NCBI GenBank assembly: GCA_017449025.1
Contig: JAFSKJ010000100.1
Span: 1-40,348, forward strand
Direction of reading: 5' to 3'
Length of the DNA: 40,348 nt
From: Prevotella sp.
Lineage (GTDB): Bacteria; Bacteroidota; Bacteroidia; Bacteroidales; Bacteroidaceae
Every line of letters begins with the position of its first letter. Positions within the stretch are counted from its first letter, which is position 1. Positions 1 through 40,348 of this stretch are shown here, piece after piece. The notes beneath the pieces are model-generated. The model worked only from the letters and a program-made list of their open reading frames with translations. It did not search any database and was not told where the DNA came from. The position numbers were made by a program, and so were the translations under genes.

Positions 1-1079
1 TCGCGCAGCTTCTGCTTCGGTTCGAGCAGGGCCTGCAGGATGCACTTCTGCGTGGCACGGCTGCCGATGATGTAGGCACCGATGCGGTTGATGCTGGCAT
101 CGAAGTAGTCCAGTCCAACGTGGGCACGGTCGAGGGCATCGCTGCGCACGAGTTCCTTGAAGAGGTCCAGCGTCTGGTCGTTCATGATGGTCACGTGGTC
201 GGAGTCCCAACGCACCGGACGGCTGACGTGGAGCATCAGCTCGGGCACGTACATGAGCAGGGTGGAGACGAAGTCGGAGACGTTCTCGGTCTGCTCGTAG
301 TGGCCGGTGTCGATGGTGTAGATGGCCTTGCGTGTGGCGCAGTAGGCGGTGTAGAAGTCGTGCGAGCCCACGGTGTAGCTCTCCAGTCCGATGCCGAAGA
401 GCTTGGCCTCGAAGCAGTTCTTCACCCAGTCGAGCTTCTCCTCCATGATCTCGTCGAGCGAGGCGGCGAGAATCTCACGATACTTCTTGCGCTGTACGGG
501 CATGTCCTTCGAGCCGTCGTGCACCCAGATGTTCATGATGCAGGGGTCGTTCTGTGCCTTACCCATAGCGTCGGCAATCTTGCGGCAGCGCTTGGTGTGC
601 TCAATCCAGAAGTCGCGGATGGACTTGTCGGGGTTCGACAGTGTGAGGTCGCCGGACTTCGGGTGAGAGAACGATGTGGAGTTGAAGTCGAGCTTCATGT
701 TGTTCTCCTTGGCCCAGTCAATCCAGCTCTGGAAGTGCTTCACCTCCACCTGGTCGCGGTCGACGAACTGTCCGCCGAAGTCGCCGTAGATTTCGTGGAG
801 GTTCAGGCGGTGGTTGCCGCCGAGCAGGGTCTTGACGAACTCAATGTCCTGGCGCACCTCGTCGATGGTGCGTGCGCGGCCAGGGTAGTTGCCAGTGGTC
901 TGGATGCCGCCGGAGAGGGCCTCGTTGCGCTCGAAGCCTACCACGTCGTCGCTCTGCCAGCAGTGGAGTGAGATCTGCTGCTTCTGGAGCTGGTCAAGTA
1001 CTGCGTCGGTGTCGACGCCAATGGCTGCGTAGCGCTCTTTGGCTACGGCATAAGCCTGTTCAATGAGATTTGCTTTCAT
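1..1079 (-). CDS. rhaA: L-rhamnose isomerase, C-terminus cut by window edge
   Basis: Converts L-rhamnose to L-rhamnulose in the cytoplasm, the first step of rhamnose catabolism. About 359 codons are present from the ATG at 1077-1079, and the frame is still open at base 1; the family is usually about 415-420 residues, so roughly the last 60 are outside. The reverse-strand translation starts MKANLIEQAYAVAKERY and contains LHEIYGDFGGQF (near residue 94), GLESYTVGSHDFY (near 231), IDTGHYEQ (near 256) and LHVSRPVRWDSDH (near 283). These carry the Glu, Asp and His residues expected to bind the catalytic divalent metals. It lies 64 bases downstream of rhaB on the same strand, so the two probably share the rhaB promoter. 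Product identity is from recognised family sequence and is secure. Confidence 0.93.
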   Translation of the reverse strand, partial: MKANLIEQAYAVAKERYAAIGVDTDAVLDQLQKQQISLHCWQSDDVVGFERNEALSGGIQTTGNYPGRARTIDEVRQDIEFVKTLLGGNHRLNLHEIYGDFGGQFVDRDQVEVKHFQSWIDWAKENNMKLDFNSTSFSHPKSGDLTLSNPDKSIRDFWIEHTKRCRKIADAMGKAQNDPCIMNIWVHDGSKDMPVQRKKYREILAASLDEIMEEKLDWVKNCFEAKLFGIGLESYTVGSHDFYTAYCATRKAIYTIDTGHYEQTENVSDFVSTLLMYVPELMLHVSRPVRWDSDHVTIMNDQTLDLFKELVRSDALDRAHVGLDYFDASINRIGAYIIGSRATQKCILQALLEPKQKLR

Positions 1080-1100
1080 GTTCGTTTGTGATTTGTTGTT

Positions 1101-1160
1101 TCGATATTTCGTTATTTCGATATTTCGTTATTTCGATATTTCGTTATTTCGTTATTTCGA
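1101..1160. repeat. 16-base tandem repeat between rhaB and rhaA
   Basis: Three perfect consecutive copies of TCGATATTTCGTTATT (1101-1116, 1117-1132, 1133-1148) are followed by a partial copy to 1160. The unit itself is made of two 8-base halves that differ at two bases. The array fills most of the rhaB-rhaA gap and runs into the coding end of rhaB, whose last codons and TAA stop (1144-1146) are made of repeat sequence. Confidence 0.9.
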
Positions 1161-2622
1161 GGTATTTGTGGTAGGCCTCGTCCCAGGCGGCTTTGTCCTG
1201 AGGCTCGTACTTCACCATTTCTGTAGAGGCGGCGATTATGGCGCGCATCTCCCAGATGTCACTCACCAGCCCGGCGGCCTTGGCCTGCATCATGATGTTG
1301 CCGATGGCGGTACACTCCTGCGGGCCTGCCAGCACAGTGGCACCCGTTGAGTTGGCAGTGAACTGGTTGAGGTACTTGTTCAGCGAGCCGCCGCCAATGA
1401 TGTGCAGCGTCTGAAGCTTGAAGGGAGCGAACTCCTGGAGCCACGTGAACACCTGACGGTAGCGCAGAGCCAGCGAGTCGAAGATGCAGCGGCAGATCTC
1501 TGCCGGTGTCTCGGGCACGGGCTGGTTGGTGTTGCGGCAGTACTTCTGTATGGCGCCAATCATCGACGAGGGTGCGGCAAACATCTGGTCGTCGGGGTTG
1601 ATGATAGAGCGGAAAGGCGCCACCTCCATTGCCGAGCCTTGCAGCTCGGGATGGCTCAGCTTCTTCACCTCCTCGGGCCACTCCAGGCGGCAGCGCTCGT
1701 AGAGCCACATGCCGCAGATGTTCTTAAGGAAGCGGGTGGTGCCCTCTATGCCGCCTTCGTTGGTGAAGTTACGCTCATAGCTGAGGTCGCTGATGATGGC
1801 GTCGGGCGTCTCAATGCCCATGAGGCTCCATGTGCCGCTGCTCAGGTATGCGAACTGCTCGTCCTTGGCAGGCACGGCGGCTACGGCAGAGCCTGTGTCG
1901 TGTCCGGCAACGGCTATGACAGGTACGGCTCCCAGTCCCGTCAGGCGCTGCACCTCGTCGGTGAGCACGCCGATGACGGTGCCGGGGTTCACCATCTTAC
2001 CGAACTTGGAGCGGCTGAGTCCGAGGCTGGCCAGCAGGCGTTCGTCGAGCTGCTTGGTGCGCGGGTCGAGCAGCTGCGAGGTAGAGGCGATGGTGTATTC
2101 GCACACCTCGTTGCCCGTGAGCATCCACGAGAGAGCATCGGGCACGAACAGTATCTTCTTGGCCTGCATGAAGGCTGTGTTCTGCTCGCGCTTCATGGCG
2201 TAGAGCTGGAAGATGGAGTTGAAGTTCATGAACTGTATGCCCGTAACGTCGTAGACCTCCTTCTTTGAGATAACGTGCTTCAGGTAGTCGTCCATGGCGT
2301 CGAAGGTGACGGGGTCGCGGTATGCGCGCGGGTTCCTAAGTATTGCTCCGTCGTCGCCTATGAAGACGAAGTCTACACCCCACGTGTCGATGCCTATGGA
2401 GGTGATTTCAAGTCCGCGCGAGGCCACCTCCTTCAGTCCGCGTATGATTTCGAAATACAGAGCATAGATGTCCCAGTAGTAGTGTCCCCCCTGCTCTATA
2501 AGGTTGTTGGGGAAGCGCGTCACTTCCTCAAGGCTGAAACGCCCGTCGGCAATGCTGCCGATAATGGTACGGCCGCTGGTGGCGCCCAGGTCTACGGCAA
2601 AGAAATACTTGTTGTTTTCCAT
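1144..2622 (-). CDS. rhaB: Rhamnulokinase (FGGY-family kinase)
   Basis: Phosphorylates L-rhamnulose with ATP, the step after RhaA. The 492-residue protein has the FGGY-kinase signatures FAVDLGATSGRT near residues 7-18 (phosphate-binding loop), AVAGHDTGSAV near 238, and GGGSLNKYLNQFTANSTG near 405. The ATG at 2620-2622 was chosen because the family normally begins just before the AVDLGA motif. The frame is open 25 codons further upstream, but that stretch overlaps the promoter and reads as a hydrophobic tail absent from the family. The C-terminus (YLEITK) is encoded by the junction repeat. It is first gene of a rhaB-rhaA unit. In Bacteroides thetaiotaomicron the equivalent operon is controlled by an AraC-type regulator; none is in this window. 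Confidence 0.94.
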   Translation of the reverse strand: MENNKYFFAVDLGATSGRTIIGSIADGRFSLEEVTRFPNNLIEQGGHYYWDIYALYFEIIRGLKEVASRGLEITSIGIDTWGVDFVFIGDDGAILRNPRAYRDPVTFDAMDDYLKHVISKKEVYDVTGIQFMNFNSIFQLYAMKREQNTAFMQAKKILFVPDALSWMLTGNEVCEYTIASTSQLLDPRTKQLDERLLASLGLSRSKFGKMVNPGTVIGVLTDEVQRLTGLGAVPVIAVAGHDTGSAVAAVPAKDEQFAYLSSGTWSLMGIETPDAIISDLSYERNFTNEGGIEGTTRFLKNICGMWLYERCRLEWPEEVKKLSHPELQGSAMEVAPFRSIINPDDQMFAAPSSMIGAIQKYCRNTNQPVPETPAEICRCIFDSLALRYRQVFTWLQEFAPFKLQTLHIIGGGSLNKYLNQFTANSTGATVLAGPQECTAIGNIMMQAKAAGLVSDIWEMRAIIAASTEMVKYEPQDKAAWDEAYHKYLEITK

Positions 2623-2664
2623 TATGTGTCTTAGCTTGATTAGTAGTACAATACAAAACGCTGG

Positions 2665-2697
2665 CAAAGATACGAAAAAAACAAGTATCGTCACCAA
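2665..2697 (-). promoter_or_regulatory. Promoter of rhaB
   Basis: The minus strand reads TATCTTTG (2665-2672), a perfect TAnnTTTG -7 box, with a TTG 22 bases upstream (2695-2697) as a weak -33 element. It lies about 43 bases from the chosen rhaB start. Confidence 0.65.
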
Positions 2698-2734
2698 CGT
2701 TTTTTGATTTTATCACTAAGATTTTTGAGAAGGC

Positions 2735-3994
2735 CTACAGTTTGCCCTGCTCTCCGAGGTACGAGTCCTTGAAGCCAAGGAAATAAAGCACGCCGTCGAG
2801 GCCCACGGTGTTGATGGACTGCTTGGCGTTAGCCACCACACGCGGCTTGGCGTGGAAGGCTATCCCCAGACCGGCCTCGCTTATCATGGGCAGGTCGTTG
2901 GCACCGTCGCCTACGGCAATGGTCTGCGCCAGGTTCACCTTCTCCACCTGCGCTATGAGCTTCAGCAGCTCCGCCTTGCGGTGGCCGTCTACCACGTCGC
3001 CGACATAGCGCCCGGTGAGCTTGCCGTTGTCGTCAATCTCCAGTTCGTTGGCATAGACGTAGTCAATGCCGTACTTACGCTGCAGATACTCGCCAAAGTA
3101 GGTGAATCCGCCAGAGAGTATGGCAATCTTGTAGCCGCAGCGCTTCAGGATGGTCATCAGCCGGTCAACGCCCTCGGTGATGGGCAGGTGCTCGGCAATG
3201 TCCTGCATCACGCTTACGTCCAGTCCCTTGAGTAGTGCCACGCGCCGCGTGAAGCTCTCCTTGAAGTCTATCTCTCCGCGCATGGCACTCTCTGTGATGG
3301 CGCGCACCTCGGCTCCCACTCCGTTGCGCTCGGCCAGCTCGTCGATGCACTCCGTCTGTATGAGCGTGGAGTCCATGTCGAAGCAGATGAGGCGGCGCAT
3401 GCGGCGGAACATGTCATCCTTCTGGAACGAGAAGTCGATGCCCAGCTCGGCCGAGAGCCTCAACAGGCGGCTCTGCATCTCCTGCCTGTCTTGCGGTTCG
3501 CCGCGCAGCGAGAACTCTATGCAGGCGCGTATGTGCTTGGCGGGATTCTTTATGCTCTTGCGACCTGTCATGCGGCGTATGGCGTCGATGTTGAACCCCT
3601 GGTCGGCAATGACCTGTGTGGCTGCCTCTATCTGCTTAGCCTCCAGCTCACGCCCCATGACCATCAGTATGTAGCGGTTCTTGCCCTGATGGCCCACCCA
3701 GTCTTCGTACTCATCGTCGCTGATGGGCGAGAAGCCTATGTTCACGCCCAGCTCGGTGGCCTTGAAGAGCAGTTCCTTCATAACCTGCCCGCTGTGCATC
3801 TCATCCATGCGGATGAGTATGCCCAACGACAGAGTGGAGTGTATGTCGGCCTGGCCGATGTCGAGAATCTGTGCGTCGTACTTTGCCAGTATTCCCATGA
3901 CCGAGGCGGTGAGTCCGGGTCGGTCTTGGCCTGTTATGCGCACAAGAATCTGTTCCTCGCGCACTGCCTGCGTGGCGTTGTCGTTAGTTTGCAT
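2735..3994 (-). CDS. serB: Phosphoserine phosphatase with tandem ACT domains
   Basis: Catalyses the last step of serine synthesis, dephosphorylating O-phospho-L-serine. The 419-residue protein has two N-terminal ACT-like regulatory regions (about residues 14-85 and 100-175; the first begins ILVRITGQDRPGLTASVMG). A C-terminal HAD phosphatase domain follows, with nucleophile motif DMDSTLIQTE near residue 203, the conserved Ser in AILSGGFTYFGE near 290-305, and the metal-binding GDGANDLPM near 361. The two-ACT plus HAD layout is the usual long SerB of Bacteroidota and actinobacteria. It starts 18 bases after the alaS stop on the same strand, so the two are probably cotranscribed. Confidence 0.94.
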   Translation of the reverse strand: MQTNDNATQAVREEQILVRITGQDRPGLTASVMGILAKYDAQILDIGQADIHSTLSLGILIRMDEMHSGQVMKELLFKATELGVNIGFSPISDDEYEDWVGHQGKNRYILMVMGRELEAKQIEAATQVIADQGFNIDAIRRMTGRKSIKNPAKHIRACIEFSLRGEPQDRQEMQSRLLRLSAELGIDFSFQKDDMFRRMRRLICFDMDSTLIQTECIDELAERNGVGAEVRAITESAMRGEIDFKESFTRRVALLKGLDVSVMQDIAEHLPITEGVDRLMTILKRCGYKIAILSGGFTYFGEYLQRKYGIDYVYANELEIDDNGKLTGRYVGDVVDGHRKAELLKLIAQVEKVNLAQTIAVGDGANDLPMISEAGLGIAFHAKPRVVANAKQSINTVGLDGVLYFLGFKDSYLGEQGKL

Positions 3995-4012
3995 ATCCTG
4001 CTAATGTTGATG

Positions 4013-6775
4013 TTACAGCCCAGCCAGCTCAACCACCTTGTCTACAGCCGCCGAGAGTCCGTCGGCATTCTTGCCGCCAGCCTGTGCGAAGTGTGGCTGC
4101 CCGCCGCCGCCGCCCTGTATGAGCTTGGCGGCCTCGCGCACCATCTGTCCGGCGTTCAGGCCGTGCTCGCTAACCATGTCGTCGCTCATCATGATGGTGA
4201 GCTGCGGCTTCTCGTTGGCCTTGGTGCCGAGCACGCAGAGCAGTGAGACTGAGCCGTCGGCCTGCCCCGCGACTGCTGTGCGTATCTTGAAGGCAAGGTC
4301 CTTGGCGGCGGCTGGCTCCAGGGGCATGACGCTGGTAATTACCTTTACGCCGTTCACCTCGCGGGCCTTCTCCACCAGTTGCTTGGCGAAGCGCTCCACG
4401 GCCTGTGCCTGGAAGGTCTCTATCTCCTTCTTCATGCTGTCGTGCTCCTCAATGTACTTGCGGATGACGCCCTGCAGGTCCTTGGCGTTGTTGAAGAACG
4501 ACTTCACGGCCTTCAGCGTGTCCTCGATGCCGTAGAGCATTTCCTCGCACTCCTTGCCCGTCTTGGCCTCTATGCGGCGTATGCCTGCTGCCACGCTGGC
4601 TTCAGACAATATCTTGAAGAATCCTATGCGGCCCGTAGAGGTGGCGTGGATGCCGCCGCACAGCTCGCATGAGGGTCCGAACTGTATCACGCGCACCTTG
4701 TCGCCGTACTTCTCGCCGAAGAGTGCTATGGCTCCCAGCTTCTTTGCCTCGTCCATGGGCATGTCTCGGTGCTCGTCGCGGTGCAGGTCCTGGCGTATCA
4801 TGTCGTTCACCAAGCGCTCCACCTCTCGCAGCTGCTCGTCGCTCACCTTCTCGAAGTGTGAGAAGTCGAAGCGCAGGGTGTCGGGACTGACGAACGAGCC
4901 TTTCTGCTCCACGTGGTCGCCCAACACCTGCTTCAGGGCGTAGTCCAAGAGGTGGGTGGCTGTATGGTTGGCAGCCGAGGCGTCGCGCTTGTCGGTGTCG
5001 ACGCAGGCCATGAACTCTGCCGTGAGGTCTTTGGGCAGCTGCTTCACAATGTGTACGGTCTGGCCGTTCTCGCGCTTCGAGTCTATCACCTCTATGGTCT
5101 CTGTCTCGGAGACGAGCACGCCCTGGTCGCCCACCTGGCCGCCCATCTCGCCGTAGAAGGGCGTGTAGTCGAGCACCAGCTCGTAGAACTCGTTCTTCTT
5201 CTGTGTCACCTTGCGGTAGCGTATGATGTGGCAGGAGTATTCGGAGTAGTCGTAGCCCACGAACTGCTGAAGCCCCCCTTCCGTCCCCCCTTGGGGGGAA
5301 ACTTCTGAGGCGATAGACTCCTCCCCCAAGGGGGAGGTTGGGAGGGGGCTTATCCAATCCCCATTCTCGACGGCGGCGGCATTGCGGGCGCGCTCTTTCT
5401 GCTTCTGCATCTCCATCTGGAATTGCTCTTCGTTGACGGTGAAGCCGTTTTCGCGGCAGATAAGCTCGGTGAGGTCGAGGGGGAAGCCGTAGGTGTCGAA
5501 CAGGCGGAAGGCCTGTGCTCCGTCAAGCTCTGTCTTGCCTTCGCTCTTCATCTGCTCCATGGCCTTGTCTAAAAGCGAGATACCCTTGTCCAAGGTGCGC
5601 AGGAAGGCGTCCTCTTCCTCCTTCATCACCTTGGCTATGAGCGTCTGCTGCGCCTTCAGCTCGGGGAAGGCATCGCCCATCTCGTCGACAAGCGTGGGCA
5701 GAAGCTTGTAAAGGAAAGCCTCCTTCTGTCCGAGGAACGTGTAGGCATAGCGGACGGCACGGCGCAGGATACGCCGGATGACGTAGCCGGCCTTGGCATT
5801 AGAGGGCAGCTGGCCGTCGGCAATGGAGAAGGCCACGGCGCGCAGGTGGTCGGCGCAGACGCGCATGGCCACATCAATAAGCCCCCCTTCCGTCCCCCCC
5901 TGGGGGGAAACCTGCTCCTCCCCCAGGGGGGAGGTTGGGAGGGGGCTCCCATATTTTAGCCCCGTAATCTCCTCTTCCTTCCTGATGATAGGCTGGAACA
6001 CGTCGGTGTCGTAGTTGGAGTGCTTGCCCTGCATCATGCGCACAAGGCGCTCGAAGCCCATTCCCGTGTCGATGACGTTCATGGTCAGCTTCTCTAACGA
6101 GCCGTCGGCCTTGCGGTTGTATTGCATGAACACAAGGTTCCATATCTCTATCACCTGCGGGTCGTCCTTGTTCACCAGTTCGCGGCCCGGCTTGCCGTTC
6201 TTCCTCTCTGCCTCCGGTCTGGAGTCGACATGAATCTCCGAGCACGGGCCGCAAGGCCCCGTGTCGCCCATCTCCCAGAAGTTATCGTGCTTGTTGCCGT
6301 TTATGATGTGGTCGGCAGGCACATGCTTGAGCCAGTAGCCGGCGGCCTCGTCGTCGCGTTCCAGGCCCTCCGAAGGGTCGCCCTCGAACACGGTGACGTA
6401 GAGGTCGTCGGGGTTCAGCTTGAGCACGTCAACCAAGTACTCCCACGCCATGTCTATGGCACCCTCCTTGAAGTAGTCGCCAAACGACCAGTTGCCCAGC
6501 ATCTCGAACATGGTGTGGTGGTATGTGTCATGGCCCACCTCTTCCAGGTCGTTATGCTTGCCTGACACGCGCAGGCACTTCTGGGTGTCGGCGCGTCGCC
6601 GTGGCTCCGGCTCGCGCGTACCTAATATTATATCTTTCCACTGGTTCATGCCAGCGTTGGTGAACATCAGTGTAGGATCGTCCTTTACCACCATAGGTGC
6701 CGATGGCACTATGGCATGTTGCTTCGACTCGAAGAAGCTCTTGAACGAGTCGCGAATCTCTTTTGCGGTCATCAT
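4013..6775 (-). CDS. alaS: Alanyl-tRNA synthetase with two in-frame palindromic-element insertions
   Basis: Charges tRNA-Ala and edits mischarged Ser/Gly-tRNA-Ala. At 920 residues it is about 50 longer than the usual 870-876. The N-terminal class II catalytic core is present ([11 protein letters not shown], then SLRV-like [17 protein letters not shown]). The editing domain has [11 protein letters not shown] near residue 600 and CELCGGIHA near 701, which supply the HxxxH and CxxxH zinc ligands. The C-Ala domain ends with [15 protein letters not shown]. The extra length is two Pro/Gly-rich peptides, at about residues 277-299 and 476-502, both reading [11 protein letters not shown]...[11 protein letters not shown]. 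They are encoded by palindromic DNA elements and fall in loops: before the IDVAMRV helix of the catalytic domain, and just ahead of the editing region. The start is MM; the second ATG (6770-6772) is equally possible. No clear promoter lies in the 24-base gap to the upstream esterase gene. Confidence 0.96.
5271..5350 (-). repeat. Palindromic element copy 1, inside alaS (80 bases)
   Basis: On the plus strand the left arm starts AGCCCCCCTTCCGTCCCC and the right arm ends GGTTGGGAGGGGGCT. The arms are imperfect inverted repeats, and each has its own inner palindrome (CCCCCTTGGGGG / CCCCCAAGGGGG). The alaS reading frame passes through without a stop and gives [11 protein letters not shown], then SIASE, then [11 protein letters not shown]. 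It is 12 bases longer in the centre than copy 2, so both keep the same frame. Confidence 0.93.
5880..5947 (-). repeat. Palindromic element copy 2, inside alaS (68 bases)
   Basis: Same family and orientation as the element at 5271-5350. The left arm begins AGCCCCCCTTCCGTCCCC and the right arm ends GGTTGGGAGGGGGCT. The inner palindromes here have CCCCCTGGGGGG and CCCCCAGGGGGG centres, so both arms share a CT/AG centre whereas copy 1 has TT/AA. In the alaS frame it encodes [12 protein letters not shown] followed by [11 protein letters not shown]. Confidence 0.93.
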
Positions 6776-6799
6776 TCTATTCTTATATTTGACAATAAT

Positions 6800-7852
6800 C
6801 TATTTTGTTGGCATCCATTCGTCGGCCAGCTTGAACACGCGCTCCAGGGTTATCTGCTCTGCCTCCTTCTTGGTGAGCTGGCGGCTCCAGGCCACGCGCT
6901 CCTTGGTCTGGGCACCCTCGCCCGTGTTGTTGTACTCCATGTAGCGTGCCGTCTGCTCGCGGTGCTTCTCCCAGTGGTGCCAGCCCTCGGGACGTATGCC
7001 CTTGGGCAGCTTGCAGTTCATGAACAGCGTGTAGCCGTAATCGCGCCACGGACGCCCGAGATAAACCTTGGTGGCCTCAGGCGCAGTGGTTATGGTGCAG
7101 TTGGAGAAGACATAGCCGAAGGCCACATCCTGCGGTGTGGAGGCGGCTGTGATGTAGGAATTGATCTTGCAGAAGATGGTGCACCTCTCGAACCACGCCG
7201 TCGACGGGCCGAATATGAAGTCTGTGGTGCCCTCTATGTAGCAGTCCTCGAAGTAGTTGCGAGTATTGGGCATGCCGGTGTACACCGTGTCCTGATTGCC
7301 AAGGAGCCTGCAGTTGAAGAATCTTATCTTGTCGCCCTGCGTATGTACGGCCACGGCCTGTCCCAACTTGGCTGCGTTGTTCTCTATTGTGATGTTCTTG
7401 AACGTGATGTCGTTGGCATCCACCCTGACGGTGAACGTGCGGAAGGTGCCTAACTTTGGGCGGTCGCCCATGGCCAGCAGCTGCTGCTTCATTTCGGCAG
7501 GCCAGTAGCAGCCCTCCATGGTCAGGTTGGCGTGGTCGTCGTAGGTGATGATGGTCTGGTCGCGGTCTTCACCGCAAATCTCAATGTTCTGCAACCACTG
7601 GGGAATGATAATTTTCTCTTTGTAAGTCCCTTTCTTTACGTAGATCACCTTGTGATAGTCCATAAAGGCTCTGCACACCTCTATGGCTCCGCTCACGGTG
7701 CGGAACTCACCCGTACCGTCGCGAGCCACTACTATGGTGTCAGGACTGTCGTAGCTTTTTGCTGCTGCCGTGCCTGCTGTCATTACCACAGCCATGAGCA
7801 GCATAATCCGCCGCCAAGAGGGCAGGCGCTTGGGGGAAATGGTTGTCTTCAT
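6800..7852 (-). CDS. Secreted pectin methylesterase (CE8 family)
   Basis: Removes methyl esters from homogalacturonan (pectin), preparing it for lyases and hydrolases. The 350-residue protein from the ATG at 7850-7852 starts MKTTISPKRLPSWRRIM, and a hydrophobic stretch ending TAGTAAAKS is a signal peptide. Upstream in-frame codons overlap the promoter, so the longer start is rejected. Family motifs run in order: GTYKEKIIIPQW, ITFKNITIENNA, GQAVAVHTQGDK, CRLLGNQDTVYTG, CYIEGTTDFIFG and VYLGRPWRDYG. These hold the catalytic Gln, the two Asp residues (QDT and DFIFG) and the substrate-binding Arg/Trp. It acts in the periplasm or outside the cell. It is 24 bases upstream of alaS on the same strand, an odd pairing of a nutritional and a housekeeping gene. 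Confidence 0.92.
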   Translation of the reverse strand: MKTTISPKRLPSWRRIMLLMAVVMTAGTAAAKSYDSPDTIVVARDGTGEFRTVSGAIEVCRAFMDYHKVIYVKKGTYKEKIIIPQWLQNIEICGEDRDQTIITYDDHANLTMEGCYWPAEMKQQLLAMGDRPKLGTFRTFTVRVDANDITFKNITIENNAAKLGQAVAVHTQGDKIRFFNCRLLGNQDTVYTGMPNTRNYFEDCYIEGTTDFIFGPSTAWFERCTIFCKINSYITAASTPQDVAFGYVFSNCTITTAPEATKVYLGRPWRDYGYTLFMNCKLPKGIRPEGWHHWEKHREQTARYMEYNNTGEGAQTKERVAWSRQLTKKEAEQITLERVFKLADEWMPTK

Positions 7853-7878
7853 GTCATTAATTTGTTTCAATAAGGCCA

Positions 7879-7910
7879 CAAAATTACTAATTATTGTTGA
7901 CTTCGCGCAA
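7879..7910 (-). promoter_or_regulatory. Promoter of the pectin methylesterase gene
   Basis: The minus strand reads TTG (7908-7910), 21 bases, then TAATTTTG (7879-7886), matching the Bacteroidota -33/-7 consensus. It lies 26 bases before the ATG and may also drive alaS and serB. Confidence 0.75.
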
Positions 7911-8068
7911 TCTTTTGAGAATATTAACAATTCCAGGACGTAAAACAACTGCTCAGCCCCTCCTTACAAAGAACAAAAAACCTCATGGCAAGGAGCCTGA
8001 ATGGTTACAAAAGCAGGATGCCTGCAAAAAAAGTAGGCTGACAATAGCCGTATGTCGAAAAAAATGTG

Positions 8069-8076
8069 TAATTTTG
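8069..8076 (+). promoter_or_regulatory. -7 promoter box of lysS
   Basis: TAATTTTG matches TAnnTTTG and lies 27 bases before the lysS ATG. No good TTTG lies 19-21 bases upstream. Confidence 0.6.
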
Positions 8077-8103
8077 CAGCGAAAAATAAGATTATACATC
8101 AAT

Positions 8104-9828
8104 ATGAACGTACTCGAACTTAGTGAACAAGAGATTCTACGTCGGCAGTCGCTCGACGAGCTGCGCCGCATGGGCATCAACCCCTACCCTGCAGCAGAGT
8201 ATTCCACCAATGCCTTTTCTACAGAGATAACAAGCAGTTTCAGCGACGAGGCTCCTGCCCGCGAGGTGTCTGTGGCAGGCCGCATGATGAGCCGCCGCGT
8301 GATGGGCAAGGCATCGTTTGTGGAGCTGCAGGACTCAAAGGGGCGCATACAGGTGTATGTCACCCGCGACGACATCTGCCCCGGCGACAACAAGGACCTT
8401 TACAACACAGTGTTTAAGAAGCTGCTTGACATTGGCGACTTCATTGGCGTGAAAGGCACTGTGTTCCGCACACAGACAGGCGAGATAAGCATCCATGCCA
8501 AGGAGATGACGCTGCTGTCGAAGAGCCTGAAGCCGCTGCCCATAGTGAAATACAAGGATGGTGTGGCCTACGACAAGTTTGACGACCCGGAGCTGCGCTA
8601 CCGCCAGCGCTACGTAGACCTTGTGGTGAACGAGGGCGTGAAGGACACCTTCCTGCAGCGCGCCACCGTCATACGCACCATCCGCAAGGTGCTCGACGAG
8701 GCCGGCTACACCGAGGTGGAGACTCCCACGCTGCAGATGATTGCCGGCGGAGCCAGCGCGCGCCCCTTCATAACCCATTTCAACGCGCTGGACCAGGACA
8801 TGTACATGCGCATAGCCACCGAGCTGTACCTCAAGCGCCTCATAGTGGGCGGCTTCGAGGGTGTCTACGAGATTGGCAAGAACTTCCGCAACGAGGGCAT
8901 GGACCGCAACCACAACCCGGAGTTCACCTGCATGGAGCTGTACGTGCAATACAAGGACTACAACTGGATGATGGCGTTCACCGAGAAGCTGCTCGAGACT
9001 GTCTGCATAGCAGTGAACGGCTCTACAGAGCGCGAGATCGACGGCAACATAGTGTCGTTCAAGGCCCCCTACCGCCGCTTGCCCATACTCGACGCCATCA
9101 AGGAGAAGACAGGCTTCGACTGCGACGGCAAGACGGAGGACGAGATACGGCAGTTCTGCCTGTCGAAGGGCATGGAGGTAGACGAGACCATGGGAAAGGG
9201 CAAGCTCATCGACGAGCTGTTCGGCGAATACTGCGAGGGCACCTTCATCCAGCCCACGTTCATCACCGACTATCCCGTGGAGATGTCGCCCCTGACCAAG
9301 ATGCACCGCTCGAAGCCGGGGCTTACCGAGCGCTTCGAGCTGATGGTGAACGGCAAGGAGCTGGCTAACGCCTACTCAGAGCTGAACGACCCCATTGACC
9401 AGGAGGAGCGCTTCATGGAGCAGATGCGACTGGCCGACAAGGGCGACGACGAGGCAATGGTGATAGACCGCGACTTCCTGCGCGCACTCCAGTACGGCAT
9501 GCCACCCACTTCGGGCATAGGCATCGGCATAGACCGGCTGGTGATGCTCATGACCGGCAAGACCTTCATACAGGAGGTGCTCTTCTTCCCGCAGATGAAG
9601 CCCGAGAAGCGCGCCCCGCAGTCGACGGTGGCCGAATGGGCTGCCATAGGCGTTGGCGAAGAGTGGGTGCCCGTGCTCCGCAAGGCCGGTTTCAACCTCA
9701 TCCAGAACATCCGCGACGAAAAGCCCCAGGGCCTGCAGCAGAAGATTGGCGACATTGTAAAGAAATATAAGCTCGAACTCGTGAAGCCTTCTGTCGACGA
9801 GGTTCAGCAATGGATTGAAAAGGCATAG
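8104..9828 (+). CDS. lysS: Lysyl-tRNA synthetase, class II
   Basis: Attaches lysine to tRNA-Lys. The 574-residue protein, starting MNVLELSEQEILRRQSLDELRRMG, matches the usual family length. An N-terminal OB-fold anticodon-binding domain spans about residues 55-150 (VAGRMMSRRVMGKASFVELQD). The class II core follows, with motif 2 FRNEGMDRNHNPEF near residue 260 and motif 3 SGIGIGIDRLVML near 470. The frame is open 70 codons further upstream, but that part spans the promoter and is not family-like, so the ATG at 8104 is preferred. About 100 residues follow motif 3 (ending VQQWIEKA), longer than in E. coli LysRS, as I recall for Bacteroidales. The lysS-gpsA order also occurs in Bacteroides. Confidence 0.95.
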   Translation: MNVLELSEQEILRRQSLDELRRMGINPYPAAEYSTNAFSTEITSSFSDEAPAREVSVAGRMMSRRVMGKASFVELQDSKGRIQVYVTRDDICPGDNKDLYNTVFKKLLDIGDFIGVKGTVFRTQTGEISIHAKEMTLLSKSLKPLPIVKYKDGVAYDKFDDPELRYRQRYVDLVVNEGVKDTFLQRATVIRTIRKVLDEAGYTEVETPTLQMIAGGASARPFITHFNALDQDMYMRIATELYLKRLIVGGFEGVYEIGKNFRNEGMDRNHNPEFTCMELYVQYKDYNWMMAFTEKLLETVCIAVNGSTEREIDGNIVSFKAPYRRLPILDAIKEKTGFDCDGKTEDEIRQFCLSKGMEVDETMGKGKLIDELFGEYCEGTFIQPTFITDYPVEMSPLTKMHRSKPGLTERFELMVNGKELANAYSELNDPIDQEERFMEQMRLADKGDDEAMVIDRDFLRALQYGMPPTSGIGIGIDRLVMLMTGKTFIQEVLFFPQMKPEKRAPQSTVAEWAAIGVGEEWVPVLRKAGFNLIQNIRDEKPQGLQQKIGDIVKKYKLELVKPSVDEVQQWIEKA

Positions 9829-9959
9829 AAAGCCCACCCAAGCCCTCCCAATGGAGGGATGTATAAGATAGATACATAAAGACAGGATATGAGCGACAGC
9901 AATTCATATAGTTCAAGTAATCTACACCCCTCACTTGGTGAGGGCTTGGGAGGGCTTTG
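9829..9959. repeat. Palindromic element spanning the lysS-gpsA junction and gpsA start
   Basis: The left arm begins directly after the lysS stop codon (AAAGCCCACCCAAGCCCTCC, from 9829), and its match on the other strand lies at about 9920-9959 (reverse complement begins AAAGCCCTCCCAAGCCCTC). The arms agree over roughly 36 bases with few mismatches and flank about 55 bases that contain the gpsA ATG. Arm sequence AGCCC..TCCCAA.CC resembles the two elements in alaS, so I place it in the same broad family. Confidence 0.8.
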
Positions 9960-10944
9960 TGGTCGCATTGCCATTGTTGGCGGCGGAAGCTGGGCAACAG
10001 CCATTGCCAAGATTGTGGTGAGACACACTCACCACATAGGCTGGTATATGCGCCGCGACGACCAGATAGAGGAGTTCCGCCGCCTGGGGCACAACCCCAG
10101 CTATCTTACCAGCGTGCACTTCGACGTGTCGGAGATTCACTTCGAGAGCGACCTTAACCGCATCGTCTCGCTCTACGACACCCTTGTCTTCGTGATTCCC
10201 TCGCCATACCTTAAGAACCACCTGCGCAAGCTGAAGACGCGCATCAAGGACAAGTTCATTGTCACTGCCATCAAGGGCATAGTGCCCGACGAGAACCTGG
10301 TGTGCTCAGAATATTTCCACCAGGTGTTCGACGTGTCGTACGACAACCTGGCATGCCTCGGAGGCCCCAGCCATGCCGAGGAGGTGGCGTTAGAGCGACT
10401 GAGCTACCTCACCGTGGGCTGCTCCGACCTGGAAAAGGCGCAGGCCTTTGCCGACGTGCTCAACAGCGACGTGATAAAGACCACCACGTCGACCGATGTC
10501 ATCGGCATTGAATACTCGTCGGTGCTGAAGAATGTCTACGCCATTGCCGCAGGCATCTGCTCAGGACTTAAGTTCGGCGACAACTTCCAGTCGGTGCTCA
10601 TGTCAAACGCCGTGCAGGAGATGAACCGCTTCCTGCAAACCATACACCCCATTGACCGCAACATCACCGACTCAGTGTACATGGGCGACCTGCTCGTCAC
10701 CGGCTACTCCAACTTCTCGCGCAACCGCACCTTCGGCACCATGATTGGCAAGGGATATTCCGTGAAGTCGGCACAGATGGAGATGGAGATGATTGCCGAG
10801 GGATTCTTCGGCACCAAGTGCATGAAGGAAATTAACCGCCACTGCCACGTCAACATGCCCATCCTCGACGCAGTCTACAACATTCTCTACGAGCGCATTT
10901 CGCCGCAGATAGAAATCAAACTGCTTACCGACTCCTTCAGATAA
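9889..10944 (+). CDS. gpsA: NAD(P)-dependent glycerol-3-phosphate dehydrogenase
   Basis: Reduces dihydroxyacetone phosphate to sn-glycerol 3-phosphate for phospholipid synthesis. The Rossmann motif AIVGGGSWATAIAK is at residues 28-41, and the catalytic Lys lies in SSVLKNVYAIAAGICSGL (Lys near 213). The protein ends IEIKLLTDSFR as in Bacteroides homologs. At 351 residues it is about 20 longer than relatives of roughly 331. All of the excess is N-terminal (SNLHPSLGEGLGGLCG) and is encoded by the right arm of a palindromic element. The ATG at 9889 is the only in-frame ATG before the Rossmann motif; an in-frame TTG at 9946 is an alternative start. The 3' end overlaps the convergent esterase gene by 8 bases. 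Confidence 0.94.
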   Translation: MSDSNSYSSSNLHPSLGEGLGGLCGRIAIVGGGSWATAIAKIVVRHTHHIGWYMRRDDQIEEFRRLGHNPSYLTSVHFDVSEIHFESDLNRIVSLYDTLVFVIPSPYLKNHLRKLKTRIKDKFIVTAIKGIVPDENLVCSEYFHQVFDVSYDNLACLGGPSHAEEVALERLSYLTVGCSDLEKAQAFADVLNSDVIKTTTSTDVIGIEYSSVLKNVYAIAAGICSGLKFGDNFQSVLMSNAVQEMNRFLQTIHPIDRNITDSVYMGDLLVTGYSNFSRNRTFGTMIGKGYSVKSAQMEMEMIAEGFFGTKCMKEINRHCHVNMPILDAVYNILYERISPQIEIKLLTDSFR

Positions 10945-11764
10945 TCTCCATTATCTTTTCGAAGAAGCGCTTGCCAAGCGTCTCTGCACCCAAGGCATCG
11001 AAGTGTATCCGGTCGGACTGAAGGCTCAGGTCGCCAGCCTCCACAACGTGGAAGTTCTCGTCCTCCTCAGCCAACCGCCGCAGGGCATCGGCCACCTTCG
11101 GCGACCCCTGCCGGCTATTCTTGGCAAACGTGCCGCAGACAATGGGCAGCGTGGCATACTTGCTCCTGCCGGTAGCCTCTACGAGATGCTGGCGGATATA
11201 TGCCGTCACGGCCTTCATGTTGTCGTAGTAGCGGTCGGCCTGCGACATGTCGCCCTCGCCCTGGTGCCACAGCATGAACTTTATGTCGTAGTCCTCGGGA
11301 AGGTTCTCAAGGCAGGCGTCTATCTGCCTTGTCAGCGAGCGCAGCAGCGACTTGTCGCTCTTCACAAACTCCGGGTCTGCACTCCAGAACATCCCGTGGG
11401 TGCTCCTGGTGCAGGCCGTGTCGATGGCCGTTCCACCCATGGTTTGCTTAATCACGTAGAACGGACGCTTCCACCTCTGTTCAAGGTTATAGTAGACCAC
11501 GGCATCGAAGCCCCAGCGCGGCCCTATGTCTGTTCTGCCCACTGTAGGCCAGAACTCTGTGAACTTGCCTGTGGCTTTCAGGAAATCGCCGCTGCCGTAG
11601 CTCCACCGGCAGTAGTCGTAGTGTATGTATGACGGCAGCTCGGCAATGGGTACGCGGCCGTCGGCATTCGACTGTCCGGCGGTAATGATGACAGGCACCT
11701 CGCTTCCGGCCCTGCACATAATGCCTGTCAGCAGGAAAAACACCGCGAATAGTTTTCTCTTCAT
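10937..11764 (-). CDS. Secreted SASA/CE6-type carbohydrate acetylesterase
   Basis: A predicted SGNH-type esterase that removes acetyl groups from glycans (sialate O-acetylesterase/CE6 group). The 275-residue protein starts MKRKLFAVFFLLTGIMCRAG, a signal peptide. AGQSNADGR gives the nucleophile Ser near residue 32, WHQGEGDMSQ (near 165) is the family block around the oxyanion hole, and DRIHFDALGAETLG near 253 supplies the Asp-His pair. Relatives act on acetylated xylan or pectin; the substrate cannot be told from sequence. The upstream in-frame extension crosses the promoter and was rejected. Convergent with gpsA, overlapping by 8 bases. Confidence 0.82.
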   Translation of the reverse strand: MKRKLFAVFFLLTGIMCRAGSEVPVIITAGQSNADGRVPIAELPSYIHYDYCRWSYGSGDFLKATGKFTEFWPTVGRTDIGPRWGFDAVVYYNLEQRWKRPFYVIKQTMGGTAIDTACTRSTHGMFWSADPEFVKSDKSLLRSLTRQIDACLENLPEDYDIKFMLWHQGEGDMSQADRYYDNMKAVTAYIRQHLVEATGRSKYATLPIVCGTFAKNSRQGSPKVADALRRLAEEDENFHVVEAGDLSLQSDRIHFDALGAETLGKRFFEKIMEII

Positions 11765-11809
11765 ACGGTTTGTCGTTAAGTAGATTGTCGTTATATTGCT
11801 CTTTGCCTG

Positions 11810-11817
11810 CAAAATTA
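11810..11817 (-). promoter_or_regulatory. -7 promoter box of the CE6-like esterase gene
   Basis: The minus strand reads TAATTTTG, a TAnnTTTG match 45 bases before the ATG. No convincing -33 element is seen. Confidence 0.55.
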
Positions 11818-11868
11818 CTAAAAAAACTCCACATAAGACGCCCAATGTACAAAAAACGAAGTAAAAAA

Positions 11869-11900
11869 TTTGGTGTTTCTCGCAATAATTGCTAACTTTG
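11869..11900 (+). promoter_or_regulatory. Promoter of the DUF4332 gene
   Basis: TTTG (11869-11872), 20 bases, TAACTTTG (11893-11900): a full match to the Bacteroidota consensus. It predicts a 5' leader of about 55-60 bases. Confidence 0.8.
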
Positions 11901-11962
11901 CAACAGTATTGTACACAAACAATCCATTAACACCTATTACAAATTCTAAAACCAAAACGATT

Positions 11963-12370
11963 ATGGACTACAAGATTATCGACATCGAAGGCGTAGGCGA
12001 GGTGTACGCCGAGAAGCTTATTGCCGCTGGCATCAACAAGGTTAGTGAACTGTTAGAGAAATGCGCAGCCCCCAAGGGCCGCAAGGAGCTGGCTGAGCAG
12101 ACAGAGATCAGCGAGAAGCTGATACTGCGCTGGACCAACCATGCCGACCTGTTCCGCATCAACGGCGTTGGCCCGCAGTTCGCCGAGCTGCTCGAAGCCG
12201 CCGGCGTAGACACCGTGAAGGAGTTCCGCCACCGTGTGGCCGAGAACCTGCAGCCAAAGCTCGAGGAAATCAACACCGAGAAGCACATCTGCGGCCGCGT
12301 GCCCGCCGTCAGCGAGGTACAGAAAATGATTGACCAGGCCAAGGAGCTTGAGCCGAAGATGACGTATTAA
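11963..12370 (+). CDS. DUF4332 helix-hairpin-helix protein
   Basis: A small 135-residue protein starting MDYKIIDIEGVGEVYAEKL. It has two helix-hairpin-helix-like units, IEGVGEVYAEKLIAAGI (residues 7-23) and INGVGPQFAELLEAAGV (about 66-82), the pattern seen in DUF4332 proteins. Such motifs bind DNA or RNA backbone non-specifically in other proteins; the actual role is unknown. It has no signal peptide or membrane segment, so it is cytoplasmic. The ATG at 11963 was chosen because longer in-frame starts overlap the promoter. It is monocistronic and convergent with lpxB (18-base gap). Confidence 0.85.
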   Translation: MDYKIIDIEGVGEVYAEKLIAAGINKVSELLEKCAAPKGRKELAEQTEISEKLILRWTNHADLFRINGVGPQFAELLEAAGVDTVKEFRHRVAENLQPKLEEINTEKHICGRVPAVSEVQKMIDQAKELEPKMTY

Positions 12371-12388
12371 GAGTGAAGAACAGCACCG

Positions 12389-13549
12389 TCACCGCCCCGA
12401 CGTAAGCAGGCGGTGCATGGTGCGGGCCGCATTATCCGGTGCCGACTCACTGCCGAGCGTCCGGCGCACCTGCTCATATCCGTTGAGCATCTGCTGCCGG
12501 GCGCTGCCGTTTAGTATAGCTGTCAGCTCCATGCGGATATTGTCTACGGAGAAGCTGTCGGCAACCAGCTCCTTTACCACCTCACGCCCCGCAATAAGGT
12601 TGACGAGCGACACAAAGGGCACCTTGAGCAGACGTCGGCGAAGGAACCCAATGAGCCGAGGCAGCGCTGTTGCATAGCACACCACCTGCGGAACACCGAG
12701 GAGAGCAGTCTCGAGCGTCGCCGTACCGCTGGTGACCAGGGCGGCGGTGGCAACGTGAAGCAGCTGGAAAGAGTTGCCAGCAGGGAGCACCGTTACCTGG
12801 TAGCCGGCGGTGAACTGCGAATAAAAGTCGTGGTCAATGGCAGGAGCGCCTGCCACCACCATCTGATAATTACCGGCAAGATGAGCCGTAGCCTGGAGCA
12901 TGGCAGGCAAGTTGTCGCGAATCTCCTGCTTACGGCTACCACATAGTATGGCGATGATAGGCTTCGACGACGAAAGACCATTCTCACCAATAAAGACATC
13001 GCGGCTCGTATCCGTTCCAGCCTTGAACGCTCGTACCTCGTCGGCAGTGGGATTGCCCACATAGTGTATGGGATAGCTGTGCTTCCGCTCGAAGAAGTCC
13101 ACTTCAAAGGGAAGTATTGAGAACAACTCGTCAACGTCGCGCTTGATGTTCCTGATGCGATACTCCTTCCACGCCCAGATTTTCGGCGAGATGTAGTAAT
13201 AGACACTCAGCCCTGCACCCGCAACCTTCAACCGGTGGGCAAACCTGGCAATGTTAAGATTGAAGCCCGGATAGTCCACAAGAATCAGGGCGTCGGGCTT
13301 CCACCGCCTTATGTCGCTCTTGCATATCCTCATATTCCGCAGTATGGTGGGCAAGTGCATGAGCACAGGCACGACGCCCATATATGCCAGCTCCCTGTAG
13401 TGCTTCACAAGCGTTCCCCCCGCGGCTGCCATCTTGTCGCCGCCGAAGAAGCGGAACTGCGCATCGTTGTCAATGCTTTTCAGCGAGCGCATGAGGTGCG
13501 AGGCATGCAAGTCGCCCGACGCTTCGCCTGCTATCAGATAGTACTTCAT
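12389..13549 (-). CDS. lpxB: Lipid-A-disaccharide synthase (GT19)
   Basis: Joins UDP-2,3-diacylglucosamine and lipid X to make the lipid A disaccharide at the inner face of the cytoplasmic membrane. The 386-residue protein begins MKYYLIAGEASGDLHASHLM, the conserved GT19 start. It contains VDYPGFNLNIA near residues 92-102, YYISPKIWAWKEYR near 117-130 and GNPTADEV near 166. The C-terminal donor half has TSGTATLETALLGVPQVVCY. Length is normal. Only one base separates it from the surE stop, so the two genes are cotranscribed, an arrangement also found in Bacteroides. Confidence 0.95.
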   Translation of the reverse strand: MKYYLIAGEASGDLHASHLMRSLKSIDNDAQFRFFGGDKMAAAGGTLVKHYRELAYMGVVPVLMHLPTILRNMRICKSDIRRWKPDALILVDYPGFNLNIARFAHRLKVAGAGLSVYYYISPKIWAWKEYRIRNIKRDVDELFSILPFEVDFFERKHSYPIHYVGNPTADEVRAFKAGTDTSRDVFIGENGLSSSKPIIAILCGSRKQEIRDNLPAMLQATAHLAGNYQMVVAGAPAIDHDFYSQFTAGYQVTVLPAGNSFQLLHVATAALVTSGTATLETALLGVPQVVCYATALPRLIGFLRRRLLKVPFVSLVNLIAGREVVKELVADSFSVDNIRMELTAILNGSARQQMLNGYEQVRRTLGSESAPDNAARTMHRLLTSGR

Positions 13550-13550
13550 A

Positions 13551-14318
13551 TCACACGAACTCCTTTCTCATCCTGTCCAAGAACTCATGCGCAGTCACGT
13601 CGATGGTTGTCGGCGTGATGGCCACATAGCCGTGGCTGAGAGCCCAGTTGTCTGTATCGTCTGCCTCCGGCTCGTCGTTCTCATAGTGCCCCACCATCCA
13701 CCAGTAGTCGTAGCCCCGGGGGTGATGGCATCGGGTCACCTCATGGCTCCACGTACCGTATGCCATGCGACACACACGTACACCCTTGAAGCATTCGGTG
13801 AGTGGGAAGTTCACGTTCAGGCAGACCCCGCGCGGCAGTCCGTCGGCAAGCACCCTGCAGGTGATGCGCTCTACGTAAGGGCGCAGCGGCTCGAAGTCGG
13901 CATCGGACCTGTGGTCGCAGAGAGAGAAAGCCACGCTGGGTATGTACTTCATGCAGCCCTCCATGGTCACACCCATCGTACCAGAGTAGTGGGCGTTGAC
14001 AGAGGCATTGTCGCCGTGGTTGATGCCGCCGATCACCATGTCGGGCCTGCGTGGCACTATCTCGGACAGCGCCATCTTCACACAGTCCACCGGCGTGCCG
14101 TTGCACGACCACACCTCCACGCCCTCGCTCTTCTCAACACAGTGGAGCGTCAGGGGCGTAGTGGCAGAGAAGGCACGCGAGGCGCCTGAGCGTCCTGAAT
14201 CGGGCGCACACACTATAATGTCGCCAAACCGTCTCACCATGTCTATGAGGCACCTTATACCCTTGGCCTGATAGCCGTCGTCGTTAGAAATAAGCAATAA
14301 TGGTCGTCTGTTTTCCAT
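13551..14318 (-). CDS. surE: 5'/3'-nucleotidase SurE
   Basis: Metal-dependent phosphatase that dephosphorylates nucleoside monophosphates (and polyphosphate in E. coli). The 255-residue protein from the ATG at 14316-14318 starts MENRRPLLLISNDDGYQAKG. The NDDG at residues 12-15 provides the paired Asp metal ligands. CAPDSGRSGASRAF near residues 38-51 and GGINHGDNASVNAHYSGT near 90-107 are the other active-site blocks. An ATG eight codons upstream falls within or right after the promoter region and is less likely. First gene of the surE-lpxB unit. Confidence 0.94.
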   Translation of the reverse strand: MENRRPLLLISNDDGYQAKGIRCLIDMVRRFGDIIVCAPDSGRSGASRAFSATTPLTLHCVEKSEGVEVWSCNGTPVDCVKMALSEIVPRRPDMVIGGINHGDNASVNAHYSGTMGVTMEGCMKYIPSVAFSLCDHRSDADFEPLRPYVERITCRVLADGLPRGVCLNVNFPLTECFKGVRVCRMAYGTWSHEVTRCHHPRGYDYWWMVGHYENDEPEADDTDNWALSHGYVAITPTTIDVTAHEFLDRMRKEFV

Positions 14319-14339
14319 AAAAGTCACAGTTTTTGACTG

Positions 14340-14347
14340 CAAAAGTA
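14340..14347 (-). promoter_or_regulatory. -7 promoter box of surE-lpxB
   Basis: The minus strand reads TACTTTTG, a TAnnTTTG match 21 bases before the surE ATG. The -33 element is not clear. Confidence 0.6.
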
Positions 14348-14591
14348 CGAAAAAAGGTTTAAACGAACGGATTTCTCGTAAGAAATCTGTGGCATCGCCC
14401 CGTTTTTTCAGTCCTTTGCCATGTCAGAGCCCTACATCATCATTCACTTCCCAGTGTCCCGCTGTATCCACTGCCCACATATATTATATGCGGAAGCTTT
14501 GAAATGTGGCGCTTGATGGTTCTTAATCCTTTTTGGCTCATTTTTGCAAGCTCATCTGCTGTAATTTGTGGATTGAAACATTGGGGTCATT

Positions 14592-14674
14592 TGTAGAGTG
14601 GCACTTTACGGCCGTAAAGTGGCACTTAATTTCAAAAAAGTGCCACTTTAGCTCCGTAGAGTGCCACTCTACGG
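14592..14674. repeat. Cluster of GTGGCAC/GTGCCAC inverted repeats
   Basis: Four copies of a GTGGCAC-type core occur, two in each orientation. ACTTTACGGCCGTAAAGT (14603-14620) is a perfect 18-base palindrome. Positions 14654-14674 form a 9-base-arm hairpin around GCC. The two halves also pair with each other across an A-rich loop, so several alternative hairpins are possible. Confidence 0.85.
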
Positions 14675-14847
14675 ATGAGCCTCGATGTTTCACGGTCGAG
14701 AAGTGTAATAAAATTCAGAAAAATGTCGATATTTCGGATAGAAAAAGGGAAAAATGGGGCAGTTTTCGGTGGGATTATTGGGGGTCATCACACGCATTGT
14801 AACCCCTCTCGTAGAGAAAACGGCCAGAAAGGCCAGAAAGTACATAG

Positions 14848-14866
14848 CCCAGGGCGATGCCCTGGG
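14848..14866. repeat. CCCAGGGC hairpin of a probable dispersed repeat
   Basis: CCCAGGGCGATGCCCTGGG forms an 8-base stem with a 3-base loop. Similar hairpins preceded by TACATAG are common in intergenic DNA of Bacteroidales, as I recall; copy number in this genome cannot be judged here. Confidence 0.6.
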
Positions 14867-14928
14867 GGTGAACCACCAGCCATTTCGCCATACCTACGGC
14901 ATGGCTGTATGGCTGGCTACCCCTATCT

Positions 14929-14999
14929 GATGCCTCGGCATCGTCTTCCTTTAGAGCACCATAATACAAAAGGGATGCCTCGGCATCGTCTTCCTTTAG
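14929..14999. repeat. Two direct copies of a GATGC...GCATC repeat
   Basis: A 26-base sequence beginning GATGCCTCGGCATCGTC is present identically at 14929-14954 and 14974-14999. Each copy contains a small GATGCC/GGCATC palindrome. A diverged third copy occurs at 40062-40088, about 25 kb away. Confidence 0.85.
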
Positions 15000-15061
15000 G
15001 TGTGTATAAAGAATATTGGGGAACTTCATATATTGCCAAGGGCGAGGAAACCGAACAAAAC

Positions 15062-15100
15062 GGAAAATGCCGGAAGTGTGTGCTGCTTCCGGCATTTTCC
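15062..15100 (-). terminator. Terminator of the SRP RNA-tRNA-Thr transcript
   Basis: A perfect 15-base stem (15062-15076 with 15086-15100) has a 9-base loop and begins 3 bases after the tRNA-Thr 3' end. On the minus strand it is followed by GTTTTGTT, a short U-rich tail. Confidence 0.85.
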
Positions 15101-15103
15101 TTG

Positions 15104-15177
15104 AGCCTCTTGTCGGATTCGAACCAACGACCCCGAGATTACAAATCACGTGCTCTGGCCAACTGAGCTAAAGAGGC
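15104..15177 (-). tRNA. tRNA-Thr (anticodon TGT)
   Basis: The 74-base gene reads 5' GCCTCTTTAGCTCAGTTGG on the minus strand. The acceptor stem GCCTCTT pairs with AAGAGGC (15105-15111). The anticodon loop is TTTGTAA with anticodon TGT, the T-stem is GTTGG/CCGAC with loop TTCGAAT, and the discriminator is T. CCA is not encoded. One T-T mismatch is present in the anticodon stem. Confidence 0.95.
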
Positions 15178-15180
15178 GGG

Positions 15181-15278
15181 TGGGCAAGCTACCTGCATCG
15201 CGCCGCTACAACCTAATACCCTTGCTGCGTTCCCACCCTGGGGGATTCAAAGGGAGCTGGCCGTACAGGACTTGCCCG
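15181..15278 (-). ncRNA. ffs: Signal recognition particle RNA (small bacterial type)
   Basis: On the minus strand the RNA begins GGGCAAGTCCTGTACGGCC and ends with GCTTGCCC. These ends pair (15271-15277 with 15182-15188) to close a long hairpin of about 97 bases. The apical part GGGTGGGAACGCAGCAAGGG is the conserved SRP RNA domain IV that binds Ffh. Ends are estimated from the pairing. It lies 3 bases before tRNA-Thr and shares its terminator. Confidence 0.88.
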
Positions 15279-15298
15279 TGTTTGCGTTTTTGCGGGTG

Positions 15299-15306
15299 CA
15301 AAGTTA
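15299..15306 (-). promoter_or_regulatory. -7 promoter box of ffs-tRNA-Thr
   Basis: The minus strand reads TAACTTTG, a TAnnTTTG match about 20 bases before the SRP RNA 5' end. Confidence 0.65.
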
Positions 15307-15402
15307 CAACTAAAAAACAAGAATGACGAAAGTGAAGATTAAGAATTTGTGGGTTTTAACACTTTTTCCGAACTTGTCACTCGTTATGTGTAAGAAAATG
15401 CT

Positions 15403-15410
15403 TAATTTTG
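15403..15410 (+). promoter_or_regulatory. -7 promoter box of the DUF4199-GT2 operon
   Basis: TAATTTTG lies 26 bases before the first ATG at 15437. The -33 element is weak. It probably drives the whole close-packed plus-strand run to 20400. Confidence 0.6.
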
Positions 15411-15436
15411 CAGCGTGAAATCAATAATACTACGTA

Positions 15437-16030
15437 ATGACGCCTGCTGAATATATACAACTGAAGGCTTTTGCGCGCATCGACGGCGCTCTGTTGGCGG
15501 TGGTGTGGATAATTGGCTTTGCCTGCTACTTGGTAGGCATGGCCAGGCCTGTCTATGGGTTGGCGGCAGTCTTGCTGTTAGTGTCGTCGCCATTCTTTGC
15601 CGCCTCGCGTCTGCGCCATTTCCGCGACGAGGCGCGACAGGGTTCCATCACCTTAGCCCGCGGCTGGGCCTACTCTGTGCTGATGTTCTTCTACGGGGGA
15701 ATACTGCTTGCCTTGGCCCAATGCCTGTACCTTACATTCATGGACCACGGCTACATGGTGATGCAGCTTACGCGCATGATGGAGTCGCCCGAGGGCAAGA
15801 TGGTGGTGGAGCAGTATGGCTTGCAGCAGACCATGGCCGAGTCGCTGGCAATGCTGAGCGAGCAGCGGCCCATAGACTTGGCGCTCAACATGCTCACAAT
15901 GGTCATCTTGAGCGGAATTGTGCTGGGACTGCCCATCGGGGCGTTCATGCAGCGCAAAGGGTGTAAAGAAGTTAAAGGAAATAAAGGAGTAAAAGATAGT
16001 GGACATATCAATAGTAATACCTCTTTATAA
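15437..16030 (+). CDS. DUF4199 family membrane protein
   Basis: A 197-residue integral membrane protein of unknown function. Hydrophobic segments lie at about residues 20-38, 40-56, 75-100 and 148-170, giving four predicted helices, as in DUF4199 proteins. In Bacteroides this family is commonly next to a GT2 glycosyltransferase and dihydroorotase; here the GT2 follows and dihydroorotase is absent. The last ~20 residues (CKEVKGNKGVKDSGH...) are encoded by repetitive A/G-rich DNA at 15960-15996 and probably are not part of the original fold. The 3' end overlaps the GT2 gene by 32 bases. Confidence 0.8.
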   Translation: MTPAEYIQLKAFARIDGALLAVVWIIGFACYLVGMARPVYGLAAVLLLVSSPFFAASRLRHFRDEARQGSITLARGWAYSVLMFFYGGILLALAQCLYLTFMDHGYMVMQLTRMMESPEGKMVVEQYGLQQTMAESLAMLSEQRPIDLALNMLTMVILSGIVLGLPIGAFMQRKGCKEVKGNKGVKDSGHINSNTSL

Positions 16031-16955
16031 TGAGGAAGAGTCGATAGGCGAGCTGTACGCCTGGATAGAGCGGGTGATGAAGGAGCATGGCTTCAGCTAT
16101 GAGGTGGTGTTCATCAATGACGGCTCCACCGACCGTTCGTGGGAGATTATCAGCAGCCTGCACCAGGCACAGCCCGACACGGTGAAGGGCATTAAGTTCC
16201 GCCGCAACTACGGCAAGAGCCCTGCTCTCTACTGCGGCTTTGCCGAGGCAAAGGGCGACGTGGTGATAACGATGGATGCCGACCTTCAGGACTCTCCCGA
16301 CGAGATTCCGGAACTGTACCGCATGATCATGGTTGATAAGTACGACCTTGTGTCGGGCTATAAGCAGAAGCGCTACGACCCTCTGTCGAAGACCTTGCCC
16401 ACGAAGCTCTTCAACGCCACGGCCCGCCGTGTGAGCGGCATTAAGAACCTGCACGACTTCAACTGCGGGCTGAAGGCCTATCGCCGCGTCGTGGTGAAGA
16501 ACATAGAGGTGTACGGCGAGATGCACCGCTACATACCCTACTTGGCCAAGCAGGCCGGCTTCGACAATATTGGTGAGAAGGTGGTGCACCACCAGGCCCG
16601 TAAGTACGGCACGTCGAAGTTCATGGGCTGGAACCGCTTTGTCAACGGATACTTAGACCTGCTTACCCTGTGGTTTCTCAGCACCTTTGGCAAGAAGCCC
16701 ATGCATGTATTCGGATTTCTTGGTACGCTGATGTTCCTTGTTGGTTTCGTGGCAGCATTCATCATAGGTGCTGACAAGCTGTGGTGTATGGCAAACGGCA
16801 TTCCGCAGCGGTTAGTCACCGACAGTCCGTGGTTCTATATAGCCCTGACCATGATGATGATAGGCACGCAGCTGTTCCTGACCGGATTCATTGGCGACCT
16901 TATCAGCCGCACATCGACTGTGCGTAACGATTATCAGGTTGAGGAGAAACTGTGA
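15999..16955 (+). CDS. Polyprenyl-phosphate glycosyltransferase, GT2 (GtrB/DPM1-like)
   Basis: Likely transfers a sugar from a nucleotide donor to undecaprenyl phosphate at the inner membrane. The 318-residue protein starts at a GTG (VDISIVIPLYNEEESI, read as Met). It has the GT-A core with FINDGSTDRSWE, the metal-binding DADLQDSPDEI near residue 93, and the RNYGKSPAL block. Two C-terminal transmembrane helices lie at about 233-255 and 277-301, the usual layout of bactoprenol glucosyltransferases. The GTG start is supported by the motif beginning directly afterwards; it overlaps the end of the DUF4199 gene, implying translational coupling. The sugar is not predictable. Confidence 0.87.
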   Translation: MDISIVIPLYNEEESIGELYAWIERVMKEHGFSYEVVFINDGSTDRSWEIISSLHQAQPDTVKGIKFRRNYGKSPALYCGFAEAKGDVVITMDADLQDSPDEIPELYRMIMVDKYDLVSGYKQKRYDPLSKTLPTKLFNATARRVSGIKNLHDFNCGLKAYRRVVVKNIEVYGEMHRYIPYLAKQAGFDNIGEKVVHHQARKYGTSKFMGWNRFVNGYLDLLTLWFLSTFGKKPMHVFGFLGTLMFLVGFVAAFIIGADKLWCMANGIPQRLVTDSPWFYIALTMMMIGTQLFLTGFIGDLISRTSTVRNDYQVEEKL

Positions 16956-16976
16956 GTTAGGAGTTAAGAATATCGA

Positions 16977-17498
16977 ATGAAGAGGGGAATTATGATTACC
17001 GACAGACTGAGGGCACATCTTACAGCCTCATTATCTATATTGCTCTTATTGCTGACGGCATGCTCCAGCATTGACTGCCCAGTGCAGAACACCGTCTACA
17101 CGGTCTATACCCTGCATAAGAGCGATCTCTCCACCGACACGCTCAACGGCGACACGCTCACGGTGTACTCCCGCCGGCACAATGGCTCCGACACCCTGCT
17201 TCTGAACCAGATTACCTCCGTGACGCAGTTCACCCTGCCCATGGGCTACTCTAATCCCGAGGACACGCTCTACTTCTACCTTAAAGTGGCCGACGGCGAG
17301 ACTACCGACACAGTGTGGATAAAGAAGGAGAACCAGCCGCACTTCGAGTCGGTGGACTGTAGCGCCGCCTTCTTCCACCATATTACAGCCGTGCGCCATA
17401 CGCGCAACGGCATTGATTCAATAGCCATCAACAAATCGACAGTGAACTATGACGGCAACACCGAACATTTCCACCTTTATCTCAAGGCTCGCCGTTAG
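16977..17498 (+). CDS. DUF6452-like lipoprotein
   Basis: A 173-residue predicted lipoprotein of unknown function. A hydrophobic stretch followed by LLTACSSIDC gives a lipobox with Cys near residue 29. The rest is a Thr/Asp-rich beta-type domain (GDTLTVYSRR, EDTLYFYLKV). A second ATG at 16992 has a purine-rich AGAGGGG upstream and is an equally good start. It overlaps the next gene by 50 bases in another frame. The pairing with a DUF6048-like gene is the arrangement I recall in Bacteroides. Confidence 0.75.
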   Translation: MKRGIMITDRLRAHLTASLSILLLLLTACSSIDCPVQNTVYTVYTLHKSDLSTDTLNGDTLTVYSRRHNGSDTLLLNQITSVTQFTLPMGYSNPEDTLYFYLKVADGETTDTVWIKKENQPHFESVDCSAAFFHHITAVRHTRNGIDSIAINKSTVNYDGNTEHFHLYLKARR

Positions 17499-18135
17499 TC
17501 TTGCCCTGCTGCTCACGTCGGCGGCAGCCAGCGCCCAGCTGTTCCGCTTAGAGCGCGACTCCGTGCCCCTGCTGCGCGGCTTCCAGGTGTCGTTCGACGT
17601 GTTCGGTGCCGGAATGCTGGTGCTAAGCGACTACGGGCAATATGAGGGGGCGCTGCGGCTGAACCTTCACGACCAGTGGTTCCCGATAGTCGAGGCGGGC
17701 ATAGGCAAGGCTCGGCATGAGAACGACCTGGTGACGGGACTGTCGTATAAGACCACGGCTCCTTACTTCCGCTTGGGTGCCGACGTGAACCTGCTTAAGA
17801 ACAAGCACCAGTCAAACCGTCTGTATGGCGGTTTACGCTATGCCTTCACCTCATACAAGATAGACCTGTGGCGCGAAAACCTGCCCGACCCCGTATGGCA
17901 GTGGAACTCCGGCTTCGGGGCGTTTGGCGAGAAGTGCTCACAGCACTGGTTGGAGGTTGTGTTCGGAGTTGACGCACAGGTTATGGGTCCCCTGCACTTG
18001 GGTTGGAGCGTGAGGTACAAGCGCCGTCTGTTCCACAACGACGGCCTGGTTGGCAAGACTTGGTACGTGCCTGGCTATGGCATTTGGGGCGACACCCGCT
18101 TAGGAGGTTCTTTCAACGTTATTATTGATATATGA
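17449..18135 (+). CDS. DUF6048-like outer-membrane protein
   Basis: A 228-residue protein with a signal peptide ending LLTSAAASAQ. The body has alternating aromatic/hydrophobic beta strands (YEGALRLNLHDQWFPIVEAG, KTTAPYFRLGADVNLL, LYGGLRYAFTSY, LGWSVRYKRRLF, LGGSFNVIIDI), typical of a small outer-membrane beta barrel. The function is unknown. It overlaps the preceding lipoprotein gene by 50 bases and the following apbE gene by 4 bases (ATGA), so this is one cotranscribed set. Confidence 0.77.
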   Translation: MTATPNISTFISRLAVSLALLLTSAAASAQLFRLERDSVPLLRGFQVSFDVFGAGMLVLSDYGQYEGALRLNLHDQWFPIVEAGIGKARHENDLVTGLSYKTTAPYFRLGADVNLLKNKHQSNRLYGGLRYAFTSYKIDLWRENLPDPVWQWNSGFGAFGEKCSQHWLEVVFGVDAQVMGPLHLGWSVRYKRRLFHNDGLVGKTWYVPGYGIWGDTRLGGSFNVIIDI

Positions 18136-19166
18136 CAACAGACGAAAAGCGCAAGAAAAAACTATTATGGCAACTGCCGCTGCTCACGCTGCTCATTGTG
18201 GGTACGGTGATTATTGTGAGGCAACAGCAGTCGATGCCTTACCGGGAAGCCAAGGGTTTCATCTTCGGTACTACATACAGCATCAGCTATCAGGCAGATG
18301 CTGATTACAGTCAGGAGATTGTCAACAGTCTGGAGCGTGTAGACAACTCGCTGTCGATGTTCAACGATAAGTCGGTGGTTACTGCCATCAACAACAACGA
18401 AAACATGAAGCCCGACGAGCTTTTCAGCGAGGTGTTCAGGTTAGCCATGATTGTCTCCAACGAGACCGACGGGGCCTTTGACATCACCGTGGCGCCGCTT
18501 GTCAACGCATGGGGCTTCGGCTACAAGACGGGCATCATGCCCGACAAGCATGCCGTGGACAGCCTGCTGCAGTTGGTGGGCTACACGAAAGTGACCGTAG
18601 GCGCCGACGGCCTGGTAAGCAAGAGCGACCCAAGAATAACACTCGACTTCTCGGCCATTGCCAAGGGTTACGGCACTGACGTGGTGGCACGCACACTCGA
18701 CAGCCTCGGCGTCTCCAACTATATGGTGGAGATAGGGGGAGAGGTGGTGACGCGCGGCATCAGCTCGAAGCGTCTGCCGTGGAAAATAGGAGTCACCAAG
18801 CCCACCGACGACACGCTGGCCTTGCAGACGGACCTGCAGACGGTGCTCAACGTCACCGACCGCGCCATGGCCACCAGCGGCAACTACCGCAACTACTACT
18901 ACAGAAACGGCCTTAAGTATGCCCACACCATCGACCCCAAGACGGGAATGCCTGTGCAGCACACACTGCTCTCGGCCACCGTGCTCGCACCCAGTTGTGC
19001 CACTGCCGATGCCTACGCCACAGCCTTCATGGTTATGGGCGTGGACAAGGCCAAGGCCGTGCTCGACCGCCATCCGGAAATGATGGCATACTTCATCTAT
19101 AGCACCCCTGACGGTGAGAATGCCGTGTGGTTCTCGCCGTCGTTGAAGGAAAAATTGTCAGAGTAA
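18132..19166 (+). CDS. apbE: FAD:protein FMN transferase
   Basis: Covalently attaches FMN to Thr residues of periplasmic or membrane flavoproteins such as NqrB/NqrC and RnfG. The 344-residue protein has an N-terminal hydrophobic anchor at about 13-27. FGTTYSISYQ near residue 38 and LSMFNDKSVVTAINNN near 72-87 belong to the FAD-binding region. ITLDFSAIAKGYGTDVVA near 165-182 and ATSGNYRNYY plus HTIDPKTGMPV near 246-277 are the family's catalytic and metal-binding blocks. The length is normal. It starts within the stop codon of the upstream gene (ATGA) and is 12 bases before a Crp-family gene. Confidence 0.92.
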   Translation: MTTDEKRKKKLLWQLPLLTLLIVGTVIIVRQQQSMPYREAKGFIFGTTYSISYQADADYSQEIVNSLERVDNSLSMFNDKSVVTAINNNENMKPDELFSEVFRLAMIVSNETDGAFDITVAPLVNAWGFGYKTGIMPDKHAVDSLLQLVGYTKVTVGADGLVSKSDPRITLDFSAIAKGYGTDVVARTLDSLGVSNYMVEIGGEVVTRGISSKRLPWKIGVTKPTDDTLALQTDLQTVLNVTDRAMATSGNYRNYYYRNGLKYAHTIDPKTGMPVQHTLLSATVLAPSCATADAYATAFMVMGVDKAKAVLDRHPEMMAYFIYSTPDGENAVWFSPSLKEKLSE

Positions 19167-19178
19167 CCACTACCGCGC

Positions 19179-19844
19179 ATGCTGCAACTCTACGACAAAC
19201 TGCTGCAGTTCCCATTGTTTCAGGGCATGAGCAGCGACGACCTGCAGCTCGTAGCCGGACATACACGCTTCGGCTTCGACAAGGTGAAGGCAGGCACCAT
19301 TGTGGTGGCAGATGGTGCCGCCGCCACTCATCTTCACTTCCTCATTAGCGGTATGCTGAGGGTTAGCACCACATCTTTCGACCATGCCTACAGTGTTGAC
19401 GAACAGGTGCAGGCGCCATACCTGATTCAGCCAGAGACCATCTTCGGCTACAACCAGCATTATACGCACACCTTCAAGGCTATGAGCGATGCCAGCTTCA
19501 TCACCATAGACAAGTCGGAGGTGGTGCGCCTGAGCGACGACTTCCTCGTCTTCCGTCTAAACCTGCTCGGCATGATAGCCACCCAGTCGCAGAAGCTGGC
19601 CGCGCAGCCGTGGCGCCGCCACCCCGACAGCCTTGAGGAGCGCATTGTGCGCTTCTTCATTCAGCACTGCATTTATCCTGCCGGCCCTAAAACCTTCCGC
19701 ATACTTATGAACCGCTTGGCTGCCGAGCTTAACGACAGCCGCCTTGACATATCGCGGACCTTGAACAGCATGCAGGACCGCTCCCTGCTCACCCTGCACC
19801 GCGGGCGCATCGAGATTCCCTCGCTCGAACGCCTGCTGATGTAG
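19179..19844 (+). CDS. Crp/Fnr-family transcriptional regulator
   Basis: A 221-residue regulator. The N-terminal cyclic-nucleotide-binding-like beta roll covers about residues 10-125 (FPLFQGMSSDDLQLVAG, then GTIVVADGAAATHLHFLISG). A long dimerisation helix follows, with a C-terminal winged helix near 165-220 (RILMNRLAAELNDSRLDISR, then LHRGRIEIPS). The Arg/Ser phosphate-binding motif for cAMP is not evident, and there are no Fnr-type Cys clusters, so the ligand is unknown. No promoter is visible in the 12-base gap to apbE, so it is probably expressed as part of that operon. Confidence 0.85.
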   Translation: MLQLYDKLLQFPLFQGMSSDDLQLVAGHTRFGFDKVKAGTIVVADGAAATHLHFLISGMLRVSTTSFDHAYSVDEQVQAPYLIQPETIFGYNQHYTHTFKAMSDASFITIDKSEVVRLSDDFLVFRLNLLGMIATQSQKLAAQPWRRHPDSLEERIVRFFIQHCIYPAGPKTFRILMNRLAAELNDSRLDISRTLNSMQDRSLLTLHRGRIEIPSLERLLM

Positions 19845-19887
19845 CCATGCCATAGTAGTAAAACCTAAAGAAAAAAAGATTACAGCA

Positions 19888-20400
19888 ATGAAACCAAAGA
19901 CCACAGTAACTCTTCTGATTTTCATACTGCTCACGGCGGCCTTGCAGGCCGCAGGCCAGCGGAGGCTGGTGGCGGTAGATTTCGACACGATGGCCCCCAT
20001 TGCCGGTGCCAGTGTCGTGAGTTCTAACGGCAACACCATTACCGACAGCCTCGGCCATTTCAGCGTGGCTGACAGCTGCAAGACTCTGCTTTTCTCGCAC
20101 GTCAACTATGAGAGCAGTCTGGTCAATCTCGGTGAGGTGCGCGACACCGTGTACCTTTTCTCCAAGACACTCAGGGTGGATGAGGTTGTGGTCTTTGGCC
20201 ACGGCGGGCGCGACCCCATTCCCGAAGCCCTGAAGCGGCAGTTGAAGTTGAGCAAGACAGATGCAGAGCTGGCTGCCGCCGACCCGAGCCGCGGTGGCAA
20301 CCTGCTACAGCTTATATCGTATATTATTCCTAAGAAGTGGCGCAAGAACAACAAGGAGGAGCGCCGCAAGCGCCTGAAGCAGATTCTTGACGACTATTGA
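19888..20400 (+). CDS. Secreted carboxypeptidase-regulatory-like protein
   Basis: A 170-residue protein with a signal peptide ending LQAAGQ. It contains a carboxypeptidase-regulatory-like beta-sandwich (LVAVDFDTMAPIAGASVVSS, DSLGHFSVAD, KTLLFSHVNYES, VDEVVVFG), the fold found at the N-terminus of SusC proteins but without plug or barrel. The C-terminal ~50 residues are highly basic (PKKWRKNNKEERRKRLKQ). The role is unknown; surface or periplasmic. Last gene of the plus-strand run and convergent with the PL11 gene (6-base gap). Confidence 0.75.
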   Translation: MKPKTTVTLLIFILLTAALQAAGQRRLVAVDFDTMAPIAGASVVSSNGNTITDSLGHFSVADSCKTLLFSHVNYESSLVNLGEVRDTVYLFSKTLRVDEVVVFGHGGRDPIPEALKRQLKLSKTDAELAAADPSRGGNLLQLISYIIPKKWRKNNKEERRKRLKQILDDY

Positions 20401-20406
20401 GCCTGG

Positions 20407-22377
20407 CTATTTCAGGTAGTCAGTGCGGTCGGGGCCAAGGTAGAAACCTGGCTCGGGCGGCTGGTTGTAGCCCACATTCTCTGTAGCCACACTCAGACGG
20501 TAGGGAATGTCCTGCATAAGGCAGTCTATGCGGTAGTCGGTGGGGATGGTGGTCACGTAGAGCCGCAGCTCTGTGGACTCCGGGTTGCGCACAAGCACCT
20601 CCTCGCGCCAGTCGCCGAGCATGTCGGCCTGCAGGCAAGGATTCGACTTAGTGCCGTTGTTGAAGCGTATTCCCTCGAAGCGCTCCACGTCGACCACGCT
20701 TTTCTTCTGCCAGTCGTACTTGGATACCGTCTCGCGGTCGAGCAGCTCGCGTAGCAGGTCGCCGTCCCACCATATTCCGAAGTTCACCGACAGCCATCGT
20801 CCGTCAATCACCAGCGAGTTGTCGTGCTGGGGGTCGTCGGCATCCTTTGCCGAGAAGAGCACGTCGCCTGTCATTGTGCGTATGCCGTGGCTGTCTGTCG
20901 ACCACATCTCCACTCCTGGGTTTGTGGGGTCAATGTCGGCGGCCATGGCGCGCCCCACGTCAGTGCGGCTCTTTATCTGGAACACCACTTCTCCCGTCCG
21001 TGCATTGCGCAGGTCGGAGCCGTCGCGTCTGTTCTCGTGGCAGTCCCAGACATACAGTTCGCCTGTCTTGTGATGGGCTATCAGGTGCAGGGCGTCGCCA
21101 TGCCCGAAACCGGTGTTGTAGAGTCCGCGGCCATCGTTGTCAACGGCCATGGAGCCGTAGGTTATCTCGTCAAGGCCGTCGCCGTCGACGTCGGCCACCC
21201 TCAGGTTGTGGTTGCCCTGTCCTGCGTATGACTTCCATTCCGGTGTGTTGGTGTCGAACGTCCATCGGTTTTTCAGCTCATGTCCGTCCCAGTCCCAAGC
21301 TGCAATCACGGTTCGCGTATAGTATCCTCGGCAGAAGACGGCGCTTGCCAGCCCCATGCCGTCGTCGGCTCTCTTGTTGCCTAAATAGCCTACGGCAGCC
21401 AGGAAACGGTCGGAGCGGTTGCCTTTGTCGTCGCCCCAGTAGCTGCTGTTGCGGGCAGGAATGTATGGCTTGCTGTCGAGTGCCCGTCCTGTCATGCCGT
21501 CGAACACCGTCACGTATTCCTGCTCGCCGAAGATGCGGCCGGCGGAGTTGCGGAAGTCGGCAACGGAGTCGCCGATGGCGCGGCCCTCGCCGTCGCGCGT
21601 ACCGTCGGCCGTGCGGCACATAAGCTCTGCGCGGCCGTCGCCGTCGAAGTCGTAGACCATGAACTGTGTGTAGTGCGCTCCGGCACGTATGTTCCGCCCT
21701 AAGTTGACGCGCCACAGCAGGGTTCCGTCAAGCCGGTAGCAGTCAATAAGCACAGGGCCGGTATATCCGTCGTGGGCATTGTCGTGGGCGTTCGACGGTT
21801 CCCACTTCAAGAATATCTCGTACTGCCCGTCGCCGTCAACGTCGCCCACGGAGGCATCGTTGGCCGAATAGGTATATGTGCCGTCGTCGCGGAAGCCGCG
21901 GAAATCTCCCGGGAAGCCGCCGCGCCGCTGTCGCGGCTGCCGCTGGTTCCTACCCTGTGCCATCACAGGCACCTGTCCGCCGTCGGGCTTCTGCAGGGGT
22001 ATGGTCAGACAGCCGGCAGGGGTATCGGCCTTCAGCAGGAAAGAACCAGTGCTGCCGCCGCCCCGCACCTCGTAGATAGCATCGGTGGCGAGGGGTTTCT
22101 CGTCGATGAAGAATGTGCCGACGGAGGTCAGCGGCCTGTCGTTAAGTTTCTCGGGGTTGCCGCCATTGGCAGGGCTGCGGTAGATGTCGAAGGCCTCGTT
22201 CTTGCGGTCGGACTCCAATACTCGCCAGCTGACGGCAATTCGGCCGTTGGCGGTCTTCACCGCCACCACGCCGCGGTCAAGTTGTTCACGCACTAATTGC
22301 TGCTTGACGTAGCGTGGCTGCGAGAATGCAATGTTGCTGGTTGCTGTTAGTAGGATTGTCAGTAGTAGTTGTTTCAT
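20407..22377 (-). CDS. Rhamnogalacturonan lyase, PL11
   Basis: Cleaves the rhamnogalacturonan I backbone by beta-elimination. The 656-residue protein has a signal peptide (MKQLLLTILLTATSNIAFSQ). An N-terminal FnIII-like region (about 22-115) precedes the eight-bladed propeller of PL11. Repeated calcium-binding loops of the DxDGDG type are visible: DVDGDGQYEIF, DFDGDGRAELMC and DVDGDGLDEITYG. The diagnostic TYSANDASVGDVDGDG block is present near residues 165-180, as are SRTDVGRAMAADIDPTNPG and QADMLGDWREEV. An unusual Arg/Gly/Gln-rich segment (RQPRQRRGGFPGDFRGF) sits just before the SANDAS block. It follows the protease gene by 21 bases, probably in one transcript. It fits the rhaBA genes that use the released rhamnose. 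Confidence 0.92.
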   Translation of the reverse strand: MKQLLLTILLTATSNIAFSQPRYVKQQLVREQLDRGVVAVKTANGRIAVSWRVLESDRKNEAFDIYRSPANGGNPEKLNDRPLTSVGTFFIDEKPLATDAIYEVRGGGSTGSFLLKADTPAGCLTIPLQKPDGGQVPVMAQGRNQRQPRQRRGGFPGDFRGFRDDGTYTYSANDASVGDVDGDGQYEIFLKWEPSNAHDNAHDGYTGPVLIDCYRLDGTLLWRVNLGRNIRAGAHYTQFMVYDFDGDGRAELMCRTADGTRDGEGRAIGDSVADFRNSAGRIFGEQEYVTVFDGMTGRALDSKPYIPARNSSYWGDDKGNRSDRFLAAVGYLGNKRADDGMGLASAVFCRGYYTRTVIAAWDWDGHELKNRWTFDTNTPEWKSYAGQGNHNLRVADVDGDGLDEITYGSMAVDNDGRGLYNTGFGHGDALHLIAHHKTGELYVWDCHENRRDGSDLRNARTGEVVFQIKSRTDVGRAMAADIDPTNPGVEMWSTDSHGIRTMTGDVLFSAKDADDPQHDNSLVIDGRWLSVNFGIWWDGDLLRELLDRETVSKYDWQKKSVVDVERFEGIRFNNGTKSNPCLQADMLGDWREEVLVRNPESTELRLYVTTIPTDYRIDCLMQDIPYRLSVATENVGYNQPPEPGFYLGPDRTDYLK

Positions 22378-22398
22378 CTTGTGCTGGATATTGGTTGG

Positions 22399-24651
22399 CT
22401 ATTTATTGCTTATTATCATCGAACCGCATAGGCCGGGGTCGCTGCTGTCGGCTTGCAGCACGCAGAGGGCGCCGGCAGTGGGTGGTATCGGCATGCTCAC
22501 TGTGGAGCTTCCGGCGGGCATGGCCACGGTGGAGCTTAGCCGCTGTCCCTTAAGCGAGTAAAGTGTAAGGCGGATGGGGACCGAGGCATTTTCCGGCAGC
22601 TGGAGGGTGAGTGTTCCCGTGGGTGAGGGCAGCCTGTGCAGTGCTGTCAGGGGCGACGTGCTTACGGCCTCTATGCGGTCTATGCCCATTATGTGGAGCA
22701 GTCCGCGGTAGACGTCAATCTCGCCGTAGCCATATTGGTTGTTGGGGTATTCGATGTCAGTGCGCGGATGTCGGCTTGTGGCGCTGATAGCCTCTAATGC
22801 CTCTTCGGGAGTGAGGTCGGGTTTGGCCTGCAGCCACAGGGCAATTGCACCCGCCACTACGGGGCACGACATAGAGGTTCCGCAATTGGTGGTCCACGGG
22901 TATGTGCGCCCGTTCCAGTCGAAGGTTGCTATGGTCGACGACACGTTGTCGCGGGCGTCTGGATGTTTCTCTAAGTAGTAGCTGCTGTACGACGACACGA
23001 TGTAGTTGCCAGGGGCCAGCACGTCGGGCTTGGTACGCCCGTCGAGGGTAGGCCCTATCGACGAGAATGAAGCTCTGTCGCCGGTGGTGCTCAGTCCGTT
23101 GCTCAGCCACTTCCCTGAGAGGTTGGTTATTCCGCCACGGTATGAAGTGGAACCGACGCATATCACCGTTGGCGCGCTGCTTGGTGAGAGTATGTTGTGT
23201 GAGGGGAAGGCCGCCTTCAGGTGAGGCTCGTCGTCGGCCTTGCTGTTCTCAAACTGCCCCACCACGGTGAAGCACTCCACATCGGCCTCGCGCCCCACGG
23301 CCTCAAGACTGATGCTGATGCCGTCGTAGCCTATGTTGTGCTCCTCCGACACCAATCCTGCCTCTATGGCCGTGGTGGCAGGGTTGTAGCAGGAGGGATA
23401 GGCCATGATGTCGAACACATACTTGCCGTTGCTGAGTTGCAGGGTGTCGATATATTCTGAGTCGGGACTCTCTATGGCATAGCGCGAGGGAATGACAATG
23501 GTGTCGGCTGTCTCTCCCTTCACAATAAAGCGGATGTCGATGGGGTTGTCGGCTTTCATCTGCACAAAGGCCAAATGGCCGAACTGTCGCAGGTAGGCTC
23601 CGGCAGACTCGGTGCCCCTCGGCTTGTGGAAGTAGTTGCGGCTTATTCCCTCATTACCGGCAGATGCCACCATTATGCGTCCGGGGCCGGTGAGCGAGTC
23701 GAGCACCTCATAGTAGAGCAGGTCGTCGCCGGCAAGGTCCTGGTGCGACCCTTCGCTGAACGACACCACGCATGGCTTGCCCACTGAGGCGGCATAGTCG
23801 AACAGATACTTGAAGCCTAGGGCGTCGGTGGCCGAGGTGTACTTGTAGACGTCGGCACTGTCGATGAGTTCAGCGTCATCAGAAACGGCATTGGCCACGA
23901 GACAGATGTCGCTCTCCCACGCTATGCCCCTGTAGGTGGAGTTGAAGCCGCTGCCCGCCGCCATTCCCAAGGTATTGGTGCCGTGGCTCAGCTCGTCGCC
24001 GTCGCGCGAATGGGCGTATGAGAGAAGAACCTCTTTTCCCACGTATTCGGCCCCAACGGGGAAGGGGCTGCCTATGGTGTCTGTAGAGAGCTGGTCCCAC
24101 AGGGCCTTGATGCGGTACTCGCTTAAGTCGGGGGAATAGAAGTTAGGGTGGGTGAGGTCGAAGCCAACGTCCTGCACCCCCACCACTACTCCCCGTCCGG
24201 TGAACGGATGTGGCAGTGAGACGCCGGCATAGGCGGGCATGGCGTTGATGTGCTTGGCCGTGGAGTCCATGAGCAGATGGCAGGCCTCCCTTGCCTCAAT
24301 GCGGCTTACCGACGGTTCTGCTGCAAGCTGGCGCAGCCTTGCCACGGGTATGGAGGCTATGTAGACGTTGCCGAACCGGGCTAATGCGCGGGAGCCGTTG
24401 TTGGCAAGTATGCCTTCGCCGTCGTCGCTGATGCGCACAAAGGCGCACACCTCACTCTGATTGCCCCTGTCGTGACGTTGGCTCGCCATTACTTCCATGC
24501 TGCTGCCTCTGACGCTACGCCCTTCTTCAAGAATGAGGGGTAGGGAATGCTCCGACTGCACCATGCGGCGCAGCCAGGGCGAGAGCTTGTCGTTGGCGCA
24601 TAAGCAGCCAAGGGCCGTCACGGCCAGAATAATGACTATCAGTCTCCTCAT
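22399..24651 (-). CDS. Secreted subtilisin-like serine protease (S8)
   Basis: A 750-residue extracytoplasmic protease. The ATG at 24649-24651 gives a clean signal peptide (MRRLIVIILAVTALGCLCAN). The start 12 codons upstream would extend into the -7 box. The catalytic triad is visible: Asp in VGVQDVGFDLTHP near 161, His in HGTNTLGMAAGSG near 224, and Ser in GTSMSCPVVAGAIALW near 593. A large insertion separates His and Ser, with the oxyanion region ASAGNEGISRNYF before it. The C-terminal ~70 residues (LTLYSLKGQRLSST...GSMIISNK) look like a degenerate type IX secretion sorting domain; I infer export but cannot confirm it. It shares a divergent promoter region with the fusion gene at 24767. Confidence 0.88.
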   Translation of the reverse strand: MRRLIVIILAVTALGCLCANDKLSPWLRRMVQSEHSLPLILEEGRSVRGSSMEVMASQRHDRGNQSEVCAFVRISDDGEGILANNGSRALARFGNVYIASIPVARLRQLAAEPSVSRIEAREACHLLMDSTAKHINAMPAYAGVSLPHPFTGRGVVVGVQDVGFDLTHPNFYSPDLSEYRIKALWDQLSTDTIGSPFPVGAEYVGKEVLLSYAHSRDGDELSHGTNTLGMAAGSGFNSTYRGIAWESDICLVANAVSDDAELIDSADVYKYTSATDALGFKYLFDYAASVGKPCVVSFSEGSHQDLAGDDLLYYEVLDSLTGPGRIMVASAGNEGISRNYFHKPRGTESAGAYLRQFGHLAFVQMKADNPIDIRFIVKGETADTIVIPSRYAIESPDSEYIDTLQLSNGKYVFDIMAYPSCYNPATTAIEAGLVSEEHNIGYDGISISLEAVGREADVECFTVVGQFENSKADDEPHLKAAFPSHNILSPSSAPTVICVGSTSYRGGITNLSGKWLSNGLSTTGDRASFSSIGPTLDGRTKPDVLAPGNYIVSSYSSYYLEKHPDARDNVSSTIATFDWNGRTYPWTTNCGTSMSCPVVAGAIALWLQAKPDLTPEEALEAISATSRHPRTDIEYPNNQYGYGEIDVYRGLLHIMGIDRIEAVSTSPLTALHRLPSPTGTLTLQLPENASVPIRLTLYSLKGQRLSSTVAMPAGSSTVSMPIPPTAGALCVLQADSSDPGLCGSMIISNK

Positions 24652-24657
24652 CGACTG

Positions 24658-24688
24658 CAAAATTAACAGAATTATTTGGAATGACAAA
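24658..24688 (-). promoter_or_regulatory. Promoter of the S8 protease-PL11 unit, with almost no leader
   Basis: The minus strand reads TTTG (24685-24688), 19 bases, TAATTTTG (24658-24665), a full consensus match. The box ends only 6 bases before the ATG at 24651, so the transcript should start at or next to the start codon. Confidence 0.8.
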
Positions 24689-24706
24689 CAAAAAAGCGCA
24701 TAATTC

Positions 24707-24737
24707 TTCGATTATTCAAAGAAAAACACTACCTTTG
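24707..24737 (+). promoter_or_regulatory. Promoter of the GT2-DUF4922-SpoIID fusion gene
   Basis: TTCG (24707-24710, near-consensus TTTG), 19 bases, TACCTTTG (24730-24737). It lies 29 bases before the ATG. Confidence 0.7.
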
Positions 24738-24766
24738 CATACATATTACCTATTGTCATTGCAAAA

Positions 24767-27700
24767 ATGAGAGAAAAGATAGACTGCTTCCTGCCTGACT
24801 TCGACCGCCAGGCAATGGAGCCTACCATAGAGCAGCTGCGCCTGAGCAGCACGGTGAAAAACATCTACTGGGCTGCGGGCATGTCGAGCACAGCCGACAT
24901 TATGGACATTGCCGAGCGCACACGTGCCGACTACGTGGCACTCTTTACCAAGCCCACGCCCATAAGCTTAGGCCAGGGCGCTCTGGAGCGCATGCTGAGG
25001 GCTGCCACCGATACAGGCGCAGCCATGGTCTATGCCGACCATTTGGAAACGAGGATTGAGGGTGGCACTGCCGTCACCCGCCCTCATCCCGCCATAGACT
25101 ATCAGCCCGGTGCCATCCGCGACGACTTTGACTTCGGCTCGCTGCTGCTTGTGAAGACGAGCCTGCTGCATACCTATGCCATGCAGGCAGGCGAGCACGA
25201 CTACCTCTATGCCGGACTCTATGCCTTAAGGCTGCTGCTTAGCCGCGAGGGCCACTTGTTCCACCTGCCGGAGATGCTATATACAGAGATGGAGACCGAC
25301 ACACGCGCCTCTGGCGTCAAGCAGTTCGACTACGTGAATCCCCGCAACCGAGAGGTGCAGATAGAGATGGAGCACGCTGCCACCGCCCACCTTGAGGCCA
25401 TTGGGGCGAAGATAGACACGTCGGAATGCCGCATCCCCGACTTCAACGAGCAGGAGTTTGACGTTGAGGCATCGGTGGTCATTCCTGTCTACAACCGTGC
25501 CAAGACCATTGCCGACGCTGTGAACAGTGCCTTAGGGCAGCAGACATCCTTCCCATTCAACGTCATCGTGGTGGACAACCATTCCACCGACGGCACTACA
25601 GACATCTTGTCCCGTATGTTGCCAAACCATGGCAACCAACTACACGTCATTTCGCCGGAGCGCACCGACCTCGGCATTGGAGGCTGCTGGAACGAGGCCG
25701 TCAACGACTCTCGATGCGGGCGCTTTGCCGTGCAGTTGGACAGCGACGACCTCTACTCCTCGCCTGCCACCCTGCAGCAGATTGTCGACACCTTCCGTCG
25801 GCAGAAGGCGGCAATGGTGGTGGGGTCGTACCGTATGTGCGACTTCGAGCTAAACACCCTGCCGCCGGGGATTATCGACCATCGCGAGTGGACCGACGAG
25901 AACGGCCCCAACAACGCCCTGCGCATCAACGGCCTTGGGGCTCCGCGCGCATTCTTCACACCACTGCTCCGGCAGACACCGTTCCCGAATACCAGCTACG
26001 GCGAGGACTACGCCATGGGGCTGATATTCTCGCGCAACTACCGCATAGGGCGCATCTACGATGAGCTGTACCTCTGCAGGCGCTGGGGCGGCAACAGCGA
26101 CTCGAACCTGGGCATCGACCGCATTAACGCCAACAACCTCTACAAGGACCGTCTGCGCACCATGGAGATCAGGGCGCGCCAGCAGATGCTGAAGGGCACC
26201 CTGAGCCAGACCTCTGACTCGGCTCTGGAGCGCTTCTTCAACAGACAGCTGGCTGTATGGGGAGACGTGCGCCAGCGATACCACGACCTAAACAGCGTGG
26301 AGACGCGCGAGCTGCAGGGCGACACTTTCACCTTCACCGTGCAGTGGAACCCAGCGCGAATAGCCTCTACAGGGGCAAAGATCGACGCCCGCTCCATAGC
26401 CGCCCGCCCATGCTTCCTATGCTCCGCCAATCGCCCGAAGGAGCAGATGAAACGCAACATTGGCTCACAGTTAGAACTGCTGGTGAACCCATACCCAATA
26501 CTGCCCATGCACTTCACCCTGCCCACACGCCGCCATGTACCACAGCGCATACGCCCGATCTACTCCGAGGTGTGGCGCCTGCTGAGCGACAACCCCGAGA
26601 TGACCATACTCTACAACGGCCCGCTCTGTGGCGCCTCGGCTCCCGACCACGCCCACCTGCAAGCCATCACCACGGGAATCCTGCCGCTACAGCAGTCGTG
26701 GCAGCGCTTGGCAAGAAACCTGAGCGAAGTGGTGCTCGGCGATAACACCGATGAGGGAATATTCCTAATCAACGACTATCCCGCAACGGCCTTCCTTCTG
26801 CGCAGCTCCTCGGAAACTGCCGACAGCCAGCTCTTCACACGTCTATACGACGCATTGGAGAAAGTGCTCGGATCCTCCGCCGAAGAACCCAAGATGAACA
26901 TTATATGCTGGCGTGCCGACGGCAGGCAGCTCTCCGTGGTGCTGCCGCGACGCAAGCATCGCCCCGACTGCTATTCGGCAAAGGGCAGCAGCCAGGTGCT
27001 CCTAAGCCCCGGAGCCGCCGACATGGGCGGACTGCTCATCACACCTCGCGAAGAAGACTTCCGCAAGATCACCGCTGAGATGGCAATGCAAATCTTCCAC
27101 GAGGTGACAATCACCTCTTCCGATGCCGATGCCGTGGTGGTCGAGCTGCAGCTTGCCGGCCCCCTGCACGGAGTGGCGTCCGGCAGTTCCGCCGACGAGC
27201 AGCAACAACCCTCCGCACTCCATATCCTGCCCTCCAACAGGAAAGAGCCTACGGTGACAGTGGGAATAGTCAGCGCAGAGAAAATAGAGCTTACTCTTAA
27301 CACACCTTACACAGCCAAGGGCGAGACCATACGCGGCGAACAGACGGTGGAGTTCAGCGAGGGTGGCATACTCTGGCGCGGCCAGAAGTATCAGGACCTC
27401 GTGTTCACACCGCAGCAACCCGCCGACGCTTCATTCTCGTTGCGCAACGTGACCATAGGCCGCGGATTCCACTGGCAGCGGCAGGAAACACAGACCTTCG
27501 GAGGCACTCTACGCCTTGTGGTTGAGGCCGACAAGATAACCGCCATCAACAGCCTGCCTGTGGAGCAGTACTTGGAAAGCGTCATCTCAAGCGAGATGCG
27601 CGCCACTTCGTCGGAAGAGTTTCTCAAGGCCCACGCCGTGATCTCGCGCTCGTGGCTGTTGGCGCAGATGGAGAAGCGCTGCCGGCTGGCCGACGGCGGA

Positions 27701-28468
27701 CAGGCAGCCTTTTTCTCGTTTACGAAAAAGGATGACGAGCTCATACGCTGGTACGACCGCGAAGACCATACTGTCTATGATGTCTGTGCCGACGACCACT
27801 GTCAGCGCTATCAGGGCATCACAAGGCAGAGCAGTCCCATAGTGGCCAAGGCTGTCAGAGCCACACGGGGGCAGGTGCTCACCTACGAGGGCGAACTCTG
27901 CGACGCCCGCTTCTCGAAATGCTGCGGCGGGCGCACCGAAGAGTTCCAGTACTGCTGGGAAGACACCCCGAAGCCATACCTGCAGTCGTTTGCCGACCCA
28001 TACTGCAACACCCACGACCCGGAGATACTGAAACAGGTGCTCAACGACTACGACTACGAGACTCCCGACTTCTACAGATGGACGGTAAGGCTGACGCAGC
28101 AGCAGCTCACGGAGCTGATAGCCAAGAACCTGAAGGCCGACCTCGGCACCATCACCAACCTTGTACCATTGGAGCGGGGCAAGAGCGGACGCATCTGGAA
28201 ACTGCGCATAGAGGGCACAAAGGGAACGTTCACCGTAGGCAAGGAATTGGAGATACGGCGCACACTCAGCGACACATGCCTCTACAGCTCAGCCTTCGAC
28301 GTGGAACACCTCTCCGACGGCAGTTTCATGCTACATGGACGAGGATGGGGGCACGGAGTGGGACTCTGCCAGATAGGAGCTGCCGTAATGGGGGAGCAAG
28401 GAAAAGACTACCGAGACATTCTGCTCTTCTACTACAGGGGCGCAGAGATTCAGCGTCTCTACACCTGA
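24767..28468 (+). CDS. Fusion: tandem GT-A domains + HIT-like (DUF4922) + SpoIID/LytB
   Basis: A 1233-residue multidomain protein. Residues 1-~220 resemble a degenerate GT-A fold ([20 protein letters not shown]). Residues ~234-440 are a GT2 domain: [33 protein letters not shown] and the DxD-like LDSDDLY near 323. Residues ~500-800 resemble DUF4922 and the GalT/ATP-adenylyltransferase branch of the HIT superfamily: [13 protein letters not shown], then [13 protein letters not shown] near 623, an HxHxQ nucleotidyl-transfer motif. Residues ~828-1233 are SpoIID/LytB-like: [20 protein letters not shown] near 945 retains the catalytic-type Glu, and [15 protein letters not shown] near 1190 is the family signature. 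Several Cys occur in [12 protein letters not shown]. No signal peptide or membrane helix is visible, so the SpoIID part appears cytoplasmic. An AmpG-like permease gene follows 90 bases downstream. I infer a role in processing imported peptidoglycan or other glycan fragments; the substrate is unknown. Confidence 0.82.
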
Positions 28469-28517
28469 CTGTCGGGCATGTTATAGTAAACGTCATATTA
28501 TGTCTCGTTTATTGGCA

Positions 28518-28530
28518 GGCCTGTCAGGCC
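28518..28530. repeat. Perfect 13-base palindrome in the fusion-MFS gap
   Basis: GGCCTGTCAGGCC has 6-base arms around a single base and is preceded by a further GGCA. There is no T-run, so it is a weak candidate for an operator or processing site rather than a terminator. Confidence 0.4.
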
Positions 28531-28558
28531 GCAACTTGCATATAAAAAGGAAAACAAT

Positions 28559-29827
28559 ATGAAAAAAACACCATGGGCCTGGGTGCCCACTCTCTATTTT
28601 GCTGAAGGCGTGCCTTACGTGGCTGTGATGACAATATCGCTCATACTTTACAAGCGCCTGGGCCTGTCTAACACCGATATCACGCTCTACACCTCATGGC
28701 TCTACCTGCCTTGGGTTATCAAGCCCCTGTGGAGTCCGTTTGTAGACATGATGAAGTCGAAGCGCTGGTGGATCACAGCCATGCAGCTGCTCATAGGTGC
28801 CAGCCTCGGCGGCGTTGCCTTCACCATCCCGGCCTCGATGTGGCTGCAGGGGTCGCTGTTCTTCTTCTGGATGATGGCCTTTGCCAGCGCCACCCACGAC
28901 ATTGCCGCCGACGGTTTCTACATGATGGGACTCGACAGTCACGAGCAGGCATATTTCGTGGGCATCCGCTCTACCTTCTACCGCATAGCAACTATCTTCT
29001 CGTCGGGGCTTTTGGTAGGTCTGGCAGGGGCCTTGCAGGTGCTCACGCGCAGCATACGCTATTCGTGGAGCCTCGTGTTCTACCTCATGGCCGGACTGTT
29101 CATAGCTTTCTGGCTATACCACAACTGGGTGTTGCCCACGCCCGAGGAAGACGGCGAGAAACACACAAAGACGGCCGCGGCCATCTGGGAGGAGTTCCGG
29201 CAGACGGTGGTAACCTTCTTCAGGAAGCCGCAGGTGGTGGCAGGCATCTGCTTCATGCTCTTCTACCGCATGCCTGAGGGTCTGCTGGCAAAAATCTCGG
29301 CCCTTTTCCTGGTGGATTCTTCCCACAACGGCGGCCTTGGGCTTAGCGACGGCGAATACGGGCTGGTGCAGGGCACGGTGGGAGTCATCGGCCTCACACT
29401 CGGTGGCATACTCGGTGGCATTTGTGCCAGCCGTGACGGTCTGAAGCGATGGCTGTGGCCTATGGTCATTGCCATCACCATGCCCGACGTGGTCTACGTC
29501 ATACTTGCCTATCTGCTGCCCTCCAACCTCGTCACCATCAGTGTCTGTGTGTTCATAGAGCAGTTCGGCTATGGCTTCGGCTTCTCTGCCTACATGCTAT
29601 ACCTTATTTATTATAGTCAGGGAGAGCACAAGACATCGCACTATGCTCTCTGTACTGCCTTCATGGCACTGTCGATGATGATTCCCGGGCTTTTCGCCGG
29701 TGCCCTGCAGGAGGCCGTTGGCTATCGCACGTTCTTCATCATAGTGGTGGTGGCCTGCTCCATGACGTATGTCGTAGCCAAGAGGCTCGACATCGACCCG
29801 GAGTTCGGAAAGAAACAGAAAGATTAG
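28559..29827 (+). CDS. AmpG-like MFS permease
   Basis: A 422-residue inner-membrane transporter with about 12 hydrophobic segments. It starts MKKTPWAWVPTLYFAEGVPY, and FAEGVPY with SFFWMMAFASATHDIAADGFYM-like sequence near residues 98-120 (ASATHDIAADGF) is the AmpG/SLC33 pattern. AmpG imports anhydromuropeptides in Gram-negative bacteria. Linked to the SpoIID/HIT/GT fusion upstream, import of cell-wall fragments is plausible, but other glycans or acetyl-CoA-type substrates of this group cannot be excluded. The C-terminal end is basic (KKQKD). It has no promoter of its own that I can see in the 90-base gap. Confidence 0.82.
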   Translation: MKKTPWAWVPTLYFAEGVPYVAVMTISLILYKRLGLSNTDITLYTSWLYLPWVIKPLWSPFVDMMKSKRWWITAMQLLIGASLGGVAFTIPASMWLQGSLFFFWMMAFASATHDIAADGFYMMGLDSHEQAYFVGIRSTFYRIATIFSSGLLVGLAGALQVLTRSIRYSWSLVFYLMAGLFIAFWLYHNWVLPTPEEDGEKHTKTAAAIWEEFRQTVVTFFRKPQVVAGICFMLFYRMPEGLLAKISALFLVDSSHNGGLGLSDGEYGLVQGTVGVIGLTLGGILGGICASRDGLKRWLWPMVIAITMPDVVYVILAYLLPSNLVTISVCVFIEQFGYGFGFSAYMLYLIYYSQGEHKTSHYALCTAFMALSMMIPGLFAGALQEAVGYRTFFIIVVVACSMTYVVAKRLDIDPEFGKKQKD

Positions 29828-29839
29828 GGAAATCCCTAA
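29824..29839. repeat. Inverted repeat overlapping the MFS stop codon
   Basis: TTAGGGAAATCCCTAA has 7-base arms with a 2-base loop and includes the TAG stop. No T-run follows on the plus strand, so it may stabilise the 3' end or act as a weak terminator. Confidence 0.45.
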
Positions 29840-29860
29840 GGCAGAATAGGGATAACGGCT

Positions 29861-29890
29861 TTTCACTGATGCAGAAAAGCACTACCTTTG
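29861..29890 (+). promoter_or_regulatory. Promoter of the Tyr/Asp-rich lipoprotein gene
   Basis: TTTC (29861-29864), 18 bases, TACCTTTG (29883-29890). The -7 box is perfect, while the -33 element and spacing are only approximate. It lies 42 bases before the ATG. Confidence 0.6.
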
Positions 29891-29932
29891 CTGCCGACAA
29901 AGTAAGTTAAACCATTTAAGACAGAAACTATT

Positions 29933-30523
29933 ATGAAAAAGATTTCCTTCTACGCATTGATAATTCTTGTGTCGATGACGGCAACTGCCGTGCTGACCAG
30001 TTGTGAAGACGAAGACCAGTACGAGTCCAACATCCTGACCAGCGGAGACTGGGAGGGGTACTTGGGCGAGTACTACTACGATCGTTGGGGGCTGTCGGGC
30101 AACTATTATGAGACGGTGATGCACTTCAGCGGACGCGGAGTCGGCTCTACCAGCGGTCGTGGCTACCAGGTGGACTACAACACCCGCTCGCCCTACAACA
30201 ACTACGCATACTGCGGGTTCCAGTGGTCGATAGTGCAAGGGCAGATAACCCTTATCTACGACGATGCCGAGTGGTCGCCGGTGTACATCTACGACTACTA
30301 CCTCTCCTCTTCTCGCTTCCGCGGATACATGGACGACGGCTCGCGCCGCAACATCAAGTTCGACTTTGAAAACGTGCACTTCGACGACTGGGGGCATTAC
30401 AGCGGCGGCGACTACTGGGATGACTATTACTACGCCCGCGGTGCCGAGGGCAGCACACCCGCAAAGCAGCCTGCTGTGGTCGACAATGGAAAGAGCATAC
30501 GCTGCGGAGAATTTGCAAATTAG
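29933..30523 (+). CDS. Tyr/Asp-rich hypothetical lipoprotein
   Basis: A 196-residue protein of unknown function. A hydrophobic stretch ending AVLTSC is a lipobox with Cys near residue 24. EDEDQYE follows, an acidic run right after the Cys that resembles the Bacteroidota surface-export signal, so the protein is probably on the cell surface. The mature part is extremely rich in Tyr, Asp and Gly (GEYYYDRWGLSGNYYE, YIYDYYLSS, GGDYWDDYYYARG) and reads as a single beta-rich domain. I do not recognise the family with confidence. It has its own promoter and is 27 bases upstream of menB, so menB may be cotranscribed. Confidence 0.75.
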   Translation: MKKISFYALIILVSMTATAVLTSCEDEDQYESNILTSGDWEGYLGEYYYDRWGLSGNYYETVMHFSGRGVGSTSGRGYQVDYNTRSPYNNYAYCGFQWSIVQGQITLIYDDAEWSPVYIYDYYLSSSRFRGYMDDGSRRNIKFDFENVHFDDWGHYSGGDYWDDYYYARGAEGSTPAKQPAVVDNGKSIRCGEFAN

Positions 30524-30550
30524 CCTTTCACCCACCAAACCCTACCAACA

Positions 30551-31402
30551 ATGAGAAACTGGAAAACCATCCGCAAGTTTGAAGAGATAATCTTCGAAGA
30601 ATACAACGGCATTGCCAAGATCACCATCAACCGCCCTCGCTACCGCAATGCCTTCACTCCGAAAACCACCCTTGAGCTGAGCCAGGCTTTTGCCCTCTGT
30701 CGCGAGATGCAGGGCATAGCCGTGGTGCTGCTCACCGGCGCCATGTCGGAGGTGCCTGAGGGCATGTCGCCCTCCGATGTCAAGCACGCCTTCTGCTCCG
30801 GCGGCGACATGCATGTGAAAGGTCGCGGCGGATATGTTGACGACGAGGGGGTGCCGCGCCTCAGCGTACTCGACGTGCAGATGCAGATACGTAGGCTGCC
30901 AAAGCCTGTCATAGCCATGGTTAACGGTTATGCCATTGGCGGAGGTCATGTGCTCCACTTGGTGTGCGACCTCACCATAGCTTCCGAGAATGCCGTCTTC
31001 GGACAGACAGGTCCCAAGGTGGGCTCGTTCGACGCAGGCTTCGGAAGCAGTTACCTTGCACGCATAGTGGGTCAGAAGAAAGCCCGCGAGATATGGTTCC
31101 TATGCCGCCAGTACACCGCAAGGGAGGCAGAGCAGATGGGCATGGTGAACAAGGTGGTGCCTTTGGAGAGGCTTGAAGACGAGTGCGTGGCATGGGCTGA
31201 GCAGATGATGCAGCGCTCGCCGTTGGCTCTACGCATGATCAAGGCCGGACTCAACGCCGAACTCGACGGGCAGGCAGGCATTCAGCAGCTTGCCGGCGAT
31301 GCCACCATGCTCTACTACTTTCTTGACGAGGCTCAGGAGGGTGGCCACGCTTTCCTTGAGAAGCGTAAGCCCGATTTCCAGAAATACCCCAAGCTGCCTT
31401 AG
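30551..31402 (+). CDS. menB: 1,4-dihydroxy-2-naphthoyl-CoA synthase
   Basis: Cyclises o-succinylbenzoyl-CoA in menaquinone synthesis. The 283-residue crotonase-fold protein has [15 protein letters not shown] (oxyanion region) near residues 77-91, [17 protein letters not shown] near 125-141, and the MenB-specific [20 protein letters not shown] near 151-170. [13 protein letters not shown] and a C-terminal [14 protein letters not shown] are also typical of MenB rather than of general enoyl-CoA hydratases. The SGGDQ usually seen in MenB is SGGDM here. In Bacteroides menB lies in a menaquinone operon; here it is alone beside a lipoprotein gene, with no other men gene in the window. It is convergent with the collagen-like operon (3-base gap). 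Confidence 0.92.
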
Positions 31403-31405
31403 CTG

Positions 31406-32305
31406 TTATTTCTTCGTGATGGGCACCACGTAGACGCTGCCGTCGCGCATGGTGAACACCACCATTGAGCCGTCGGCCGACACGGTGATGTCCTTGAAGA
31501 TGCTGGGCATGCCGTCTTTGCCGTCCTTTCCGTCGGCCGATACTCCCAAGTCCTTCCACGCCACACCGCCATCGGTTGAGATCTCCCAGTGGTGGGTGAC
31601 ACTGTTGATGCGCACCTGCGGTATTACCACCGATGTGCCGGGGTCGTCCTTGCCGTCCTTGCCGTCGACGCCGTCCTTGCCGTCAACACCGTCCTTGCCG
31701 TCGGTGCCGTTGTGGCCGTCCTTGCCGTCGACGCCGTCCTTGCCGTCAATACCGTCCTTGCCATCTTTGCCGTTGTGGCCGTCCTTGCCGTCAACACCGT
31801 CCTTGCCGTCCTTTCCGTCAACGCCGTCCTTGCCGTCCCTGCCGTCAACGCCGTCGATGGCTCCTGCGCGCATGCGCTGTCCGTCGCCGTCGAGCAACCA
31901 CTCTCCGTTAAGCACCCAGTAGTAGAAACCGTCTTCGCCCTTGGCGATGCTTAGGTTTACCTCGTTTATCACCTCTCCGTCGTCGCCGCGCTCACCGTCC
32001 TTGCCGTCGCTGCCGCTACGTATGGTTACCGGCTCTCCGTCGCCAAACAGCAGCGTGTAGCTGCCGTCGGTGTTCTTCACCACATTGGTAATGTGGTCGT
32101 GGCCCTCAAGGGTTACGGCAATCTGCTTCAGGGCGTATATCTCCTCGCCCGCCTCGAGCGCCTTCTTCTCAAGCTCCTCCACACGGGCACCCAGGTCGCG
32201 CAGGTCGTCGCCGTATGCGTCGCACGCGGTCAGCTGCCATGCTCCCATGGTGAGCAGAGCCGCCGTAGCTGCCGTTGAGGCTATAGTCCTTATTCTCTGT
32301 TTCAT
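31406..32305 (-). CDS. Collagen-like surface lipoprotein 2 (DUF4988/PL29-N-like)
   Basis: A 299-residue lipoprotein. The lipobox QLTAC puts the Cys near residue 28, followed by DAYGDD. A short coiled coil comes next (LGARVEELEKKALEAGEEIYALKQ, in two pieces about 36-60), then a small beta unit (HITNVVKNTDGSYTLLFGDG) as in DUF4988 (PL29 lyase N-terminal) domains. FYYWVLNGEWLLDGDGQRMR leads into about 23 uninterrupted Gly-X-Y triplets (GKD, GVD, GHN), from about residue 148 to 218. A C-terminal beta module (WEISTDGGVAWKDLG and VVFTMRDGSVYVVPI) ends the protein. No lyase domain is present, so it looks structural. The gene is a paralog of the one 15 bases upstream and is last in the ompA-type operon. 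Confidence 0.83.
   Translation of the reverse strand: MKQRIRTIASTAATAALLTMGAWQLTACDAYGDDLRDLGARVEELEKKALEAGEEIYALKQIAVTLEGHDHITNVVKNTDGSYTLLFGDGEPVTIRSGSDGKDGERGDDGEVINEVNLSIAKGEDGFYYWVLNGEWLLDGDGQRMRAGAIDGVDGRDGKDGVDGKDGKDGVDGKDGHNGKDGKDGIDGKDGVDGKDGHNGTDGKDGVDGKDGVDGKDGKDDPGTSVVIPQVRINSVTHHWEISTDGGVAWKDLGVSADGKDGKDGMPSIFKDITVSADGSMVVFTMRDGSVYVVPITKK
31643..31860 (-). repeat. Tandem-repeat DNA encoding Gly-X-Y tract 2
   Basis: Degenerate 9-base units (plus-strand GCCGTCCTT and variants) encode about 23 Gly-X-Y triplets without proline. Third-codon variation (GTCGAC, GTCAAC, TTTGCC) makes the array imperfect. This is coding repeat, not CRISPR. Confidence 0.9.
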
Positions 32306-32320
32306 GGCTTTGGCTTTTGG

Positions 32321-33184
32321 TTAGTTTGTTGACTTAAGAGGAACGCTGAACACAACGCCGTTGCTCAGCGTGAACGTTACAGAGTCACCTTCTGTGGTGG
32401 TGGTGATGACCACCGACTGTATCAGCGAGTCGGCGTCCTTGCCGTCATTGCCGTCCTTGCCGGTGGCAGGGGTGCCCGTGGAAATCCATGTCTTGCCTTC
32501 GTCTACGGATATTTCCCAGATGCCGGTCTCGCTGTTTATGCGCAGCTGCGGCGACACGGCCTTGCCGTCCTTGCCGTCCACACCGTCTTTGCCGTCAACG
32601 CCGTCTTTGCCGTCCTTGCCGTCGACTCCGTCCTTACCGTCGACGCCGTCTTTGCCGTCCTTACCGTCGACACCATCCTTTCCGTCAACGCCGTCCTTGC
32701 CGTCTTTGCCGTCGACACCGTCCTTGCCGTCCTTTCCGTCAACGCCGTCCTTGCCGTCTTTGCCGTCCTTGCCGTTTGCCCTCAAGCGCTGTCCGTCGGC
32801 AAGTATATACTGTCCGTTGAGGGTCCAGTACCACTGTCCGTCGGAGTCCTGCACTACAGAGATGTCGGGAGCCTGTGCGTCGCGGCCCTTCTCGCCTTTC
32901 TCTCCGTCCTTGCCGTTCTTGATTACTATGGCTCCTTGCTTGGCAAAGGTGATTATGCAACCCTCGTCGTTGCGTGTAACATTGGTTATGTAGTCGCCAT
33001 CGTCAATGGCATCGATGATAACCCTTATTGACTCGATGTCCGAATTAACCCGTTTCACGAGGTTCTCGAGCACAGTCACCCTGTAGTCCAAGGCATCTAT
33101 CTCGTCCTGGTAGTCGGTGCACGACTGGAATGCTCCGCCCATCATGGTCATGGCGGCGAGCAATAATATTCTCACTGTTTTCAT
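32321..33184 (-). CDS. Collagen-like surface lipoprotein 1 (DUF4988/PL29-N-like)
   Basis: A 287-residue lipoprotein and paralog of its downstream neighbour. GGAFQSC gives a lipobox with Cys near residue 22, followed by acidic TDYQDEID. A short coiled coil (LDYRVTVLENLVKRVNSDIE) and a beta unit with YITNVTRNDEGCIITFAKQG come next. GKDGEKGEKGRD is a short collagen-like lead. WYWTLNGQYILADGQRLRA precedes about 24 Gly-X-Y triplets (GKD and GVD only, no Pro), from about residue 137 to 208. The C-terminal module has WEISVDEGKTWISTG and VTFTLSNGVVFSVPL. The coiled coil may act as a trimerisation domain for the collagen helix, which I infer from the order of parts. It lies 42 bases after the OmpA-family gene, with no promoter between. 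Confidence 0.83.
   Translation of the reverse strand: MKTVRILLLAAMTMMGGAFQSCTDYQDEIDALDYRVTVLENLVKRVNSDIESIRVIIDAIDDGDYITNVTRNDEGCIITFAKQGAIVIKNGKDGEKGEKGRDAQAPDISVVQDSDGQWYWTLNGQYILADGQRLRANGKDGKDGKDGVDGKDGKDGVDGKDGKDGVDGKDGVDGKDGKDGVDGKDGVDGKDGKDGVDGKDGVDGKDGKAVSPQLRINSETGIWEISVDEGKTWISTGTPATGKDGNDGKDADSLIQSVVITTTTEGDSVTFTLSNGVVFSVPLKSTN
32560..32776 (-). repeat. Tandem-repeat DNA encoding Gly-X-Y tract 1
   Basis: About 24 near-identical 9-base units encode GKD and GVD triplets in higher-order blocks of two and three. It is more uniform than the tract at 31643-31860, suggesting more recent expansion or homogenisation. Confidence 0.9.
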
Positions 33185-33204
33185 ACGCTTTTCTTTTTAT
33201 TGTC

Positions 33205-33228
33205 TTGATACTTGAAACTTGATACTTC
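33205..33228. repeat. 7-base tandem repeat at the ompA 3' end
   Basis: CTTGATACTTGAAACTTGAT followed by ACTT consists of 7-base units of the form (T/A)ACTTGA. It occupies the gap between the OmpA-family stop codon and the collagen-like gene. Confidence 0.75.
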
Positions 33229-34330
33229 ACTCAATAGGCTCATATACGAAGCAGATGGTAACGCGGTTGTCCTCAGGAATGTCGAAGGGCTGAACGCGGT
33301 CGCCCTTGGCAAACTTGCGTATGCGCGACTCGTTGACGCCCTCGTCCATGAGGAACTGTGCCACTACCGAGGCACGCTCACGCGACAGGCGGTCGTTGAT
33401 CTGCGGAGTGCCCGTCTCCTTGTCGGCATATCCGGTGAGGCGTACAAAGGCCGTGGGGTGCTCTTCGAGGTACTTCAGCAGCTTGCGCAGCTTAGACATC
33501 TGGTTGCTGCGTATCACACTCTGGTTGATAACGAACTGAATGTTCACCGTGAACTGTATTTTCTCCTTCGGCTGTTCCACCACGGGCTGTGGGGCTGGCT
33601 GCGGAATAATGGTCTCATAGACGGCCTCCGTGCGCCGGTAGCTGTCGCCCAGGTTTACTCTCACTCCCACAAGGGCATTGAAGTGCCAGTCGCGGTTGTC
33701 GTGGCGCCCGTGCTTCGAGTTGAAGTGGTCGGGCATCATGTTGGCATTGCCCTCAAGGGTTAGGGCCACGCGGTCGGTGAGCCTGAAGGCCGCGCCCACG
33801 CCGGCACGCACCACCGGGTTCCAGCGGTCGTCCTTCCACAGCTTCTGGAAGTCCACGCCGAATCGCTTGTCGGCCTCCACGGCATCGTCGTTGTTGAAGG
33901 CGTAGGCCACGCCCGCTCCTGCGAAGACGTAGGGATTGAACAGGCGCTGCGGGTTCCATCCGCAGAACAGGGCTCCAAGGTCGGCGTTCAGCTCAAGCGA
34001 CGGCTGGATGAAGTTCCAGCGGTATTTCTCCTCCGGGTAGGCGTACTTGTTGCGCGCCCACATTCCCGACACTGCCAATCGTGCTCCCAACACCTTATGG
34101 AAACGGTAGCCGAGTCCAAGCTGCAATGCCGGCGACAGCAGGTCGCTGAACTTGGCTTCGCCCACATCGTAGGCACCGCCACCCTGCAAGTCAAGGTACA
34201 GATGCGGGAGAAACACAGTCCGCTCAGGCTCCACCAGACGGCGTTCTCCTGTCTGCGGCTCGTCGCCACTGGCGAAGCTGCTTAGGCATACACCAATAGC
34301 CATAAACAAGATAATAAGTAGTCTCCTCAT
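33227..34330 (-). CDS. OmpA-family outer-membrane protein
   Basis: A 367-residue protein with a signal peptide (MRRLLIILFMAIGVCLSSFAS). An N-terminal beta barrel covers about 35-235 (HLYLDLQGGGAYDVGEAKF, LGLGYRFHKVLGARLAVSG, FAGAGVAYAFNNDD, VALTLEGNANM). A short Pro/Gln linker (PQPAPQPVVEQP) leads to a C-terminal OmpA-like peptidoglycan-binding domain of about 110 residues. Its binding motif is visible in GYADKETGTPQINDRLSRERA and EDNRVTICF. The ATG at 34328-34330 fits both the signal peptide and the promoter. It is first gene of an operon with two collagen-like lipoproteins, so it probably anchors or cooperates with them at the outer membrane. Confidence 0.9.
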   Translation of the reverse strand: MRRLLIILFMAIGVCLSSFASGDEPQTGERRLVEPERTVFLPHLYLDLQGGGAYDVGEAKFSDLLSPALQLGLGYRFHKVLGARLAVSGMWARNKYAYPEEKYRWNFIQPSLELNADLGALFCGWNPQRLFNPYVFAGAGVAYAFNNDDAVEADKRFGVDFQKLWKDDRWNPVVRAGVGAAFRLTDRVALTLEGNANMMPDHFNSKHGRHDNRDWHFNALVGVRVNLGDSYRRTEAVYETIIPQPAPQPVVEQPKEKIQFTVNIQFVINQSVIRSNQMSKLRKLLKYLEEHPTAFVRLTGYADKETGTPQINDRLSRERASVVAQFLMDEGVNESRIRKFAKGDRVQPFDIPEDNRVTICFVYEPIE

Positions 34331-34377
34331 AATAATAAAATAATGTGTTGTAAATAAATCTCTCAAATTTTCCGCTG

Positions 34378-34409
34378 CAAATATACGTAATTATTTGTTT
34401 CCTTCCAAA
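34378..34409 (-). promoter_or_regulatory. Promoter of the OmpA-collagen operon
   Basis: The minus strand reads TTTG (34406-34409), 20 bases, TATATTTG (34378-34385), a full consensus match about 48 bases before the ATG. Confidence 0.8.
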
Positions 34410-34468
34410 CTTTTGTGAACATTTTTTGCGAAAAAGCGAATAATTTGGCAAAATAACTTGTAAAAAAG

Positions 34469-34499
34469 TTTGTGAATTGAAATAAATACCTTAACTTTG
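34469..34499 (+). promoter_or_regulatory. Promoter of susC-susD
   Basis: TTTG (34469-34472), 19 bases, TAACTTTG (34492-34499), a full consensus match. The leader is about 78 bases. Confidence 0.8.
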
Positions 34500-34582
34500 C
34501 GGCGACAAAAAACCACTTGACACTGATTGTTCTACACAAGGGAAACCATTAAAACCATTTTTAATAACTAAAACCAAATTCT

Positions 34583-37500
34583 ATGAAACAACATCTCAAG
34601 AGAGCCTCTATGGCTTTGCTACTATCGGTGATGTGCTTCGTGGCTTACGCCCAGAAGAGCGTCACGGGTACAGTGGTCGATGCCACTGGTGAGGCAGTCA
34701 TTGGCGCGAGCGTCATCATCAAGGGTACCAGTCAGGGTACGGTGACGGACTTTAACGGAAACTTCACCGTGGCGAAGGTTCCTGCCAATGCAAGCCTCGT
34801 GATTTCGTATGTAGGCTACCGCACGCAGACGGTGGCCATTGGCGGCAAGAGCAGCATCAGCGTAACGCTCGAGGAAGACAAGCAACTTCTCGATGAAGTG
34901 GTGGTTGTGGGTTACGGCGTTCAGCGCAAGAGCGACGTTACCGGTGCCTTGACGCGAGTGGGTGAGAAAGAGCTGACCACCAAGCCCGTGGCCAACGCCT
35001 TCGAGGCTCTTCAGGGCAAGGCTGCGGGTGTGGACATTACCTCCGGCGAGCGCCCGGGCAGCGTGGGAAGCATAATGATTCGTGGTACACGCTCGCTCAC
35101 GGCATCCAGCTCACCACTGTACGTGGTCGACGGAGTGCCCCTGCAGTCGGGCGGCATTGAGTCGCTCAATCCCCGCGACATTGAGTCTATCGACATTCTT
35201 AAGGATGCCTCGTCTACAGCCATCTACGGCTCGCGCGGTGCCAACGGTGTGGTGCTCGTCACCACCAAGCGCGGCCAGGAAGGCAAGATGCAGCTGAGCT
35301 ACAGCGGCTCGCTGACCATGGAGAAAATTGTAGACAAGAGTCCCGCCTTCAACGCCAGCGACTACATCACCTGGCGCCGCTGGGCCTACTACAACAGCAA
35401 TCCCGATAAATACACCCCCGGCGACCAGCCTACCCAGGAACAGGACCAGTCGTACTTCTCAGGCGACACCTATGCCCTGGCCAACATCATGAAAGGCTGG
35501 GAGAGCGGCTCGTGGGACGGCTCAAAGGTTACTGATACCGACTGGACTGACTTTGTCACCCAGACAGGTGTCACCCAAGAGCACTCCGTAAGCGTACGCG
35601 GCGGCTCGAAGACCGCCAACGGTTTCGTGTCGTTCGGATACCTGAACAACGATGGCACGCAGAAGGGCCAGAACTATGAGCGCTACAACCTCTCTGCCTC
35701 GGCCGATGTGCAGGGCACCAAGTGGTTCAAGGCCGGTGGCTCCGTCAACGCATCCTACGGCGTGCAGCGCTACGGCTTCTCACGTACGGGACAGTCGAGC
35801 AACTCAGGCCCCATCGACCTGTACAGTGCAGCCAAGTCGATACTGCGCTACACCGTTCCTTACGACGATGCAGGCAACATTATCCTGCAGCCCGGCGGCT
35901 CTACCACCAACACCTATACCGTAATAGACGAGTGGAAGAAGTCGAAGGACAACCGCGAGACCTTCCGCATGCTCGGCAGCTTCTACAGCACTGTTGACTT
36001 CGGGCAGATATGGTCGCCCCTCGACGGTCTCCAGTACAAGATACAGTTCGGCCCTGACTTCCGCTTCTACCGCCGTGGATACTACATCGACGGCAGCTCG
36101 GCAGTACGCGGCGGCGGCAACAGCATTGCCAACCGCAGCGACCAGCGCGACCTGGCCTGGACGCTCGACAACATGATTACCTACAACAAGCTGTTCGGCG
36201 ACCACAGCGTGGGCATCACCCTGCTGCAGTCAGCGTCAAAGTACAATGCCGAGAGCAGCGGCATTGGCGAGAGCGCCGTTCCCGTGGCTTCCTACCTGTG
36301 GAACAACATGGGTGCCATCGACATTGCCAACACCAGCAAGTTCAACCCCTCGCTCAGCACAGGACTCTCTGAATACGCGCTGTCCTCTTATATGGCGCGC
36401 GTGAACTATTCTTATAAAGAGCGCTACCTGCTGACAGCCAGCGCACGCTGGGACGGCTCGTCGGTGCTGGCCAAGGGCAACAAGTGGAGCTTCTTCCCCT
36501 CCGTGGCCTTGGGATGGCGCATGGAGCAAGAATCATTCCTTAAGGACGTGACATGGATTGACCAGCTGAAGTTGCGCCTCGGCGTGGGTGTCACCGGCAA
36601 CTCGGCCGTAGACCCCTACGGCACGCTTGGCGTCATCAGCTCATACTGGATGCCGTTCAGCTCTGGCAACGAGATGATTCTCGTGACCAACGAGCCATAT
36701 TACACCAGCGGCTCAAACAAGATGCCTAACAAGAAGCTCGGATGGGAGAAGACCACACAGTGGAACGTGGGTCTCGACTTCAGCTTCCTCAAGGGACGTT
36801 TGGGCGGCGCTCTCGAGGTGTATGCCTCCACCACCAACGACCTTATCATGCCTATGGCCCTGCCATCGCTTACCGGCTACCCCTCGATGCTCGCCAACGT
36901 GGGTAAGACCAAGAACAAGGGTATAGAGGTGACGCTGAACACCATCCCCGTCATGCTGAAAGACTTCGTTTGGAACTCCAACCTGAACTTCGCATGGCAG
37001 AAGGACGAGATTGTGGAACTCTCCAACGGAAAGGAAGACGACCTGGGCAACAACTGGTTCATAGGTGAGTCCATCGCCATTTACTACGGCTACGAGGCCG
37101 ACGGCCTGTGGCAGGAGAGCGACGCCGAGGAGATGGCTAAGTTCAACGAGAATATCACCGGCAAGAACACCAAGTTCTCGGCAGGTATGGTCAAGCCCGT
37201 CGACCAGAACGGCGACTATATCATCAACGATGCCGACCGCGTCATCATCGGCAATCGCAACCCGCGCTTCACTGCCGGATGGACCAACACCTTCTCATGG
37301 AAAGGCCTGGAGCTGACGCTCGAGCTGCAGGGCCGCTTCGGCTATACCGCCAACGTGGGCGGCCAGGGCCAGCTCGGCATGTACCAGCAGCAGGAAATAA
37401 GCTACTGGCGCCCCGACAATACAGGTGCCGACTGGCAGAAGCCTATCTACAGCCAGGCCGGCGGCGACCCCTATTCCAGCCTGCTCGGATACCAGGACGC

Positions 37501-37711
37501 ATCGTTCATCAAGGTGCGCAACCTCTCGCTCGGATACAGTTTCCCGAAGGCACTGCTCTCAAAGCTCGGCATCGGTCTCACCAACGCCAAGCTGTACGTG
37601 CAGGGCAAGAACCTCGGCATGCTCTACTCTTCCGTCGACTTCATGGACCTCGACACCGGCTACACCTACTATAACCGCGGCGTGACCTTCGGACTGCAGG
37701 TGGACTTTTAG
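34583..37711 (+). CDS. SusC/RagA-family TonB-dependent transporter
   Basis: An outer-membrane transporter for oligosaccharides or peptides, working with the SusD-type lipoprotein encoded downstream. The 1042-residue protein has a signal peptide (MKQHLKRASMALLLSVMCFVAYA). A carboxypeptidase-regulatory domain covers about 24-100 (VTGTVVDATGEAVIGASV, VSYVGYRTQTV-like). The SusC plug has LDEVVVVGYGVQRKSDVTGA near residue 102, SIMIRGTRSLTASSSPLYVVDG near 160-180 in pieces, and DASSTAIYGSRGANGVVLV near 208. A long barrel ends in GVTFGLQVDF with the expected terminal Phe. No STN domain is present, so control by a FecR/sigma pair is not expected. The substrate cannot be told. Confidence 0.94.
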   Translation: MKQHLKRASMALLLSVMCFVAYAQKSVTGTVVDATGEAVIGASVIIKGTSQGTVTDFNGNFTVAKVPANASLVISYVGYRTQTVAIGGKSSISVTLEEDKQLLDEVVVVGYGVQRKSDVTGALTRVGEKELTTKPVANAFEALQGKAAGVDITSGERPGSVGSIMIRGTRSLTASSSPLYVVDGVPLQSGGIESLNPRDIESIDILKDASSTAIYGSRGANGVVLVTTKRGQEGKMQLSYSGSLTMEKIVDKSPAFNASDYITWRRWAYYNSNPDKYTPGDQPTQEQDQSYFSGDTYALANIMKGWESGSWDGSKVTDTDWTDFVTQTGVTQEHSVSVRGGSKTANGFVSFGYLNNDGTQKGQNYERYNLSASADVQGTKWFKAGGSVNASYGVQRYGFSRTGQSSNSGPIDLYSAAKSILRYTVPYDDAGNIILQPGGSTTNTYTVIDEWKKSKDNRETFRMLGSFYSTVDFGQIWSPLDGLQYKIQFGPDFRFYRRGYYIDGSSAVRGGGNSIANRSDQRDLAWTLDNMITYNKLFGDHSVGITLLQSASKYNAESSGIGESAVPVASYLWNNMGAIDIANTSKFNPSLSTGLSEYALSSYMARVNYSYKERYLLTASARWDGSSVLAKGNKWSFFPSVALGWRMEQESFLKDVTWIDQLKLRLGVGVTGNSAVDPYGTLGVISSYWMPFSSGNEMILVTNEPYYTSGSNKMPNKKLGWEKTTQWNVGLDFSFLKGRLGGALEVYASTTNDLIMPMALPSLTGYPSMLANVGKTKNKGIEVTLNTIPVMLKDFVWNSNLNFAWQKDEIVELSNGKEDDLGNNWFIGESIAIYYGYEADGLWQESDAEEMAKFNENITGKNTKFSAGMVKPVDQNGDYIINDADRVIIGNRNPRFTAGWTNTFSWKGLELTLELQGRFGYTANVGGQGQLGMYQQQEISYWRPDNTGADWQKPIYSQAGGDPYSSLLGYQDASFIKVRNLSLGYSFPKALLSKLGIGLTNAKLYVQGKNLGMLYSSVDFMDLDTGYTYYNRGVTFGLQVDF

Positions 37712-37781
37712 TCAGTTAAGAGTTTAAGAATCAATTATTAAGAGTTATCGTTCCGCGATTAAGAATAAAGAATAGAAGATT
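37712..37781. other. Low-complexity susC-susD spacer
   Basis: The 70-base spacer has repeated TTAAGA-type motifs (GTTAAGAGTTTAAGAA, then ATTAAGAGTTA, then ATTAAGAATAAAGAATAGAAG). Similar stretches follow the GT2 gene (16956-16972) and the DUF4332 gene. No promoter or terminator is seen. Confidence 0.6.
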
Positions 37782-39980
37782 ATGATTACCAAGATATTTA
37801 GAAGACTTCTGATAGCTTTATCATTTGTCATTTGTCAATTGTCATTTAGCGTGGTGCTCACTTCCTGCGGCGAGAGCTTCCTTGAGGAGGATGCCGGACA
37901 CAAGGTTACAGACGAGCTGCTAAACAATGAGGACGGCGCATTGATGATGGCAGCCGGACTATATGCCAACCTGCGCTGGCACTTCGGATATGAGTGGGCC
38001 TACGGCATCACACTCTACGGATGCGACGAGTTTACCAACGGCGCTGACCTCACCTCCGAGTGCTGGAACACCTACGACAACCGCCTGAACCCTCAGGACT
38101 GTACCACCGCCACCGGTGCTGCCAACAACAACTGCCCGCCAGTGTCAGGACTATGGGATGAGATGTACTACGGCATATCCACAGCCAACCTGCTACTCTC
38201 TAAGGCAGGTAACATCAGCGATGCCGACACACGCAACAAGGTGCAGGGCGAAGCCCACTTCCTGCGCGGCTACAACTACTACCGCCTGTTCGCACAGTAC
38301 GGCGGCGTGGTGCTGCAGACAGAGCCTGCACCTACTGATGGTACCATAGTGAAAAACTACGAGAGAGCAACAGCCGAGGCAACACTCAATCAGGTGATTG
38401 CCGACTTTGAGGAGGCTTACAACCTGCTGCCCACCAACCGCTGGCGCGGCTACGGCACATGGACCAAGTACACGGCTGCACACTTCCTGGCAAAGGCACT
38501 GCTCTTCCGACAGTCGGAGCGCAACAGCTCCTGGAACGGAAGCTACGACAAGAGCGCCGACCTGAACCGCGTCATCTCACTGTGCGACGAGGTGATTGCC
38601 GCATGTCCGCTCGCTGCCGACTATGCCGACCTCTACGCCAAGTGGACGGGCATCAACTGCGCCAACGAGGGACTCAGCGAGATTCTCATGTGCGCCATGC
38701 ACGGCGAGGACAACGTGAAGGGCCGCTACGGCAACCGCACCTACAACTACTTCTCACCACAGTTCTCCAACTTCTCGGCATCGTGGATAAAGCGCGGCGC
38801 ATACATCGGCGAGATGGACTTCCAGCGCTGCCGCCCAACGGAGTACACCTACTCCTCGTTCGACAACGTCAACGATGCCCGCATGTGGAAAACCTTCAAG
38901 ACCGTCTACGGACTTAACAACGTGGCCGTCACCAAGAAGGATGGCGACAAAACCGTCTACGACCGTGAGAAGGTGGCCGCCGACAACGGCATACAGCTCT
39001 CGCAGGTGCCCGAAATCGGCGACGAGGGTGCCATCTTCATCCTCAACAAGAAGAGCGACCACCGCTTCGACGGCGAGCCTTACGGAACCTTCGGGCGCGG
39101 CGGACAGAAACACTCATTCGTCAACCCGCAGACAGGCAAATGGGTGCCCAACGCATTCGTCAACTTCATGGACGGCAAGTATGTGCTCTACAACTACGGC
39201 GTGAGCGGCAACACTGCCACCTCGAACGTCTTCTGCGGCATCAACAAGACTGCCGACGGCTCGCGAACAGCTGAGAAGGGCGATGCACACCGCGACGTCA
39301 TCATGGCACGTACAGGAGAGACCTACCTCGTCAAGGCTGAGGCACAGGTGCGACTGGGCAAGTATCAGGATGCCATCACCACCGTCAACGTGCTGCGTGC
39401 ACGCGCTCAGTGGAAGAACGGCGAAGACCGCAGCTACTACACCGACGGCTCAATGGCATTCCTCACAGCCGACGGCGGAGACACCAACAACTCCATAGCC
39501 GCAAACAAGTCGAACTGCACCGGCACCGATGATTCCGGAGCAACACGAGCACTCACCATGACCGAGGCCTACTGGGCTTCGCACCTCCACAAGAACACCT
39601 ACTACCTCTCTACAGGCATTGATGTGACCACAGCACCATCCAACCTGCAGATTGCAAGCTACACACAGCTGCCCGACGAAGACGAGGCTATACTGGCCGA
39701 GCTGGGATGCAGCGGCGACTACGACCGCATGCTCAACTTCATCTTCAACGAGCGCACACGTGAGCTGCTGGGCGAGTGGAATCGCTGGGAGGAGCTGAGC
39801 CGAGCAGGACTGCTCATCAAGCGCGCCAAGGCCTTCAACCCCGAGGCACAGTCAATCACGGCCAACAAGAACGAGCTGCGACCCATACCGCAGAAGTTCA
39901 TCGACGTGCTCCAGAACCCCGACGGCACCAACCTCTCCGACGAGCAGAAGGCCGCCTGGCAAAACCCCGGCTACAAGTAA
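37782..39980 (+). CDS. SusD/RagB-family surface glycan-binding lipoprotein
   Basis: Caps the SusC transporter and captures its substrate at the cell surface. It has 732 residues, longer than most SusD proteins (about 500-650). The lipobox LTSC puts the Cys near residue 29, followed by GESFLEEDAGHKVTDE. TPR-like helices carry the family block GEAHFLRGYNYYRLFAQYGG near 156-175. The C-terminal SusD domain has FIFNERTRELLGEWNRWEELSR near 645-666 and LRPIPQKFIDV near the end. The signal-peptide core (LSFVICQLSF) is encoded by a 7-base tandem repeat at 37821-37848. It is paired with susC upstream and followed by a terminator, so this is a two-gene unit. Confidence 0.93.
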   Translation: MITKIFRRLLIALSFVICQLSFSVVLTSCGESFLEEDAGHKVTDELLNNEDGALMMAAGLYANLRWHFGYEWAYGITLYGCDEFTNGADLTSECWNTYDNRLNPQDCTTATGAANNNCPPVSGLWDEMYYGISTANLLLSKAGNISDADTRNKVQGEAHFLRGYNYYRLFAQYGGVVLQTEPAPTDGTIVKNYERATAEATLNQVIADFEEAYNLLPTNRWRGYGTWTKYTAAHFLAKALLFRQSERNSSWNGSYDKSADLNRVISLCDEVIAACPLAADYADLYAKWTGINCANEGLSEILMCAMHGEDNVKGRYGNRTYNYFSPQFSNFSASWIKRGAYIGEMDFQRCRPTEYTYSSFDNVNDARMWKTFKTVYGLNNVAVTKKDGDKTVYDREKVAADNGIQLSQVPEIGDEGAIFILNKKSDHRFDGEPYGTFGRGGQKHSFVNPQTGKWVPNAFVNFMDGKYVLYNYGVSGNTATSNVFCGINKTADGSRTAEKGDAHRDVIMARTGETYLVKAEAQVRLGKYQDAITTVNVLRARAQWKNGEDRSYYTDGSMAFLTADGGDTNNSIAANKSNCTGTDDSGATRALTMTEAYWASHLHKNTYYLSTGIDVTTAPSNLQIASYTQLPDEDEAILAELGCSGDYDRMLNFIFNERTRELLGEWNRWEELSRAGLLIKRAKAFNPEAQSITANKNELRPIPQKFIDVLQNPDGTNLSDEQKAAWQNPGYK
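37821..37848 (+). repeat. 7-base tandem repeat encoding the SusD signal peptide
   Basis: Four consecutive units, TCATTTG, TCATTTG, TCAATTG and TCATTTA. A 7-base unit read in triplets gives all three frames in turn, here the hydrophobic SFVICQLSF. Confidence 0.9.
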
Positions 39981-40015
39981 GCCGCAGATGCCCACAGGCA
40001 TAGTGACAGACAACC

Positions 40016-40048
40016 GCAGGGACCCGCTTAAACGCGAGTCCCTGCTTT
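40016..40048 (+). terminator. Terminator of susC-susD
   Basis: A 12-base stem (GCAGGGACCCGC with GCGAGTCCCTGC, one mismatch) with a TTAAAC loop, followed by TTTTC. It starts 36 bases after the susD stop. Confidence 0.85.
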
Positions 40049-40061
40049 TCTAAAGCAAGAC

Positions 40062-40105
40062 GATGCCTATAGCATCGTTTTCCTATAGATGTGTATTGGG
40101 AATAA
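40062..40105. repeat. Diverged third copy of the GATGC...GCATC repeat
   Basis: It begins GATGCCTATAGCATCG and continues TTTTCCTATAG, then TGTGTATTGGGAATAA. It matches the copy at 14974 and its downstream flank with scattered substitutions and small gaps. Confidence 0.7.
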
Positions 40106-40348
40106 CTATTGATAATTCAAGTTTCGCAACTTTTGGAAAAGCATAGACACAAAGCCCTGAAAGGGCATCAAGATTACATGCAGGGGTGCAAACCCCTGTA
40201 AAGCATGTCAGCAACATTAGCCCCGAAGGGCCGACAGAGCGTTGTGCCACCCCTTCAGGGTTGGGGTTACCCCACCGCCTTTAGCAGGGGTTCTTGCGTC
40301 CCTTCGGTAGCAAGCGTCTCCTTCGTCGCCGAGCGTCGCTTCGCTTCA
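40106..40348. repeat. GC-rich hairpin-rich intergenic repeat, no gene
   Basis: Several short hairpins follow one another: GCCCTGAAAGGGC (40154-40166), CAGGGGTGCAAACCCCTG (40181-40198), GCCCCGAAGGGC (40220-40231) and a CCCTTCAGGG palindrome (40251-40260). Sequences of this style are typical of multicopy intergenic repeats in Bacteroidales. I see no credible coding region here before the window ends. Confidence 0.6.

Follow-up and report, generated by a model that had tools for sequence, protein, structure and literature searches.

Copies of a dispersed REPIN-like palindromic repeat family lie in frame in alanyl-tRNA synthetase and other protein genes of Prevotella

The Rickettsia palindromic elements (RPEs) are coding palindromes of 105-146 bp that form stem-loops and are found both between genes and within 19 protein reading frames, guanylate kinase being a tested case (PMC2229807, in the available part of the text). 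The reference list of that paper also holds a title on protein-coding palindromes of Wolbachia. Intragenic GTAG/CGTC REPs occur in several bacteria, sometimes twice in one gene, and tRNA synthetases of some Proteobacteria are among the genes concerned (PMC3733652, in extract). In the Bacteroidetes, the subclass 2.6 TnpA-REP genes have atypical flanking structures that are copied elsewhere in the genome (PMC6006769, in extract), and the BrickBuilt MITE of Porphyromonas gingivalis is a dispersed small inverted-repeat element within the Bacteroidales (PMC4596501, in extract). Coding palindromes are thus a kind of element already known from RPEs and intragenic REPs. A preliminary description of the DNA analysed here had cited no formal account of such an element for Prevotellaceae, and none was found in the open-licence literature; as far as that literature shows, what is new is the Prevotella families and the exchange of families within one loop.

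The element lies in alaS of a genome (the host, G000; 134 contigs, 80.65% complete) that gave a single alaS match and that, from the names of its nearest relatives, is probably a rumen or gut Prevotella. The window is the whole stretch of 40,348 nt that was analysed, and its relevant features are as follows.

4013..6775, minus strand: alaS, alanyl-tRNA synthetase (AlaRS), 920 aa; the translation is open throughout, with Pfam domains tRNA-synt_2c, tRNA_SAD and DHHA1
5879..5947, minus strand: family A copy 1, 69 nt or 23 codons, in frame; site 1, the loop before (I/V)DVAMRV
5917..5947, minus strand: y hairpin unit of copy 1, AGCCCCCTCCCAACCTCCCCCCTGGGGGAGG, from sequence reading and y pattern counts
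5270..5350, minus strand: family A copy 2, 81 nt or 27 codons, in frame; site 2, the loop before QQFVGYD
5320..5350, minus strand: y hairpin unit of copy 2, AGCCCCCTCCCAACCTCCCCCTTGGGGGAGG, from sequence reading, with a y pattern match at 5330-5350

The palindrome that the preliminary description had reported inside alaS is there as described, its exact in-frame unit being the 69 nt at 5879-5947; the second copy, at 5270-5350, had been missed. The 23 residues of copy 1 are flanked in AlaRS by GLKYG and IDVAMRV, and the 27 of copy 2 by ENGDWI and QQFVGYD. Identity between the two copies is 97% in each of the outer 33 nt and 82% overall, and the 12 nt by which their lengths differ is a multiple of three. 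Inspection by eye revealed no target duplication at either. The 111 nt around copy 1 fold at -56.1 kcal/mol (z -2.26), and 4 of 200 dinucleotide shuffles were equally stable, a conservative test because shuffling preserves the runs of C and G. Among 268 windows of 90 nt along alaS, the eight most stable each overlap copy 1 or copy 2, and the ninth (4076-4165) overlaps neither. Chance is excluded for the alaS element mainly because it is repeated, both by the second copy in alaS and by 24 y units in the host.

Three other features of the window were noted in passing. An inverted repeat at 14584-14681 (44-nt arms, 84% complementary, 10 nt apart), by eye unrelated to family A, contains the window that folds most stably (-50.6 kcal/mol) among the 1342 taken across the stretch. 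Tandem repeats of 8 bases, of type TTCGATAT/TTCGTTAT, occupy 1084-1171. On the minus strand, 31406-32305 and 32321-33184 encode two adjacent proteins (299 and 287 aa) that have long collagen-like Gly-x-y repeats of the DGKDGVDGK type and a signal-like, Cys-containing N-terminus.

The alaS element is one copy of a dispersed REPIN-like family, called A here, whose full copies in the host share the layout of a y hairpin, a spacer and an inverted z hairpin. The host genome gave 34 matches to the element at E <= 10; the best seven, both alaS copies among them, are near complete, and most of the remainder are about one unit long. At one mismatch or less, 41 of the 150 genus genomes carry the y unit AGCCCCCTCCYRRCCTCCCCC; the host is one of them and ranks second with its 24 units (G053 has 50, G140 22, G039 16, G044 14 and G134 11). 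A control pattern, the unit read backward, found nothing in the host and one match in each of two genus genomes. In the order set the y unit occurs in 18 of 295 genomes, again including the host, and the element found no match in the plasmid and phage collections searched. A search of 5200-6000 against Rfam returned 20 matches up to E 1, all under the gathering scores and taken as chance matches to GC hairpins.

Ten host copies were compared, with cores of 68-84 nt (the one at 68 was shortened by the script). Six of them, the copy in metH included, share a non-palindromic spacer of type ACTGTTTG or ACTTTTTG and are 86-99% identical to one another; the metH copy and one outside called genes (C132:29851) agree at 94% over 72 nt, gapless and with the spacer included. 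A spacer that is not palindromic and is common to unrelated places demonstrates copying between distant places. The other four, among them both alaS copies, are 70-85% identical to any other copy and are therefore older or of other subfamilies; since each alaS copy is only 70-85% identical to the eight others, its arrival was not recent. The copies inspected end in AAGC...GCTT, and the z unit contains CGTC in the alaS copies and CATC or a TATC-like sequence in other copies.

To see how often the family is translated, 161 y instances (up to two mismatches, duplicates merged) were taken from stretches of five genomes, a selection of those round pattern and blast matches. To count as coding, an instance had to be crossed by an open frame with positive codon-usage scores on both sides. 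By this definition 27 of the 161 are coding, in 18 ORFs. The Pfam-matched ORFs are given below, gene names other than Pfam names being our reading of the domains.

Host (14 of 35 instances coding): alaS, a SpoIIE-domain protein, a TonB-type receptor, an AraC-type regulator, metH, GH31, an OMP_b-brl_3 protein and GH95
G140 (8 of 27): gltB, priA, prmC and carB
G044 (2 of 16): an OMP_b-brl_3 protein
G039 (1 of 15): ispG
G053 (2 of 68): an AAA_11 helicase

Pfam domains were thus found in 15 of the 17 ORFs scanned; the scan gave no match for two (in L254 and L288), and the ORF in L270 was left unscanned. Four more host ORFs, outside the 27, span matches to the element: an SDF symporter, two GH43 proteins and a MACPF-domain protein (Pfam). 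The inserts of metH, carB and prmC lie between domains, and those of GH31, GH95, PriA, IspG, the TonB-type barrel and AlaRS within a Pfam domain. Five of the six reading frames are used by coding copies. The script found an inverted partner unit for 23 of the 161 instances, and core length modulo three did not separate the coding from the other paired copies.

The insertions themselves are not clean. A search for clean empty sites in alaS, metH, GH31 and an outer-membrane-protein gene yielded approximate ones at best. The sites compared lack native loop residues, and all five relatives that match across the metH linker have a longer one than the host. Simple insertion is therefore not the whole story: either bases are lost on landing or the loop is shortened afterwards. 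The metH linker of G097 (L322) contains a run of type YESHKTYESHKTYES, apparently a tandem repeat. In the outer-membrane-protein gene, the host has two y units, on either side of one strand, and G044 only the second, from which it follows that units were gained or lost singly. The genes seen at L249, L246 and L284 comprise two paralogous host outer-membrane-protein genes with y units on both sides of one strand and the G044 gene with only the second.

How far are the AlaRS loops peculiar to the host? In an alignment of 109 AlaRS proteins (30 from genus genomes and 79 of 80 named loci), the family A residues are absent from the loops of every other protein, as the preliminary description had expected. 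Its statement that other Bacteroidota have a few loop residues here holds for distant Bacteroidales, in which site 1 has about five residues and site 2 is a short turn, but not for near relatives, in which the loops at both sites are longer and very variable. The loop DNA was inspected in 20 alaS genes. At site 1, G051 and G097 carry family B (CCCCCTNTCRTCCCCCGAGGGGGACA type) and G072 carries family C (CTCCCCTCCC..GGGAGGGG type); at site 2, family B is present in G040 and L088, and a further palindrome (TCTCCCCTTAAAGGGGAGA type) in L093. Short-repeat arrays, some of them self-complementary, occupy AlaRS loops in L039, L042, L050, L059, L061, L066, L074 and L088 (site 1). By our reading, the z halves of families A and B look distantly alike.

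Very stable hairpins are concentrated in these two loops. In 108 alaS genes, 90-nt windows at or below -45 kcal/mol number 8 of 456 at site 1 and 3 of 457 at site 2, or 11 of 913 for both loops pooled, against 5 of 17,480 elsewhere; at or below -40 kcal/mol the same windows give 14, 9 and 65. One of the five genes behind the site 1 windows at -45, that of L095, carries no element, its loop being short and ordinary. The family found is in some cases the one most abundant in the species: G072, whose alaS carries C, has 98 copies of C, and G097, whose alaS carries B, has 56 copies of B, each the highest of the 150 genus genomes. This correspondence fails or is weak in G051, which has B in alaS but 8 copies of B and 23 of C, and in G040, where the alaS copy is its single B at one mismatch or less. 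A loop of GH31 likewise holds A in the host and C in G072, with plain shorter loops in G081, G103, G040 and G083.

Y1 transposase genes are present in the host and in 88 of the 150 genus genomes. Y1_Tnp was the one partner searched for, and the 37 loci examined are a part of all Y1 matches. Families A and B are absent from all 37 at the strict patterns, and a C-like site is present at one (L033); the origin of family A from a RAYT is accordingly unsupported. At up to three mismatches a z-like unit lies about 750 bp upstream at one locus of the 37, L175. The Y1 gene of that locus is also preceded, at about 120 bp, by a degenerate y-like stretch, and together the two keep a weak RAYT link open. 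G039 and G134, which both carry family A, gave no Y1 match in genomes that are 81% and 78% complete. At 19 of the 37 loci the two flanks have 14-base words in common, and the Y1 genes of these Prevotella (L031, L032, L175, L178, L179 and others) are often flanked by palindromes of their own, of several kinds.

Family A has something of several described systems. Like RPEs, it is a long stem-loop palindrome with copies between genes and in frame within conserved protein genes, and the likeness that the preliminary description drew to in-frame RPEs is supported by a repeat that is multi-copy, outside genes and within conserved enzymes. The likeness stops short of a clean insertion, native loop residues being lost, and intragenic palindromes are known well beyond Rickettsia. 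At 68-84 nt against 105-146 bp, family A is shorter than RPEs; its host belongs to another phylum, and the two are set side by side by description and not by sequence. The exchange of families in one loop is absent from the account of RPEs in the available part of PMC2229807. With REPs and REPINs family A shares palindromic units of 20-40 bp, many copies and frequent inverted pairing, but it ends in AAGC...GCTT without a constant GTAG or CGTC end tag, and, unlike the repeats of a RAYT, it does not flank the 37 Y1 genes examined at the strict pattern. The subclass 2.6 TnpA-REP genes are from the same phylum as the host, whose own Y1 genes are flanked by palindromes other than A. Family A has terminal inverted repeats, as MITEs do, but BrickBuilt contains a minisatellite (PMC4596501, in extract), which by description sets it apart. 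Family A thus appears to work like an RPE and a REP and is best filed under neither of these nor under MITE; we regard it as an analogue of RPEs rather than a demonstrated homologue.

The best reading, to which we give a probability of roughly 0.72, is that these are selfish palindromic repeats tolerated in exposed loops of proteins. Transposition or hairpin copying would carry copies to many places in the genome, and those in genes would survive only if they leave the frame open and lie where the protein can accommodate an exposed loop rich in Pro, Ser, Gly and Glu, often at surface loops and domain joints. The two alaS loops would repeatedly receive palindromes, often of the family common in the species concerned, and element and native loop would later be trimmed in three-base steps. 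The element would then be a translated, mostly neutral spacer and no regulator. Wide copying followed by purifying selection fits because copies lie both in and out of genes, coding copies use several frames and alaS hairpins fall mostly in the two loops.

The presence of differing families in the AlaRS and GH31 loops of differing species, and the position of the metH, carB and prmC inserts at domain joints, could also mean that the inserts are selected, with an mRNA hairpin or an encoded flexible linker slowing translation or aiding folding at domain joints and with families recruited to the same loops. This is unlikely: strong hairpins are absent from these loops in most of the aligned AlaRS, the loops are also filled by ordinary sequence of many different lengths, and the inserts of GH31, GH95, PriA and IspG lie inside domains. 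Tolerance is the simpler account of the pattern. A related and speculative suggestion, which we rate as improbable yet somewhat less so, is that the two AlaRS loops and the one GH31 loop are standing docking sites for differing palindrome families across Prevotella species, whether by a shared insertion preference or by selection for a co-translational hairpin or linker at domain joints, beyond tolerance alone.

It is distinctly unlikely that transposition played no part and that the palindromes grew or were converted in place, by replication slippage, template switching or gene conversion between scattered GC hairpins. In other species the same AlaRS loops are indeed filled by short tandem arrays, some of them self-complementary, family A has no linked transposase at the 37 Y1 loci with the strict pattern, and target duplication went unseen at the two alaS copies. 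But the spacer shared by unrelated places, with 86-99% identity over the whole unit, needs copying between places. GC palindromes are hard to assemble and the genome is a metagenome-type assembly in 134 contigs, 80.65% complete, but an assembly artefact is highly improbable given that neither alaS copy nor any other coding instance interrupts its frame, that G000 and G044 share an insert at one place of the outer-membrane-protein gene, and that 41 of the 150 genus genomes carry the family.

The inserts described here extend the range of in-frame palindromic repeats to gut and rumen Prevotella, where many genomes are available for comparison. They also carry a warning, in that differences in the length of AlaRS, MetH and PriA in Prevotella can be repeat insertions and not domain evolution. 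The succession of differing families in the same loops provides a natural series in which neutral passengers may be weighed against a source of new protein loops. Scattered hairpin repeats appear to keep supplying new loops to the core proteins of these bacteria.
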